Part shown: piece by piece, positions 1 through 50,413 of the stretch
Layout of the letters: every line of letters starts with the position of its first letter
How positions within the stretch are numbered: position 1 is the stretch's first letter
IMG/VR virus record: IMGVR_UViG_3300050821_013501
Span: 1 to 50,413 of that record
Length of the DNA stretch: 50,413 nucleotides
Reading direction: 5' to 3' (one strand)
Origin: a virus
Position numbers and translations under genes: made by a program
Notes under the pieces: generated by a model
The model's database searches: none
Seen by the model: only the letters and a program-made list of their open reading frames with translations
What the model was told of the DNA's origin: nothing

Positions 1-115
1 TCTCCATCCAGCCCCGATGGTCGGGATGTTCGCGTATCATCCGCTTCCATTTCCCGCAGCAGGAACATTGGAGGCGCGGATTTGACGACGTATGGTCTTT
101 TGGATGGATCGCCAT
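1..115 (-). CDS. Partial small protein with Cys cluster (runs off left edge)
   Basis: An ATG overlaps the stop codon of the upstream recombinase in a TAATG junction, and the frame stays open for 38 codons to the window edge. The visible N-terminus holds a CSCCGKWK cluster followed by His residues, which could bind zinc. The product is unknown. The tight overlap suggests translational coupling with the recombinase. Confidence is limited because the 3' part lies outside the window. Confidence 0.5.
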   Translation of the reverse strand, partial: MAIHPKDHTSSNPRLQCSCCGKWKRMIREHPDHRGWME

Positions 116-816
116 TAGAAAGGAAGGATGCGGCGAACGAGCGCTGCTCGATGGGCACCATCCTGTTCCATCATATAGCGCTGAGTGGATTCTAGCGACG
201 CATGCCCAAGCAAGTCCTGAACGTCACGAGTCGAGCCGCCAACGAGGTTGCATTGGCGACCGGCATTTGTCGCAAACGTTACGCGCCCCGTATGGCTTGC
301 GCAGTGATGAATTTTGACCTGTCTGTAGAGGCGCTTCCAGTATTGGACAAGTGTGTTCGGATGACAGCGGTGAGGACCAAGCTGTTTCGCACGCTTCGAT
401 CCAGCCCGATGAGGCTGCAAGGGATAGATGACATATGGATCGTTGGGTCGCGCCTTGTGGAGCGCAACGAGTGCTTCGCGCACTTCAGGTGTCAGGTAGA
501 TAAAGCGTTCGATAGACATCTTTGCGATATCGGAGGTAATGTGAATGCGTTCAGCGACTTTGCCATCGGCATCCAAAACATTTGTGTGCCAGCGCAATCC
601 GGCAATTTCGCAACCACGCAGCCCGCATCCGAATGACAAGCCGACAAGCGCACGATCCCGTAGAGGAGCCTTTGTATGCCCAGCCAGTTCCCACACCTTC
701 AGGAATTGCGCAGGCGTCAAGGCGTTAACTTTGCCGTAACCGTGTTTGGGACGGCGAGAACGACGCTTTGCGCGTCCTCTTCCAGCATTTACGCCGCGAT
801 AATAGGTCTTTGGCAT
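115..816 (-). CDS. Tyrosine recombinase/integrase, catalytic domain type
   Basis: Site-specific DNA recombinase of about 233 residues. The family signature is visible: the first catalytic Arg in a GLRGCEIAGLRW segment, the HTGR box (HxxR) near residue 177, and LLGHASLESTQRYM with the late His and the Tyr nucleophile. It is shorter than a full lambda-type integrase because it lacks a long arm-binding domain; the N-terminus is only a basic tail (RRSRRPKHG). ATG 816 is preferred over GTG 822 because GGAGG lies 5 nt upstream of it. It could be the phage integrase or a resolvase of the XerC/D type; no attachment site was identified beside it. Confidence 0.85.
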   Translation of the reverse strand: MPKTYYRGVNAGRGRAKRRSRRPKHGYGKVNALTPAQFLKVWELAGHTKAPLRDRALVGLSFGCGLRGCEIAGLRWHTNVLDADGKVAERIHITSDIAKMSIERFIYLTPEVREALVALHKARPNDPYVIYPLQPHRAGSKRAKQLGPHRCHPNTLVQYWKRLYRQVKIHHCASHTGRVTFATNAGRQCNLVGGSTRDVQDLLGHASLESTQRYMMEQDGAHRAALVRRILPF

Positions 817-899
817 GGGCACCTCCGCATCAGTTCGATGGGGGTATAGGCCAAAGAGAAAGCATTGTCAACTACTCGCGTCTGGGAAAATGACTCTTG

Positions 900-1280
900 C
901 TATGCCGGGTATTTTTTACCTTCTGGACGCCCATCGACCTTCAGGGCCGGAGCACCTTCAATCCCAGTCTTGCCATCTTTAAAGCGAGAAAGACGTTCTA
1001 CCTTTGCAGCCGCAATGGCTTTTACGAGGAGGCTTGCGTTATCGCCAATGCTTTCTTTCCACAATGAGTCAAATAGCTCTAGCGATTCTTTTAGCGAGCA
1101 GTCCATCTTGGTCTCAAATACAGGGACTCCTTCATGCACGTATTGAATCCATGACGTGCGTCGTCGTCCCTGCGAATCATATCCCGGACTGACGATGTCG
1201 AATATAACACCTCCTCGTGTGAACGCGCCGACATGATTGGCTTTGATCGCGCCATTGTAGATCAGTATTGTTTTACTCAT
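900..1280 (-). CDS. Hypothetical protein, 126 aa
   Basis: Unknown function. A mixed alpha/beta sequence with no recognisable motif. It ends in TAG and its ATG overlaps the TGA of the upstream gene (ATGA), so the two form a small operon transcribed leftward toward the recombinase. Confidence 0.6.
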   Translation of the reverse strand: MSKTILIYNGAIKANHVGAFTRGGVIFDIVSPGYDSQGRRRTSWIQYVHEGVPVFETKMDCSLKESLELFDSLWKESIGDNASLLVKAIAAAKVERLSRFKDGKTGIEGAPALKVDGRPEGKKYPA

Positions 1281-1525
1281 TTGATGGGTTCCAGTGCATC
1301 AGGTTTGACATCTTCAGGAGCGACTTCCTTGATGCCGTGAATGGGACAGTTCGTCCGCGCATACCATTCCCGTACCCATGTGTCCGTCCGTAATTGCGAA
1401 TGTGGGCGCTTGACGAAGACTTCCATGATTTTTGTCAATGGGCCGGGATCGCGGCAGATGCAGACCGGACTACTATCTTTGTCCGTTTTTTCCTGATCCG
1501 GGGGCGGTAATTGTGGAGATTCCAT
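1277..1525 (-). CDS. Hypothetical 82-aa protein with CxC and CxxH motifs
   Basis: Unknown function. The N-terminus is proline-rich, followed by VCICRD and later TNCPIHG, so four possible metal ligands (C, C, C, H) could form a small zinc site. It is the first gene of a leftward pair and starts about 30 nt from the repeat-bearing intergenic region that also carries the rIIA promoter. Confidence 0.55.
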   Translation of the reverse strand: MESPQLPPPDQEKTDKDSSPVCICRDPGPLTKIMEVFVKRPHSQLRTDTWVREWYARTNCPIHGIKEVAPEDVKPDALEPIK

Positions 1526-1555
1526 CCTCGTAAACTGCCATATTCGACTGTATCG

Positions 1556-1572
1556 GTCAAGTTTTCCGACAG
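1556..1572. repeat. 17-bp intergenic repeat, copy 1
   Basis: The sequence gtcaagttttccgacag recurs exactly at 10569-10585, and both copies lie between genes. On the minus strand it ends in TTGAC, so it may be part of a leftward -35 region for the 1277-1525 gene, or a regulator site. It lies in the divergent gap between leftward and rightward operons. Confidence 0.6.
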
Positions 1573-1576
1573 GTCA

Positions 1577-1605
1577 TTGACATGTCGGGATCACCGACAT
1601 AGAAG
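1577..1605 (+). promoter_or_regulatory. Candidate sigma70-type promoter for rIIA-rIIB
   Basis: TTGACA, a 17-nt spacer and TAGAAG lie 34 nt upstream of the rIIA start. The -35 box is flanked by CCGACA (1567-1572) and TGTCGG (1583-1588) in inverted orientation, which could be an operator. Confidence 0.5.
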
Positions 1606-1638
1606 GCTTCCTAGATACCAACAAGTGATTCGCTCTAC

Positions 1639-3801
1639 ATGCTTCTCGCCAAGGAAAAAGACAGCCTCGAAACGAATCGTTCCGAGGAACAGGGGACTTT
1701 CCGAATCAAGGCAACGGGAAAAGCTTTCCGGGTTTTGATAGATGGCCTCTACGCCAATAAGGCACAATCGATTGTTCGTGAACTGGCATCGAATGCGTTC
1801 GATTCGCATATTGCGGCAAAAACGAGCAAGCCGTTTTTCATCCATGTCCCGACCACGATGCGTCCTGAATTTTATGTGCGCGACTATGGAATTGGGATGT
1901 CGCATCAAAAGGTGATGAACCTTTATTCGACGCTTTTCGATTCTGATAAGGACGAGGATAATGATCTCGTCGGAATGTTCGGCCTTGGATCGAAGTCGCC
2001 ATTTGCATATACCGATCAATTTTATGTCACCTGTTACGATGGCAGCGAAGCACGCCATTATAGTGCCGCTATTGGTCCGGGAGGTGTTCCGCAAATCATT
2101 CTTATGCACGGCGAACTCTGCGACGAAGCAGCCGGAGTTCGAGTTGGCTTTGCCGTTCAGGGGAAAGATCACGCATCCTTCATTGCAGCCGTAAAAGCAG
2201 TTTCATTAGGCTTCGATCCGATTTTTGAAACCAATTCGAATCAGGCTTTGAATTCAAAAGGCAAACTCGCCCTCTCAGGAACCGGTTGGGCCTCCTACAC
2301 CGACTCCAATCTTCCGGATCGTTGGTGTGTCAAACAGGGTTGCGTCATCTATCCTCTGAAAAATATCGGTGGCCTGCAATTGCCGAACGACGGATATAAT
2401 TCACCGCGTCGCTATCTCATCGACTGCCCGATTGGAACAATCGAAGTCACGACATCGCGGGAAGACGTATCCTATAAGCCTCATGTCATAAAGTACATTG
2501 AGGAACGTCTTGCCCGAGTCGTAAAAGAGGCAGCCGATACCGTCGAAAAGATGGTAGAAAAATTCGATAATGTTGCCGAATTCTATCACCAACTGAATCG
2601 AATCAAGCCTGAATTTTGCAAACGGAATTTTGTCCATCCGAAGACGGGACTTACAGGCCCCAGCGCAGATGTTGTGCCGCCTATGTGTTTTTTCCATGTC
2701 GGCTTCGACGATAGATCGAAACACTGGAACTACACTCCTGCGCTCACCTTCGATGCCGAACTTCCATCGCCGACGCTGCCGATCAAACAAATCTTCATTA
2801 TCGAGGATTTGTCAAAACTTCTCGATGCCAATCGAGATATTCCAAATCCGGCGAGCGCAGGAAATACTTGGTCCATCCGGAAGGAAGGAATCTACACCGA
2901 CCGTGAATATCGTCGTCTTATCCGCCGTATGCGTGGCTATCTTGAATCGAAGGGGATTGCGAAAGGCCTCTTTGCTCTTGGTGTAAAATGGTCAGACGAC
3001 ATGTGGAACTGTCTCTGCCCGGCTTCGAACCGAGTTCTCATAACGACAGACGACCTAAACGCTGCGATCCCGAAACGGAATGTTACTCATTCCGAAAAAA
3101 TCATTCGCGGTGTTTCGATTGCACGAATTAATGCCGAGCAGCAAGAACCGATCAAGTCGCTTGAAGCATCTCCGAAGCGCGCATGGGTGTCCTCGGAAAT
3201 GTATCGAGCAAATGACATATCCTTGAAGGCGCTCGGGAAAAGATTTGGACTAGAAGCCTTTTATGTGACTTCGACGCATGCGCGTCAGAAGGTCATCGAT
3301 GCAGGCATCAAGCGGATCGACGAGACAATCAATGAGTTGCTAAAAGCCAATCACAATACGACTTGGGATGATGTCTGTGCTGTCGCCGTCAATTCTTACG
3401 GTGGCAACGGGGACTATCTTCTCAATTTTGTTTCGGAACTTCTTAAAAAAGCACCGGATTCTTATTTGAAGCTTAAGCGTAGCAGGACAATTATCGGCGA
3501 AATCGTTCGGCTTCTCAAGCCGATGTTGGAGCCCAAAGTACTCCCAGTCACATATGATTTAATTCAAATCATGAGGGTCGTGAACCGCGATCCAGACACA
3601 AAAGTAGAACGCAAATTGGTTACCTCTGCGCCAATTACCCGAGTTTTGGAGCTTAGAAAGCAACTAGACGACAACTATCGTTCGCCGCTTTCGCTGTTTC
3701 TCGGAAACGTTTCGCGAGGAAATACGAAAGAACAACTCAAAGCTTTGACGGAAGCTCTCATCGCCGTTGCCCATAACGTCCCAATCACGCTCAAGTTCTG
3801 A
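1639..3801 (+). CDS. rIIA: RIIA-like protein, GHKL ATPase fold
   Basis: A 720-aa homologue of the T4 rIIA class of membrane-associated proteins. In T4, rIIA and rIIB are needed for growth in lambda lysogens (RexAB exclusion) and affect lysis timing. The N-terminal third has the GHKL ATP-binding boxes: N-box ELASNAFDSH (about 48-57), DYGIGM (about 82-87) and FGLGSKSPF (about 114-122). The rest is helical and not informative by eye. The start is the first ATG of the frame but has only a weak ribosome site. It is followed directly by rIIB, as in T4. The assignment rests on the ATPase boxes, the length and the rIIB neighbour. Confidence 0.85.
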   Translation: MLLAKEKDSLETNRSEEQGTFRIKATGKAFRVLIDGLYANKAQSIVRELASNAFDSHIAAKTSKPFFIHVPTTMRPEFYVRDYGIGMSHQKVMNLYSTLFDSDKDEDNDLVGMFGLGSKSPFAYTDQFYVTCYDGSEARHYSAAIGPGGVPQIILMHGELCDEAAGVRVGFAVQGKDHASFIAAVKAVSLGFDPIFETNSNQALNSKGKLALSGTGWASYTDSNLPDRWCVKQGCVIYPLKNIGGLQLPNDGYNSPRRYLIDCPIGTIEVTTSREDVSYKPHVIKYIEERLARVVKEAADTVEKMVEKFDNVAEFYHQLNRIKPEFCKRNFVHPKTGLTGPSADVVPPMCFFHVGFDDRSKHWNYTPALTFDAELPSPTLPIKQIFIIEDLSKLLDANRDIPNPASAGNTWSIRKEGIYTDREYRRLIRRMRGYLESKGIAKGLFALGVKWSDDMWNCLCPASNRVLITTDDLNAAIPKRNVTHSEKIIRGVSIARINAEQQEPIKSLEASPKRAWVSSEMYRANDISLKALGKRFGLEAFYVTSTHARQKVIDAGIKRIDETINELLKANHNTTWDDVCAVAVNSYGGNGDYLLNFVSELLKKAPDSYLKLKRSRTIIGEIVRLLKPMLEPKVLPVTYDLIQIMRVVNRDPDTKVERKLVTSAPITRVLELRKQLDDNYRSPLSLFLGNVSRGNTKEQLKALTEALIAVAHNVPITLKF

Positions 3802-3811
3802 AAGGAAAGTC

Positions 3812-5191
3812 ATGTCTAACGTCCCCTATATCGCAACAACCGAAGCCGTCACGGTTCATATCAACGGTCGTCCAAAGAGCCTACGTCTCGATACTGCGCA
3901 AGGTCAAAAGCTCCTCGCTGCACTTCGCAAGAAGGAGCACGATTTCGATGAAATCTGTCTGATCGCAGATATGCCTGCCTATATCGCCAAGTACACGTCT
4001 GGACGTGTTACGGTTGACGAGAAAGACCAACTCTATCTCGATGGCGAGATAGTCGATTTTGGTGTCGCTGGCGTCATCACGCGCATGATCAACGATGGCG
4101 CGGATGTCAGCCACCTGACACTGTTTCTCGAAGATGTAGCCCGGAATCCGGATAAGGAAATCGCCAATCACCTATACCGCTTCCTCGAAGTTGGTGGTCT
4201 GCCGATCACGCCGGATGGTTGCTTCCATGCATTCAAACGTGTTCAAGATGATTATTTCTCCTATCATAGTGGCAGCGAATCGGTCATGGTCATCACGTTT
4301 GACGAAAATGATGTCGTCAAAGATTCAAAGAGCTACGTCGGAAAAATTCCGCATATGGTCGGTTCTATGCTTGTCATGGATCGCACCCTCTGTGATCCCG
4401 ACCGTAATCGGACATGCTCGGTCGGATTGCATGCCTGCTCATTCGACTATCTCCAACATTATATGGGCAACGCTGGCAGAGTCGTCGTCGTCAAAATCAA
4501 GCCGAGCGAAGTTACCGCAATTCCGTCCGACTACAACGATACGAAGTTGCGCTGCTGCGCCATGGAGATCGTTGATGAAATTTCGGCAGAAAGTGCTGCG
4601 GAGCATTTCAAAAAGGTCGTCGAAGACCGTTATACTTCCCAGCCGGAATCGGCAGCAACTGAAGAAGCCGACGAAAATGATCTTACTCTGGGCTGGAGCG
4701 AGGACGATAACGGCTGCGGCGATCCGGATTGCCCTGATTGCTATCCGATTTCCGATATTCCCAATGAGGAAGATGAGGAAGACGAAGAGGAAGCTATTGG
4801 CTTTGTGACCGTCGTGCGTTGGGCACGGGAAGATGCCGAAGAATGTGCGGTAAACGATTCCATCAGTAAAATCTTCGCGTGCGAACACGAAGAAGGCGAA
4901 CACTGGGGCGAAGTTCCAGAGCATCTCGAACGCACTTATATGCTTCACTATGTGGTCTCATACGTCGATAATTTCGAACTGGATGAATATGCCAGCGAGC
5001 GTGCTTACGATGAAGGCGTCGTCGATGGTGAAGCTATCGGTCATGAAGATTTCTCAGGAAGCGACACCAATAACGGATTCCTTCTTTGCACTCTAGACGG
5101 TGCTTCTCAGTCCGAGATACCGGAGGAGCACATGACAGCTTATGATCTTGGGTATGCTGTTGGCTACCTCAACGCATGGAATTTGTTCTAA
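3812..5191 (+). CDS. rIIB: RIIB-like protein with acidic C-terminal extension
   Basis: Partner of the upstream rIIA homologue, 459 aa. The conserved rIIB core is visible: FLEDVARNP, PITPDGCFHAFK, DDYFSYHSG, CSVGLHACS and a K-P-S-E-V...IPSDYNDTKLR segment, ending near residue 275. The remaining 180 residues are strongly acidic (EEDEEDEEE) and carry CGDPDCPDC, an extension that is unusual compared with T4 RIIB. ATG 3812 is chosen because AAAGGA precedes it and the conserved region begins there; the open frame upstream overlaps rIIA. Confidence 0.85.
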   Translation: MSNVPYIATTEAVTVHINGRPKSLRLDTAQGQKLLAALRKKEHDFDEICLIADMPAYIAKYTSGRVTVDEKDQLYLDGEIVDFGVAGVITRMINDGADVSHLTLFLEDVARNPDKEIANHLYRFLEVGGLPITPDGCFHAFKRVQDDYFSYHSGSESVMVITFDENDVVKDSKSYVGKIPHMVGSMLVMDRTLCDPDRNRTCSVGLHACSFDYLQHYMGNAGRVVVVKIKPSEVTAIPSDYNDTKLRCCAMEIVDEISAESAAEHFKKVVEDRYTSQPESAATEEADENDLTLGWSEDDNGCGDPDCPDCYPISDIPNEEDEEDEEEAIGFVTVVRWAREDAEECAVNDSISKIFACEHEEGEHWGEVPEHLERTYMLHYVVSYVDNFELDEYASERAYDEGVVDGEAIGHEDFSGSDTNNGFLLCTLDGASQSEIPEEHMTAYDLGYAVGYLNAWNLF

Positions 5192-5670
5192 TGCCGCTGG
5201 GCGAGGTCAAAAAATACTACCGCGAGGATGCGCGCGTCAATCGTCACCCTGACACGCAATGCCTCGCGGACGCTCTCCAAAATTTCGACTGGCTCTATGT
5301 CTTCGGAGACAATGTCCAGCGTGTCGGAATGGGTGGTCAGGCATACGAGATGCGTTATGAACCCAATGCAGTTGGAGTAGCGACGAAATATTCGCCGAGC
5401 CGCTTTTATGGAGATACGCCAGCGGAAATTCTGGCTCAGAACCGAATCATCGATAACGACATGAAGCCGCTATTTCAGCATCTCGTAAATGGAGGCATCG
5501 TGATCTGGCCGCGCGATGGAATTGGGACAGGTCTTTCTGCACTGCCGGAACATGCACCCGAGACTTATACCCATCTCGAAAACAAATATCGAGCGCTCGT
5601 TCGGGTGTCTCGACTCTTTACGCTTCGGCGTTTCGCTGAAGTGGATGTTGAAGCAAAGCCTCATCTCTGA
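5191..5670 (+). CDS. Conserved phage-type protein with FGDNVQRxGxGGQA motif
   Basis: About 159 aa, unknown biochemical role. The motif string YVFGDN-x4-GMGGQA, then NAVGVATKYSP and WPRDGIGTGL, defines a recognisable small phage family, and the glycine-rich Asn/Gln pattern is loosely reminiscent of ADP-ribose-binding macrodomains (inference only). ATG 5191 overlaps the rIIB stop in a TAATG junction; ATG 5176 in the same frame is an alternative start. Confidence 0.7.
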   Translation: MPLGEVKKYYREDARVNRHPDTQCLADALQNFDWLYVFGDNVQRVGMGGQAYEMRYEPNAVGVATKYSPSRFYGDTPAEILAQNRIIDNDMKPLFQHLVNGGIVIWPRDGIGTGLSALPEHAPETYTHLENKYRALVRVSRLFTLRRFAEVDVEAKPHL

Positions 5671-5680
5671 AAGGAACAAC

Positions 5681-5797
5681 ATGAAGCTCGTCGATATCGT
5701 AGGATGTGCCGTGATCATCGGGTTCACGCTTCTCGGTGTGTATTACGCCGTGATGTGGGCCATGACAAAGAATCTTCCCGATCCCCCAATCAAATAA
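5681..5797 (+). CDS. Small single-pass membrane protein, 38 aa
   Basis: ATG preceded by AAAGGA 5 nt upstream, immediately after the stop of the previous gene. The product has one predicted transmembrane helix (VDIVGCAVIIGFTLLGVYYAV) and a short polar tail. It sits just before the SPFH membrane protein gene, so the two may act together at the membrane. The function is unknown. Confidence 0.7.
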   Translation: MKLVDIVGCAVIIGFTLLGVYYAVMWAMTKNLPDPPIK

Positions 5798-5813
5798 TTC
5801 AAAGGAACTCCCA

Positions 5814-6680
5814 ATGCAGCCGTCTTATTTTACACCGCAGCGCATCATTGCGTACGCCGTAACCGCCGTCGCAGGCTTGTTTGCGCTCATCGTCGCCTTT
5901 TCTTCTTTCTTTACAGTCTCCCAAGGCTATCGTGCGGTTCTGACCACGAACGGTTCCGTCGTCGGCAACTATGGTCCCGGACTTCACTTCAAGATGCCAA
6001 TCTTTCAAGGCGCGAACGACATTTCGGTTCAGCCTCAGAAGATTGTATACGGCAGCAGTGATAATCCGATTGCCGCCTACAGCTACGATCAGCAACCAGC
6101 CAAAATTCGTCTTTCTGTAAACTATCACGTGATCGACGTTGAGGGGCTTTATTCAAGCTACGGCGATATCGATACTGGAGTGGCAAAGCTGCTCGAACCG
6201 CGTGTGTACGAGGTCTTGAAAAACGTTTTCGGGCAATATGAAGCCGCCTCTGCTATTCAAAAGCGCGCGAAGTTCAATGCCGATGTTACGAGAACCTTGC
6301 AGGCTACTGTTAAAGGGACGCCGATCATCGTTGATTCCGTACAGATCGAGGACATCGAGTTTTCCGATACTTATGAAAAAGCGGTCGAAGCGCGTATGGA
6401 AGCTACGGTTCGTCAGCAGCAAGCCGAGGCTCAAAAAGCCAAGCGCATCATCGATGCCGATGCTGCTGCCTATGAAGTTCGTGCCGCAGCCGATGCCAAA
6501 GCTCATCAGACTGAAGTGATGGGCAACGCCGAAGCTGGAGCGATCAAGGCACGCGGCGATGCGCTGCGAGAGAATCCTGAGCTTCCCACCCTTGTTGCGG
6601 CTGAGAAATGGGACGGCAAATTGCCTCAGACGATGATCCCGGGCGGTACGCTTCCCTTCCTTGACATCCAACACAAATAG
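5814..6680 (+). CDS. SPFH/band-7 (prohibitin-like) membrane protein
   Basis: 288 aa. An N-terminal transmembrane helix (about residues 11-35) is followed by a classical SPFH domain: VSQGYRAVLTTNGSVVGNYGPGLHFKMP, then the beta-rich core to about residue 195. A coiled-coil stretch rich in Ala, Glu and Gln follows (ARMEATVRQQQAEAQKAKR, about 195-245). Family members oligomerise into membrane-bound rings. In phages these genes often sit near rII-type genes, so a role at the host membrane is likely. It has a good ribosome site (AAAGGAA) and stop TAG. The last coding bases resemble the 3' end of the next gene. Confidence 0.85.
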   Translation: MQPSYFTPQRIIAYAVTAVAGLFALIVAFSSFFTVSQGYRAVLTTNGSVVGNYGPGLHFKMPIFQGANDISVQPQKIVYGSSDNPIAAYSYDQQPAKIRLSVNYHVIDVEGLYSSYGDIDTGVAKLLEPRVYEVLKNVFGQYEAASAIQKRAKFNADVTRTLQATVKGTPIIVDSVQIEDIEFSDTYEKAVEARMEATVRQQQAEAQKAKRIIDADAAAYEVRAAADAKAHQTEVMGNAEAGAIKARGDALRENPELPTLVAAEKWDGKLPQTMIPGGTLPFLDIQHK

Positions 6681-6690
6681 GAGAATCCAA

Positions 6691-7680
6691 ATGACACAGT
6701 CAGCACATCATCCCGTAAAGAGTTTTGTCGAATTGCTTGGTGCAATTAAGCTAGACGCGCTCCAAACATTTTTTGTGGCGGCGGACGCAGCGAACGTTGA
6801 GTATCTTCTCAGCCTGAACGTCAACAACCGTCCCATGCGTCCCTCCCACGTGGAATGGCTCAGCAGCATGATCGCACAGGGCGAATATCATGCGACCGCG
6901 CAAGGAATTACTGTTCTGCGCGGTGGCATTCTCGGGGATGGGCAGCATCGTCTGCACGCGTTTCGCAAGGTCGGCTTCTGCCCGAATTTCCCGCTTCTTG
7001 TCGTGACTGGTGCCGATCCACGTGCAGGCGCTGCCATCGATACGGGATTGAAGCGGACAGCATCAGATTTGATGAAGTTTGTTTTTGACCGTCCGGAAGC
7101 GACCGGGACAACGATGGCGGTCTGTCGCTTCCATGGTCTCTATGGTGCTACTGATAAGCCCATCAGCAATCCAAAGGCCCATAAGGCAACCCCGCAGCAA
7201 TTGCTGGAATGGTATGAGTATCTCTCACCGGCCCTGACGACGCTTGCCGAGGTCTCTTACATGTCACGCCTCCCCGCTCCGGTCACCTGTGCATTGGCCG
7301 AAGCGATAATTGCAGGCGAAGATTCGAAGAAGGTCACCGAATTCGGACGACGTATCGCTACAGGTGCAGATTGTGCCGATGGTTCGCCAGAATTGGCTCT
7401 CCGGCGTTACCTCGACAAGGCATACGGATCGTCGGGCGGCGCTGAAGTGCAAAACATTCGCTATGCCAAGACCGCTGCCGCTTTGGAACATTTCCTGCAA
7501 GACAAGCAGATGACGCGGTTGATCGGCAAAAAAGCTCTCCCGAAAAAGAAGGTTACCAATACGCCGCTATTCGACGACGTACTGCGTGAGACCGTTGAGG
7601 CCAAAACTGCCGAGATCGCCGAAGAGGCTCTTGCCTTTTCCCGAGAGGCTGTTCCCTTTCTTGGCATCCAAAACAAATAA
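6691..7680 (+). CDS. ParB/sulfiredoxin-like domain protein with DGQHRL motif
   Basis: 329 aa. Residues about 40-125 match the phage ParB-like pattern: VNNRPMRPSHVEWLSSMIAQG, ITVLRGGILGDGQHRLHAF (DGQHRL at 83-88) and AAIDTGLKRTASDL. ParB-like domains bind or hydrolyse nucleotides and often bind DNA; the role here is unknown. ATG 6691 follows TAGGAG with good spacing, 10 nt after the SPFH stop. The last 40 bases (CTTGGCATCCAAAACAAATAAGGA) resemble the end of the SPFH gene, and a 24-bp segment recurs at 9880-9903. Confidence 0.75.
   Translation: MTQSAHHPVKSFVELLGAIKLDALQTFFVAADAANVEYLLSLNVNNRPMRPSHVEWLSSMIAQGEYHATAQGITVLRGGILGDGQHRLHAFRKVGFCPNFPLLVVTGADPRAGAAIDTGLKRTASDLMKFVFDRPEATGTTMAVCRFHGLYGATDKPISNPKAHKATPQQLLEWYEYLSPALTTLAEVSYMSRLPAPVTCALAEAIIAGEDSKKVTEFGRRIATGADCADGSPELALRRYLDKAYGSSGGAEVQNIRYAKTAAALEHFLQDKQMTRLIGKKALPKKKVTNTPLFDDVLRETVEAKTAEIAEEALAFSREAVPFLGIQNK
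7628..7651 (+). repeat. 24-bp direct repeat, copy 1 (3' end of ParB-like gene)
   Basis: This 24-bp segment (starting CTCTTGCC, ending GAGAGGCTG) recurs exactly at 9880-9903, just behind the RNA array terminator. Here it is coding. Confidence 0.8.
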
Positions 7681-7690
7681 GGAATCTAAA

Positions 7691-8413
7691 ATGTCTCGCT
7701 CGATAAAGCCCGAACTTCAGCAGATCGGAATGGATGCCCCGGCTTCTCTTTACATGGCTGCTTCGAATGCATTGAGTAAGGTATCCAAAAACGCGTTTGC
7801 TGCCCGTCGCGAATTCCATAGAATGATTATGGAGGACGAGAGTTTGTTAATCGAACTTGAATTGGATTACCTACGCGAAGTTGCTGAAGACATGAGATTC
7901 GGTCGCAAGATCGAGGGAGGCCAGACATCGTCTGAAACCCAGAATGGCGCTGCCTCCCAAATTTTCGCCAGTGATGGCGACGGAGACCAAAAACCATATG
8001 AACTCCAAACGGCGGCTGTCTCCGACTCCTTGGCTGAGAGGGAGAGCCTGCGCAAGATTGAACCCCGTATCCAATGTGCGCCTTCTCAGCCGAAACCTAT
8101 CCGCGTCTCCGAACACTACCGCCGCGCTGCCCGTTTCGAAGCAGCAGATGCAAGTGCCGGGAGAATTCTCGAATCCTATAAGATGCTCGATGGCCGTCCT
8201 ATCGGGAAGGTGCGCTGGCACGAACTTAAAACGCTCGCGACACGCGGAAAATTTGAAGGTGCTTTGTGTGAAAACCTTTCTCGGCGTTATTCGCGCGTCG
8301 CCGATCCCTTTGCAGAACTTGGCACCCTCTTCAGCAATGACGAGATCGAATGTGCGATGAATGAAGTAAAGGATGAACTCGTTCTCGGAAAGACATCAAA
8401 TGGAAACGCCTGA
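7691..8413 (+). CDS. Hypothetical protein upstream of the Nop/IS110-like gene
   Basis: 240 aa, unknown. The N-terminal half is helical (SASNALSKVSKNAFAARREF), the middle is low-complexity and polar, and the C-terminal part (about 145-240) is a helical domain with SEHYRRAARFEAADASAG. ATG 7691 follows AAGGAATC. The stop overlaps the start of the next gene by 14 nt, so it is probably translated with it and could be an accessory factor of the RNA-array locus (inference from position). Confidence 0.7.
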   Translation: MSRSIKPELQQIGMDAPASLYMAASNALSKVSKNAFAARREFHRMIMEDESLLIELELDYLREVAEDMRFGRKIEGGQTSSETQNGAASQIFASDGDGDQKPYELQTAAVSDSLAERESLRKIEPRIQCAPSQPKPIRVSEHYRRAARFEAADASAGRILESYKMLDGRPIGKVRWHELKTLATRGKFEGALCENLSRRYSRVADPFAELGTLFSNDEIECAMNEVKDELVLGKTSNGNA

Positions 8414-9347
8414 AACAAAAGTTAAATCAAAACGCCGAAAGTCTTCCGACATCAAAGTTCCGACGAATCAGGAAGACCTTATTCGCGAAATTATCGGCTA
8501 TCATCGTGAAGCACGTTTTGCGTTAAAGCAGCAGGCTAGGTTAGAACGTGCTTGTGAATCTCTCATTGTCTTTCACGTTCTCAAATCCGATCCCAATGAT
8601 AAACCGGCGCTCAAGAAGGCTTATGCCCAAGCGAAAAAAGTTATCAAAGATGCACTCGTCGATCCTAGTCACCCGACGCATCGAGTAGCCATCACGAATG
8701 CGAATGCGGTGCAGCCGATGATCGATCTGCGAGACGACAAAGAATTTGCCATGACAAAGCTTGCGGAGACTTTGCCAGTCTGGCGTGAGTGGGGAAAAGA
8801 TATTCGTGGGTTTGGTTCCTTCGGTCTTGCACAGATTGTCGGCGAGTGTGGTGATCTCACGAAGTACACGACTGTCTCAAAACTCTGGAAACGCCTCGGG
8901 CTCGCTGTGATCGACGGCAAGCGTCAAGGTGCGCCCGGTGAAGGCGCGACAAGCGCGACATGGATCGCACACGGTTACAATCCCACCCGTCGCTCGGTTA
9001 GTTGGAATATCGGACAAGCTTTGTTTAAAGCCCAGAGCGCACGTGTCGATGAAGAAACAGGTGAAGTGTTGTCGGAAGCCGGACACTATCGTGCAATCTA
9101 TGATGCGCGGAAAGTCTACGAACTTACACGAACGAATCTTCTCGTTGTGGCGCATAAACGCGCTATGCGCTATATGGAGAAAATCTTTCTCGCCGATCTT
9201 TGGTCGGCGTGGCGTCAGGCCAACCGCTCGGTGAAACCCACAGATCAATTGCCTGACGCCAGAGCTTGCGACGGGAGCGATCCTGACAATCATGAACCCC
9301 TGCACAAGAGTGTCGCTACCGTCGTACCTGAATTGGAGGCTGCATAG
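8400..9347 (+). CDS. Nop-domain / IS110 C-terminal (Transposase_20)-like protein, Tas-like candidate
   Basis: 315 aa. Residues about 20-95 are a helical, coiled-coil-like region (REARFALKQQARLERA). Residues 130-170 contain the helix-hairpin-helix-like IRGFGSFGLAQIVGECGDL...WKRLGLAV pattern of the IS110 family C-terminal domain. The helix AHKRAMRYMEKIFLADLWSAWR (about 251-272) corresponds to its end. The IS110 N-terminal RuvC-like DEDD domain is absent, and the usual Ser-Gly-Gly around the catalytic serine is not evident. No HNH motif is seen. IS110 C-terminal domains are related to Nop domains of box C/D RNPs and to Tas proteins, all guide-RNA binders. The RNA hairpin array begins 4 nt after the TAG stop, so this is probably its RNA-binding partner. 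A degenerate transposase is the alternative. Confidence 0.75.
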   Translation: METPETKVKSKRRKSSDIKVPTNQEDLIREIIGYHREARFALKQQARLERACESLIVFHVLKSDPNDKPALKKAYAQAKKVIKDALVDPSHPTHRVAITNANAVQPMIDLRDDKEFAMTKLAETLPVWREWGKDIRGFGSFGLAQIVGECGDLTKYTTVSKLWKRLGLAVIDGKRQGAPGEGATSATWIAHGYNPTRRSVSWNIGQALFKAQSARVDEETGEVLSEAGHYRAIYDARKVYELTRTNLLVVAHKRAMRYMEKIFLADLWSAWRQANRSVKPTDQLPDARACDGSDPDNHEPLHKSVATVVPELEAA

Positions 9348-9350
9348 TTT

Positions 9351-9869
9351 CCGCGCGAGCGGAGCGTCCAACCTATTGAACTGTGAAACCCTACGACGAG
9401 TTGTTGGACGCGCAATTTGTGACGAGAGAGACCTGTTGTAATCTGAAACCCTACGTCGGACTGTCGCTCTCGTCACGTCTAATAGAGGAGAAAGAAATTC
9501 CACGAAGGTGGAAGCGTCGGACCGATCACACCATGAAACCCTTTGCTAATTTGTCTGGCGCAGAATTTGTGATGAGAGCGACCAGTAGTTCATTGAGACC
9601 CTGTTGAGAAATGTCGCTCTCGTCGCATCACTAATGGAGAAAGAAATTCTCGTGAAAGCGAGAGCGTCGGACCTACGTAAATTTGAAACCCTTATGTGAT
9701 ATGTTCGACGCATAATTTGTGATGAGAGCGACCTTACCACCCACGAGACCCTAATGAGGACTGTCGCTCTCGTCGCATCTAATCAAGGAGACAGAATTCC
9801 CGTGCTCACGGGAGCGCCGGACCCGAGTGATCGTGAAACCCATGGATGGCCTGTCCGGCGCATTTTTTT
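9351..9869 (+). ncRNA. Tandem dual-variable-loop RNA array (TIGR-like / bridge-RNA-like)
   Basis: Seven hairpins with exact 150-bp periodicity. Type I stems start at 9364, 9514, 9664 and 9814; type II stems at 9421, 9571 and 9721. Each 150-bp unit is: small GNRA-like hairpin, type I hairpin (9-bp stem), type II hairpin (9 to 12 bp). Type I stems covary: GCGTCCAAC/GTTGGACGC, GCGTCGGAC/GTCTGGCGC, GCGTCGGAC/GTTCGACGC, GCGCCGGAC/GTCCGGCGC. Every loop is exactly 30 nt: C, 10 variable, an 8-nt core (TGAAACCC in five, TGAGACCC in H4, CGAGACCC in H6), 10 variable, T. Variable pairs: H1 tattgaactg, tacgacgagt; H2 tgttgtaatc, tacgtcggac; H3 gatcacacca, tttgctaatt; H4 agtagttcat, tgttgagaaa; H5 tacgtaaatt, ttatgtgata; H6 ttaccaccca, taatgaggac; H7 cgagtgatcg, atggatggcc. 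A box C-like GTGATGA precedes stems H4 and H6. No protein is encoded here. Confidence 0.9.
9814..9869 (+). terminator. Rho-independent terminator formed by the last array hairpin
   Basis: GCGCCGGAC (9814-9822) pairs perfectly with GTCCGGCGC (9853-9861) and is followed by A and seven T. The loop still has the 30-nt guide-like format, so the seventh hairpin serves both as array member and terminator. Confidence 0.8.
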
Positions 9870-9879
9870 CTGGGGATGC

Positions 9880-9903
9880 CTCTTGCCTTTTCCCGAGAGG
9901 CTG
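9880..9903 (+). repeat. 24-bp direct repeat, copy 2 (non-coding)
   Basis: Exact copy of 7628-7651 from the 3' end of the ParB-like gene, followed by AAATAGGAG, which also resembles the post-stop region of that gene. Here it follows the array terminator and is probably a recombination or duplication scar. GCCTCT (9878-9883) can pair with AGAGGC (9896-9901). Confidence 0.75.
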
Positions 9904-9942
9904 CATAAATAGGAGTTCCATAGCAGGCGGGTAGGAGGCAAA

Positions 9943-10026
9943 ATGATCTGGGTTCTCTTCTGGATTGCGTTGTCTCCTATTTGTGCTTTTCTTGTAGGGA
10001 CAGCACTCGCCAAGCTGGATCAATAG
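9943..10026 (+). CDS. 27-aa membrane micropeptide
   Basis: ATG preceded by a strong GTAGGAGG ribosome site, 27 codons, stop TAG. The peptide is a single hydrophobic helix (MIWVLFWIALSPICAFLVG) with a short polar end. The next gene starts 2 nt after the stop. The strong ribosome site and the hydrophobic pattern support expression. The function is unknown. Confidence 0.6.
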   Translation: MIWVLFWIALSPICAFLVGTALAKLDQ

Positions 10027-10027
10027 C

Positions 10028-10303
10028 ATGGCGCACTTCACCTTCGAAAAGAAGCTGGAATTGCTGTCTCGTGAAATTATCGATTGTACGCGCAATGCCG
10101 CGACTATGCTTGTGCACCGGGAAGCTATTGCGCTGAAAGGCAAATTTAAAGGGCGTAGAGGTCGTATAACGGGCGTCATATGCAATCCCAAAGACGGCCT
10201 TGTTGCTTGTCTGATGATTTATAAGCACCGCAGTACGGAATTCCTCAATAGCCATGGCGATACGCGTACGTATTGGCCTCTGAAATTCATCAAACTTGTT
10301 TAG
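10028..10303 (+). CDS. Hypothetical protein, 91 aa
   Basis: Unknown function. The basic middle section (KGKFKGRRGRITGVICNPKDG) resembles a small KOW/SH3-like beta barrel, suggesting nucleic-acid binding, but this is inference. It starts 2 nt after the upstream micropeptide stop and ends TAG. Confidence 0.6.
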   Translation: MAHFTFEKKLELLSREIIDCTRNAATMLVHREAIALKGKFKGRRGRITGVICNPKDGLVACLMIYKHRSTEFLNSHGDTRTYWPLKFIKLV

Positions 10304-10312
10304 GAAAATCAG

Positions 10313-10561
10313 ATGACGACTCAGCACGATGCCGCATGGATTGTTGCCGCGCATACTGCTCTTCGCAATAACTATGGCGTTCATAGCGGACTAGCCATTG
10401 CTGTCGCCGAATCCCTCCTCAAGAGAGAAAAGACTGCACAGGCGAACCCCGATTACATCATGCGCTCGCCGGAAGCAGCCGTCATGGCTCACATGGAGTC
10501 CGAAGAAGAGCCGGTCGTCGATCCCGATGGCGAATATCCAGAACCGGAAGCTTCCTTCTGA
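10313..10561 (+). CDS. Hypothetical protein, 82 aa, acidic C-terminus
   Basis: Unknown function. The N-terminal half is helical (ALRNNYGVHSGLAIAVAESLL) and the C-terminal half is acidic and proline-rich. A ribosome site (TAGGAAAAT) precedes the ATG, 9 nt after the previous stop. Confidence 0.6.
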   Translation: MTTQHDAAWIVAAHTALRNNYGVHSGLAIAVAESLLKREKTAQANPDYIMRSPEAAVMAHMESEEEPVVDPDGEYPEPEASF

Positions 10562-10568
10562 TCAGCCT

Positions 10569-10585
10569 GTCAAGTTTTCCGACAG
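10569..10585. repeat. 17-bp intergenic repeat, copy 2
   Basis: Exact copy of 1556-1572, in the gap before the glycosyltransferase gene. It overlaps the 15-bp palindrome at 10580-10594. Confidence 0.6.
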
Positions 10586-10594
10586 ATACTGTCG
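10580..10594. promoter_or_regulatory. Candidate operator palindrome
   Basis: CGACAG-ATA-CTGTCG is a perfect 6+3+6 inverted repeat in an intergenic gap. Related half-sites (CGACA/TGTCG) flank the rIIA promoter and lie upstream of the 38440 regulator gene, so a phage repressor may bind here (inference). Confidence 0.45.
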
Positions 10595-10679
10595 AATTCA
10601 CAAACATGTAACTTTACTTCCCAACGCATTGTATTAGAAAGGATATGCGAGTTGATTCGTGCTGACCAAAGGGAATGTG

Positions 10680-11627
10680 ATGCGTCCGGAAATGTTGACT
10701 GTAGTAGCTGTATTGAATAATCCCCTTCGTTGGAATACACGCGTCGCCCACTTTCGAAATCTCATCAATCATCTGATCGCAAGTCGTGCCCGCGTCGTGA
10801 TTGTCGAATGTGCCTATGGCGAGCGTCCATTCGAGATCGCGGACCAACCCGGCATCAAGCTGGTACAAGTTCGCTCCAAAACGGTCCTCTGGCAGAAAGA
10901 GAATCTAATTCGTCTTGGCCTCCTGCATGCCGGTGACTGGAATTATGCGGCGTGGATCGACGGCGATTCGCATATGACCCATCCCGACTGGGTTATGGAG
11001 ACCCTGCATGCTCTACAGCTTTACAAGGTCGTCCAAATCTCATCTGAGATGATTTCTCTAGGGCCGAAGCACGAGCATCTCGGCGTCGCGCCGTCGCTCA
11101 TGAAACGTTATCAAGATCATCTCTGGGATACGCAGCCCGGCCCGAATGGCAGCATCTATGACGACTCGAATCTGGATTGGCTAAAGAAGCATGGCTATCC
11201 CGGCTTGGCATGGGCTTACCGGCGCGAGGCCTATGACGATCTGGGAGGCTTGCTCGATCTCTGTATTCTTGGCTCCGGTGATCACCATATGGCTTATGGA
11301 CTGCTTGGACTGCCGGACCCGACCGCTGAGCGGGGTGGATGTCGCTACGCCGCCATGGTATCCGCATGGCGCGAACGCGCTTCTCGACATATCTGTGGGG
11401 ATGTCGGCTTGGTTCCCGGAGTCGCGGTTCATTTCTGGCACGGAAATTACGCCAAGAGACGCTATAGCAGCCGCTGGCATATTCTTTCCGAGAACGAGTA
11501 CGATCCCGACCGGGATGTCTGCTATGACGCCCAAGGGCTTCTAAAGCTTACTGGGAACAAGCCCCAGTTGCGAGATGAATTGAGGGTCTACTTCTCTCAG
11601 CGTGACGAGGATTCAACGGAGCTTTAA
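10680..11627 (+). CDS. Glycosyltransferase-like protein (GT-A fold candidate)
   Basis: 315 aa. The N-terminus (LTVVAVLNNPLRWNTRVAHFR) and the WIDGDSHM motif near residue 103 fit the nucleotide-sugar and metal-binding regions of GT-A glycosyltransferases. GYPGLAWAYRREAYDDLGGL and GSGDHHMA later in the protein match the acceptor side. A phage enzyme of this type could modify host surface sugars or phage DNA bases; the sequence does not decide which. ATG 10680 is preferred over GTG 10659 because AAAGGG lies just upstream. Confidence 0.7.
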   Translation: MRPEMLTVVAVLNNPLRWNTRVAHFRNLINHLIASRARVVIVECAYGERPFEIADQPGIKLVQVRSKTVLWQKENLIRLGLLHAGDWNYAAWIDGDSHMTHPDWVMETLHALQLYKVVQISSEMISLGPKHEHLGVAPSLMKRYQDHLWDTQPGPNGSIYDDSNLDWLKKHGYPGLAWAYRREAYDDLGGLLDLCILGSGDHHMAYGLLGLPDPTAERGGCRYAAMVSAWRERASRHICGDVGLVPGVAVHFWHGNYAKRRYSSRWHILSENEYDPDRDVCYDAQGLLKLTGNKPQLRDELRVYFSQRDEDSTEL

Positions 11628-11869
11628 TGCGCCTGCGCTACCTGAAGCGTCCCGGTGCTACGTTCAGCATGGCGGGAGCCGCGATGGTTGCTTTCCACCT
11701 TACCGTTCCCGGTATAGGCGATTTGACGCCGTGGGGATTCGGAGTCATGCTTGCCGGATCGCTGTTATGGGCCGGAGTTGGGGTAAAGACCAAGGACAAA
11801 GCCGTCCTAGCCCAATGGGTCTTTTTCACGGCTCTGAACTTGATCGGCATCTGGAGATGGCGCGGATGA
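11627..11869 (+). CDS. Small membrane protein, 80 aa
   Basis: The start overlaps the previous stop (TAATG). Three hydrophobic segments are visible (about 14-28, 36-52 and 61-76), ending LNLIGIWRWRG, a pattern seen in small PnuC/PQ-loop-like membrane proteins. A transporter function cannot be claimed at this length. Confidence 0.65.
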   Translation: MRLRYLKRPGATFSMAGAAMVAFHLTVPGIGDLTPWGFGVMLAGSLLWAGVGVKTKDKAVLAQWVFFTALNLIGIWRWRG

Positions 11870-12066
11870 GCCTTCAAACCGCAAGACTTTTGCATGACGA
11901 AATCGAGAAGCAGATTGAATATGATTTCGATCAGGGCGGCTACATGGTCGTTCATTCTTCTGGTCAGATCGTCGTCCCGCTTTGCCCTGAATGGTGGGGC
12001 CACGCATTTGTCAAACAGATGGCGAGGAAACTTCCCGGCGAACTTTACAGTGTTGAAAAATTTTGA
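11866..12066 (+). CDS. Hypothetical protein, 66 aa
   Basis: ATGA overlap with the preceding membrane protein gene and a TGATG junction with the next. Contains HDEIEKQIEYDFDQGGY and ends ARKLPGELYSVEKF. Unknown function; the tight packing on both sides supports it as real. Confidence 0.6.
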   Translation: MSLQTARLLHDEIEKQIEYDFDQGGYMVVHSSGQIVVPLCPEWWGHAFVKQMARKLPGELYSVEKF

Positions 12067-12581
12067 TGCCTAGAATTCTCGATATCCATTCCGATCATCC
12101 CTATCCAAGTTGCGAGCTATCAAACTTCGCTCCACATTATTTTGTGTTCGATAATGTCTTCTGCGCGAGCATGGAAGGATTGATCCAAGCTTTCAAATTT
12201 TCCGATCCAGAGGTCCAGAAAAAAGTCTGCGGGCTCGAAGGGATAATTGCCAAAAAGCGCGGTAGGCAAATGAACCTTGTCTGGAAGGGGCTGCAAGTCG
12301 TCTGGTGGAATGGGGTAGAAATGCCCCGCGAATCGCAAGAGTATCAGCTTCTTCTCAACCGAGCTTACACTGCACTTTTCCATCAGGTTACGCGTTTTAG
12401 GAAAGCGTTGGTGGATAGTAGAGACAGCATCTTGCGCCACTCTATCGGTTCGAACGATCCAGAACATACTGTTTTGACAGAGGAGGAATTTACATCCCGG
12501 CTCACAGCCTTGCGACTGTTTGCGCAGAAATTAGAAAAGGGGAAAAGTCACATGGACAATCCCTTGGCTATGAGCCTTTAG
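12066..12581 (+). CDS. NADAR-like domain protein
   Basis: 171 aa. CELSNFAPHYFVFDN followed by CASMEGLIQAFKF matches the N-terminal signature of NADAR (YbiA/DUF1768-like) proteins, some of which remove ADP-ribose from modified nucleic acid. The middle and C-terminal parts are more divergent than in the second NADAR gene at 25860. The ATG overlaps the upstream TGA. Stop TAG. Counter-defence is plausible but unproven. Confidence 0.7.
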   Translation: MPRILDIHSDHPYPSCELSNFAPHYFVFDNVFCASMEGLIQAFKFSDPEVQKKVCGLEGIIAKKRGRQMNLVWKGLQVVWWNGVEMPRESQEYQLLLNRAYTALFHQVTRFRKALVDSRDSILRHSIGSNDPEHTVLTEEEFTSRLTALRLFAQKLEKGKSHMDNPLAMSL

Positions 12582-12593
12582 TCCATTGAATCT

Positions 12594-12622
12594 TTGACAG
12601 ACGAGTCCTGATCTCCGACACT
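12594..12622 (+). promoter_or_regulatory. Weak promoter candidate before the SNF2 helicase
   Basis: TTGACA, 17 nt and GACACT. Only the -35 box is good. It lies in the 67-nt gap before the helicase start and contains the CCGACA element seen in other gaps. Confidence 0.3.
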
Positions 12623-12648
12623 CCGAGTCCATTTGGATTCGGATTCGC

Positions 12649-14520
12649 ATGGCTCATCTCGATTATAAAGACGGCTATTTCTGCGGCATCGGCACTTACG
12701 AAGAACGTGAAATCTGGAAGAAAGCTGGATTCACGCGATCTGCCGTCCGTAAATGCTGGATCACCACCGATCAGGTACTAGCCGAGCAAGTCAAAGTCCC
12801 ATGGACTGATCGTGCATTACGACACGTTGAAGAGAAAGCTGCACAAGCCGAACTCTCCGCGAAAATGTCGTATGCGGATACTACGGACTTTAGAAGTCCG
12901 GTTCCGAATAAAATCCACCCCGTCACCGGTAAACAGCTAGAACCGTTTCGTTATCAGGATGCGGGCGTCGAATATTGCCTGCCACGGACAGATGCGCTGA
13001 TCGCCGATCAGCCCGGTTTAGGCAAGACACTACAAGGCATTTTGTTGTTCAATGCCGATGAGAAGATCAGGCAAGTTTTGATCGTCTCTCCGGCAGGATT
13101 GAAGATTCACTGGAAACGTGAATTTGATCTTTGGAAGACACGTAACGTCAGTGTCGGAATTGCTGAGGCAAAACGAAAAGAACTTATTAGAGTCGGGACG
13201 TACAAAAACGGAAAGAATAAGTATAAGTGGATTGAAGAGCCTGATTTCTGGCCTAATACCGATGTCGTTGTTATTAATTATCATATTCTTGAACGCTTCG
13301 CAGATAAAATCAAAGGTCATACGTGGGACTTGCTTATTTGTGACGAAGCGCATGCTCTAAAAACCATAGACTCCAGTCGTACGCTCCACGTACTCGGCGG
13401 TACTCGCCTTGAAGAGTCGGAGATCAATGGGCGCACGTTCAAGAAACGCGTTCGCTACGAACCTATTGCCGCACTGCGTCGTCTCTTCCTCACCGGCACC
13501 CCGATCATGAACCGGCCTATCGAACTTTGGCCCATGGTCCAAGCGTTTGATCCCGAAGGACTTGGTAAAGACTATCTCAGATTTGTTTATCGCTATTGTG
13601 ATGCATTCTTCGATTCTAGTCGAGGTCCGAAAGGCGCGCTGAATGTCTTGGGTGCATCCTATCAGGAAGAACTCGGACAAAAACTACGTGAAGCTTTCAT
13701 GATTCGCCGATTGCGCTCCGAGGTGCAATCCGATCTTCCCGAAAAGCAGCGCCGCGTCATCATCATCGATTCTCCGGATATTCGTGCTCTCGTCATGAAG
13801 GAAGACGAGCTAACTCAAGCTCTCGGTCTTTACGAAAATACGATCCTTAAGGGGATTGAAGAAGAACACGAACGGGATGCGGCTATCGGAACGATGGTTG
13901 TAGAACGCGCACGCCTCATGGGACTGGATGCTGCGCTCGGTGATCCTGATAAACCCAATTTCAGTAAGCTCGATGTGGATTATATTGCTGCGATTACAGG
14001 TCTCCAAGTTCCAGAAATCCAGATTATCTTCGAGCAGATCGCAACGGTGCGCCGCGATCTCGGGCTCGCCAAAATGTCAGCGACCGTTCCATGGATTAAG
14101 GATTTTCTTGATGGCGGCGATAAGCTTGTCGTCTTCGCATATCACACAGATGTTGTTAAAGGACTCGCCGAAGAACTTAGGAAATACAATCCAGCCGTAA
14201 TTTGGGGTGGTACGCCACCACACAAACGTCAAGCCGAAGTCGATAAATTTCAGGATGATGAATCCTGCCGCGTTATTATTCTGAATATTGATGCAGGTGG
14301 TGTGGGATATACGCTCACACGTGCAAAAGACGTGGCATTCGTGGAAGGCGATTGGGTTCCAAGCAAATTGATTCAAGCATTTGACCGTATTTGTAGGATT
14401 GGTCAGCTTGCTGCCGCGCTTATGGGCTACTTCCTAGTCGCAGACGGATCATTGGATTGCCGTATCGCACAGTCATCTCAGATGAAGGAAGAGAACATCG
14501 ACCGCATTCTGGACAGCTAA
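12649..14520 (+). CDS. SNF2-family DNA helicase/translocase
   Basis: 623 aa. SF2 motifs are in order: ADQPGLGKT (motif I, about 119-127), ICDEAHALK (DEAH, about 230), LTGTPIMNRP (motif III), VFAYHTDV (IV), LNIDAGGVGYTLT (V) and FDRICRIGQ (VI, QxxGRxxR-type as in SNF2). Such phage enzymes remodel branched DNA or displace proteins during replication and recombination. It ends just before a small membrane-peptide gene. Confidence 0.9.
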   Translation: MAHLDYKDGYFCGIGTYEEREIWKKAGFTRSAVRKCWITTDQVLAEQVKVPWTDRALRHVEEKAAQAELSAKMSYADTTDFRSPVPNKIHPVTGKQLEPFRYQDAGVEYCLPRTDALIADQPGLGKTLQGILLFNADEKIRQVLIVSPAGLKIHWKREFDLWKTRNVSVGIAEAKRKELIRVGTYKNGKNKYKWIEEPDFWPNTDVVVINYHILERFADKIKGHTWDLLICDEAHALKTIDSSRTLHVLGGTRLEESEINGRTFKKRVRYEPIAALRRLFLTGTPIMNRPIELWPMVQAFDPEGLGKDYLRFVYRYCDAFFDSSRGPKGALNVLGASYQEELGQKLREAFMIRRLRSEVQSDLPEKQRRVIIIDSPDIRALVMKEDELTQALGLYENTILKGIEEEHERDAAIGTMVVERARLMGLDAALGDPDKPNFSKLDVDYIAAITGLQVPEIQIIFEQIATVRRDLGLAKMSATVPWIKDFLDGGDKLVVFAYHTDVVKGLAEELRKYNPAVIWGGTPPHKRQAEVDKFQDDESCRVIILNIDAGGVGYTLTRAKDVAFVEGDWVPSKLIQAFDRICRIGQLAAALMGYFLVADGSLDCRIAQSSQMKEENIDRILDS

Positions 14521-14560
14521 TTTGCATAGCAGACCTGTCCAGATTTGTGAATAGTAATCC

Positions 14561-14588
14561 TTGCATTCAGGACTCATTATGGTATGTT
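14561..14588 (+). promoter_or_regulatory. Promoter candidate with overlapping palindrome
   Basis: TTGCAT, 16 nt and TATGTT. An ATGTTGCA-T-TGCAACAT inverted repeat (14584-14600) covers the -10 region, suggesting repressor control of the small gene at 14620. Confidence 0.4.
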
Positions 14589-14619
14589 GCATTGCAACAT
14601 AACCAAAAAGGATTCTCCC

Positions 14620-14712
14620 ATGTTTGCAGTCGTTGTCCTTATGATCGCCGCAACCGCGATCACAGGCACCCGTGCAGCCGCAGCGGTGACCCGTAGCGCC
14701 TTCGCGACCTAA
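14620..14712 (+). CDS. 30-aa hydrophobic micropeptide
   Basis: AAAAAGGA precedes the ATG; 30 codons end in TAA. The peptide is Ala-rich and hydrophobic (MFAVVVLMIAATAITGTRAAA) and could be a membrane peptide or a secreted leader. It meets the convergent gene at 14713 end to end. Unknown function. Confidence 0.45.
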   Translation: MFAVVVLMIAATAITGTRAAAAVTRSAFAT

Positions 14713-15171
14713 TCAGCCCCAGTTACTCGTCAGTAGCCAGCGTGGCGCTGCGCCCTTGATTCCATGCTCTGCGCAGAAATCAATGAGCATCTGTACTTTC
14801 TCAGCCGGGATCGAGGGCAGCATGATATCTCTGGGCTCCCCATCCCATGCCTTCATGACGGTCCCACGTAGCGCTATGATATAAAGCGGATAATCGCACG
14901 AACAGTGTGCGACGACCTCGATAGGAAATTCGGCGACAGCTTTACGTTGCCTGTCCCAATAATAAGACCATGCCGTGTTCTTGCTCCCTTGCACCCATTC
15001 TTCTTGCGGCGCAATGATCCCGGCTTGTTCGGCGATCCATTTTTCAAAATTCTCTTCGCTGAATCCTGAAGCGTATTCAGGATCGTCGCCTTCTTCGATT
15101 TCCGGAAAGAGAGCATCATCCTCGTCGAGAGGAATTCCGAATGCGATGATGCCGCTTGCTGACATGCCCAT
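14713..15171 (-). CDS. Hypothetical protein, 152 aa
   Basis: Unknown function. The N-terminal half is acidic (LDEDDALFPEIEEGDDPEYASG) and the second half has a Cys/His pair (VAHCSCDYPLYIIALRG). It lies just downstream of the terminator that ends the RNA operon. No good ribosome site is visible, so ATG 15165 is an alternative start. Confidence 0.65.
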   Translation of the reverse strand: MGMSASGIIAFGIPLDEDDALFPEIEEGDDPEYASGFSEENFEKWIAEQAGIIAPQEEWVQGSKNTAWSYYWDRQRKAVAEFPIEVVAHCSCDYPLYIIALRGTVMKAWDGEPRDIMLPSIPAEKVQMLIDFCAEHGIKGAAPRWLLTSNWG

Positions 15172-15173
15172 GT

Positions 15174-15207
15174 GAAAAGACCCGTGTCGGAGTTACGGAC
15201 ACGGGTC
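15174..15207 (-). terminator. Rho-independent terminator of the tRNA/ncRNA operon
   Basis: On the minus strand GACCCGTGTC pairs perfectly with GACACGGGTC (10 bp, 9-nt loop) and is followed by TTTTC. It lies 26 nt behind the last tRNA. Confidence 0.8.
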
Positions 15208-15232
15208 TACTTCATTCTGGACAGGTTGTAAA

Positions 15233-15310
15233 TGGTTGTCCCGGTGCGATTCGAACGCACGATCAATCCGTTATGAGCAGATGGCTTTGGACCAACTAAG
15301 CTACGGGACT
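15233..15310 (-). tRNA. tRNA-Met-like (anticodon CAT)
   Basis: Cloverleaf with GTCCCG/CGGGAC acceptor (6 pairs plus an A1:A72 mismatch), D-arm GCTTAGTTGGTCCAAAGC, anticodon arm ATCTG-CTCATAA-CGGAT, T-arm GTGCG-TTCGAAT-CGCAC and encoded CCA. An open 1:72 pair is an initiator feature, but the anticodon stem lacks the GGG/CCC of initiators. tRNA-Ile2 with modified C34 is an alternative. Confidence 0.85.
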
Positions 15311-15318
15311 ATATTAAA

Positions 15319-15390
15319 TTGTAAGGCCGAAAATCATCCTCACGAATGATTCAATCTCACCATGATGAGACCCTAAATATGGCCTTACAA
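15319..15390 (-). ncRNA. Three-way-junction RNA element 1
   Basis: Outer stem TTGTAAGGCC/GGCCTTACAA (10 bp) encloses GTCTCAT-catg-GTGAGAT and AATCAT-tcgtgagg-ATGATT. Element 2 (15437-15508) has the same architecture with changed but still paired bases, so the structure is conserved. It is unlike a tRNA and of unknown function. Confidence 0.7.
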
Positions 15391-15429
15391 ACTGGTTATG
15401 AGCAGAGGACCAACTAAGCTACGGGACGA
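15391..15429 (-). pseudogene. 5'-half tRNA-Met-like fragment
   Basis: GTCCCGTAGCTTAGTTGGTCC followed by TCTGCTCATAACCAG copies the acceptor, D-loop and anticodon of the tRNA at 15233-15310, with a 5-nt deletion at the end of the D-arm. It runs into three-way-junction element 1 instead of a T-arm. It is either a duplication remnant or a processed tRNA-like leader. Confidence 0.65.
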
Positions 15430-15436
15430 TATAAGG

Positions 15437-15508
15437 TTTGTAACACGGAAGCTATCCTTCCGAATAGCTCGATCTCACCTTAATGAGACCTCCAAACTGT
15501 GTTACAAA
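15437..15508 (-). ncRNA. Three-way-junction RNA element 2
   Basis: Outer stem TTTGTAACAC/GTGTTACAAA (10 bp) encloses GTCTCA-ttaag-GTGAGAT and AGCTAT-tcggaagg-ATAGCT. It is paralogous to element 1, with compensatory changes in the outer stem and third helix. It lies directly after the encoded CCA of the initiator-like tRNA. Confidence 0.7.
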
Positions 15509-15510
15509 TT

Positions 15511-15590
15511 TGGTTGCGAGGATCGGACTTGCACCGACCTAATTTGCTGGCTTATGAAACCAGACTGGTACTACCTCCAGTCACCTCGCT
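15511..15590 (-). tRNA. Initiator-like tRNA-Met (anticodon CAT)
   Basis: GCGAGG/CCTCGC acceptor with an A1:A72 mismatch and the 3' end CGCAACCA, the same ending as bacterial tRNA-fMet. D-arm ACTGG...CCAGT, anticodon arm CTGGT-TTCATAA-GCCAG, T-arm GTCGG-TGCAAGT-CCGAT. CCA is encoded. The unpaired 1:72 position suggests an initiator, although the anticodon stem lacks three G:C pairs. Confidence 0.8.
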
Positions 15591-15599
15591 TCAAAAACG

Positions 15600-15640
15600 C
15601 GACCGTTTGCGTCATACAGGAACGGCCTTCCTGCACCAAC
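15600..15640 (-). ncRNA. Pseudoknot-like RNA motif, copy A
   Basis: CAGGA-AGGCCGT-TCCTG hairpin whose loop GGCCGT can pair with the downstream ACGGTC (after TATGACGCAA), forming an H-type pseudoknot. Homologous to copy B. Function unknown. Confidence 0.55.
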
Positions 15641-15761
15641 CCAAGATAGAGACAAGCACTATCCGGCGATGACTTTTGGGTCACTCCGTACCTTCTAAGC
15701 TCAGCCGTCAATTAAACGGCGGACGTTTCCATCTAGCTTAGGGCTCGCAGAGTGCCCAAAT

Positions 15762-15803
15762 TCGCTACCGTTTGCGCCACACAGGAGTTACGGCCTTCCT
15801 GCC
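15762..15803 (-). ncRNA. Pseudoknot-like RNA motif, copy B
   Basis: GCAGGAAGGCCGTAACTCCTG followed by TGTGGCGCAAACGGTAGCG repeats copy A with small insertions and keeps the hairpin and the loop-to-downstream complementarity. Several small hairpins lie between 15803 and 15970 (AACCCCGTTGGGGT, ATCTCGCAAGCGAGAT, TGTGTCGAAAGACACA). Confidence 0.55.
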
Positions 15804-15972
15804 CATATCTTATCGTGGCTATGTGTCTTTCGACACAATTCGTTGTCCGTTTTCCCGTGCTAGAGCGATGGACTTCGCTCGTAACTTTCGATCCTCTCGA
15901 TCTCGCTTGCGAGATAATACCCCAACGGGGTTTTAAAAGGTCACCGTCACAGGATCAGCGCAAGCGCTGAAT

Positions 15973-16161
15973 TTGATACTTTCGCCTGATCTCAACTGTC
16001 AGGGCGGCTTTCGATAACCGCTTCGGTCCACCTTGCACTACGCGTCCCCGGATATCGAGGATGGATCGATTTGCACGACCTCTCAGCTTCCCCACATTCC
16101 GCCATTAGCTCCGACTTAGCAGTGTTGCAACACCTCAGTCGAGGTCAGGCGAAAATATCAA
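15973..16161 (-). ncRNA. Structured RNA closed by a 21-bp stem, unidentified
   Basis: The arms 16161-16141 and 15993-15973 pair over 21 positions with one mismatch and one wobble. They enclose about 148 nt with further hairpins (GTGTTGCAACAC, GCGG...CCGC). At 189 nt it is the size of a 6S-type RNA, but the interior does not fold as a simple rod. The 9-mer TCAGGCGAA in the closing stem is shared with the tmRNA coding piece. Confidence 0.55.
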
Positions 16162-16505
16162 GTTGGGTGGTGCTTCCTGTTGCCGCCTGCACCACCCGAA
16201 AGGCCTCCGCAGCTAATTAGGCCGCGAGACGAAGAGCCATCGGCTCGTTGTCGTTGACATTTCTGTCGTTTAATCGAGCGGTAGTGGAAGCTACCCGGAG
16301 ATAAGTCCGTGCTGCGTCAATCGCTTCGCCTGACAATCGAGTCCCAAATCATCCCCCTCAGAAGCACCCCTGACACTGCTACCCGTGGCTTTCGGCCCAT
16401 TAAAGGCGGCGAGGCGCTTTTGGTGGAGATGCCCGGATTCGAACCGGGGTCTTGCCACGACTTACCGACCGCTTTTTACAGCAATCATCTGTCGCTTATA
16501 CCGAC
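16155..16505 (-). ncRNA. ssrA: Permuted two-piece tmRNA
   Basis: The acceptor piece comes first: T-arm CCCGG-TTCGAAT-CCGGG, then CATCTCC, A and encoded CCA ending at 16421. After a 64-nt spacer the coding piece starts at 16356 with GGGGATGATTTGGGACTCGA, which matches the tmRNA 5' consensus. GGGGATG pairs with CATCTCC and gives the diagnostic G3:U70 wobble. TTGTCA (coding) can pair with TGGCAA (acceptor) as P2. The tag frame at 16258-16217 reads V-NDNEPMALRLAA-stop, a typical tmRNA tag with NDN and LAA; the first codon is GTC rather than the usual Ala. A GGGTGGTGC/GCACCACCC hairpin follows. The outer ends are approximate. Permuted tmRNAs are typical of Alphaproteobacteria, so this is probably of host-lineage origin. 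Confidence 0.85.
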
Positions 16506-16506
16506 A

Positions 16507-16995
16507 CTAGGCAGCCCTGTCAAGCTTTGATTTTTTGGCAGCCAGCCATTTTCTCTGGAATTTTTGGCGGCATGTCCGGCATGTTCTTGTACCGTCTTTC
16601 TTATCAATAGTATTTTCTGGCGTCATTTCATGCCCTTCTCGGCATTTCCCACTCGCACGCAGTTTCCAATGCATTTCCTTGCCATTCTCCCGATAAGCCG
16701 CAACACGTCTTCTATTATTTTCGGCGCGTGTTACAATCTCCATATGATCTGGATTTACACATAATTTGTTTCGACATAAATGATCGGGTTCATAGCCGGG
16801 AGCAATTGGTCCATGAATTTGCTCCATGATCCATTTATAAGCACCAACTGTCCTACGCGTGCCATCTGGACGCGTATACCCTATTTTTGAATAACCACGC
16901 CCGCATGTTCCGGCCTGCCATTGCCAGCATCCTGTTACGGGATCGACAATATATTTTTCGTGAAACAGTTCGAGCGTGGTTTTCTTAGTTCGCAT
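16507..16995 (-). CDS. HNH homing endonuclease-type protein
   Basis: 162 aa. The HNH core is DHLCRNKLCVNPDHMEIVT (about residues 71-89) after an N-terminal GCWQWQAGTCGRGYSKIGY segment typical of phage HNH proteins. A C-terminal zinc-ribbon-like CREGHEMTPEN...CRTCRQKFQRKW follows. ATG 16995 overlaps the upstream stop in TAATG. It lies directly upstream of the tmRNA acceptor piece and may be a selfish insertion beside this RNA gene. Stop TAG. Confidence 0.85.
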   Translation of the reverse strand: MRTKKTTLELFHEKYIVDPVTGCWQWQAGTCGRGYSKIGYTRPDGTRRTVGAYKWIMEQIHGPIAPGYEPDHLCRNKLCVNPDHMEIVTRAENNRRRVAAYRENGKEMHWKLRASGKCREGHEMTPENTIDKKDGTRTCRTCRQKFQRKWLAAKKSKLDRAA

Positions 16996-17408
16996 TAGGA
17001 ACGCTTGGAAACCTCGCCAGCTTCCTGCTTCCAACGTTCGAAAGTCTGGAGAAGATCGGTTGGAAGCCCAGCATATCGACCATGTTTTAGGATCATGCGC
17101 TCGATCTGAGCCCAGTCCGGATTGGTATAGCGCTTAGGTTCCATCTGGGTATAAGTACGTCCCCGGAGAAATCCGTAGGCGAGGATGGCATTACGCGTAT
17201 AGGGACGCACGACGGCCTTCCGGTGTTCGCGGAGGCTGTCGCGGGTTGCCCGCAGGCGCACAAGCCATGCATCTTTCTGAGGGTTCTCAGAAAGCTTTGC
17301 ACGTTCGATCTGATCCTTGATCTTGCACTCTTCGCGATGAATGAGTGCGCCTTCGAGGCCGAGCGAAACGGTTTTGATCTTGAGTTGGTGTGATTTGAAA
17401 GGTGTCAT
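16995..17408 (-). CDS. Hypothetical phage protein, 137 aa, helical and basic
   Basis: Unknown function. Helix-rich N-terminal two thirds (LEGALIHREECKIKDQIERA; RLRATRDSLREHRKAVVRPY), then YGFLRGRTYTQMEPKRY, a pattern seen in small phage hypothetical proteins. The stop overlaps the HNH start (TAATG). The ribosome site is weak. Confidence 0.65.
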   Translation of the reverse strand: MTPFKSHQLKIKTVSLGLEGALIHREECKIKDQIERAKLSENPQKDAWLVRLRATRDSLREHRKAVVRPYTRNAILAYGFLRGRTYTQMEPKRYTNPDWAQIERMILKHGRYAGLPTDLLQTFERWKQEAGEVSKRS

Positions 17409-17521
17409 ATTTTCTGTCCTATTAGATTGTTGTCATTACGAATGTTTTGACAACAGGACAGGCGGTCCTCGTACGTGGACTAGCTAATCGTCGTGTTCCG
17501 GAAACATTGTACAACTTTCAT

Positions 17522-17595
17522 TGGTGCCCCGCGTCGGGTTTGAACCGACATAGGCGATTTTAGAGATCGCTGCTTTACCAGTCAGCCAGCGGAGC
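17522..17595 (-). tRNA. tRNA with anticodon CTA (amber-suppressor type)
   Basis: Complete 74-nt cloverleaf: acceptor GCTCCGC/GCGGGGC (7 pairs, one wobble), TG, D-arm GCTGACTGGTAAAGC, anticodon stem GCGAT/ATCGC with loop CTCTAAA (U33, anticodon CTA), 4-nt variable loop, T-arm GTCGG-TTCAAAC-CCGAC, A73 and encoded CCA. CTA reads the UAG stop codon. The amino acid is not evident. It is the first RNA after the promoter at 17613-17641. Confidence 0.85.
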
Positions 17596-17612
17596 GAATC
17601 GATATTATGTCG

Positions 17613-17641
17613 TATATATGGACTCGTTATGCCGATGTCAA
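17613..17641 (-). promoter_or_regulatory. Strong sigma70-type promoter of the RNA operon
   Basis: Minus-strand TTGACA, exactly 17 nt, TATATA, 18 nt upstream of the suppressor tRNA. It would drive the tRNA, two small protein genes, the tmRNA and the tRNA/ncRNA cluster down to the terminator at 15174. Confidence 0.75.
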
Positions 17642-17820
17642 GATCGACGTTCCCAGAATGGTTCAAGGGTTGCCGACCGAATACCTTGGACAGTGGTGCC
17701 ATCTGAACCGTAGACATAATCCGGCTCACGCTTATAGCGTCCAACCGTTTTTCCATCTACTTTGATTAACACACCGAAGATAAATCCGATGATATGCCAA
17801 ATACGTTGCTTAGCCGTCAT
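17638..17820 (-). CDS. Small hypothetical protein, 60 aa
   Basis: The start overlaps the stop of the 361-aa upstream gene in ATGA. A hydrophobic stretch (IWHIIGFIFGVLI) near the N-terminus suggests membrane attachment; a beta-rich polar part with VDGKTVGRYKREPDYVYG follows. Its end overlaps the -35 box of the RNA-operon promoter. Unknown function. Confidence 0.65.
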   Translation of the reverse strand: MTAKQRIWHIIGFIFGVLIKVDGKTVGRYKREPDYVYGSDGTTVQGIRSATLEPFWERRS

Positions 17821-18902
17821 GTCGGACCAGCCGTTTTGCTCGACATCGCCAGATTGGCAATTGTGAGCGCCATCATAGGTCCATTGCATTTCGATGCGGG
17901 ATTACTCATCATCGACCAGATAGCCGCTGCGACTGCCGGATCAGCGCCGAACAAAGCGTACCCAGTCAAGTTATCGATTTCAATCGTCGAATCCTGATCA
18001 GTTCCATCCATGAAGACGTGCGAGACATTCTTCGTCTTGTCCCAAATCACGTTTAAAAGCTGATATTTGATCTCGTCGATTGTCGTTTGCGTGAACACGT
18101 TTCCATGTTCGTACATTTCGAGAATGAAGGATGCATCGACATTGGAATGCGAAACGTCGCTGACCGGCATATAACGTGTACCATCCGTCGAAAGCAGATC
18201 GGCTGCGAAGTTCCACAAGACGCCACCGGCTGTCGGCTTGAGGGCTTTAAATTTCATCGTATTGGCGATCTGAACTGCTTTCGTCAGATAATCGTTGTTT
18301 CCCGTGACGGCGTAAAGCTTCAGCAGGAATCGCGCAAAAGCATTCGATTGATTGAATGGCAGCGAGATGCCGGGCGGCAGACCTGCATATCCAGTACACC
18401 ACTTCGCCATCACGAAAAAGCCGATATCATCGGTGAAATCGAGCAGTGCCGCACGTTCGGTCTGATAGCAAAAATCCCAGCGACTGGCGAATTTGCTGAT
18501 CAGGATACCAAGATAGTAGTCGGCTTTCGCTTTATAGGATTGCAGTAACGGCTGGTTCGTCAGGACACAGCGGACATACTCGGCAATCGCCGTCAGGATC
18601 ATACCATCGCTGACGATGTATGAATATGGCACCTTATTGGTGCTGTAATTGGCGCTTGTCCATCCCCATCCGGGGAGAAGAGTGTCGGTATTCTTTGCAG
18701 CCGCTGCAAAGATCGCATCGATATTATAGACAGCCTTATCGAGATAGCTGTTGTCCTTCGTGGCATGCCACATATTGGTATAGGAGGTCAGCCTATAGCT
18801 TTCGTTCCACGCCTGAACCGAGGCATCGGTAGAAGTCATCTCAGTATTCGTGGTGCCGGGATCGTGCGCTGCGTAAAGCTCAACCCATGTCTGTTGCGTC
18901 AT
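17817..18902 (-). CDS. Alpha/alpha-barrel-like protein, possible six-hairpin glycosidase fold
   Basis: 361 aa. Repeating helical pairs with aromatic and Gly/Asp turns (WNESYRLTSYTNMWHATKDNSYLDKAVYNIDAIF; GYAGLPPGISLPFNQ; LTKAVQIANTMKF; WNFAADLLSTDG) resemble six-hairpin glycoside hydrolases or lyases. No catalytic residue can be assigned. It could be a virion or surface-polysaccharide enzyme placed in the early region; confidence in the function is low. ATG 18902 follows AGGAGATC. Confidence 0.55.
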   Translation of the reverse strand: MTQQTWVELYAAHDPGTTNTEMTSTDASVQAWNESYRLTSYTNMWHATKDNSYLDKAVYNIDAIFAAAAKNTDTLLPGWGWTSANYSTNKVPYSYIVSDGMILTAIAEYVRCVLTNQPLLQSYKAKADYYLGILISKFASRWDFCYQTERAALLDFTDDIGFFVMAKWCTGYAGLPPGISLPFNQSNAFARFLLKLYAVTGNNDYLTKAVQIANTMKFKALKPTAGGVLWNFAADLLSTDGTRYMPVSDVSHSNVDASFILEMYEHGNVFTQTTIDEIKYQLLNVIWDKTKNVSHVFMDGTDQDSTIEIDNLTGYALFGADPAVAAAIWSMMSNPASKCNGPMMALTIANLAMSSKTAGPT

Positions 18903-19056
18903 CTTCGATCTCCTGTCTGGTTGCAACCCGTGTCTGGCGTGTTACGGAACCATCCTTGTTGGGTGTAAAAGTTGTAACGGAAAGGGCAAGCTTGCCCTGA
19001 GCAAAGGCTTTCGCCTCCTGTAAAGAGGCAATAAGGCGTTTGCCTACTTTGCTCAT
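18880..19056 (-). CDS. Small HTH/antitoxin-like protein, 58 aa
   Basis: Begins MSKVGKRLIASLQEAKAFAQG, a pattern typical of short antitoxin or regulator N-termini, then a beta-like tail. The longer open frame to 19131 runs through the tRNA-Cys gene (19072-19145), so the internal ATG 19056, 16 nt after the tRNA, is the likely start. It overlaps the next gene by 23 nt. Confidence 0.5.
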   Translation of the reverse strand: MSKVGKRLIASLQEAKAFAQGKLALSVTTFTPNKDGSVTRQTRVATRQEIEDDATDMG

Positions 19057-19071
19057 GGGATTGGCCTTGAA

Positions 19072-19145
19072 TGGAGTCCTGAGCCGGATTTTAACCGGCC
19101 TGAAACGCTTTGCAGGCGTCCCCATAGTCACTCTGGCATCAGGAC
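19072..19145 (-). tRNA. tRNA-Cys (anticodon GCA)
   Basis: 74 nt: acceptor GTCCTGA/TCAGGAC (7 pairs), D-arm CCA...TGG, anticodon arm GACGC-CTGCAAA-GCGTT, T-arm GCCGG-TTAAAAT-CCGGC, discriminator T73 (the tRNA-Cys identity element) and encoded CCA. The T-loop has A at position 56 instead of C, which may weaken the D/T loop contact. Confidence 0.85.
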
Positions 19146-19335
19146 AGAAGATGGAAAGGTATCGAAAGAAGTCAGTCCCCGCAAGATGAAACTTGCGAGG
19201 CCTTCAATAAGGCAGCAACCTCGCGAGCGCCCGCCAGTTATCAAAGAATTTTCGATTTTGCGTCTCGCAGGTTTCAATCAGCGCGAACATTGCGTAAGCG
19301 AAAAGCCAAGCTGGGGAAACATGGGGCATCAATGA
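19146..19335 (-). other. Structured leader upstream of tRNA-Cys, no gene seen
   Basis: Non-coding leader between a minus-strand promoter and tRNA-Cys. CCTCGCAAG/CTTGCGGGG (9 bp) and GCCTT-ATTG-AAGGC can form hairpins, with an alternative GCGAGG/CCTCGC pairing, so it could switch between folds. No protein gene or known RNA was recognised. Confidence 0.4.
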
Positions 19336-19364
19336 ACTAGATCAAACTGATATGGAAATGTCAA
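19336..19364 (-). promoter_or_regulatory. Promoter candidate for the minus-strand tRNA-Cys transcript
   Basis: Minus-strand TTGACA, 17 nt, TCTAGT (4 of 6 matches at -10). It lies divergent to the methyltransferase gene. Confidence 0.45.
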
Positions 19365-19408
19365 GGAAATATATGAGTCAGGGATTCCGACCGATAATGC
19401 TGGAATCC

Positions 19409-19436
19409 TTGACGCGGCCACCTACAAATGTACATT
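19409..19436 (+). promoter_or_regulatory. Promoter candidate for the methyltransferase operon
   Basis: TTGACG, 16 nt, TACATT. The predicted transcription start coincides with ATG 19443, so that start would be leaderless; ATG 19482 would have a short leader. Confidence 0.4.
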
Positions 19437-19442
19437 CCGGCC

Positions 19443-20153
19443 ATGCCCCTAAGCGACTCGGGTCGAAAAGACCCCTCAATGATGGGAACATCTGCATATG
19501 AGCGTGTTCCCTTAGATTTTTACCCGACCCCAGATTCTGCCATCGACTCTCTTTTCGAAGTCATCGCCGACGATCTGCCGTCATATCAAGTATGGGAGCC
19601 GTTCTGCGGCGACGGTGCCATTTCCAAACGTATGGGAGATGCACGCAACCTTGTCTCGACAGATATTAAAGCCTATCCGGGATTCGATCCGGACGGTCTG
19701 TTCGATTTCTTCCAGTTCGTCACGCAAGCTGAAGCGACCGAACGTTATAATGCGTGGCGTGCTGCTCATCCCGATCCTGATAACGCGACATGGAATGATG
19801 CGACTACGCTGGATTGGGTTACGGCTTTAAAAGGTTTTACTCCAGACGCGATTATTACAAATCCACCATATGGAAAAGATGCGGAGAAGGCTGCTCGCCA
19901 TGCATTGAAATTGATGGAAGAACAAAAAGGCCTTGTTGCATTTCTGTGTCGCCATGAGTGGGACTGCGCAAAGAGCCGCTCCGATCTCTTCGACCATCCC
20001 GCCTTTACTATGAAAATCACTCTGCGCCATAGACCACGCTGGATTGCAGGCTCAGACGGAGCCCCGCGTTTCCCGTATTCTTGGTTTATATGGAATTTCA
20101 CAAAGGCATATCTTGCCCCTCACGCCAGACCGGAACTTGTTTATGCAAAATGA
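19443..20153 (+). CDS. Adenine-specific DNA methyltransferase (NPPY class)
   Basis: About 236 aa. WEPFCGDGAI is the SAM-binding motif I and TNPPYG is the catalytic motif IV of N6-adenine (and some N4-cytosine) methyltransferases. LDFYPTPDSAIDSL at the N-terminus is typical of phage enzymes of this type. No partner restriction gene is visible, so it probably protects phage DNA. ATG 19428 overlaps the -10 box; 19443 or 19482 is preferred and no strong ribosome site is present. Confidence 0.8.
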   Translation: MPLSDSGRKDPSMMGTSAYERVPLDFYPTPDSAIDSLFEVIADDLPSYQVWEPFCGDGAISKRMGDARNLVSTDIKAYPGFDPDGLFDFFQFVTQAEATERYNAWRAAHPDPDNATWNDATTLDWVTALKGFTPDAIITNPPYGKDAEKAARHALKLMEEQKGLVAFLCRHEWDCAKSRSDLFDHPAFTMKITLRHRPRWIAGSDGAPRFPYSWFIWNFTKAYLAPHARPELVYAK

Positions 20154-21789
20154 TCCAATTGATATCCAGACTATAGCGCCTGCCGAACTTCTCAAACTCG
20201 TCAAGAAAGCCGGAGGACAGCGAGCCTTTGCTCGTGAGCATGGCATTCCCCGCACGACCTTACAGGATCGTCTTTATAAGCTTCGTTTCAGTCATCGTCC
20301 TGCACCAGTTGCTAAAAATATTGGAATGAAGAAAGGCGTGCGCCGCTTTATTCTCTCATCTGCACAGGACTCCACCGCCCTCCACGAACAATTCCTGACC
20401 AATCTCGAAGCTTACTGCACATTCCTCAAGAACTACGGTTCCTGTGAAATTATGATTGGAGGTTTCACATATGGTAAATCTCTTTTTGAGGATCATGCGA
20501 AGACATCCGTTGTATGGCCTGATCGTATCAAGCCCTATATCGTCTCCGACCGGATGCGCATCGCCGACAAGATCGATTTCTGCGGTGAGATGAATACGCT
20601 GCCAACTGCGACAAAGCCTCTGTCGGATTTCGATACCTATACAAATGATCGCTGGGGCGTCTTTCCCCACGCCAAGGTCCAACTCGTCTCAGTTGCGCGG
20701 CTTCCGCATTTACCGCCCAAGCAGATCATGACGACAGGTGCGGTAACCAAATCTAATTACATCATGAAGAAAGCCGGTATTAAGGCATCCTTCCATCATA
20801 TCTATGGTGCAGTACTCGTCGAGGTCGATAAAGATGGGGACTTCTTCTGTCGTCACTTAATCGCAGACGACAAAGGCACGTTTTACGATCTCGACCGTAA
20901 AGTTGAGAATGGACAAGTCTCACAGGGAAATCGCCTTTCTGTACTAACACCGGGCGACGTGCATTGTGCGGGTGTCGATCCGCAACTTGCCCATGCCATC
21001 TTTGGGGTCTTCCCTACTGATGAGAAGATGACCGGAGGCATCGAACCGCGAGTGTGGAGAACGGATACAACTCATTCGTCCATGCTGGATATCTTGAAAC
21101 CAGAAAATCTATTTCTTCACGATATTCTCGACTTCCGCGCACGCAATCATCATAACATTTTCGATCCCCATGATAGATATCGCCTCCATATTATGGGGCG
21201 AGAATCGGTAGAGGGTGAGGTCAGTGAAGCAGCGATGTTTATGGCGACGCTGGCGGATCGTTATCCTGACACCCAATTCTATGTCGTCGATTCCAATCAC
21301 GATCAGGCGCTCGGGAAATGGCTAAAGACCGGTGATTATAAGTATGATCCCGTCAATGCCCTCTTCTTTCTTGAACTACAAACTGCGACCTATCGCGCTC
21401 TTAAGAATGGCGATGGCAATTATCGAATCTTCCATCACGCGGTCAACGAATTGACGGAATGGGACTGTTCGAAAATCAAATTTCTGCGTGAAGACAAAGA
21501 CGATGTGAATATCGGGGGCGTAGAGCATTCCAACCATGGTCACCGAGGGATCAACGGCGCACGAGGAGGTGTTGCTTCTCTCTCGAAGGTCGCCTCGAAA
21601 ATGACGATTGGACATGTTCATTCTCCAGCGATCTTAAACGGTCTCTATGCAGGCGGAATGTCGTGCTTGATGGAACAAGGTTATAATCATGGCCCTACCG
21701 GATGGTCACCGACGCTTGTTGCACAGTATGCTAGCGGTAAGCGCACGTTGATCACGTGCGTTGGTTCCAAGTTTTGTGTTCCTCTGTAA
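20143..21789 (+). CDS. HTH plus metallophosphoesterase-like protein
   Basis: 548 aa. The N-terminus carries a helix-turn-helix (GGQRAFAREHGIPRTTLQDRLYKLR, about 19-43). The larger part has the calcineurin-like phosphoesterase pattern in order: GDVHC, DSNHD (GNHD equivalent) and IGHVHSP (GHxH). This suggests a Mn-dependent nuclease or phosphatase with a DNA-recognition module, as in Mre11-type or phage pre-early nucleases. The start overlaps the methyltransferase end by 11 nt. The metal-binding motif reading is by eye only. Confidence 0.7.
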   Translation: MQNDPIDIQTIAPAELLKLVKKAGGQRAFAREHGIPRTTLQDRLYKLRFSHRPAPVAKNIGMKKGVRRFILSSAQDSTALHEQFLTNLEAYCTFLKNYGSCEIMIGGFTYGKSLFEDHAKTSVVWPDRIKPYIVSDRMRIADKIDFCGEMNTLPTATKPLSDFDTYTNDRWGVFPHAKVQLVSVARLPHLPPKQIMTTGAVTKSNYIMKKAGIKASFHHIYGAVLVEVDKDGDFFCRHLIADDKGTFYDLDRKVENGQVSQGNRLSVLTPGDVHCAGVDPQLAHAIFGVFPTDEKMTGGIEPRVWRTDTTHSSMLDILKPENLFLHDILDFRARNHHNIFDPHDRYRLHIMGRESVEGEVSEAAMFMATLADRYPDTQFYVVDSNHDQALGKWLKTGDYKYDPVNALFFLELQTATYRALKNGDGNYRIFHHAVNELTEWDCSKIKFLREDKDDVNIGGVEHSNHGHRGINGARGGVASLSKVASKMTIGHVHSPAILNGLYAGGMSCLMEQGYNHGPTGWSPTLVAQYASGKRTLITCVGSKFCVPL

Positions 21790-21799
21790 GGAAGTGAAA

Positions 21800-22522
21800 A
21801 TGCGAAAAATTACATATGCTCGCGAGAACTTTGTCAGTACTAATCTTTACGATCTATTTTTCTATACCGCGCATACCGGTGGAAACAGCATTCAAATTGG
21901 TATCGGATACGAGACAGCCGATACTTTACAGAAAATCCACGTCCTCACAACTAATATACATTGGGAAAATAGTTCCTATTTCAAAAATGAAATAGACAGT
22001 ATCGGCATCAAGCTTAAAACTGGTAAGCTTGGAAAATTATTTTTCAATGGAGATGAATTTCTCACAATCGAGAAACAATACGTCTATCTCAACGAAAAAG
22101 ATGAGGAAGTTCGTGCTAGTCATCCACTTTGTAGATTGATCGACGAAGTTATCGATCAATGCTTTGTACTTAAACCTGTTAATCCGCCACCTGAATCGAA
22201 GCATCAGTTAGTAGGTGTTGCAGGGGAGCAGTTACTTAAAGAAGACCTTAAGGTCATGCCCCAGCTTCCGCCTGAACTTCTTACGCGCGCTGGCAATCTT
22301 ATTCATGAAACTGAAAAACTTCTTGAGGATTTTCATACCTCCTTTGAAGCTATTTCAGAAGAACTTGCAGGATGGGCACGAGCGAATATGGGCAACGCTC
22401 TTCCTTTCCAGCCAAATCCCGACTTACGTCAGAGTGGTTTTCGTGAAGTGATCAGTGGGAACGGATGGAAGACTGGCCCTAAAGCGGATGAATCAGCGTA
22501 TGCGAGAGATCGCATTTACTGA
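21800..22522 (+). CDS. Hypothetical protein, 240 aa
   Basis: Unknown function. The N-terminal half is beta-rich (ENFVSTNLYDLFFYTAHTGGNSIQIGIGY) and the C-terminal half has a helical segment (LIHETEKLLEDFHTSFEAISEELAGW). ATG follows AAGGAAG, 8 nt after the stop of the phosphoesterase gene. It sits just upstream of DNA polymerase. Confidence 0.7.
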   Translation: MRKITYARENFVSTNLYDLFFYTAHTGGNSIQIGIGYETADTLQKIHVLTTNIHWENSSYFKNEIDSIGIKLKTGKLGKLFFNGDEFLTIEKQYVYLNEKDEEVRASHPLCRLIDEVIDQCFVLKPVNPPPESKHQLVGVAGEQLLKEDLKVMPQLPPELLTRAGNLIHETEKLLEDFHTSFEAISEELAGWARANMGNALPFQPNPDLRQSGFREVISGNGWKTGPKADESAYARDRIY

Positions 22523-22528
22523 CACCAC

Positions 22529-22557
22529 TTGACCTGAACACCGACATATATTAGATC
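22529..22557 (+). promoter_or_regulatory. Weak promoter candidate before DNA polymerase
   Basis: TTGACC, 17 nt, TAGATC, with the CCGACA element in the spacer, in the 42-nt gap before the polymerase gene. Confidence 0.3.
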
Positions 22558-22564
22558 GGCCTCA

Positions 22565-24886
22565 ATGCTCAACACAGCCGATTCGGCCCCATCCAATCAA
22601 CGTCTCATTGCAGACCTAGAAACAAACGGGCTTCTCCAGCAACTTACGAAGATTCACATCCTCGTCGCTAAGGACATCGATACCGGCGAGAATTATGTGT
22701 ATCGTCACAATAATCGTGAAAACACAATCCTAGAAGGCATAGAGCGTCTCAATAATGCGGCTCTCATTGTCGGACACAACTGGGTTGGCTTCGATCAGAA
22801 GGCGCTTTGGAAGGTCTACGGCGACCGTTATCAGCCCAAAGGCATCGTACGCGATTCGATGGTTATGACGCGCATGCTCTTTGCAGACGCCAAGGAAAGA
22901 GATTTCCGTCTATGGAAACGTCAGCAACTCGATGGTGAATACATTGGTTCACATGAATTGGCTGCATGGGGACAGCGTCTGGGTTTCCCAAAAGGCGACT
23001 ACAAGGATGTGAAAGAAACCGAAGCTAAAGCTTTAGGCATCACCGATAAAGCAGAAATCGCCAAATTCGTCTGGGGCGAATGGAATCGCGAGATGGAGGA
23101 ATACGCCATCCGAGATGTCGAAGTTACATATGCACTTTGGCAAAAGGTTGAAGAGCGTCCTTGGTCTGAATTCGCGACGAAACTTGAGCATTCCATCCAT
23201 GATCTAATGGAGCGAACGCAGGATAATGGATTTCCGCTCGATATCCCACTTGCACAGAAATTAGAAGAAGACATGCGCGAAAGTCACGAGCGTATGTCGA
23301 AGACTGCTATAGAACATTTCGGATCATGGTGGGTTCCGAAGAAATGGTTGAAGACCGGAGTCTCCACCACTTACTATAATCCGGCGACGAAAGAGTCTGA
23401 GAAGAATCTCCCAAACTATCGTCCACGCGCAGATTTTGGTGAGGATGATACGCGTCAGCATTGGGGCGAAGTTCAAATCCCCAAGAAGACCACCAAATTC
23501 AAAGAGATCATGAAAGGCGATACTGAAGCCGGATGTCCTTTCACACCTGTCAAACTTATCGAGTTCAATCCTAACTCCAGACAACAAATCGTTAATCGCC
23601 TTGAGAAAATCTATGGCTGGGAGCCTCAAGAATTTACCGAGAAAGGTCAAGCCAAGGTTGACGACGACGTTCTGCGCGATCTCGCAAAGACTGTTGAGAT
23701 TTGCGACGTTCTCGCCGAGATTTTCTATTTCAAAAAACGTCTCGGACAACTCGTCGATGGCAAGAACGGGCTCATTGGAAAAGCATTAGAACGCGGCGAC
23801 AACAAAATCCATGCACGTACGAATTGCGGTGGAACAGTTACTAACCGCGCATCTCATTCTAATCCCAATATTGCTCAGGTTCCCCGCGTTGTTTTCAAGA
23901 ACCTACTTCAATGGGAACAGCCAGATGTCGCGTACTCATTCGATCACGGCAAAATTATTTACGGAATTTGGAAAGCAAACGAAGATGGTGTGAAATATCT
24001 GGATCGTGAATGTTTGAAACCGCTTCTCGATCCGGATGGAAAACAATTTGTAGGTCGCCCAGAATACGATAATGAAGCACGCGATTATAAGCGTGATGAC
24101 GCTGGTAAAATCAAACTAAAGAAGACGCTGCTAAAAGGACGCGCTGGAGATCACGGATGGGATTTTCGTAATCTCTTCTATGTGCCGGAGGGCTGGAAGC
24201 TGATGGGTGCCGACCAGAAAGGCATCGAGCTTCGCGCACTTGGTCATTATATGTCGGAATTTGATAACGGCGAATATCTGAAACTCGTGGTCGAATCCGA
24301 TCCTCACGATCTGCACCAAGCAGTTATGGAATTGGATTCACGCGATACGGCAAAGACGGCGATCTATGCCATGATCTATGGCGCACAAGATTATAAACTT
24401 GGTATTACCTGCGACCCCACACTCGCAATGTATCCGTCGAAAGCCAAGGCGCTTGGCGCAGAAATGCGTCGTCGTCTCATGACGCGAATTCCAGCTTTCG
24501 GTGCAGTCGTTAAAGCTTCGCAGCGTGACGCTAAGCGCGGCTATGTCGAAGCTTTGGATGGCCGTCATCTCTTCGTGCGCTCTCAGCACGCCGTTTTGAA
24601 TACGAAGCTTCAAGGCGCAGCGGCAACGGTAGCGAAACTTTGGTGCGTCTATTTCGAGCAGTTTTGTGAAGACGAAGGTCTCGTGCATGGATGGGATGGT
24701 GATTTTGCTGTGCTGGCATGGATTCACGACGAATTGCAGATCGCCGTTCGTGACGATCCAAGAATCTTAGCAATCTGCGAACGCAATGTGAAAGAGGCTG
24801 CGGTCGAAGCAGGCATTCGTCTGAACTTTAGAGCGCCGGTCGATATCGACGTGAAGTTCGGTATGCGTTGGTCGGAAACACATTAA
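22565..24886 (+). CDS. Family A (T7-like) DNA polymerase with 3'-5' exonuclease
   Basis: 773 aa replicative polymerase. The exonuclease domain has IADLETNG (D17, E19), IVGHNWVGFD (Exo II) and YAIRDVEVTY (Exo III). The polymerase domain has motif A GADQKGIELRALG (about 547), motif B KTAIYAMIYGA (about 596) and motif C WIHDELQ (about 718). An insert-rich stretch at about 255-330 (VPKKWLKTG...TTKFKEIMKG) lies between the exonuclease and the polymerase, as in T7-like enzymes. It forms the replication core with the helicases and ligase in this window. Confidence 0.95.
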   Translation: MLNTADSAPSNQRLIADLETNGLLQQLTKIHILVAKDIDTGENYVYRHNNRENTILEGIERLNNAALIVGHNWVGFDQKALWKVYGDRYQPKGIVRDSMVMTRMLFADAKERDFRLWKRQQLDGEYIGSHELAAWGQRLGFPKGDYKDVKETEAKALGITDKAEIAKFVWGEWNREMEEYAIRDVEVTYALWQKVEERPWSEFATKLEHSIHDLMERTQDNGFPLDIPLAQKLEEDMRESHERMSKTAIEHFGSWWVPKKWLKTGVSTTYYNPATKESEKNLPNYRPRADFGEDDTRQHWGEVQIPKKTTKFKEIMKGDTEAGCPFTPVKLIEFNPNSRQQIVNRLEKIYGWEPQEFTEKGQAKVDDDVLRDLAKTVEICDVLAEIFYFKKRLGQLVDGKNGLIGKALERGDNKIHARTNCGGTVTNRASHSNPNIAQVPRVVFKNLLQWEQPDVAYSFDHGKIIYGIWKANEDGVKYLDRECLKPLLDPDGKQFVGRPEYDNEARDYKRDDAGKIKLKKTLLKGRAGDHGWDFRNLFYVPEGWKLMGADQKGIELRALGHYMSEFDNGEYLKLVVESDPHDLHQAVMELDSRDTAKTAIYAMIYGAQDYKLGITCDPTLAMYPSKAKALGAEMRRRLMTRIPAFGAVVKASQRDAKRGYVEALDGRHLFVRSQHAVLNTKLQGAAATVAKLWCVYFEQFCEDEGLVHGWDGDFAVLAWIHDELQIAVRDDPRILAICERNVKEAAVEAGIRLNFRAPVDIDVKFGMRWSETH

Positions 24887-24897
24887 AAAGGAACCAA

Positions 24898-25284
24898 ATG
24901 AAACTCTTCAAAGTCGCCAAGGATGGTGGACCTGAATCTCATACGACAGGCCTATTCGTCCTCGAATTGAAACGCTTGTTCTCCATCGTCTTCTTGCATT
25001 TTGAAGATGGTTCGAGAGACGCCTATCACACGCACGCCTTTAATGCGATCTCGTGGATTTTCAAAGGCAAGCTCGTCGAGCATGAACTCGATGGCACAGT
25101 CAAAACTTATCGCCCCAGCTTAATCCCAATTATCACGACACGAGACACTTTTCATAAGGTCGTGAGTGAAGGCGATACATGGGCGTTCACGTTGCGCGGA
25201 CCATGGCTGAAGAAATGGCGTGAGTACATTCCGTCTGATAAACGATTTATCACGCTGACGAATGGACGAAAGATTGTCGCTTAA
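24898..25284 (+). CDS. Cupin-like protein, 128 aa
   Basis: Small double-stranded beta-helix candidate: AYHTHAFNAISWIFKGKLVEHE has the His-x-His pair and G-x-L/V turn of cupins; TRDTFHKVVSEGDTWAFTLRGP is the second motif with the last His. The substrate is unknown. AAAAAGGAA precedes the ATG. A second, related gene lies at 31283. Confidence 0.65.
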   Translation: MKLFKVAKDGGPESHTTGLFVLELKRLFSIVFLHFEDGSRDAYHTHAFNAISWIFKGKLVEHELDGTVKTYRPSLIPIITTRDTFHKVVSEGDTWAFTLRGPWLKKWREYIPSDKRFITLTNGRKIVA

Positions 25285-25312
25285 CAAGTCGTACTAACTG
25301 AAAGCTTACAAG

Positions 25313-25852
25313 ATGATTTTCGATCTCGATTCTTTCTCCGTTGCTCACATAAATCTGGTCGCTTCCCATCGAAGCGCTGCGAGAGAGGCAACCAGAAATC
25401 ATTCGCTTAAACATAGTGATGATTTTACGGAATTTGGGCTGCATTACGTTGGAGCGATGGGAGAATTCGCGGTCGCTAAATATCTGGGACTAGAGATTGA
25501 CAACCGCATTTTACCCGGTCCAGACGAAGGGGAAGATATGCAATCGCCTCTGGGTTCCATTCAGGTAAAAACTCGTACGTTCACCGGCAAGAAGGTTGAC
25601 CTGTTCTTCAATAGTATCGTCGATCTTAAGGCATCCATTGCTGTTGGAATTCAGATCATCAACCCAACACGGCTGCGTTTTCTAGGCTGGATAACAAAAG
25701 AAAGATTCATAAATGAGAGCGTACTGAAAACTTATGGTTATGGGCAACGTTCTACGATTGCGGAAGAGAAACTCGATAATATCGCGGTGCTTAAGGACAG
25801 AATCATGAATCGTTTGAAAATCCCGAACACTTCAACACATCAGGAAGAGTAA
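25313..25852 (+). CDS. Putative PD-(D/E)XK-like nuclease, 179 aa
   Basis: Unknown protein with GAMGEFAVAKYLGLEID followed by GSIQVKTRTF. The E...(I)QVK spacing fits the PD-(D/E)XK nuclease core, in which the acidic residue on the first helix and the E/Q-x-K strand bind metal. The identification is tentative. The region before the start (25285-25312) is short and unremarkable. Confidence 0.5.
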   Translation: MIFDLDSFSVAHINLVASHRSAAREATRNHSLKHSDDFTEFGLHYVGAMGEFAVAKYLGLEIDNRILPGPDEGEDMQSPLGSIQVKTRTFTGKKVDLFFNSIVDLKASIAVGIQIINPTRLRFLGWITKERFINESVLKTYGYGQRSTIAEEKLDNIAVLKDRIMNRLKIPNTSTHQEE

Positions 25853-25859
25853 GAAAACA

Positions 25860-26366
25860 ATGGCTGTGAACTACAAGCTTGACACCGATACGCAAGTTCT
25901 TTTCTACGAGCAGGAATTTTACCCTCTATCGAACTTCTCGTCATTTGCACTTCTATGGAAAGGATATCGCTTTGACACATCCGAAGCAGCATACCACTGG
26001 GAGAAGTTTCCAGAGTCTCCGACGATCCAAGACGAAATTCGTTACGCGACATCGGCGCACAATGCTTTCAAAGTCGCCAACGCGTACAAAGCACTCTATC
26101 GTCCTGACTGGGACGAAATCAAAGTGGGAGTGATGAGAGATATCCTATATGAAAAGGTTGCTCAGCATCCCTACGTTCTGAAAAAGCTTCTCGAAACCGG
26201 TGAGCGCGCGCTGATTGAAGATAGCTGGCGTGATGATTTCTGGGGATGGGGAGAAGATCATAATGGGAAAAACACATTAGGTAATCTCTGGATGGATATT
26301 CGTTCCGAAATTCTCATCCATAATGGCATTGTTCCTATAAAAAATCTCCGCAAACAAGTGTCTTGA
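25860..26366 (+). CDS. NADAR family protein (YbiA-like)
   Basis: 168 aa with the full NADAR/DUF1768 signature: FYPLSNFSSFALLWKGYRFDTSEAAYHWEKF, IRYATSAHNAFKVAN, RPDWDEIKVGVM, LLETGERALIEDS and DDFWGWGEDHNGKNTLGNLWMDIR. NADAR enzymes hydrolyse ADP-ribose-type N-glycosidic bonds, and some reverse ADP-ribosylation of nucleic acid. A phage could use this to undo toxin- or defence-based ADP-ribosylation. Confidence 0.9.
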   Translation: MAVNYKLDTDTQVLFYEQEFYPLSNFSSFALLWKGYRFDTSEAAYHWEKFPESPTIQDEIRYATSAHNAFKVANAYKALYRPDWDEIKVGVMRDILYEKVAQHPYVLKKLLETGERALIEDSWRDDFWGWGEDHNGKNTLGNLWMDIRSEILIHNGIVPIKNLRKQVS

Positions 26367-26369
26367 ACC

Positions 26370-26398
26370 TTGACAGATCGAGTCGAGAAAGGTAACAC
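26370..26398 (+). promoter_or_regulatory. Promoter candidate for the 26408 operon
   Basis: TTGACA, 17 nt, TAACAC directly upstream of the start of the membrane protein gene. Confidence 0.45.
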
Positions 26399-26410
26399 AA
26401 CACTCCCATG

Positions 26411-26776
26411 ATGATTGATGATTCTAAAACAACGATCCCGGCGCTTCACGAAGCCCATCTCAATGTAAAAGCTTTTCGAGCCCGTCTTGGACTTTTTGCC
26501 TTTATCTCGGGAGTGGTGTGGATCGTCTCGCTTGCAATTGCTCATCCACTCTGGATTGCCGGTTATATGGCGCTTCTATTTGTCGGTGTTATGTTGTTTC
26601 ACACATTTATGACGACTTTGAAGGATCATGAGATGGTTACACAATCTTTGATCAGCCTTCAGGCCAATAGTGCAAATCAACAGGCCATTGGAAAATTTAT
26701 CTCCGATCTACAAGAACAGAATGGTTCTCTGTCCGTCGAAACCATCTCAACCGGGCAGAAGGGAAAACTCAATTAA
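26411..26776 (+). CDS. Two-helix membrane protein, about 121 aa
   Basis: Two transmembrane segments (about 27-46 LGLFAFISGVVWIVSLAIA and 49-68 LWIAGYMALLFVGVMLFHTF) with a polar C-terminal tail of about 50 residues. Unknown function. Two consecutive ATG codons (26408, 26411) are possible starts. Confidence 0.65.
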   Translation: MIDDSKTTIPALHEAHLNVKAFRARLGLFAFISGVVWIVSLAIAHPLWIAGYMALLFVGVMLFHTFMTTLKDHEMVTQSLISLQANSANQQAIGKFISDLQEQNGSLSVETISTGQKGKLN

Positions 26777-27394
26777 ATGCCTACTCTGTTTTATGACTTA
26801 GAAACGAGCGGTTTTGGCGATAAACGCACGCCGCTTAGTCATCCAAATCAGCCGCGTATTGTTCAGCTTGGCGTTGTCCTCGACGATGATAATCAAAAAG
26901 AGCTAATGCGTCTCGATGTGATTATCCGGCATCCAGAAGCCCCTCAGTGCGTCATTGACTCATGGCGTGGTGCCGAGAAGGTTCATGGAATCAGTCCCGA
27001 GAAGGCGATGCTTGTAGGCGTCGATGAGACGACCGCTATCGATCTCTTTCTCGATTTGATCGATGCAGCCGATACCATCGTCGGCCAAAATATTAAAGGG
27101 TTCGACAACGATATTGTCACCGGAACAGTGCGACGGCTGCACCAAGCCGAGAATATCGATCCATTCGTGGATAAACAAATCTTCGATACAATGCTTGCTG
27201 CGCAGCCCGTGTGCAAGATTCCGGGATCACGCGGAGGTTACAAAAAACCAAATCTCACGGAAATTCACAAGTTCTTTTTCAATGGTCAGGCCTTCGATGG
27301 AGCGCACCAAGCCATTAGTGACGTACTTGCAGCCCGGCGATGCTATTACGAACTTCAGAAATTGGCACAACAGGCCAAGGAACGTTTGAAATGA
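26777..27394 (+). CDS. DnaQ-like 3'-5' exonuclease (DEDDh)
   Basis: 205 aa. Exo I FYDLETSGFG, Exo II IVGQNIKGFDNDIV and Exo III HQAISDVLA give the DEDDh set of catalytic acids and His. The protein also has VHGISPEKA and PRIVQLG of the exonuclease fold. Its start directly follows the TAA of the membrane gene. Possible roles are proofreading, RNA decay or recombination; exact substrates are not visible. Confidence 0.85.
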   Translation: MPTLFYDLETSGFGDKRTPLSHPNQPRIVQLGVVLDDDNQKELMRLDVIIRHPEAPQCVIDSWRGAEKVHGISPEKAMLVGVDETTAIDLFLDLIDAADTIVGQNIKGFDNDIVTGTVRRLHQAENIDPFVDKQIFDTMLAAQPVCKIPGSRGGYKKPNLTEIHKFFFNGQAFDGAHQAISDVLAARRCYYELQKLAQQAKERLK

Positions 27395-27747
27395 AGATTA
27401 CGCTCTGTGGCAGCACGCGCTTTCGTGGGGCATTCGAAGAATATAATAAAATTCTAACACTCGAAGGTCATCTTGTTTATTCCCTTGGGTGTTTCGGAAG
27501 ACAAGCGTCTGACATAGGAAAGCCGACAGACAATCTTATGGTTACAGATAAGCAGAAAATTCATCTGGATATGATCCATCTGGCAAAGATTGAAGAAAGC
27601 GATGCGATTTTCGTTCTGGATGTGGGTGGTTACATCGGAGACAGCACTAAGCGCGAAATCGCGTGGGCAAGAATGCGAGGGAAGAGCATCTACATGCTGA
27701 GTGATGTCATGTGGATGAAATCATTGACGAAGGATTTTCTTCCTTGA
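27391..27747 (+). CDS. Nucleoside 2-deoxyribosyltransferase-like / DUF4406-like protein
   Basis: 118 aa. MKITLCGSTRF at the N-terminus, then DAIFVLDVGGYIGDSTKREIAWARMRGKSIYML matches the small Rossmann-like nucleoside deoxyribosyltransferase superfamily. It overlaps the exonuclease stop (ATGA). A role in nucleotide salvage is plausible but the substrate is unknown. Confidence 0.75.
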   Translation: MKITLCGSTRFRGAFEEYNKILTLEGHLVYSLGCFGRQASDIGKPTDNLMVTDKQKIHLDMIHLAKIEESDAIFVLDVGGYIGDSTKREIAWARMRGKSIYMLSDVMWMKSLTKDFLP

Positions 27748-28889
27748 GTGAGGTCCTAGAATCCGTAAAAGCCGATACTGCCGTTCCGACAGTCATCAAC
27801 TTTGAAAAAGGTTTTGATGCATATGTTAAGGCACATCAGAAGACTTGGAAACATGATCGCAGCCAGAGCGTAGGTGCGTCTGAAGTCTTTGGCTGCATGC
27901 GCAAGGCATGGTTTGGCAAACATGGTACCGAAAAGGATACGGACCACAAAGACAAATGGGGTGCGCTTCAACGCGGTGACTTGATTGAAAACCATTTCGT
28001 CGAGCCTGCTGTCCGCTGGTTCATGGAGAACTTACACGGCTCAGCGCGTCTAGTCTGGGGTGGTAAGAAACAGCGTACACTGATCGACGGCAGACTGTCG
28101 GCTACACCTGACGGACTTGTAATCGGTGTTGCGGATGATGCGCTTGCTGAATATGGAATTGCGTCTCTCGGCGGCAGCGGTTGCTTCACATTCGAAGTGA
28201 AATCCATCGATCCCCGCGTCAATTTAAAAGAAGAAAAAGCCGTCCATCGTGGGCAGGTTCAAGTTCAAATGGGCTTGATCCGCCAAAAGACGATGTACAA
28301 ACCGAATTATGCCGTGATCCTGTATGTCGATGCCAGCTTCTTCGATGATATAGATGTTTTTATCGTCAGCTACGACCAGAAGGCTTTCGAAGTCGCAAAG
28401 AAACGCGCTGCCGATGTCTTCAGTATAAAGAATGTCGCCGAAATTTTCCCTGAAGGAAAGATCGAAGGCGGATGCGAGTACTGCCCGTTCACGGTTGCCT
28501 GCTCAAGAGCAACGAAGAATGCTACTCCCGATGATAAAGCAGGCGAATCTAACAAGAAGAACACTGCACTCCCGCTTTTAGATGAATTCGAGCAGCTAGC
28601 GCGTACGGAGCGGGCCGCTTCGAACGCCAAGAAGGTTGCCGAAGCGGAAGCAAAGGAAGCCTCCGAGAGGCTTAAGCAATGGTTCCGCGAAACCGGTGTT
28701 CGACGTGCAATTACGGCGGACGACGGCATTAAGGCCTCCATCTCGTGGATCAAAGGTCGCAAGACCTATGACATCGAGGCCATGCGCGCTGACGGTATCG
28801 ATGTTGATGCATATCAACGCGAAGGTGAAGGTTATGATCGTCTCAACGTTTCAGAGAAAGGTGCGAGGCGATCAGATGAAGATGAGTAA
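27711..28889 (+). CDS. RecB/Cas4-like PD-(D/E)XK exonuclease with Cys cluster
   Basis: 392 aa. TPDGLVIG and FTFEVKSIDP form the D...ExK nuclease core (about 140-170). An early Cys (CMRKAW) and a late CEYCPFTVAC triplet make a four-Cys set as in Fe-S Cas4/AddB-type nucleases. A coiled-coil region follows. It overlaps the previous gene by 37 nt. Together with the DnaQ and Dda-like genes it suggests a recombination/repair group. Confidence 0.8.
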   Translation: MDEIIDEGFSSLSEVLESVKADTAVPTVINFEKGFDAYVKAHQKTWKHDRSQSVGASEVFGCMRKAWFGKHGTEKDTDHKDKWGALQRGDLIENHFVEPAVRWFMENLHGSARLVWGGKKQRTLIDGRLSATPDGLVIGVADDALAEYGIASLGGSGCFTFEVKSIDPRVNLKEEKAVHRGQVQVQMGLIRQKTMYKPNYAVILYVDASFFDDIDVFIVSYDQKAFEVAKKRAADVFSIKNVAEIFPEGKIEGGCEYCPFTVACSRATKNATPDDKAGESNKKNTALPLLDEFEQLARTERAASNAKKVAEAEAKEASERLKQWFRETGVRRAITADDGIKASISWIKGRKTYDIEAMRADGIDVDAYQREGEGYDRLNVSEKGARRSDEDE

Positions 28890-29024
28890 ACTAGAATAGA
28901 AAATGGAATAGCTTAGAACAGAAACGAAGAAGAAAGACGAAATAGTCTCGATTAGCCCAAGGGTAGTTTAGACGGCCCGGTGCGATACCCGCACCGGGTT
29001 CAACCAAAAAGGTAAGAAGTAGAA
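28890..29024 (+). other. Intergenic gap with strong hairpin
   Basis: 135 nt without a gene. CCCGGTGCG/CGCACCGGG (28978-29000) forms a 9-bp hairpin without a T-run, preceded by GGGTAGTTTAGACGG, which resembles a tRNA D-arm. No T-arm is present, so it is not a tRNA. It may be an attenuator, a processing site or a small RNA. Confidence 0.4.
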
Positions 29025-29834
29025 ATGTCGAATGACTTGACGACCACTCGTGGAAATCTGCCAGCCACGAATGAAGATTTTTTCTCCATGCTGGAGGCCG
29101 ATGCTCCCAATATCAAGGGCGGCGAAGGCGGCAAAGCGTTCATGAAGTTCTCCGGTATCGACGGCAAATTCAGTTATGGTGCTGAAAATGAGCCGCTTGA
29201 ACCGGGCACGCAACTGATCATGAACTGGAAATCCTATCGCCGTGGCTGGGTGATCTGGGTTGGCGGGAAGGTCGAACACGAAGCTATGACCTTCTTCCAT
29301 GAAGGTCCGCAGCCTTCAAAGCAGAGCCTTCCTGATCTTGGGCCTTATACAAAAGACGATGGTCCAGTCGAACAGTTCACCATCGAGTTTGCAACGGTTG
29401 AAGAGCCGTTTGTTACGATGGTCTTTCAGGCCAACAACAAGTCCAAAGTCCGTGCACTTGGCGCATTGATGAAAGATTTCATCGCCAATTACAAAATGCA
29501 TCGTGACATGTTCCCGGTCGTCGAGATCGACGAGCATGAATTCCCGACGAAGACCGAAACCGGACGCAAAGCAACGATGCATGCGCCGGACTTCAAGATC
29601 GTCAACTGGATCACAGAAGAGCAGATGGCTGAACTTTCGGATGGTGCTCCTTCCGATTACGAGCAGGCGTCCGCAGACGACGATACTGCCGAGGAACTGG
29701 TGGATCGCAAGGAAGTCAAGCAGGCCGTTGCGGAAGAGCGCAAGGCAGTCGCAGAAGATCGCTCGACTGCTAAGGTTCAGACCAAGGCAAACGGCGCAGG
29801 AACCGAGCAGCGTAAACCCCGCGCTCGTTTCTAA
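29025..29834 (+). CDS. Hypothetical protein, candidate ssDNA-binding protein
   Basis: 269 aa, unrecognised family. A globular N-terminal part (about 30-200) includes NWKSYRRGWVIWVGGKVEHEAM and FTIEFATVEEPFVTMVFQANN, and is followed by a charged, low-complexity C-terminal tail. Location between a nuclease and a Dda-like helicase and this beta-rich-core plus disordered-tail layout would suit a single-stranded-DNA-binding protein, but this is inference. A poly-A-rich GGTAAGAAG ribosome site precedes the ATG. Confidence 0.6.
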   Translation: MSNDLTTTRGNLPATNEDFFSMLEADAPNIKGGEGGKAFMKFSGIDGKFSYGAENEPLEPGTQLIMNWKSYRRGWVIWVGGKVEHEAMTFFHEGPQPSKQSLPDLGPYTKDDGPVEQFTIEFATVEEPFVTMVFQANNKSKVRALGALMKDFIANYKMHRDMFPVVEIDEHEFPTKTETGRKATMHAPDFKIVNWITEEQMAELSDGAPSDYEQASADDDTAEELVDRKEVKQAVAEERKAVAEDRSTAKVQTKANGAGTEQRKPRARF

Positions 29835-29901
29835 TCTCCATCAACACGAATACCCAAATCGCGCGGTCTCGTTGAGAGACCGCGCGAAAACGGTGGAGAT
29901 T
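29833..29901 (+). promoter_or_regulatory. Ribosome-site-sequestering hairpin
   Basis: AATCTCCA right at the stop of the preceding gene pairs with TGGAGATT, which contains the GGAG ribosome site of the TTG-initiated helicase gene. An inner 12-bp stem TCGCGCGGTCTC/GAGACCGCGCGA closes the structure. Ribosomes ending the upstream gene would disrupt the outer stem, giving coupling. Confidence 0.6.
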
Positions 29902-29904
29902 TAA

Positions 29905-31278
29905 TTGACGATCCTTACGCCACATCAAGAAAAAGCCGTTCAGATCGTCGTATCGCGATTGAAGGGAATTATTACGCCCGAGCCACTGACTTATCTTGGC
30001 GGCTTCGCTGGTACGGGAAAAAGTACAATATTGCCGCTGATTCTGGAAGCGCTCAGATTCAATCCGTTAGATGTCGTGTTCATGGCTCCCACCGGCAAAG
30101 CAGCGAAAGTTATGCGCTCGAAGCTGAAGGCGCAGGGCTACCCGAACTATGATACGAGTACAATCCACTCAGCGATTTATCGTGCAAAGCCTGCTCCAAT
30201 TGCGACGTTGGAAACGAATCTTCAGGAGCATGAAGAGCAACTTGCGGAACTGATTTATACGATTCGCATGGAATCTGGTGCGCAGGATGATTTTGATCAG
30301 CAGACTCCGGTTCATCTTTCGAAACATCCAAAAATCGAGACACAGAGAAAGCTGATTCTAAGACTCAAGGAAGAGCTATCGGCAGCTTATCGGGAAGATA
30401 CGATCAACTTTCAACTTAATCCGGATTCGCCGGTTCAAAATGCACAGTTAATCGTCGTCGATGAGGCGTCGATGGTCGGCAGGCGAATGGCTGAAGATAT
30501 TATGCAGTTCGGTGTTCCTGTTCTTGCAATTGGCGATCCCGGACAGCTTCCACCGATTGAAGACGTTGCAGGATTGACTGCTGGAATTCCCGATTGCTTT
30601 TTGACCGAAATTCATCGGCAGGCTGCCGACAATCCGATCATTCATTTGGCAACGCTTGCGCGGGAAGGGAAGGATTTGCCATATGGCAAATACGGGTCAG
30701 AAGCAGAGGTTATCAAACGGTCGGATTTTGACCCCGATTTGAAATTTGAAACACGTCCTCAATTCATCGTTGGTATGAATCGAACTCGTTGGGGAGTCAA
30801 TCAGACTCTACGCGCAGACTTTGGGTTTATTAAGCGCGGTGAGCGCGTTGGGCCGCTCATTGGCGAGCCCATCGTCATCAAGAAGAATACGCGAGAACAT
30901 CCCAACCTCGTCAATGGTACGGAATGCACAGCGACTTCTTCTGCCGATTTGATTGATGGGCAGGCAAAGTTCACCTTATCATTCGAGGATGATGAAGGGA
31001 CAGAATATAAGGACAAATCTGTATTCCAAGGCCTATTCGAGGAACATTTCAGTCGTAAACAAAATGGTTTCTCTGCACCTGAACGACTTGCGTTTCGCGC
31101 GAAGAAGAATTCGATCTGCGCCGATTGGAGCTATGCCATTACAACTCATGTCGCGCAAGGTTCTGACTGGCCGGATGTTGTTTTAATCGATGAGTCTAGT
31201 GTGTTTAGAGATGAAGCTGATCGTCATCTTTATACGGGAATCACTAGGGCCTCTAAAACCTTAAAAATATTACGATAG
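29905..31278 (+). CDS. Dda/RecD-like SF1B DNA helicase
   Basis: 457 aa. Walker A GGFAGTGKST (about 32-41), motif Ia APTGKAAKVM, Walker B VVDEASMVG, motif III GDPGQLPPI, motif V/VI TTHVAQGSDWPDVVLIDE and HLYTGITRASK. This order is that of T4 Dda and RecD. It starts with TTG 6 nt after GGAG. Likely a 5'-3' helicase for replication initiation and recombination. Stop TAG. Confidence 0.9.
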   Translation: MTILTPHQEKAVQIVVSRLKGIITPEPLTYLGGFAGTGKSTILPLILEALRFNPLDVVFMAPTGKAAKVMRSKLKAQGYPNYDTSTIHSAIYRAKPAPIATLETNLQEHEEQLAELIYTIRMESGAQDDFDQQTPVHLSKHPKIETQRKLILRLKEELSAAYREDTINFQLNPDSPVQNAQLIVVDEASMVGRRMAEDIMQFGVPVLAIGDPGQLPPIEDVAGLTAGIPDCFLTEIHRQAADNPIIHLATLAREGKDLPYGKYGSEAEVIKRSDFDPDLKFETRPQFIVGMNRTRWGVNQTLRADFGFIKRGERVGPLIGEPIVIKKNTREHPNLVNGTECTATSSADLIDGQAKFTLSFEDDEGTEYKDKSVFQGLFEEHFSRKQNGFSAPERLAFRAKKNSICADWSYAITTHVAQGSDWPDVVLIDESSVFRDEADRHLYTGITRASKTLKILR

Positions 31279-31282
31279 GCAC

Positions 31283-31732
31283 ATGCTGCGCAATCGAAAG
31301 TACAAATCTGGAAGTATCTGGGCACTTTGGCGTTGGACCGACGTAGACTCTGAGTACATCGTTCGGCTACATGTTATCAAAACCCCGTGGTGGGCAATCT
31401 GTGTACATTGGATCATAAAGCCGGACCCTGAACCGTGGCTTCACGACCATCCTGTTTCGTTTTTCTCGCTTGTCCTCAAAGGTTGGTACACTGAAAAACG
31501 CGTCGTCGATAAATTCTATACTGGATTCACTCCAACATTTCGTAGCATCAATCATACCAATCGAATTACAGGTTCGGACTGGGATCGTCATTCAATCGTT
31601 CAGGTAGCTCCGGAAGGAGCAGTTACACTTTGTTTCATGGGTCCGAAAACCCGCGAATGGGGATTCCATACACCAGATGGTTGGGTTATGTGGAAAGACT
31701 ACTATACAAAACAACGTGCAGAAAAGGATTAG
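31283..31732 (+). CDS. Cupin-like protein, 149 aa
   Basis: WLHDHPVSFFSLVLKGWYTEKRVVD has a cupin-type HxH and glycine turn; DRHSIVQVAPEGAVTLCFMGPKTREWGFHTPDGW supplies the second motif. It is distantly like the product of the 24898 gene in pattern, so the two may be paralogues. Unknown substrate. Stop TAG. Confidence 0.6.
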   Translation: MLRNRKYKSGSIWALWRWTDVDSEYIVRLHVIKTPWWAICVHWIIKPDPEPWLHDHPVSFFSLVLKGWYTEKRVVDKFYTGFTPTFRSINHTNRITGSDWDRHSIVQVAPEGAVTLCFMGPKTREWGFHTPDGWVMWKDYYTKQRAEKD

Positions 31733-31733
31733 C

Positions 31734-32279
31734 ATGCATATCGTAGCGTTCACAGGTAAAAAGGGCTCGGGAAAAGATACTGCTGCCGAAGCTTTGAAAA
31801 AAATCGGCTATAAGCATCTCAGCTTCGCCGACCCATTACGAGAAATTACCAATATCGCGTATGGAGTCACTTACGAAGAAATGACTGACCCAATCTTGAA
31901 AGAGAAAAAGCTTGATCGCTATCCTTTCATGAGTCCTCGTGAACTTTTGACAAAGCTCGGCACACAAGCGTTCCGCGATCTCATCGACCAGCAGACATGG
32001 GTCAAAGCGCTCGAACGGCGTGCTCGTGAACATGATAAAGTTGTTATTTCAGACCTTCGTTTTCTCAATGAAGAGAAAATGCTTCGAGAAAATAATGGAC
32101 TTATCATCCGTATCATTAATCCGCGAAAACAAGACAATGATGAGTTCACAAGCCATCGTTCTGAAACGGAAATGGACGGAATCTCGCCTGATTATACGAT
32201 TGACAATTCCGGAACCATTGAACAGCTTCACCATGCTGTGCACGAAGTCGTAGCAAATTCTCTGGGAGAAGTTGCCTAA
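31734..32279 (+). CDS. Deoxynucleoside monophosphate kinase (T4 gp1-like)
   Basis: 181 aa. FTGKKGSGKDTAAEAL (P-loop, about 5-20), FADPLREI, SPRELLTKLGTQAFRD and VISDLRFLNEEKM match phage dNMP kinases, which phosphorylate dNMPs to feed replication. It fits the following ThyX and ribonucleotide reductase genes. ATG 31734 overlaps the preceding TAG region by position (ATTAGCATG). Confidence 0.8.
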   Translation: MHIVAFTGKKGSGKDTAAEALKKIGYKHLSFADPLREITNIAYGVTYEEMTDPILKEKKLDRYPFMSPRELLTKLGTQAFRDLIDQQTWVKALERRAREHDKVVISDLRFLNEEKMLRENNGLIIRIINPRKQDNDEFTSHRSETEMDGISPDYTIDNSGTIEQLHHAVHEVVANSLGEVA

Positions 32280-33193
32280 TGATACGCCCAGATATCACAG
32301 CAAAAATGATCGCATCGTCTATGAGTCTCGACGGCGTTCGTATCGACACAATGCAACTGCGTTACCCGCGTATCATTCATGCCGAATTCATGACACATCG
32401 CATGTTTTCGCGTAATGCAAGTTCAAGCCGCGCTATTCCTACAACTTCTCTTCTCGCACGTGACGAGGACATCTTCATCCCAGATTTTAGATATAATAAA
32501 CCGGGGATGCAGCCCGGAGGACATCTATGTTCAGACGATCAGGCTGAAGCGGCCCGCATCTGGAAACAGATGGCTGATACGGTCATAAACGGTTGTAAGA
32601 CTCTCGCAGCCAAAGATGGGCTGAATGTTCATAAGCAATATGCCAACAGACCCCTCGAATGGTTCGGCTACATCGATGTTCTTGTGACGACGACGAATTG
32701 GGCGAACTGGGATCATCTACGAGACCACGATGCGGCACAGGATGAGATTGCAATATTGGCGCGCGCCATTAAGAAAGAAAGAAAGCGTGTCAAGCCGATG
32801 GTTCTCGATGAACGCGAGTGGCACCTTCCCTATATTACGCCGGAAGATAGAACTCTCGCTATTCAGTATGCGGACGATTTCAAATCAGACATCAGGAAAA
32901 TCTTCTCTAAAACGGTCATGTTTGAAGTTTCCAGACCGGAGGCATTGTTGCTGATCGCCTCTGCGGCGCGCTGCTGCCGTGTATCTTATTCCAAACACGA
33001 CGGCACAAAGTCTAATTTTGCTGAGGATATCGAACGTTTCAAAAAGCTCATGCCCGATAATGGGCCAATGCATGCGACGCCGCTTGAACATCAGGCGTCA
33101 CCTATCCCGCGTGATTCCGATGGTCTATGCGGAAATTTCACCGGGTGGGAACAGTTCCGCAAGATGTTCGACAACGAGGCATTGACTGAATGA
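32279..33193 (+). CDS. thyX: FAD-dependent thymidylate synthase ThyX
   Basis: 304 aa. The ThyX signature is seen as FMTHRMFSRNASSSRAIPT (residues 37-55, RHRxxSxNxxSxRY-like). The protein converts dUMP to dTMP with FAD and methylene-tetrahydrofolate. The start overlaps the kinase stop (TAATG). The C-terminal region has a CCRVSYSKHDG segment as in phage ThyX proteins. Slightly degenerate at the signature's last residue (A instead of Y), which could alter activity. Confidence 0.8.
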   Translation: MIRPDITAKMIASSMSLDGVRIDTMQLRYPRIIHAEFMTHRMFSRNASSSRAIPTTSLLARDEDIFIPDFRYNKPGMQPGGHLCSDDQAEAARIWKQMADTVINGCKTLAAKDGLNVHKQYANRPLEWFGYIDVLVTTTNWANWDHLRDHDAAQDEIAILARAIKKERKRVKPMVLDEREWHLPYITPEDRTLAIQYADDFKSDIRKIFSKTVMFEVSRPEALLLIASAARCCRVSYSKHDGTKSNFAEDIERFKKLMPDNGPMHATPLEHQASPIPRDSDGLCGNFTGWEQFRKMFDNEALTE

Positions 33194-33492
33194 GTATTCC
33201 TCCAGACGAGTTATCTGGTGACGGTGTAGTAGTTCCTGAATTCACATTGATGGTTTTTGACAACAACGAGGACAATATAGACATCACCGTAAATATCCCG
33301 AGAACACCAGATATTAAAAAGCATGCATCCCTAGGTTTGATGTACGGCTTGGCGTGGCTTCTTCTAGAACGAGAAGGTCTTGTTGAAAAACGGGTTGATT
33401 TTCTTTTGGAGAACGGCCCAATGAACGAAGTGGATGCTGTCAATAGTATAAATCTCCTATTGTCGATGGGGCGTGATGAAATCCCATCTTGA
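33190..33492 (+). CDS. Hypothetical protein, 100 aa, acidic
   Basis: Unknown function. The start overlaps the thyX stop in ATGA. An acidic N-terminal half (NNEDNIDITVNIP) is followed by a helical part (HASLGLMYGLAWLLLEREGLVEK). It overlaps the next gene by 17 nt. Confidence 0.6.
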   Translation: MSIPPDELSGDGVVVPEFTLMVFDNNEDNIDITVNIPRTPDIKKHASLGLMYGLAWLLLEREGLVEKRVDFLLENGPMNEVDAVNSINLLLSMGRDEIPS

Positions 33493-33832
33493 TGTCTCAG
33501 AAGCCATAATTCTTGGTGAGCAGATCGCCGAGCAAAATGCTGTTCCGGCTGAAAGCGGCGATGAAACACCGGCAGAATTCACCGAGCGCAAAGAAAAACG
33601 TCGATATGGCAATACGATTGGATTGACAAAGGATACGAATCCCAAGCTGTCGAATCGGCTACCACGAGAACGCGGTGCAATTGTCGCTCCGATTGGTGAT
33701 GGTCTTACGCCATTTGAGCGTGCTCTTATTATCTTAGGAGACCGAGTCAAGAATAAACGCACTCACTATACGCTGGACGGACGCGCCTGTAATGCGACGG
33801 ACTTGATGCGTGCGGCAGGAGTCTCAGTATGA
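33476..33832 (+). CDS. Hypothetical protein, about 118 aa
   Basis: Unknown function. Contains LTKDTNPKLSNRLPRERGAIVAP and ends with a helix (TPFERALIILGDRVKNKRTHYTLDGRACNATDLMRAAG) that looks like a short nucleic-acid-binding domain. GTG 33473 is an alternative start. Confidence 0.6.
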   Translation: MKSHLDVSEAIILGEQIAEQNAVPAESGDETPAEFTERKEKRRYGNTIGLTKDTNPKLSNRLPRERGAIVAPIGDGLTPFERALIILGDRVKNKRTHYTLDGRACNATDLMRAAGVSV

Positions 33833-34197
33833 CATGTAGCTTTTTATGTGTAGCCGGTGGAAGCTGGAACATCATCGGCTGGATCGCGCTTGCTTTCTTT
33901 ACGCTCGCCTTGGCGTTGCGTCTCTCTATCTGGCTAGGCGATCTTTATACGGAAACCCACATTGGCATTGCCGCCGCGATCCAGAGAAGAAAATGTGGAA
34001 AGGGTCATCATACGGAGGACCAGCAGGAGCATGTTGAATTTCGCGAATTTATCGATGATGCGGTAAAAGAGCGCGTCAAACAGACAATTCGGTTTAAGCG
34101 TTGCAGATTCTGTTATGAGAAAATTCTTGACACCGTAAAAATCTCAGACACCGATAAATTTCCTGAGATTCTCATGTCCAGAATCTTGACTCGATAG
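33829..34197 (+). CDS. Membrane protein with CxxC motif, 122 aa
   Basis: One or two N-terminal hydrophobic segments (IIGWIALAFFTLALALRLSIW) followed by a basic cytoplasmic-type domain with RCRFCYEK and HH pairs that could bind a metal. ATGA overlap with the previous gene. Stop TAG. Unknown function. Confidence 0.6.
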   Translation: MTCSFLCVAGGSWNIIGWIALAFFTLALALRLSIWLGDLYTETHIGIAAAIQRRKCGKGHHTEDQQEHVEFREFIDDAVKERVKQTIRFKRCRFCYEKILDTVKISDTDKFPEILMSRILTR

Positions 34198-34214
34198 GTC
34201 ACACAGACTACTCT
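34186..34214 (+). promoter_or_regulatory. Weak promoter candidate before nrdA
   Basis: TTGACT, 17 nt, TACTCT, in the 81-nt gap in front of the ribonucleotide reductase genes. Confidence 0.35.
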
Positions 34215-34278
34215 CCGCATTCCTCAAAAATCACCCATACGGAACGATCCGCGTTCCCGCATTCGAGCAAGAAAAACA

Positions 34279-36978
34279 ATGGCTGTTAGTCCCTCATCTA
34301 TTAAAATTGATCTCTCCCGCGACAGCCTTCTAAACGACTTCACTAAACAGACACTAATCGAGCGCTACATGCTGCCGGGAGAGACTTCTCCACAGCATGC
34401 ATTCGCGCGTGCGTCGGCTGCCTATGCAGATGACGAGGATCATGCACAACGGCTTTATGAAGCTGTTTCGAAGTTGTGGTTCATGTATGCAACACCTATC
34501 CTTTCGAACGGTGGTTCTGAACGCGGTCTTCCCATCTCGTGCTTTTTGAGTGCCGTGTCCGACAGCCGATCAGGTATTTTCGATCACTGGACGGAAACTG
34601 GCTGGCTCTCATCAGTTGGAGGCGGCGTGGGAGGCTATTGGGGATTTCTGCGTGAAGCTGGTAAGGAGACTGCGAAAGGCTCCAAATCTACCGGCATGAT
34701 TCCCTTCGTTGCCGCTGTTGACCGAATTATCCTTTCTGTCTCACAAGGTGGTACTCGTCGAGGAAGTTACGCGGCATATCTCGATATCTCACATCCAGAG
34801 ATCGAAGAATTCATTACGATGCGCAAACCGACTGGCGGCGATCAAAACCGAAAGGCTACCAATCTCCATAACGCGGTCAACATCACAGACGAATTCATGG
34901 AAGCCGTTACAAACAATACCACTTTCAATCTACGCTCTCCAAAGGATGGGACCGTCACCAAAACTGTGCGTGCACGTGATTTATGGCGGCTTCTTATCGA
35001 GACTCGCATGCAGACTGGCGAGCCTTATATGGTCTTCATCGACACTATCAATCGTTCTCTTCCAGAGCCGCAGAAAAAGCTTGGTCTAAAAGTCCATCAA
35101 TCGAATCTCTGCGTTGCACCTTATACACAAATGCTGACTCGCATAGGCCATTTACCTATCGAGGGTCTTGTCGATCAGACAGTCGATATCTGGAATGGTG
35201 ATGACTTTGTTCCAGTCACGATCCGCAAAACAGCGGATGAAGCTGAGCTTGTCCGTGTCTGGTTTGAAGATGGCGATTATGTTGACTGCACTCCGCAACA
35301 TAAATTTCATCTCTTCGATGGGACCATTGTGCAGGCCGGAGAACTGGAAAATGGCAGCACTCTTTGGGGAGCACGCACCGGTATTGCGAATGAATGGAAG
35401 AAATTCCAACTTGACGAAGACCCCCATCATGCCATGGCAATTGCGTTCACGGCTGGGTGGGCGACATTTGCAGGTTTCGAAGACAGTAACCGTTTGGCAG
35501 TTTATGCTCCAGCCGCTCTTCCCGACTCCGAATTAAAGCAGCTTCTGACGGCCTCCGTAAATTCGGAACAGGACGAAGCTGGAATGATGATTCGATATGA
35601 ACCACGGGATATTCCAGCGGGACGTTTACCGCTTACATGGTCTGTCAGTGAACGCCGCGAATGGCTTCGTGGAATTATCATGGCCTCCGGCACAAAAATG
35701 CGTCTCGATGATAGCGATGCCGAATTGCTCTGCATTGGGTCGAATGATGTGGATTTGATTCGAGGAATTCGCCTGATCGCACTGGAACTTGGTTTGTCAC
35801 CGGTGATTCGTTTGACAGATACGATGAACGCCCTGACATTGACACAGGAAGATTTCGACGCACTTGTAGACGGAATTCATCCAAGCCCAATTCACCATGC
35901 GGTTGTATGCGATGTGCAACCTCTTCCATTTCGTCTCGAAACCTATTGCGCAACGGAGCCAAAAACCGGTCGCCTTACTTTCAATGGCTATATCACCGGG
36001 AATTGCACCGAGATCACGCTTCCGACCGGTGTGGATAAATTCGACAAGATGCGTACTGCGGTCTGCTGCTTGTCGAGCGTGAATGCGGAAAAGTTCGATG
36101 AATGGCGTTACGATCCTCAGTTTCTTGAGGACCTGTTCCGCATGCTCGATAACGCGTTGAACGCTTTCATCTCGGATGCGCCTCCAGAATTGCATAATGC
36201 AGTTTATAGTGCCATGCGGGAGCGCTCTGTTGGCCTTGGTGTGCTCGGCTTTCAATCTTATTTGCAGGCAAAAGGATTTTCCCTTGAATCTCCACAGGCC
36301 AGATTATTAAACCTCGATCTCTTTACTTATCTTCGTGCCGAAGCAAACCGCATCTCACTGAAACTCGGCGAAGAACGCGGCGAAGCACCGGATATGGAGG
36401 GTACAGGGGAACGATTTGCGCATAAACTCGCTGTGGCCCCAAATGCTTCTTCTTCGATCCTGTGCGGAGGAACATCACCCTCAATCGAGCCTCACCGTGC
36501 TAATGCTTTCCTACACAAAACATTGTCAGGATCGTTCCCGGTAAAGAACCCATATCTGTCAAAAGCCCTTCAGAAGCTCGATCTGGACAATGACGCAACG
36601 TGGCAGAGTATCGTCGCCAATGAAGGTTCGGTTCAGCATCTCGACATTCCTGACGATATAAAGGTAATCTTCAAGACGGCGACCGAATTGGATCAGATGG
36701 CTCTTGTTCAGTTGGCAGCAGACCGCGCGCCATATATCTGTCAGGCACAATCGCTGAATTTGTTCTTCGAGCATAATGCCGACGCAAAAGAGATCACTAA
36801 GGCACACTACAAAGCGTGGGAAATGGGTGTGAAGTCTCTTTATTATCTGAGATCGACGACGCCGTCACGTGCGGAGAATACGAATAAGAAAGTTGAACGC
36901 ATGACAATGGCGGAAAATTTTGTTGTCGAGGATGGTAGCGGTAAGCAGGCAGATGACTGTCTAGCGTGTCAAGGTTAA
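34279..36978 (+). CDS. nrdA: Ribonucleotide reductase large subunit with intein
   Basis: 899 aa including a 298-aa intein, so the mature subunit is about 600 aa. The host protein shows class I motifs: MYATPILSNGG, ISCFLSAVSDS, HNAVNITDEFM, CCLSSVNAEKFDEW, NASSSILCGGTSPS and the C-terminal redox pair in DDCLACQG. The intein occupies residues 278-575, interrupting HQSNL-CTEIT; spliced, the host sequence reads SNLCTEI. It forms deoxynucleotides with the NrdB subunit encoded downstream. The intein should splice out before activity is possible. Confidence 0.9.
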   Translation: MAVSPSSIKIDLSRDSLLNDFTKQTLIERYMLPGETSPQHAFARASAAYADDEDHAQRLYEAVSKLWFMYATPILSNGGSERGLPISCFLSAVSDSRSGIFDHWTETGWLSSVGGGVGGYWGFLREAGKETAKGSKSTGMIPFVAAVDRIILSVSQGGTRRGSYAAYLDISHPEIEEFITMRKPTGGDQNRKATNLHNAVNITDEFMEAVTNNTTFNLRSPKDGTVTKTVRARDLWRLLIETRMQTGEPYMVFIDTINRSLPEPQKKLGLKVHQSNLCVAPYTQMLTRIGHLPIEGLVDQTVDIWNGDDFVPVTIRKTADEAELVRVWFEDGDYVDCTPQHKFHLFDGTIVQAGELENGSTLWGARTGIANEWKKFQLDEDPHHAMAIAFTAGWATFAGFEDSNRLAVYAPAALPDSELKQLLTASVNSEQDEAGMMIRYEPRDIPAGRLPLTWSVSERREWLRGIIMASGTKMRLDDSDAELLCIGSNDVDLIRGIRLIALELGLSPVIRLTDTMNALTLTQEDFDALVDGIHPSPIHHAVVCDVQPLPFRLETYCATEPKTGRLTFNGYITGNCTEITLPTGVDKFDKMRTAVCCLSSVNAEKFDEWRYDPQFLEDLFRMLDNALNAFISDAPPELHNAVYSAMRERSVGLGVLGFQSYLQAKGFSLESPQARLLNLDLFTYLRAEANRISLKLGEERGEAPDMEGTGERFAHKLAVAPNASSSILCGGTSPSIEPHRANAFLHKTLSGSFPVKNPYLSKALQKLDLDNDATWQSIVANEGSVQHLDIPDDIKVIFKTATELDQMALVQLAADRAPYICQAQSLNLFFEHNADAKEITKAHYKAWEMGVKSLYYLRSTTPSRAENTNKKVERMTMAENFVVEDGSGKQADDCLACQG
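35110..36003 (+). mobile_element. Intein with degenerate LAGLIDADG-like domain
   Basis: Starts with Cys (CVAPYTQMLTRIGHLPIEGL, block A) and has CTPQHKFHL (block B, Thr and His) and LTFNGYITGN (blocks F/G) before host Cys+1. The penultimate residue is Gly, not His. The middle holds remnants of a LAGLIDADG domain (FTAGWATFAGFED; WLRGIIMASGTKM; GSNDVDLIRGIRLIALELG) in which the acidic catalytic residues of DG blocks appear lost. It probably still splices but no longer homes. Confidence 0.85.
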
Positions 36979-36981
36979 GCC

Positions 36982-38220
36982 ATGGGTATTTTAGATTCAC
37001 GCGACTATTTTAAGCCGTTTTCTTATCCATGGGCTTATGAGGCGTATAAAAAAGCGCGTTCGATGGCATGGGAACCACATGAGGCTCCGATGGCTGAGGA
37101 TATCAACGACTGGAACAAGAAACTGACAGAGAACGAAAAATCTCTTCTCACGCAGTTATTCCGTTTCTTCACGCAGGCTGACATCGATATCGCCAAAGGT
37201 TATTTCGAGAAGTATGCCCCACGCTTCCCGCATCCTGAGATTCGGATGATGTTCGGTGCCTTCATCGACATGGAGGCCAATCACATCGATGCCTATTCAA
37301 CCCTGATCGATACGCTTGGACTTCCAGAGTCTGAGTACAAAGCATTTCAGGAATATGCTGCCATGCGCAACAAACATGAATTCATGTTTGAGAACAGCAT
37401 GGGCAAAGGCATCGCCGATCTCGCTGTCGATATTGCTATCTTCAGCGCCTTTGGTGAAGGCATGCAGCTATTCTCATCCTTCGCTATCCTTTTGAGTTTT
37501 CAGAAACGCGGACTGATGAAAGGAATGTCGAGTTTGGTTGAGTGGTCTCTAAGAGATGAATCGCTTCACGTCGAAGCGATGATCAAGCTCTTCCACACAT
37601 TGGTACAGGAACATCCACGCGTCTGGAACGATGAGACCAAGCAGCGCATTTATGAAACCTGCCGCCAGATGGTCAAGTTGGAAGATGCCTTCATTGATCA
37701 GGCATTCTCTATCGGCCCGGTCGATGGGATTACGCCTGATGAAGCGAAAAAATATATTCGATACATCGCGGATCGGCGGTTGCTGCAACTCGGCTTAAAG
37801 CCAAATTACCGCGTCAAAGACAATCCGCTTCCATGGTTGGATTGGATCATGAATGCGCCAACTCATACCAATTTCTTTGAGAGCCGTTCAACCGAATATG
37901 GAAAAGGCGAGATCGAAGGTTGGAACAATGCATTCGACTTCATCGACATGAAACTGCAATACAAGGTTTATACGATGCCCGGCTGCCCGCATTGTGACCG
38001 CGCCGTCCAAGCTCTCACCGAAAAGAAGATGACCTTCACGACGGAACTTGTCGCGGACCCGGACAAGCGCGCGCAGATGAAAGCGGAGTTGGAGGACTGG
38101 GAAACCTTTCCACTCGTATTCCGTCTTGCTCTTGACAAAATGCCGCAGTTTATCGGCGGTGCAGATGACCTGATTCGGGAACTCCAATGGACTGATATTG
38201 TCGAGATTCATGACTGTTAG
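36982..38220 (+). CDS. nrdB: Ribonucleotide reductase small subunit fused to glutaredoxin
   Basis: 412 aa. Residues 1 to about 320 are the class I diiron small subunit: MEANHIDAYSTLI carries Glu, His and the radical Tyr position; SAFGEGMQLFSSFAILLSF and LRDESLHVEA supply the second metal-ligand set. From about residue 328 a glutaredoxin follows: YKVYTMPGCPHCDRAVQAL with active-site CPHC (335-338) and MPQFIGG. The fusion supplies the electron donor on the same chain. It starts 3 nt after nrdA. Stop TAG. Confidence 0.9.
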   Translation: MGILDSRDYFKPFSYPWAYEAYKKARSMAWEPHEAPMAEDINDWNKKLTENEKSLLTQLFRFFTQADIDIAKGYFEKYAPRFPHPEIRMMFGAFIDMEANHIDAYSTLIDTLGLPESEYKAFQEYAAMRNKHEFMFENSMGKGIADLAVDIAIFSAFGEGMQLFSSFAILLSFQKRGLMKGMSSLVEWSLRDESLHVEAMIKLFHTLVQEHPRVWNDETKQRIYETCRQMVKLEDAFIDQAFSIGPVDGITPDEAKKYIRYIADRRLLQLGLKPNYRVKDNPLPWLDWIMNAPTHTNFFESRSTEYGKGEIEGWNNAFDFIDMKLQYKVYTMPGCPHCDRAVQALTEKKMTFTTELVADPDKRAQMKAELEDWETFPLVFRLALDKMPQFIGGADDLIRELQWTDIVEIHDC

Positions 38221-38322
38221 TTAATTCTCTAAGCCCTTGAAATTTCATCATATTGCCGGACGCGCGGGTTGACAATACCTGTCGCGAATACCATTTTTTC
38301 TCCCAAATTTTTGAATTTAGAC

Positions 38323-38351
38323 TTGACTTGTTGCCAGAGGGGAACTAATAC
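38323..38351 (+). promoter_or_regulatory. Promoter candidate for the repressor-like gene
   Basis: TTGACT, 17 nt, TAATAC (5 of 6 at -10). The rest of the 38221-38439 gap holds no gene seen, except for a second TTGACA at about 38273. Confidence 0.6.
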
Positions 38352-38386
38352 TCCGTCTACGATGTAATTCACGGCTGCAACGAAAC

Positions 38387-38400
38387 ACGACACTTGTCGT
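38387..38400. promoter_or_regulatory. Candidate operator, ACGACA-ct-TGTCGT
   Basis: Inverted repeat between the promoter and the repressor start. It shares the CGACA/TGTCG half-sites with 10580-10594 and the rIIA promoter, so the regulator might bind all three (inference). Confidence 0.4.
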
Positions 38401-38439
38401 TATGAAATCCGACAGCAGCCCAACCGAAGGAGTAACCCG

Positions 38440-39192
38440 ATGGCGAAATCTGCAACGATGCGCAAGCCAGCCGCGACCCCACGCAAGCCGCACCTGAAAG
38501 TGGTGCCCAGTCACAACGAGAATCGCATACAATCCCAGACCCATACGGAAGAGGCTCTCAGCACCCCTCAGACGATCCCAGAGCGGCTTTGCGCCAGACG
38601 TACGGAACTGGGCCTCAGCCACGGCGACATCGCTGCACGCATCACGCTGAGGCTCAAAGACGGCACCGAATTCCGCTGCGCCCGCAATACCTATTCGAAC
38701 TATGAAACCGGAAAGGCGGAACTCAAGCTCTACGTGATCGAGCAGATCGCGAAATACCTTCAGGTGACGCCCGAATGGCTCGCCTTTGGGACGCCGAAAG
38801 CTGCTGTGGTTCCCCAATATCGTTTCATGGTGTCGAAAGACTCTTTCGAGCCGGTCAATCAGTGCTCGTTCAACAGCGAATGGTTCCAGTCCCGCTACGA
38901 GATGGATGTCTCCGAAACGGTTCTTGTCGAACTCGAAGACGATGCTGCGACCGCCAAGCGCGGCGACATGGTCGTCGTCAAGCGCAATTCGATCCCCGGC
39001 GCGCTCGGCGCAGAATATGTCTATGCCACCGGCAATGCGCGGCATAAAGAAATGCGTGTGGGTTTCTTGGAACGCCCGGCGCGCAGTTCGATGCTGCGAC
39101 TCTATGCGAAAGACCGGACAAATTTCGACGAGATTCCGATCACGAAGGTAATTCTTCTCGGACAGGTCGTCGGGCGCATGGGCCTGAACTGA
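38440..39192 (+). CDS. XRE-type HTH regulator with S24/LexA-like C-terminal domain
   Basis: 250 aa. HTH at about 46-110 (IPERLCARRTELGLSHGDIAARI ... NTYSNYETGKAELK). The C-terminal half (LVELEDDAATAKRGDMVVVKRN) resembles the S24/LexA peptidase fold, but the catalytic Ser-Met that normally lies just before the GD-V strand is not visible, so self-cleavage is doubtful. Its codons look more GC-rich than those of neighbours. It could be the phage repressor or a host-interaction regulator. Ribosome site AAGGAG. Confidence 0.7.
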   Translation: MAKSATMRKPAATPRKPHLKVVPSHNENRIQSQTHTEEALSTPQTIPERLCARRTELGLSHGDIAARITLRLKDGTEFRCARNTYSNYETGKAELKLYVIEQIAKYLQVTPEWLAFGTPKAAVVPQYRFMVSKDSFEPVNQCSFNSEWFQSRYEMDVSETVLVELEDDAATAKRGDMVVVKRNSIPGALGAEYVYATGNARHKEMRVGFLERPARSSMLRLYAKDRTNFDEIPITKVILLGQVVGRMGLN

Positions 39193-39215
39193 TTTTTACA
39201 AGGCACAAAATTCGG

Positions 39216-39249
39216 AAAGGCCGGGATTATTTCCCGGCCTTTTTGTTTT
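39216..39249 (+). terminator. Rho-independent terminator after the regulator gene
   Basis: AAGGCCGGG-attattt-CCCGGCCTT followed by TTT-G-TTTT. The convergent minus-strand gene ends inside the loop at 39227, so the two transcription units meet here. Confidence 0.9.
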
Positions 39250-39442
39250 CAGGAGCGCATAGGTGACACTCGACATCGCGATTCTTGACGAGGTTCTCCA
39301 GAATCCTCTCGTCTTCCATGTAGAAGAAATCTCCGTCTACTATCATGTAGAATACTTGACCGAGCCGCAGGTCTGGATGACGCTCCCAAAAGGTCTGTAG
39401 CTCTGCTAGGATAATTGGAATGCGTTGAATGCTACGCGCCAC
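39227..39442 (-). CDS. Small phage protein with RIPxxL...DLRLGQ motif, 71 aa
   Basis: Begins with GTG after a strong AAGGAGG site. IQRIPIILAELQTFWERHPDLRLGQVFYMI is a pattern seen in small phage hypothetical proteins. Unknown function. The C-terminus lies over the terminator. Confidence 0.75.
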   Translation of the reverse strand: MARSIQRIPIILAELQTFWERHPDLRLGQVFYMIVDGDFFYMEDERILENLVKNRDVECHLCAPENKKAGK

Positions 39443-39665
39443 GATACAACCTCCTTCTTTCTGGAACTGCTACGAATTCTATAGTAACCACCGGCCTAAC
39501 TTCGGTCACATAGCTTCCGCCAACCCCGTCTTCATAAGTGTTATAGTAGCGTGTGATGTCGTGAAGATGAGGCACGATATCACGTCGAATGAGGCGAAAG
39601 GTTGGGCGGATATTGAATGCGCGTTCGAACAGACGATTCTCATCCGTCATTGGGCGCAACCGCAT
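39432..39665 (-). CDS. Hypothetical protein, 77 aa
   Basis: Unknown function. Helical N-terminus and a beta-like tail (GGSYVTEVRPVVTIEFVAVPERRR). It overlaps the following gene by 11 nt and the upstream gene by 26 nt. ATG 39665 is preferred over TTG 39668. Confidence 0.55.
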   Translation of the reverse strand: MRLRPMTDENRLFERAFNIRPTFRLIRRDIVPHLHDITRYYNTYEDGVGGSYVTEVRPVVTIEFVAVPERRRLYRGA

Positions 39666-39852
39666 CAAGATACTCTCTTAGCGCGGCGTGTACACGCCTA
39701 CCATCGGCCTCAGCACGTTTCCAAGCTTCGGTATCGAGATGACGCTGGCCCGGCTCGTAGAAGGCCAGAATGAAGTTCAGCGCCCCCCACGCATCTCTGA
39801 GAAGCTCGCGCTCTGTCGGGGTCTGCTCGTCTTTAATAAGGCTCTGAGTCAT
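39640..39852 (-). CDS. Hypothetical protein, 70 aa
   Basis: Unknown function. Helical and charged (ELLRDAWGALNFILAFYEPGQRH; WKRAEADGRRVHAALREYLD). ATG 39852 follows GGAGGA, so it is preferred over ATG 39864. Confidence 0.6.
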   Translation of the reverse strand: MTQSLIKDEQTPTERELLRDAWGALNFILAFYEPGQRHLDTEAWKRAEADGRRVHAALREYLDAVAPNDG

Positions 39853-39882
39853 AGTTTCCTCCATGCCTATCCAGCTTGACCG

Positions 39883-40269
39883 CTAAACCTTGTGTGCATC
39901 GAGTTGTGCTTGGTAGTCTGCGGCTTCAAGCGTGTCGAGTTGCTTTTGGCGGTCGGCGATTTCGGCAGCGAGCCGCTTAATGTCATATCGCCGCTTGTCT
40001 GCTGCCTCGTGAGCTAAGCGCTCCGTCCGCTGATCCTCTGTCTCGTTAGGAACCGCCGTAAAGAACCTCTGGCCCTTACCATCGACTGGGCGGACGGAAT
40101 TGCTATCGAACCCCATTTTAGCTCCGAGACGTGCCCAAGCGGCGTTGGCGTTCTCTTGAGGCGACGGCGGCTCCATGCCACCAATCACCATATATGGGAC
40201 GGGCTTACACGCTTTAAGAAGTTCACCAAGGTCAACCTTGGTCATTTCATATTCAGTTCGCGGATACAC
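39883..40269 (-). CDS. Hypothetical protein, 128 aa, C-terminal coiled coil
   Basis: Unknown function. N-terminal globular part with MVIGGMEPPSPQENANAAW, then a long helical coiled-coil region (DKRRYDIKRLAAEIADRQKQLDTLE). Start is GTG with AGGAG 6 nt upstream. Confidence 0.6.
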   Translation of the reverse strand: MYPRTEYEMTKVDLGELLKACKPVPYMVIGGMEPPSPQENANAAWARLGAKMGFDSNSVRPVDGKGQRFFTAVPNETEDQRTERLAHEAADKRRYDIKRLAAEIADRQKQLDTLEAADYQAQLDAHKV

Positions 40270-40314
40270 ATCTAGCTCCTGTATACGTCAATCGGATAAG
40301 CATGGTTTCCTCTT

Positions 40315-40530
40315 CTAGGCGGCTATCAACAGCACAGCAGATTTGACCTCACGCCAAACATGAGTGACAGCAACTTTCGGATATTTCTCGTCGAGTGCAG
40401 TCCAATTTGTGGGTGCCATCCAGCGGTCGCCAGAATCAGTTATACCGACAGCAGCTAACGAGCTACCTCCCTCTCTCCAGAAAATTCGATAGACGCCATT
40501 CTTGAGTTCCAAGACTTTTTTCTTTGTCAT
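40315..40530 (-). CDS. Hypothetical protein, 71 aa
   Basis: Unknown function; beta-rich (LELKNGVYRIFWREGGSSLAAVGI). The ATG overlaps the stop of the ligase gene in ATGA, so it is translated from the same message. Confidence 0.65.
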   Translation of the reverse strand: MTKKKVLELKNGVYRIFWREGGSSLAAVGITDSGDRWMAPTNWTALDEKYPKVAVTHVWREVKSAVLLIAA

Positions 40531-41618
40531 AGCTCTCTCTTATCGCCATGGAATTTGGTTGCGACGCCGAAACGCGGAATGCCGTCCGGCGTCAGCGCAA
40601 AATATTTGATCGTCACGACCTTGTGCTTCTCGTGAAGAAGCTCGACGCCGCGCTCGTACGTCCCAGCGATACCGGCACCGAACTCGCGACCATCAGGGAA
40701 GCGGCAGATCACATTCTTTGCAGCACCGGCCCAATTTCCGAGACCCTCTTCGATCCGCACGACTTCGAATTCTTCGTCGATGAACTCCTTACGCTTACGC
40801 AGAGTTTTCGAGCGTTTCTGCTCGTAAGGTTTATCGTCGCGCCACATAGACCCTTCGTAGCGAGCCTCAAGCCATTCGAGATGCCACTTATCGTAGACTT
40901 CAACCGTATCAACACTCTGGGTCTGTACACGCTGGATCATCGGAGCATAGCCTTGAAGGAGCTTGCCCAACATCAAAGTGCGTTCCCGAAACGGACCAGT
41001 ATGAGAAGGTAAATCGTAGCTATGATATTGAGCGAGCAGCCGTGATTTCTCCAACTCGTCGGTGTTCGGAGTCTGATTTTTCACGATTGAGACAATCGTA
41101 TTGAAATCATCCTTGAGATCGTGATTGTAAATCTCGCCGTCAAGAACGAGATCGGGAATTTGTTGGAATAGAGATACGAGAGCTTCAAAAATATGTGGCG
41201 CACCTTTAATTGGCCTGCCTTCACGAGACCACATACCATCAGCTTTGATGATACAACGGATACCATCAAGCTTAGGTTGCGCAAATCCCGACGTGAATTT
41301 CTTTGCGTCATACTTCTCAGCCAGCATTGGCTTAAAGAAGTGTGCTCCGCCTTTGGCCCCTTCAATTGTCTCGTGATACTCTCGCGTCAACTTTTTCTTA
41401 TACGCAGCAGCAATCTCAAAACTTGCCTGCTCGACCGGGTCGCGATGATTGGACTGCCCGACATTTGTGTGCTCGCACTGGGTCCAGCCGCTTGTAACAA
41501 GATTACCGTCTTTGATTCCAGCAATCGTGCGATGGCGTCCATTCTCTTGTTCCATGCGCCAAACACGAACTTTTCCTTTCGTATCGAATTTGTAAATGGG
41601 ATCGTAAAGCTGTCTCAT
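40527..41618 (-). CDS. ATP-dependent DNA ligase with N-terminal WGR-like domain
   Basis: 363 aa. The adenylation motif is QPKLDGIRC (Lys about 116), followed by SREGRPIKG (motif Ia region), VLDGEIYN (III), and later KRKEFIDEEFEVVRIEEGLGNWAGAAK and IKYFALTPDGIPRFGV. The N-terminal 80 residues (GKVRVWRMEQENGRHRTIAG...TQCEHTNVGQSNHRDPVEQA) look like a WGR/MMR-type DNA-binding domain, an unusual add-on for a phage ligase. It seals nicks in replication and repair. Confidence 0.9.
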   Translation of the reverse strand: MRQLYDPIYKFDTKGKVRVWRMEQENGRHRTIAGIKDGNLVTSGWTQCEHTNVGQSNHRDPVEQASFEIAAAYKKKLTREYHETIEGAKGGAHFFKPMLAEKYDAKKFTSGFAQPKLDGIRCIIKADGMWSREGRPIKGAPHIFEALVSLFQQIPDLVLDGEIYNHDLKDDFNTIVSIVKNQTPNTDELEKSRLLAQYHSYDLPSHTGPFRERTLMLGKLLQGYAPMIQRVQTQSVDTVEVYDKWHLEWLEARYEGSMWRDDKPYEQKRSKTLRKRKEFIDEEFEVVRIEEGLGNWAGAAKNVICRFPDGREFGAGIAGTYERGVELLHEKHKVVTIKYFALTPDGIPRFGVATKFHGDKREL

Positions 41619-41992
41619 TTCCAGATTCCAGCAAAAGTGAAAGTATCAAAGAATCCCTCCCAAAAAGTTCGGCTCTTTATTGTGCGTCGAACTTCGCCCC
41701 AAAATCCGACTGGACTCACATCGAGAAAATCCGGTGCGTAATCGAAAGGTACATCGATGTTATGGTGCCCCATCATGCAGACACAGAAAACTTCCCAATC
41801 GTCGAGATCGGTAGGTCCCGCTTCAGCCAAAAGATAATGACTCGATTTCGGTGGTGGCGTACCGGCATTCATAATCTCATAGCCATTTTTGGAGAACCGC
41901 CCAAGACATGCGCCGTCGAGACCATTTACCCAGACAGTCCTACCATCGGTAAGAATTTCGTTGCCATGAGAAAACGTCGAGCGTTGTGTCAT
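41615..41992 (-). CDS. Hypothetical protein, 125 aa
   Basis: Unknown function. ATG 41992 is chosen because it overlaps the upstream TGA (ATGA) and has AAGGAA before it; the longer frame to 42160 runs antiparallel inside the next gene. Contains LDGACLGRFSKNGYEIM and the acidic LTDGRTVWVNG. Its stop overlaps the ligase start. Confidence 0.65.
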   Translation of the reverse strand: MTQRSTFSHGNEILTDGRTVWVNGLDGACLGRFSKNGYEIMNAGTPPPKSSHYLLAEAGPTDLDDWEVFCVCMMGHHNIDVPFDYAPDFLDVSPVGFWGEVRRTIKSRTFWEGFFDTFTFAGIWK

Positions 41993-42435
41993 TTGAGAAT
42001 TCCTTGCGTTAGAACCATGACTGGGAGACCGAATCGCAGCCACCAAACCGTAAAATTGGTACCTTCGATTTCCACGTCCAAAACTTGCATTTTTCTGTCC
42101 TTTAGGCAAATATCCATCATATGCCTTGTTCCGGGACCGCCCGGAAAGCAGATCGCCCATTCCGGCTGGAAGGTTTCCTTCATCCGAATATTACGGCGTT
42201 TCGGTGCGCCCCCTTTGTCGTTATCGTCGAGCGCCGTGTCGATAGCGCATACAGATTCCTGAAATCCTCGCCAGCGTGCCCATGCGCCGGAAAAGCGATC
42301 TGTGCCTCGCGCCCCACCATGCACAAAAATTGTTTCCTGCGGGAATTTTAGTACCTGCTGAATGCCGTCGAGGACCGCATAGATGTGCTCGATCCGAACG
42401 TCAAATCTAGCTCCGCAGACGAGGACGGTGCTCAT
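41989..42435 (-). CDS. SLOG/DUF2493-like protein, 148 aa
   Basis: CGARFDVRIEH, FVHGGARGTDRFSGAWARWRGF, GAPKRRNIRMKE and ICFPGGPGTRHMMD follow the DUF2493/SLOG order (nucleotide-binding Rossmann-like, DprA-related). SLOG proteins bind nucleotides or nucleotide-derived signals such as those of NAD metabolism, which fits the NAD+ genes nearby, but the role is unknown. Confidence 0.75.
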   Translation of the reverse strand: MSTVLVCGARFDVRIEHIYAVLDGIQQVLKFPQETIFVHGGARGTDRFSGAWARWRGFQESVCAIDTALDDNDKGGAPKRRNIRMKETFQPEWAICFPGGPGTRHMMDICLKDRKMQVLDVEIEGTNFTVWWLRFGLPVMVLTQGILK

Positions 42436-43535
42436 ACCTTTGAATTCCAGAAAAGCGTTTCAGGACGCACGAGACTTATCTGATCCGCCATCCGGTATCG
42501 ATGTTGATCCGGATTGGAATCAAATGCGCGCCGAACTATCTGCTGACGGTCGCCTACGATCTCGTCAGCCAATTTTAGGTACTCGCAGAAACGTCCAAAA
42601 TCGGAAAACTTATCGGAAACATCCGTCAATAACTGAATCCCGAATTCAACCGAGTTATTTGAAATTCCGCTAGGAATTTTAAAGAGAGAACGAGCCCGAG
42701 AACTAGAGATAACATTATTCTCATCACAATCGACAGCATTCCATTCGGCATCGTCGTGATCCCAGACCCACTCGCAATCCATGAAGTCCAGCATAACACC
42801 AAGAGGACTGAACCTATCTTTGCCATCGCGCAACGCACCATAGCAGTATTTATATTTCGGCCTCATCATGGCATCGCTCCATTGTGCGATAATGGAAGCG
42901 TTCAGATCGAGATATTGAATAAAAGACGCCATCTCTAGAATAATCGGAACCGCAGGAGATCGCGCACCTACATATCGCGTATATTCCATCATCGATTGAT
43001 AGTTGTCGAAAAAGACTGCGACTTTTGGGTCGTACATTGCTATAGACAATCCTGTCGCATTTAAAAATCCGTGAGAAATCCTTTCATCCCACCTCATCCA
43101 GCGATTTTCGTATGCAGCACGCCCTTTAAACGGTAGTGCTAAATTACTTCCATAACTGTTTCTTGTGTTAGAAATAACCATCTCATAAGATTCCCCATAG
43201 TCCATTTGATCGAAAACTTTGAAATCGTCTGTACGAAGCAGCCCTGTCCATTCTCCATTCGGACCCCAAAGGAATTCTCTAAAAATAGGTCGATGAGCCA
43301 TCCACGGCATAATGTGTGGTAGACTCGATCCTTGAAAAAATTCACGACTAGCCAGAACGGCTTCGCACATTTTTTTCTGATTGGGAGCCATAACAAAATT
43401 GACTTGATTGAGATAGTTTCTTTCGAAAATCTGTTCCGAAATTGACTTACCGCCGATATAGGACTCTTTCATTAGTTTATCCATATCCGCTATTGAAAGC
43501 TGACCTAACAAGTCTGGCGGTTTGATTATCGACAT
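42432..43535 (-). CDS. Hypothetical protein, 367 aa
   Basis: No family recognised. Begins MSIIKPPDLLGQLSIADMDKL and has an aromatic-rich middle (AHRPIFREFLWGPNGEWTGLL; RWMRWDERISHGFLN). Overlap with the next gene is ATGA-type. Codon use matches its neighbours, and both flanking genes are tightly packed, so it is a real gene of unknown role. Confidence 0.7.
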   Translation of the reverse strand: MSIIKPPDLLGQLSIADMDKLMKESYIGGKSISEQIFERNYLNQVNFVMAPNQKKMCEAVLASREFFQGSSLPHIMPWMAHRPIFREFLWGPNGEWTGLLRTDDFKVFDQMDYGESYEMVISNTRNSYGSNLALPFKGRAAYENRWMRWDERISHGFLNATGLSIAMYDPKVAVFFDNYQSMMEYTRYVGARSPAVPIILEMASFIQYLDLNASIIAQWSDAMMRPKYKYCYGALRDGKDRFSPLGVMLDFMDCEWVWDHDDAEWNAVDCDENNVISSSRARSLFKIPSGISNNSVEFGIQLLTDVSDKFSDFGRFCEYLKLADEIVGDRQQIVRRAFDSNPDQHRYRMADQISLVRPETLFWNSKV

Positions 43536-43778
43536 CTATAACTTTCCACGAAGGGATTTATTGATGGTTTTTCCGACTTCGTCCGCTGCCAGACGTTCTT
43601 CGATTTTTTGCTGAGACACTTGACGATTTTTCTTGAGAAAACTACCGAGAACGTCTGCGTCCTCAGATTGTAATGCGAAGCGCGCACGGATCACTTCCCC
43701 CTCGCCATAATCCCAAACGAGTTCTTTGATCGCCAGAGGTGCCTCGTCCAGAATGAACAGGCCAAGCTTGTTAGTCAT
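43536..43778 (-). CDS. Hypothetical protein, 80 aa
   Basis: Unknown function; small acidic-basic alpha/beta protein (LFILDEAPLAIKELVWDYGEGEVIRARFAL), followed directly by the 367-aa gene. It overlaps the upstream gene by 8 nt. Confidence 0.6.
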   Translation of the reverse strand: MTNKLGLFILDEAPLAIKELVWDYGEGEVIRARFALQSEDADVLGSFLKKNRQVSQQKIEERLAADEVGKTINKSLRGKL

Positions 43779-44250
43779 CTAGAGTCAGCTTTTCCATGGT
43801 GGCTATGTGTTCTTCTTCCCACTCCTCTCGGGCCTCAAGTACGGCCTCGTCGATCATGTGCTCAACAAAGCGATCCATGGTGGCTATGTGTTCTTCTTCC
43901 CACTCCTCTCGGGCCTCAAGTACGGCCTCGTCGATCATGTGCTCAACAAAGCGATCCATCGCGGAAATCACTTCCGAAGCAAAATAGTTTGTCTTCGAAA
44001 GCAGACCACCTGTTACATGGCAGTAGACAAGAGAGACCTGCTCCAGCAAAAACTTATAATCATTGAGTTCGTTCTGAACGTCTTGCGCAAGTGCGCCTTC
44101 AGGATAGACAAATTTGTTCCAGAACTCAGCCGACATCAGCCGCCGAGTCGTTCCGATCAATTTCTGAGCCTCTTCCGGAGTCAAGAGAAGACCAGTCTCG
44201 GTTATGCGTCGTTCGATCTGACTGAGTTCGTCATGGGAAATGGCGCTCAT
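43771..44250 (-). CDS. Protein with perfect 27-aa tandem duplication
   Basis: 159 aa. The N-terminal part is helical (ISHDELSQIERRITETGLLLTPEEAQKLIGTTRRLM). Residues about 99-152 consist of two identical copies of a 27-aa unit (MDRFVEHMIDEAVLEAREEWEEEHIAT), which comes from an 81-bp DNA duplication. The helical acidic repeat can form a longer coiled coil. Unknown function. The start overlaps the NAMPT stop (ATGA). Confidence 0.7.
   Translation of the reverse strand: MSAISHDELSQIERRITETGLLLTPEEAQKLIGTTRRLMSAEFWNKFVYPEGALAQDVQNELNDYKFLLEQVSLVYCHVTGGLLSKTNYFASEVISAMDRFVEHMIDEAVLEAREEWEEEHIATMDRFVEHMIDEAVLEAREEWEEEHIATMEKLTLDD
43793..43954. repeat. Perfect 81-bp tandem duplication (two copies)
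   Basis: 43793-43873 and 43874-43954 are identical and in frame, 27 codons each. Exact identity implies a recent event. Confidence 0.9.
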
Positions 44251-45671
44251 AGTTGAGAGTCCACAAGCCTGCGAATGTCCTCCAAAATCGCTGCGTTGAG
44301 AACGTCGCCGTTTAGGTAACGGATACCGAGGAGATCATCGGCGAATTCGGTATCACCAAATCTGCGTCCGACTAGCGTGTGTCCATACCCATCTGGACGA
44401 ACAGTAAATCTCCCACGCTTGGATTTTTTACCCGGATCGGTGATTGGGTCTTTGAAAATCTCCATCTGTGAGCCGTCTTCCATCAAATATGTGGAAGCTT
44501 TCATAGCCCATCGGTCGGTATCGCGGTCCAGTTTTGCGGCAGCAATTCCACCACCAGCACCTGTCAACACACAGTCCGCTGCGATTTTCATATCCTTCGC
44601 GATCTGATTTGGCTCTGTAATGGTGTCCTCATTCATCCCATCGGCCCAGAGAGCTTTCATGTTCAAGTTCAATACGTCGTAGCCCTTAGAATTTTTGCGT
44701 GCGCCGACACCTTGATACAAAGTCGCAAGAAATTGTGGCAACACGTCATAGCGTTCTCCGGAATCTGGACGCCCGACGATACTGAGATTTTTGTTTGCTA
44801 TGATCGCTTGCCGATCCCCCCGGCAGAGCTTCTTGGCGAACTCGAAGATATTCCAAGTGTCACCGACCATCGAAAGGATGGAATTAGGCAGCGCTTTTTC
44901 GAGACAGTTGTCGATGTAGCCGTCGTCGTCGTGCACCCATCCGCTTGCAATACTGTGTTCGGTCGCCGCCACAGAAAATGCCGACATTTCGTGGAAATAG
45001 TAATAATTTGCATGACGGATTCCGAGCATGTTATCGGAACCTTGAAACATGAAGCAAAATACTGCGCCTGCAATCTTGGAATGATCGTCGCCGAAAACTC
45101 CGCGCGATGAGAAGTCAAGAACTGCAAAAGGCGAAATCGGGTTATCGCTTGTTTCGTCGTAAAACGGCTTGAGACGCTGCTTCATACGAAAGACGCGAGT
45201 CGCGATAGAGCATGCGGGCCAAACATTCCGCATCAGCATGGTCTCTTTGTAGCTCGTTAATGGCGCAAGAACCTTCCCGCCATGGTTCTGTACGGTAACC
45301 ATCGGTGTATGCTTGGGAACGAGGAGACCTTCAGGCAGTGCACGGATTTCGAGAGGAAGCTTTCTATCCCATTTATTGACGATCTCATCCCACATATTCT
45401 TGTTGAAATAAGAGGGAAAGCCAAAATGCTTCGCGAAGAATTCTCCTGCCTCCTCGATCTCCCAATCTTGCACGGGTTGAGCAATTTTTTCGTAAAGAAG
45501 AGGTTGAAGACCTGCCATCATGATCGTGTCATGCTCGCCGCCACGCGACTCGATAAAGCTGTAGACGCTTTTGATGCCCTCACGATAGAACATCCAATGA
45601 GGCACTTTATAACTATCCGCGTCGATGATCGAATTGTACGGTTGTGGCTTAAGATAGGTGGGCAGGCTCAT
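44247..45671 (-). CDS. nadV: Nicotinamide phosphoribosyltransferase (NAMPT)
   Basis: 474 aa. Full-length type II NAMPT: DADSYKVPHWMFYREGIKSVYSFIESRGG, SSRGVFGDDHSKIAGA, the conserved SVAATEHS, VGDTWNIFE, IVGRPDSGE and GAGGGIAAAK match the family. It makes NMN from nicotinamide and PRPP. With NadM it forms a two-step NAD+ salvage route that lets a phage rebuild NAD+ after host immune NADases (NARP2-type pathway). It lies 10 nt after nadM and is translated from the same message. Confidence 0.9.
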   Translation of the reverse strand: MSLPTYLKPQPYNSIIDADSYKVPHWMFYREGIKSVYSFIESRGGEHDTIMMAGLQPLLYEKIAQPVQDWEIEEAGEFFAKHFGFPSYFNKNMWDEIVNKWDRKLPLEIRALPEGLLVPKHTPMVTVQNHGGKVLAPLTSYKETMLMRNVWPACSIATRVFRMKQRLKPFYDETSDNPISPFAVLDFSSRGVFGDDHSKIAGAVFCFMFQGSDNMLGIRHANYYYFHEMSAFSVAATEHSIASGWVHDDDGYIDNCLEKALPNSILSMVGDTWNIFEFAKKLCRGDRQAIIANKNLSIVGRPDSGERYDVLPQFLATLYQGVGARKNSKGYDVLNLNMKALWADGMNEDTITEPNQIAKDMKIAADCVLTGAGGGIAAAKLDRDTDRWAMKASTYLMEDGSQMEIFKDPITDPGKKSKRGRFTVRPDGYGHTLVGRRFGDTEFADDLLGIRYLNGDVLNAAILEDIRRLVDSQL

Positions 45672-45681
45672 AAAACTTCCT

Positions 45682-46731
45682 TCATAGATACGTCGAAATC
45701 ATCTTCTGAACTATCCAGAAATGATCCTCGAACATGTTGTGTGACCGTAGCTCGCTGAGTGGCGTCCACATCGCGATCTCGGCATCATCAGCCCCAAGGA
45801 CGGATGGAAATTCGTCATAATCCGGAAGCTTGAAGAGGAATGCTTCTGTGATGACATGCGCCCTGCACGACCGCGCCGGATCGTCGAACCGGCGACGCCC
45901 ACGAAAGCCTTGCCAAATTCGTTGGACACGAAGGTCTTTATTTTTGACATGAAAATGAATGCGGGTTTCTTCGAAGAGTTCGCGGATCACAGCAGCGTCA
46001 CAGGTCTCACCGTATTCTACGTGACCACCCGGCAAGGCAAGCATTCCTTTGCCCGGGGCATCCTTTCTGATCACAGTTAGGAGGTGCCCGGACTGAATCA
46101 CAACAGGATCGACAGTCTGGAATGGACCTTTACCCCATCTCTTACGATATTCGACTTCGAATGTCTTCTCGGCACAAATATCTTTGAAATGATGTCCGCG
46201 AGTGAATTCGATTAGAAATTCGAGCGAAGATTTTGGCAGCCAGTTCTTGGCGAGCATATCGAACCATCCTTCGCTGCCAAAATAGACTTCGCGGATTTCC
46301 GTTGCATTGATATGCAACGAATGAATTTTAGGCTGAATAAATCCCCATTGCGGAAACTGCTTCAAATAGAAACTCGACTGGTCGCGTTCATGGCCGGTGA
46401 TTGCGACATCTTTATCGTTGCCAAAAGGGAACAACGATTTTATGTGGTTTTGAACGGATGTTATCCAGCTTTGAAGTTCATACGGATTGTCTGAAAGAGG
46501 AATGATTTCGACTTGCCCTTCGACGCCTTTATCACACATGGCTTGCATGATCATACTCTCACGTTCTTCATAGGAGAACGGATTACGCGTAGTGCGCGAA
46601 AGGTTAGACGATCCAACCATCACAAGAAGCCGGTCAGCATTGGATAATGCATCAAGCATGACCTGCTCGTGCCCGCGATGGAAAGGCTGAAAGCGTCCAA
46701 TAAGGACGGCTAGCTTGTATGGCTTTGGCAT
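45682..46731 (-). CDS. nadM: Bifunctional NMN adenylyltransferase / Nudix protein
   Basis: 349 aa. N-terminal nucleotidyltransferase: LIGRFQPFHRGHE (HxGH box, about 11-22) and the C-terminal GSSNLSRTTRNPFSYEER. The C-terminal Nudix domain has PGGHVEYGETCDAAVIRELFEET (about 231-255). It converts NMN to NAD+, while the Nudix part may hydrolyse ADP-ribose or other NAD-derived products. This is the NadM-Nudix architecture common in phages. Promoter at 46760-46788. Confidence 0.9.
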   Translation of the reverse strand: MPKPYKLAVLIGRFQPFHRGHEQVMLDALSNADRLLVMVGSSNLSRTTRNPFSYEERESMIMQAMCDKGVEGQVEIIPLSDNPYELQSWITSVQNHIKSLFPFGNDKDVAITGHERDQSSFYLKQFPQWGFIQPKIHSLHINATEIREVYFGSEGWFDMLAKNWLPKSSLEFLIEFTRGHHFKDICAEKTFEVEYRKRWGKGPFQTVDPVVIQSGHLLTVIRKDAPGKGMLALPGGHVEYGETCDAAVIRELFEETRIHFHVKNKDLRVQRIWQGFRGRRRFDDPARSCRAHVITEAFLFKLPDYDEFPSVLGADDAEIAMWTPLSELRSHNMFEDHFWIVQKMISTYL

Positions 46732-46759
46732 CCGAATCCCTCAACCTGTCGAGGAATTG

Positions 46760-46788
46760 GACATAGGCTGTCGCGGCTAAGGTGTCAA
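46760..46788 (-). promoter_or_regulatory. Promoter of the NAD+ salvage operon
   Basis: Minus-strand TTGACA, exactly 17 nt, TATGTC, beginning inside the stop region of the upstream gene and 29 nt before nadM. Confidence 0.65.
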
Positions 46789-47171
46789 TCCCAGAAGGGA
46801 ATCAATTCCAATTCGACGAGTTCGATCCTGTCGCGACGTGCATCTTTCGAGCGATTGAGTGCTGCTCTGTAGCGAATGGCTTCAATTTCATCCGGGATGC
46901 GCGCACGGCTTTTATAAAAGGGCCGCGAGTTCTTGAACATCTTCCGACCAAGCCGCCGTGCACGGTGTATCTTGTTGAGGAGATTCTTATGCTGGAGATT
47001 GAGCATCCCGCTGACAGGATCAGTGAAGATGCAGTAGAAAGGACGGACCCGCGTGAATCCGTAAAAGTGTAGGTCTTCCCAATGCCTCAAAAAGTCGCCG
47101 GGACGACGCTCATAGGGCCAGTGCAGCATTGGGCGGTACGGCATCCCGCCGCGATAGGGGCTACGACGCAT
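46785..47171 (-). CDS. Hypothetical basic protein, 128 aa
   Basis: Unknown, rich in Arg and aromatic residues (RRPGDFLRHWEDLHFYGF; NLLNKIHRARRLGRKMF). ATG 47171 is preferred over the longer frame to 47228 because a 33-aa gene ends across it (ATG/TAG overlap of 11 nt). Confidence 0.55.
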   Translation of the reverse strand: MRRSPYRGGMPYRPMLHWPYERRPGDFLRHWEDLHFYGFTRVRPFYCIFTDPVSGMLNLQHKNLLNKIHRARRLGRKMFKNSRPFYKSRARIPDEIEAIRYRAALNRSKDARRDRIELVELELIPFWD

Positions 47172-47262
47172 AACCGAAGTAGGCGCGCAGTTTTTGCCAC
47201 CATGTACGTGGCGTCTGCTGGAAAGCATGCGCCATCACGATGTCTGATGGATTGCCGTGCAT
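47161..47262 (-). CDS. 33-aa small protein
   Basis: Reads MHGNPSDIVMAHAFQQTPRT then WWQKLRAYFGYAS and ends TAG, with GGGGCAA before the ATG. Its end overlaps the next gene by 11 nt. Unknown function; the tightly packed context supports it. Confidence 0.4.
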   Translation of the reverse strand: MHGNPSDIVMAHAFQQTPRTWWQKLRAYFGYAS

Positions 47263-47281
47263 AAAGTTGCCCCGTGACGAT

Positions 47282-47566
47282 TTAGGCCTGTTCGGTATAC
47301 TCTTCAAACAGACGGTCGAACTCGGCTGCCTTATACGCCTTCATTGCAGCGCCGTCGAGGACGATATAATCGCCGGGCAAGCATTTTTCGAGCCCTGTAC
47401 CTGTTGGGATCAAGAGCGTCCCGACAGCATCCCTACCGACGCCCATAGAGCCGCCCTCGGGCGCATAGGACTGGAAAGCTTGCACCCAGTCAGGAAGGTC
47501 GTCCTTACGCTCACCCGTGTACTTATGAACGCTGACTTCGAATTGCTTTGTACGATAATTTGCCAT
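47282..47566 (-). CDS. Hypothetical protein, 94 aa
   Basis: Begins MANYRTKQFEVSVHKYTGER after an AGGAG site 6 nt upstream; ATG 47566 is therefore preferred over the longer frame. A mixed alpha/beta protein with GLEKCLPGDYIVLDG. Unknown function. Confidence 0.65.
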   Translation of the reverse strand: MANYRTKQFEVSVHKYTGERKDDLPDWVQAFQSYAPEGGSMGVGRDAVGTLLIPTGTGLEKCLPGDYIVLDGAAMKAYKAAEFDRLFEEYTEQA

Positions 47567-47574
47567 TGAGGCTC

Positions 47575-47742
47575 CTAGCTGGATTTGAGGGTCGAGAGCG
47601 TCGTCAAACCGTAGAGCACGGCGCACCCGGCGAGAATGAGAAAGATGGAAGGTTTCACACCAACGATCATGGCCTTGATCAGAAGAGGAAACAAGAGGGC
47701 CGCGATAGCTGCATACACAAAAATCTTGAATTTTTTGGGCAT
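47575..47742 (-). CDS. 55-aa two-helix membrane protein
   Basis: A strong GGGGAGGG site precedes ATG 47742. Two hydrophobic helices (FKIFVYAAIAALLFPLLIKA and PSIFLILAGCAVLYGLTTL) flank a short polar turn, which gives a small hairpin membrane protein. Its TAG stop lies within the ribosome-site region of the next gene. Unknown function. Confidence 0.65.
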   Translation of the reverse strand: MPKKFKIFVYAAIAALLFPLLIKAMIVGVKPSIFLILAGCAVLYGLTTLSTLKSS

Positions 47743-47831
47743 CAAACCCTCCCCATCGATTGCAGCTTACAACCTAACGAGGATTTTATGCATTGTCAAC
47801 CTCTGGGAGCCAGCCGCAATTTAGAATGGTT

Positions 47832-48371
47832 CTAAGGCACGATATGAGTCAATTCGTCGAAAGCGTGGTTAAGGCGCGTTAACATTGGATCAGGAATGCA
47901 GCCACGCATCAAATCGATGAAATCTGTGCGCTCCTTGAGATACATTCCAGCGAGTTCGCGATTGGGTTGCCCTGTCCCGGGATCGAGAATGCATGCTTCG
48001 AGATTTGCGATACGATCCGAAGCCTTTACGATACATCCCTTCGGAAAAGCGAGAAGTTTTCTTGAGATGTCGAGATTGCGTTCTTTTCGATTCTCTCCAA
48101 TGCCGGTACACGCCCAAACATGACGCCCGACCTCGATACCGAACTCTTTGATCACAGTCTCGATAGATGTTTCGGTATCTTCGACAACATCGTGCAGCCA
48201 ACAAGCTGACTGATGCACTGGATCAATATAACCGAAATCGCCGCAGGCAAATGCAACACGAGAAAGATGATAGACATAGGGTAGCCCGGCATAAAGCTGT
48301 CCCTTGTGGCGGTCGAGTGCAAATTGAATCGCACGCCCTATATCGTTAAGCTGCGTCGGATGCTGTGTCAT
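47832..48371 (-). CDS. HD-domain phosphohydrolase, MESH1/SpoT-hydrolase-like
   Basis: 179 aa. The HD motif is CWLHDVVEDT, the lone first His is in LDRHKGQ...YHLSRVAF, and the later KASDRIANLE provides the downstream Asp. This is the small ppGpp-hydrolase type (MESH1/SpoT N-terminal) and could remove alarmones or other pyrophosphorylated nucleotides. ATG 48371 overlaps the upstream gene by 26 nt; TTG 48386 is an alternative start. Confidence 0.8.
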   Translation of the reverse strand: MTQHPTQLNDIGRAIQFALDRHKGQLYAGLPYVYHLSRVAFACGDFGYIDPVHQSACWLHDVVEDTETSIETVIKEFGIEVGRHVWACTGIGENRKERNLDISRKLLAFPKGCIVKASDRIANLEACILDPGTGQPNRELAGMYLKERTDFIDLMRGCIPDPMLTRLNHAFDELTHIVP

Positions 48372-49380
48372 CGCTAAATAATCCAAGAACGGTTTTGATA
48401 TCTGGAGGTGTCCAACCGGGTCTTTTTAAAATCTTGCCGTCTGCTCGTTTCAAAACTTTTCCGGTCTCAGGATCGACTTTTGCCATATTAGAATCGTGGA
48501 CTTCGCTCCATACTTCATCCAATGGCAGACCGTAAACCAATGCGGTACCTGCAATCACATAGATGAGGTCTGCAAGCCCATCCGCGACTTCGACGATGTC
48601 ACCGGTTTCGATTGCACGCTTGGTTTCTTCGAACTCTTCGGTGATCAGCCGCAAACGAAGTGCCGCTTCATCGGCGGTAGGAAGCGCCGGTTTGTAGCGA
48701 ACCGGTTGATCGCACGCAAGATGGAATTCGCCGACATCGTACATAATACCAGAGACGCCATTCAGGCCATATCCGTACCAGTCTTCAAGCTTGGTTTGTT
48801 CTGGTGTAAGATCGAGGTTCTCAAAGTCTTCGTCGTTTTTGACTTTCGGTTCTCTTGGTGGCACGGGTGTAAAGACTTCCTTTCCGTCGATGATCTTCAT
48901 TTTATGCGTTGGTGGAAATTCAAGATTGTATCTTGTGTAGTCGGAGCCGCCATCCAACATTTCTCCGCGCGGCCCTGTTACATAATCGTGGTGCCAGCGT
49001 GAAACCAGAAAGGTGTCGTCTTCAAGCAAAATGGCTGCCCATTCTGAATCTCTGATTCCTTTACCATTGAATATGGTGACAGAATCGGTCCAGCCGAATG
49101 CGCCTTTCGATGTCAGGCCCATCCCACGGCGTAGAGCAAAATAATTGTCGTGTCCCTTCGACGTATCGGGGTTTTCCACATAGAAGATCAGATACGGTCC
49201 ACGACTTGACGGGAGATCGTACTGCCCGACATATTTTGCGTTATACTTTTCCTCGACCGCGTCGATGTTTAAGCCTTGGGCGGTTCTTGCCGTAGACTGA
49301 GACTCCGTATTCTTCTTTGATTTGCGCGAGCGCTTCTTTTCCGTCTTTTGTGACGAACCAAGTTTCACAGGGATATCCAA
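48346..49380 (-). CDS. MazG-like nucleotide pyrophosphohydrolase with N-terminal domain
   Basis: 344 aa. The C-terminal part (LRLITEEFEETKRAIETGDIVEVADGLADLIYVIAG...HDSNMAKVDPETG) is the MazG/all-alpha NTP-PPase fold with EExxE...DxxxD ligands. About 200 residues before it form an unidentified beta-rich domain (GPYLIFYVENPDTS...WAAILLEDDTFLVS). The start at TTG 49380 gives a 140-nt overlap with the upstream gene; GTG 49368 is an alternative. Confidence 0.7.
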   Translation of the reverse strand: MDIPVKLGSSQKTEKKRSRKSKKNTESQSTARTAQGLNIDAVEEKYNAKYVGQYDLPSSRGPYLIFYVENPDTSKGHDNYFALRRGMGLTSKGAFGWTDSVTIFNGKGIRDSEWAAILLEDDTFLVSRWHHDYVTGPRGEMLDGGSDYTRYNLEFPPTHKMKIIDGKEVFTPVPPREPKVKNDEDFENLDLTPEQTKLEDWYGYGLNGVSGIMYDVGEFHLACDQPVRYKPALPTADEAALRLRLITEEFEETKRAIETGDIVEVADGLADLIYVIAGTALVYGLPLDEVWSEVHDSNMAKVDPETGKVLKRADGKILKRPGWTPPDIKTVLGLFSDDTASDAA

Positions 49381-49522
49381 GAACTTTTACCTTTCGTTTT
49401 TCCACCAATCCCATAACTTCAAGTTTTGCCATGGTTTTTGGTCTTTGGGTTAAATGGAATGCATTGCCGAATATGTTAAATTTCGCAACTTGAAGCAAAG
49501 CCTCGCGGTATGCTTTCTTCAT
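49241..49522 (-). CDS. Small winged-helix-like protein, 93 aa
   Basis: Contains RPKTMAKLEVMGLVEKRKVKVLGYPCETWFVTKDGKEAL, a short helix followed by a beta-wing-like stretch typical of small phage DNA-binding proteins. The C-terminus (NRPRLKHRRGRGKV) is basic. It overlaps the MazG-like gene by 140 nt. Unknown target. Confidence 0.55.
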   Translation of the reverse strand: MKKAYREALLQVAKFNIFGNAFHLTQRPKTMAKLEVMGLVEKRKVKVLGYPCETWFVTKDGKEALAQIKEEYGVSVYGKNRPRLKHRRGRGKV

Positions 49523-49528
49523 GGATTG

Positions 49529-50026
49529 TTATATCCTGACGAAATCCGCAAAAACGAGAGTTGCTTCTTTCACATATGCTGCGTGTGCATCCATGGGATC
49601 GGCAAAACTGCCGAGATAGCGCTTCTTACCTTCCCACTGTATTTGAGCTTGATAGGGACGGTTTTTATTCTTCGTCCTCGTGACGCCGCGCGGCAGTTCA
49701 CCAACATGATTTCGATTGGCGAGATTTTGGGATCGCGTTGCATTTCTCAGATTGTCGATTCGATTATTGGTTCGAACTGTATCACGATGATCGACATCGA
49801 ATTCAGGATACTCTCCATAGAACAATGTCCATGCTAGAACATGCCCTGCGATCTGAGTGCGGCGTCCATCATAACTGACTTTCAAAACGATGTAGCCGTC
49901 GTGGTTGATCGTACCGACCTCTTCGCCGATATCTTTCTTGCCGAGTTTGATGCGTGCAGAAATCTTCCCGGTCTCTGGATTGTAGATATAGCGTTCTTGA
50001 AGAACCGAGATAGGGACTGTGCGCAT
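49529..50026 (-). CDS. HNH homing endonuclease with AP2-type DNA-binding end
   Basis: 165 aa. HNH core: DVDHRDTVRTNNRIDNLRNATRSQNLANRN, preceded by the typical TINHDGYIVLKVSYDGRRTQIAGHVLAW. The C-terminal part has the AP2-like YQAQIQWEGKKRYLGSFADPMDAHAAYVK. Probably a free-standing selfish homing gene, and the ATG overlaps the previous stop (TAATG). Confidence 0.85.
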   Translation of the reverse strand: MRTVPISVLQERYIYNPETGKISARIKLGKKDIGEEVGTINHDGYIVLKVSYDGRRTQIAGHVLAWTLFYGEYPEFDVDHRDTVRTNNRIDNLRNATRSQNLANRNHVGELPRGVTRTKNKNRPYQAQIQWEGKKRYLGSFADPMDAHAAYVKEATLVFADFVRI

Positions 50027-50361
50027 TAGAGGGAATATTCTTCTCTGAATTCGATGATGCGGACTGGACGCGGAATAAGTCCGGCGTCCGGATCATATTT
50101 TGAGGTCTTTCCGTTTTCGTCCCGCAGTTCCATCAAAGGAAAACCCGAAACCTTCATCGGTGGTTGACTCGATCCGGCTGCCACTGAAACCCAAACATCG
50201 CCAGACTCAACAACGGCTTGTAGTTCTTCACGGCTGAGCGCCCAACGTGAAATAGACTCGACGCCACTGTTGTAAACCGGTAGATCGCCTATTCTATCTT
50301 CGTATCCGGGCGGTCCTTTTAGAAGCTTGTTCGACCCGGCAAAATCTTTTGGTGATGCCAT
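50026..50361 (-). CDS. Hypothetical protein, 111 aa
   Basis: Unknown function. Contains YEDRIGDLPVYNSGVESISRWALS and ends IRPxRIIEFREEYSL-like. ATG 50361 overlaps a TAA that ends an upstream frame, so it is preferred over ATG 50394. Confidence 0.6.
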   Translation of the reverse strand: MASPKDFAGSNKLLKGPPGYEDRIGDLPVYNSGVESISRWALSREELQAVVESGDVWVSVAAGSSQPPMKVSGFPLMELRDENGKTSKYDPDAGLIPRPVRIIEFREEYSL

Positions 50362-50413
50362 TAAGACGCGAACCACCCCAGCCAAAGTCCCCATCCATGA
50401 ATCATGCCGACGA
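50361..50413 (-). CDS. C-terminal tail of a gene entering from the right edge
   Basis: The minus-strand frame ...MIHGWGLWLGWFAS ends at a TAA overlapping ATG 50361 (TAATG). Only about 16 residues are visible, Trp-rich and hydrophobic. Low confidence because so little is in the window. Confidence 0.35.
   Translation of the reverse strand, partial: VGMIHGWGLWLGWFAS

What the first reader, a model, noticed from the sequence alone, without database searches (positions are those of the whole stretch)
8400..9869. Nop/IS110-like protein plus periodic dual-guide RNA array: candidate RNA-guided system
Seen: seven hairpins on an exact 150-bp period follow the gene by 4 nt. Each has a 30-nt loop of C, 10 variable nt, an 8-nt core (TGARACCC; CGAGACCC in the sixth), 10 variable nt, T. 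Stems covary between units. Known: IS110 recombinases use bridge RNAs with two guide loops. TIGR-Tas systems, found in phage and parasitic bacteria, use Nop-domain proteins with tandem arrays whose short RNAs carry two spacers around a conserved loop. Inference: this is a nuclease-less Tas-like protein with its array, or a new branch. The two-hairpin unit with an extra GNRA-type hairpin and alternating stem types is not an obvious match to either described class.
Basis: partly seen in the sequence, partly recalled or inferred. Interest (0 to 1): 0.96.

Follow-up and report, generated by a model that had tools for sequence, protein, structure and literature searches.

The report
Phage guide-RNA array written inside genes
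A bacterial-virus genome carries a nuclease-free member of the recently described TIGR-Tas RNA-guided DNA-binding family with a 12-unit guide-RNA array, and five of those guides are written inside protein-coding genes, an arrangement that recurs in many related phages.

Summary
ORF 8400-9347 is a nuclease-less Tas protein (TasA type). Its profile hits TasR (9mty, E 3e-17) and NCBIfam NF052498 'TIGR_Tas_endo' (E 3e-22, below cut-off). Its AF2 model aligns to TasR (Z 16.8), TasH (about 15) and IS110 (about 12.5). The seven downstream hairpins are stem-loop TIGR guide units: box C 'CC', 10 nt, 'TG-N4-CC', 10 nt, box D 'TG', closed by a stem. Stem-loop TIGR arrays were described in 2025 (PMC12045711), so the class itself is not new.

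What appears unreported (main text read; supplement not available):
(1) The array has 12 units, not 7. Three lie in the preceding gene and two in the 3' end of tas.
(2) Coding-embedded guides recur: 57 units inside tas and 12 inside the partner gene across 20 loci, none on the opposite strand there.
(3) Orthologous units keep stems (95%) while spacers are replaced (31%), even inside tas, with the frame kept.
(4) A conserved unnamed helical gene precedes tas.
(5) Here the cassette sits between perfect 24-bp direct repeats.

No target was found for the guides searched. Likely mechanism: guides cut from this transcript direct a TasA dimer to bind and block matching dsDNA. That is inferred.

The parts
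6691..7680 (+). ParB-like protein gene upstream (329 aa); its 3' end holds the left 24-bp repeat
   Evidence: tblastn hits annotated 'ParB-like nuclease domain protein'; PHROG 5931; no Pfam hit above cut-off
7628..7651 (+). left copy of perfect 24-bp direct repeat flanking the cassette
7691..8413 (+). partner gene ('gene P'), 240 aa, helical, conserved family directly upstream of tas in relatives; disordered linker holds three guide units
7915..7958 (+). guide unit 1 (core 7933), inside gene P
7981..8024 (+). guide unit 2 (core 7999), inside gene P
8038..8087 (+). guide unit 3 (core 8059, stem with 2 mismatches), inside gene P
8400..9347 (+). tasA: Nop-domain TIGR-Tas protein without nuclease domain, 315 aa from ATG 8400 (ORF could start at 8373); stop TAG
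9210..9261 (+). guide unit 4 (core 9232), inside tas; 5' stem arm is the codons of the conserved C-terminal W-R-x-A
9272..9321 (+). guide unit 5 (core 9293), inside the disordered tail of tas
9350..9363 (+). accessory hairpin before unit 6 (loop GCGA)
9364..9411 (+). guide unit 6 (core 9384)
9423..9472 (+). guide unit 7 (core 9444)
9498..9513 (+). accessory hairpin (loop GAAG)
9514..9561 (+). guide unit 8 (core 9534)
9568..9627 (+). guide unit 9 (core 9594), 15-bp stem
9648..9663 (+). accessory hairpin (loop GAAA)
9664..9711 (+). guide unit 10 (core 9684)
9718..9777 (+). guide unit 11 (core 9744, CGAGACCC), 15-bp stem
9798..9813 (+). accessory hairpin (loop GCTC)
9814..9861 (+). guide unit 12 (core 9834)
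9863..9869 (+). run of seven T right after the last guide stem; probable transcript end (inference)
   Evidence: sequence
9880..9903 (+). right copy of perfect 24-bp direct repeat

Best explanation
This is a phage-borne TIGR-TasA system with a stem-loop guide array. One sense-strand transcript through gene P, tas and the tail region carries 12 guide hairpins. A host RNase cuts in the single-stranded linkers. Each hairpin offers two 9-10-nt spacers held between box C (CC) and box D (TG) at both the closing stem and the loop. A TasA dimer binds one guide, and the two spacers pair with opposite strands of one dsDNA site (target = spacer A followed by the reverse complement of spacer B, 0-2 bp gap). 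With no nuclease domain, the most likely outcome is stable binding and bending that blocks transcription or replication of a competing mobile element or a host locus. Five of the 12 guides are written in reading frame inside gene P and tas, so a given mRNA molecule can be translated or cut into guides; this would give built-in negative feedback. Shown here: protein family and fold, unit anatomy, coding overlap, spacer turnover with stem conservation, the conserved partner gene. Inferred: expression, processing, DNA binding, feedback, biological role.
For: Protein: phmmer to TasR 9mty_A, E 1.4e-9; family profile to TasR 3.1e-17 and TasH 0.0017; NCBIfam TIGR_Tas_endo E 3.2e-22, 79.6 bits against a cut-off of 100; AF2 model pLDDT 84, pTM 0.77; VIA-align TasR Z 16.8 over 188 aa at 2.8 A, TasH about 15, IS621/ISCro4 12.3-12.8, Prp31/Nop about 7; the fold starts at the coiled coil (residue 24), leaving no room for RuvC or HNH. 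RNA: 12 units in the window, none elsewhere; 169 units in 34 loci on the tas strand against 2 on the other strand and 0 in shuffles; in relatives box C reads CCA (130/154 and 120/154), and loop and edge box D agree, CG/CG or TG/TG, in 135 of 154 units; these are TIGR rules. Coding overlap: 57 units in tas and 12 in gene P on the sense strand, 0 antisense there; in L005/L006 the 18 codons before the first unit differ only at third positions (0,0,4). Guide variability: units with identical stems share spacers at random level, 4.75 against 4.63 of 18; L005/L006 tas flanks 89%, stems 95%, spacers 31% identical, one extra 66-nt unit in frame.
Against: No target was found. Window guides had no BLAST match in phage records, and four IMG/VR scans gave 0, 2, 1 and 0 hits in unrelated contexts. 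Related phage contigs showed no excess over control orientations, and two guides of the R. esperanzae prophage had no hit in 148 genomes of its genus. No sigma-70-like promoter was found on the + strand of the locus. The NCBIfam score is below its curated cut-off. Nothing here shows expression. In the window most spacers lack the A of box C CCA that relatives keep (8 of 24 have it).
Confidence: 0.88

Rival explanations
1. The protein is a degenerate IS110-type transposase remnant and the hairpins are bridge-RNA-like target or donor loops.
For: IS110 structures align at Z 12.3-12.8; PHROG 4285 is labelled 'transposase'; 5 of 27 relatives hit PF02371.
Against: TasR and TasH score higher by sequence, profile and fold; no DEDD/RuvC domain; 4-12 independent dual-spacer hairpins per locus rather than one two-loop RNA; box C/D loop-edge agreement as in TIGR.
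Confidence: 0.05
2. The hairpins are genuine TIGR guides, but the copies inside genes are fossils or by-products of array spread through GC-rich open frames, not used as guides.
For: Some coding units have stem mismatches (8059); TIGR arrays may spread by recombination.
Against: Coding units keep perfect loop geometry, boxes and stems while their spacers turn over as fully as intergenic ones, and the frame is kept. Fossils would lose stems and keep spacers.
Confidence: 0.2
3. The system acts as an RNA-guided regulator of the phage's own or host genes rather than against other mobile elements.
For: No nuclease; a virulent-type phage with rII genes, DNA polymerase and ribonucleotide reductase; a conserved partner gene.
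Against: Spacers are replaced between close relatives, unlike guides for conserved genes; no match in its own genome beyond chance.
Confidence: 0.3
4. The repeats are cis-acting elements (integron attC-like sites, replication iterons, mRNA stability hairpins) with no guide function.
For: Tandem hairpins next to a gene are common.
Against: Two unpaired 9-10-nt segments of random sequence inside strictly conserved boxes; association with a Tas protein across the relatives that carry this unit type; no gene cassettes seen.
Confidence: 0.03

Closest known systems
TIGR-TasA with stem-loop array (Faure et al. 2025, PMC12045711, Fig. 7)
   Same: Solo Nop-domain protein with coiled coil; stem-loop units with two 8-12-nt spacers between box C and box D; loop of conserved length; array on the tas strand.
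   Different: Here 5 of 12 units lie in coding sequence (and many do in relatives). A second conserved helical gene precedes tas. Units are paired in 150-bp modules with an extra covarying hairpin. The main text describes arrays only upstream and/or downstream of tas.
TIGR-TasR / TasH with dual-repeat arrays
   Same: Nop fold (Z 15-17), UG...CCA box logic, about 9-nt spacers.
   Different: No nuclease domain; edge repeat replaced by a variable-sequence stem.
TasA-TasParB operons (PMC12045711, fig. S14 as described in the methods)
   Same: A ParB-like gene lies just upstream here too.
   Different: Those carry dual-repeat arrays; here another gene lies between, and the ParB-like gene was not seen upstream of tas in the Rhizobium phage relative.
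IS110 / bridge RNA (IS621, ISCro4)
   Same: Shared Nop-type fold and dual guide loops.
   Different: No DEDD catalytic domain, no transposon ends, many single-loop guides.
Box C/D snoRNP (Nop5/56/58, Prp31)
   Same: Distant fold match (Z about 7) and box C/D-flanked guides.
   Different: No L7-type K-turn protein or fibrillarin was searched for or seen; guides vary like spacers.

Membership tests
TIGR-Tas (TasA, stem-loop array type) | Nop-domain Tas protein | tested here: met
   NF052498 E 3e-22 but below curated cut-off
TIGR-Tas (TasA, stem-loop array type) | No fused HNH or RuvC domain (TasA) | tested here: met
   315-aa protein whose fold starts at the coiled coil; only a short tail outside it
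[quoted passage not shown]
TIGR-Tas (TasA, stem-loop array type) | Box motifs agree between edge and loop | tested here: met
   135 of 154 units same box D at both
TIGR-Tas (TasA, stem-loop array type) | Spacers variable between loci, scaffold conserved | tested here: met
TIGR-Tas (TasA, stem-loop array type) | Array transcribed and processed into single-unit guide RNAs bound by Tas | not testable with these tools
   no expression data
TIGR-Tas (TasA, stem-loop array type) | Tandem-spacer binding to both strands of dsDNA | not testable with these tools
   no natural target found
IS110 RNA-guided transposase | N-terminal DEDD/RuvC-like catalytic domain | tested here: not met
   absent from the 315-aa protein; IS110 alignment covers only the Nop part
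IS110 RNA-guided transposase | Single bridge RNA with target and donor loops, transposon ends | tested here: not met
   12 separate single-loop units
TasParB-TasA operon | ParB-like gene in operon with tasA and dual-repeat array | tested here: not met
   ParB-like gene present upstream but the array is stem-loop type and gene P intervenes
Box C/D snoRNP | K-turn with L7Ae and fibrillarin partner | not tested
   not searched; phage of bacteria

The most novel reading that the evidence does not exclude
Protein-coding genes double as guide-RNA arrays: dual-spacer guide cassettes are inserted in frame into disordered linkers of the Tas effector and its partner gene, and their spacers are replaced wholesale while stems and reading frame stay. 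Translation of the effector and release of guides then compete for the same mRNA, and an unknown mechanism exchanges spacers.
Probability: 0.5. Interest if true: 0.87.

Novelty: new variant of a known kind. Interest (0 to 1): 0.75.

Why it matters
TIGR-Tas is a young class of RNA-guided systems whose natural targets, guide turnover and regulation are unknown. Guides embedded in the effector's own coding sequence offer a direct handle on regulation (mRNA or guide). Close phage pairs with identical stems but fully replaced spacers give concrete spacer-exchange events and a way to study how new guides are acquired without a Cas1-like machinery. The conserved partner gene is a candidate missing component for nuclease-less TasA.

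Tried and rejected
- Target hunts: blastn of the 12 window targets against phage records (none); four 18-nt gapped scans of IMG/VR (0, 2, 1, 0 hits; contexts unrelated); all 154 distinct guides against 1.09 Mb of window plus related phage contigs in four orientations and shuffles (no excess); two guides of the R. esperanzae prophage in 148 genomes of its genus (none).
- Close relatives of the window's protein by simple back-translated patterns: none; the 49-aa conserved core found 32 loci.
- Plasmid collection: no Tas relative.
- Empty-site test for the 24-bp repeats: no close relative of the flanking gene in IMG/VR.
- The 24-bp flanking repeat does not recur in seven relatives checked (longest shared 11-14 nt).
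- Gene P: no Pfam, PHROG (one weak hit), NCBIfam or PADLOC family and no solved relative. Its model is poor (pTM 0.29), so it was not used for a fold search.
- PADLOC and Pfam 'Csn2' hits on the coiled coil are weak and taken as chance.
- Promoter scan uninformative.

Full report
**What is in the sequence.** The window is one viral record of 50,413 bases. The seven loops reported are present letter for letter, with core starts at 9384, 9444, 9534, 9594, 9684, 9744 and 9834. The 150-bp period is the sum of two alternating distances, 60 and 90. Units of the first series are each preceded directly by a small hairpin. Over the four copies, all 15 pairs of small hairpin plus stem are kept, 7 of them with changes on both sides. 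Only two of the four small-hairpin loops are GNRA.

**More units than reported.** A scan for C-N10-(Y/T)G-core-CC-N10-T with a closing stem found exactly 12 units in the window, all on the + strand and all within 2 kb; shuffled sequence gave 0.8 on average. Five lie in coding sequence: 7933, 7999 and 8059 in ORF 7691-8413, and 9232 and 9293 in the 3' part of the Tas ORF. The stem arm of 9232 is the codons for the conserved C-terminal W-R-x-A.

**The protein.** By sequence it hits TasR (9mty). The family profile hits TasR at 3e-17 and TasH at 0.0017. NCBIfam's TIGR_Tas_endo matches at 3e-22, below its cut-off. The AlphaFold2 model is confident (pLDDT 84) except for the tail 281-315, where unit 5 sits. 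VIA-align puts TasR first (Z 16.8, 188 residues, 2.8 A), then TasH, then IS110 recombinases, then Prp31/Nop proteins at the level where shared helices could also explain it. Nothing precedes the coiled coil, so it is of TasA type.

**Relatives.** A 49-aa conserved core found 27 viral and 5 bacterial-genome loci; Rhizobium phage RHph_X2_25 was found in annotated phages. Over the 34 loci (window included), 169 units lie on the tas strand, 2 on the other and none in shuffles. In 19 related contigs, units within 3 kb of tas number 138 sense and 2 antisense; the rest of about 1 Mb holds 9 chance-like hits. Not all relatives have this unit type: 12 loci gave no hit with this detector, and among them several use a loop with a mini-hairpin (L019) or an AAGACC/GTC pattern (L026).

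**Unit rules agree with TIGR.** In relatives the nucleotide after 'CC' is A in 130/154 and 120/154 cases, so box C is CCA and spacers are 9 nt. Box D agrees between loop and edge in 135 of 154 units. This is the logic given for TIGR. The window has lost most of the As (8 of 24 kept). Target geometry A + rc(B) follows from the 8-nt 3' overhangs reported for TasR; this is my derivation.

**Guides inside genes.** On 20 loci carrying this unit type, 57 units lie inside tas and 12 inside the partner gene, with no antisense hit in either. C-terminal cases are certain because the stop codon lies beyond them (window, L011, L023, L027, L033). In L011 the tas stop codon is inside spacer B of its last unit, and in L029 it is inside the loop core. 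N-terminal cases in L002-L007 and L009 lie between a Shine-Dalgarno start with a conserved N-terminal motif and the Nop domain. In the L005/L006 pair the 18 codons before the first unit differ only at third positions. For L018, L023, L027, L028 and L033 the start codon is less certain, so some of the 57 are less certain too. In the window, units 1-3 coincide with the disordered linker of gene P, an insertion that relatives' gene P lacks.

**Spacer turnover.** Unit pairs from different phages with identical stems share 4.75 of 18 spacer bases, against 4.63 for random pairs. In L005 and L006, flanks are 89%, stems 95%, cores 81% and spacers 31% identical; L006 has one more unit of 66 nt, in frame. 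So spacers are exchanged as cassettes while scaffold and frame stay. The mechanism is unknown.

**Partner gene.** A helical gene of about 170-240 aa lies directly upstream of tas in the window and at least 14 relatives. It has no family in four libraries and no solved relative. Homology of the window copy (8-21% identity) rests on position and the alignment and is the weakest point here. Upstream of it in the window is a ParB-like gene, reminiscent of TasParB operons.

**Cassette ends.** A perfect 24-bp direct repeat lies at 7628-7651, inside the ParB-like gene's 3' end, and at 9880-9903, after the array. This suggests the cassette entered as one piece. It is not seen in the seven relatives checked, and no empty site could be found.

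**Function.** No target was found with the searches possible. The best reading is guided binding and bending of DNA without cutting, as proposed for TasA in PMC12045711. The feedback idea (mRNA translated or cut into guides) is inference.

**Novelty.** TasA with stem-loop arrays is published. Guides inside coding genes, the partner gene and the paired-phage evidence for spacer exchange are not in the parts of that paper's main text read here, and no other held paper discusses stem-loop TIGR arrays. The supplement could not be read.

Noticed in passing
window 7628-7651 and 9880-9903: Perfect 24-bp direct repeat flanking the gene P-tas-array cassette; the left copy is in the 3' end of the ParB-like gene.
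   Followed up: partly
window 16054-16527 (- strand): Phage-encoded tmRNA: Rfam matches to alpha_tmRNA and permuted tmRNA, predicted tag ending in LDIFA.
   Followed up: no
window 17522-17595 (- strand) and 9345-9347: tRNA with CUA anticodon (called tRNA-Pyl by ARAGORN), possibly an amber suppressor; the tas stop codon is TAG, and read-through would end at the TGA in the first downstream guide core.
   Followed up: no
L011 4486-4503; L029 4374-4381: The tas stop codon lies inside a guide unit (in spacer B in L011, in the loop core in L029).
   Followed up: partly
window 9498-9513, 9648-9663, 9798-9813: The accessory hairpins are terminator-like on the opposite (-) strand, followed there by T-rich tracts.
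   Followed up: no
L019 4451-5300; L026 2570-4543: Other stem-loop array types in relatives: a loop with GCCGAAAGGC-like mini-hairpin, and AAGACC-N10-GTCGAATGACC-N10-GTCA units.
   Followed up: partly
window 43793-43959: Two perfect copies of an 81-bp tandem repeat inside a coding region.
   Followed up: no
L018 1959-3224: Partner-gene ORF with at least six guide-like units in its open frame, the most array-like coding gene seen.
   Followed up: partly

Follow-up and report, generated by a model that had tools for sequence, protein, structure and literature searches.

A permuted two-piece tmRNA with a predicted valine resume codon in phiCbK-like phages

The window, a whole virus record of 50 kb (50,413 nt), covers part of the genome of a large phiCbK-like phage of alphaproteobacteria (Dolichocephalovirinae). 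Its minus strand carries an intact gene for a permuted two-piece tmRNA (16488-16166). We consider it probable that the gene gives a working tmRNA that rescues ribosomes and resumes translation on GUC (valine). This reading draws on the integrity of the gene, its conservation and its upstream signal, and would entail transcription, processing, charging and tagging of the kind set out below.

An intact permuted tmRNA gene

The gene matched the covariance model RF04321 (tmRNA_permuted) at 16483-16217 with 86.5 bits (E 2.7e-15, cut-off 47 bits) and RF01849 (alpha_tmRNA) at 16527-16166 with 53.7 bits (cut-off 50 bits). An earlier note on this DNA had proposed a phage-encoded permuted two-piece tmRNA, without giving its minus-strand orientation, and had named tmRNA and alpha-tmRNA models as the check; both models scored over their cut-offs, and the full architecture bears the proposal out. 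Chance is ruled out by the E-values of the models and by the presence of the same gene at the same place in relatives. The permuted tmRNA is a confirmed feature of the window.

The acceptor piece lies upstream of the coding piece, as had been stated. It spans 16421-16488 (minus strand), contains the T arm, the 3' acceptor strand and an encoded CCA (16423-16421), and is delimited by the models and by pairing, its 5' end being inferred from the promoter. A 64-nt intervening sequence follows (16357-16420, minus strand), defined by the spacing between CCA and G1 and presumably removed from the precursor as in the family. The coding piece (16166-16356, minus strand), whose G1 is 16356 and whose end is given by the alpha_tmRNA match reaching to 16166, comprises the 5' acceptor strand GGGGATG, the D loop, the PK1 region, the tag frame and, 3' of the tag stop, an GGCAACAG element typical of alphaproteobacterial tmRNA. 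The acceptor stem GGGGATG/CATCTCC is paired at 7/7 positions with G3:U70 present, and the T stem at 5/5. The tag reading frame GTC-AAC-GAC-AAC...GCG-GCC-TAA (16217-16258, minus strand) reads V-NDNEPMALRLAA, with the start placed at GTC by an upstream signal that has A at -4. GTC (16258-16256) directly precedes the tag NDNEPMALRLAA-stop (16255-16217), which is intact and ends in LRLAA before its TAA stop (16219-16217). The G3:U70 pair and the intact tag, both claimed before, thus hold. ARAGORN also called a permuted tmRNA, at 16513-16054, with a tag differing from the model-based one; this tag, AEAFRVVQAATGSTTQLDIFA, was discarded as probably lying in the wrong frame.

A sigma-70-like promoter for the tmRNA, TTGACA-17 nt-TATAAG (16495-16523, minus strand), has one mismatch in 12 and is shared with the relatives: TTGACA is exact in all ten phages and the second hexamer follows after 17-18 nt (the spacing in the relative G002 was read by eye), while the spacer sequence diverges. 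A strict promoter scan did not return the window promoter because the last base of its hexamer is G, not T. The end of an HNH endonuclease gene (phrog_826; 16507-17034, minus strand) falls within this promoter region and overlaps the -35 box.

Relatives of the phage and conservation of the gene

The shared genes and their order around the tmRNA place the window in the Dolichocephalovirinae. Its A1-like protein shares 50-57% identity with the counterparts in Caulobacter and Brevundimonas phages belonging to this subfamily, and its gene order (helicase, tRNA-Met, tmRNA, tRNA-Cys, methylase, A1, DNA polymerase) matches that of Brevundimonas phage vB_BgoS-Bajun, in which helicase, tRNA-Met, tRNA-Met, tmRNA, tRNA-Cys, methylase and A1 protein succeed one another and the tmRNA is annotated. 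A DNA search of the annotated collection for near-identical phages found none, its matches being weak and confined to the T arm, and a search for relatives via the helicase was likewise negative.

The permuted model detected a tmRNA over the cut-off in 9/9 long relatives; only one relative record, a fragment of 12 kb, gave no match. In phiCbK, the tmRNA was found by the model and is absent from the annotation at that place. The giant Brevundimonas phages were reported to lack a tmRNA according to ARAGORN (PMC10070969); contrary to that report, Domovoi and Bambus scored 60.2 and 57.9 bits with the permuted model.

The stems are conserved as structures. The acceptor strand varies among the phages (GGGGATG, GGGGGCG, GGGGCCG, GGGGCGG) and its partner strand co-varies, so that 7/7 positions are always paired; G3:U70 is kept in the window and in all compared sequences, and the T stems change in sequence between phages with pairing retained. 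Pairing was checked sequence by sequence, as the MAFFT alignment misplaced the D-loop side. Despite large sequence change, all ten phages keep the tag open and end it in a Clp-type LAA, FAA or IAA. A decaying passenger copy or an attachment-site relic acquired from a host would fit the common use of tmRNA genes as integration sites, but we regard such an origin as highly improbable, since the gene is of full length with all stems paired, has a promoter, is kept in nine relatives with no partial copy, and bears a tag systematically unlike host tags. The idea of a pseudogene was discarded.

The resume codon

In the host set, 30/30 alphaproteobacterial tmRNAs read NNA-NNU-GCN-AAY-GAY-AAY and resume on alanine, in agreement with the GCG resume codon of Caulobacter (PMC1168896). 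The phiCbK-like set, which was gathered by model and kinship rather than by motif, reads NNA-AAU/ACU-GUC-(0-3 codons)-AAY-GAY-AAY in 10/10 members, with valine at the corresponding position. Between GUC and Asn-Asp-Asn, there is no codon in the window, one in G002, two in phiCbK, BL57, BL10, Rogue and Bajun, and three in BL9, Domovoi and Bambus. The window thus has no alanine resume codon; it has GTC, as have its nine relatives, and with zero extra codons the predicted tag is VNDNEPMALRLAA. Published resume codons are almost all Ala, with some Gly and a few Asp, Arg, Ser and Glu, so that Ala is usual and not defining (PMC1168896); no report of a valine resume codon was found in the literature accessible to us.

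The frame-setting signal points to GUC. In E. coli, the frame is set by A86, at -4, whose replacement by U abolishes activity (PMC2481249). By this rule, which derives from a one-piece tmRNA, A(-4) is found at GUC in the window and in all 41 Val-type sequences, and at the following codon in 0/41, where the phiCbK-like phages have U. When 59 Ala-resume tmRNAs alone were used to build a profile of positions -6 to -1, GUC outscored all in-frame codons after it in 41/41 Val-type sequences. An upstream codon outscored GUC in four of the 41, the window included; there, GAC (16267-16265), 9 nt upstream of GUC, scored 3.7 against 1.7 for GUC, and this GAC is not conserved. The context CTA-AAT-GTC-AAC-GAC in one viral contig (L288) equals the Caulobacter context CTA-AAT-GCG-AAC-GAT with the Ala codon exchanged. 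The distance from PK1 agrees with resumption on GUC and is only supportive: in a rough search that frequently gave other answers, GUC was 10-14 nt away in most phages, and GCN 10-12 nt away in those hosts whose PK1 is clear. The suggestion of GTC as the likely resume codon, made in the earlier note for the window, is thus supported and extends to the whole phage subfamily. Judged from these sequences, a valine resume codon appears to be a property of the phage tmRNA lineage and not an accident of the window genome.

The third base of GUC is invariant, whereas that of the Ala codons after GUC varies; a scan for AAATGT[A/G/T] yielded no genuine variant, and one GTT match (L440) was discarded because no tmRNA surrounds it. 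This invariance leaves room for GUC as the end of the upstream signal (cf. UAGUC|GCA in E. coli) of a working tmRNA that resumes on the next codon, Asn in the window, Ala in phiCbK and Glu in Domovoi. Conservation of GUC in all three bases, the GUC at the -1 triplet of E. coli and an Ala codon directly after GUC in several relatives speak for this possibility. We nevertheless consider it unlikely, because U would then stand at -4, the change that abolishes E. coli activity at A86 (PMC2481249), the profile at that register falls to -8.4 in the window, and the resume residue would vary among Ala, Asn and Glu inside one subfamily. The third base of resume codons is conserved in other groups too (GCA in 29 and GCG in 22 of 59, split mostly by group). 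Resumption on GUC is the preferred reading.

Distribution of Val-type tmRNAs

The hits of a first scan with the motif GTCAACGACAACGA were largely spurious and were sifted by structure and tag end; viral contigs were also scanned twice for AAATGTC-type motifs, and survivors of the earlier scan were added. Genuine permuted tmRNAs were present in 34/36 tested records, with tags beginning VNDN or VAANDN, and part of the Val-type tmRNAs occur in phages with T4-like genes. These scans are uninformative on frequency because the motif was presupposed. A T-arm scan in which it was not presupposed gave 29 readable phage permuted tmRNAs, all resuming on Ala. No relative of the window DNA polymerase was found in 33 Val-type records, most of which are fragments, by a search run without a positive control. 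A tmRNA tree, drawn from too short a sequence and with bootstrap support too unsettled to decide between one and several origins of Val, required five changes for the Val label. On a contig of 499,572 bases (L046), a permuted tmRNA at 3865-4222 reads TTTTA-ATT-GTC-AAC-GAC-AAC, with the tag VNDNDIRMAIAA. A nearby gene resembles one for a bacterial GAF/histidine kinase, so a Val-resume tmRNA may occur in a bacterial chromosome too.

Neighbouring features of the window

Directly downstream of the tmRNA, a non-coding stretch of ~575 nt (15590-16165, minus strand) is predicted to fold very stably, with an MFE of -220.5 (z -5.15, 0/100 shuffles), and is closed by a 29-bp long-range stem (15970-15998/16136-16164). 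Rfam gave nothing for it at E values of up to 1. A 49-nt motif, GCAGGAAGGCCGTAACTCCTGTG..GCGCAAACGGT, is shared by the window and G002 at the same place with 90% identity (L003, 3425-3473) and occurs nowhere else in the viral collection. In phiCbK, the same non-coding island holds a GOLLD RNA. The stretch is a candidate for a new phage RNA of the large ornate type. A three-way-junction RNA of ~73 nt is present twice (15436-15508 and 15319-15390, minus strand; z -5.7 and -5.3). Both copies have a 10-bp closing stem and arms of 8 and 9 bp; they differ by compensatory changes in their stems, flank a duplicated 5' half of tRNA-Met and had no match in Rfam.

An amber-suppressor-type tRNA (anticodon CUA, called as tRNA-Pyl) lies near the tmRNA at 17522-17595, and a CUA tRNA is likewise close to the tmRNA in two other phages with Val-type tmRNAs (L261, 119-196; L264, 10961-11039). 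Since read-through by suppressors causes ribosomes to run off the ends of mRNAs, the CUA tRNA and the tmRNA could conceivably be linked in function. TAG is the stop codon in 12 of 55 hand-picked window ORFs.

Elsewhere in the window, a nicotinamide phosphoribosyltransferase gene (PF18127/PF04095) adjoins a nucleotidyltransferase-Nudix fusion (44247-46731, minus strand), which together are a probable phage NAD salvage pair. In the ribonucleotide reductase large subunit (34279-36978), the profile matches are split by an insert of ~290 residues that starts with Cys and ends before Asn-Cys, probably an intein.

Proposed function

From its sequence, the gene is most simply read as taking part, with host SmpB, in ordinary trans-translation in infected cells. 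A single precursor would be transcribed from the gene's own host-type promoter and, as in the family, processed to yield the acceptor and coding pieces, which would pair and be charged with alanine via G3:U70. No phage SmpB was found in the ten phage records searched, so host SmpB would have to serve the phage tmRNA. With it, the paired pieces would enter ribosomes stalled on broken mRNA, and resumption on GUC would mean that the stalled proteins carry A(from charging)-VNDNEPMALRLAA. The LAA-type end would send the tagged proteins to Clp proteases, and the ribosomes would be freed. The further suggestion of the earlier note, that the phage copy may replace host tmRNA or add altered tags during host mRNA decay, is a conjecture that goes beyond these sequence findings.

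Phage tmRNAs may also act against the host system. The tmRNA-like gene of mycobacteriophage DS6A inhibits endogenous tmRNA (PMC11915505), and a counteracting role has been suggested for phage Lacusarx; by analogy, the present tmRNA could serve chiefly to blunt host trans-translation by competition and not as a rescue factor. DS6A, however, has no tag frame, whereas the open tag is retained throughout the ten phages here, and we think a competitor role very unlikely.

A wider reading is that resumption on valine marks phage two-piece tmRNAs across a broad lineage, with a variable number of codons inserted before Asn-Asp-Asn, and that the changed tag start alters handling by host adaptors such as SspB so that the phage steers the destruction of stalled proteins. 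We hold this to be doubtful, and an effect of the altered first tag residue on adaptor binding is a guess. If true, the phage would choose which stalled proteins are destroyed during infection. Consistent valine after an unchanged frame-setting signal amounts to a natural experiment on the choice of the first tag codon, the same lineage informs how tag starts affect proteolysis, and phiCbK with Caulobacter, whose two-piece tmRNA is well studied, offers a laboratory pair for testing.

Comparison with known systems

The window tmRNA resembles the alphaproteobacterial two-piece tmRNA (Caulobacter type; RF01849/RF04321) in its permuted order, the acceptor piece with CCA, G3:U70, T arm, D loop, NDN tag core, hydrophobic-AA end, 3' GGCAACAG element and upstream NNA-NNU signal. 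Unlike the Caulobacter type, it has GUC (Val) in place of GCN (Ala) as resume codon, a tag tail EPMALRLAA in place of the host FAEEFAVAA, a longer spacer, and a score of 86.5 against 117-154 bits.

Within its subfamily, it shares the permuted form, GUC and the TTGACA promoter with the copies of Bajun, phiCbK, CcrRogue, CcrBL10, CcrBL9, BL57, Bambus and Domovoi, and it occupies the same locus where this was checked (Bajun and phiCbK). The Bajun-type copies have two to three extra codons between GUC and Asn-Asp-Asn (one in G002), and the window has none. The OM43 phage Melnitz and other marine phages likewise encode permuted tmRNAs of the alphaproteobacterial type in virulent phages; the Melnitz tmRNA is linked to a glutamine riboswitch and lies outside the phiCbK group (PMC9004378). 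Since phage two-piece tmRNAs have been published (PMC9004378, PMC11915505) and the Bajun copy is annotated, the presence of the gene alone is not new, and the advance lies in the predicted valine-resume variant and its clade-wide distribution.
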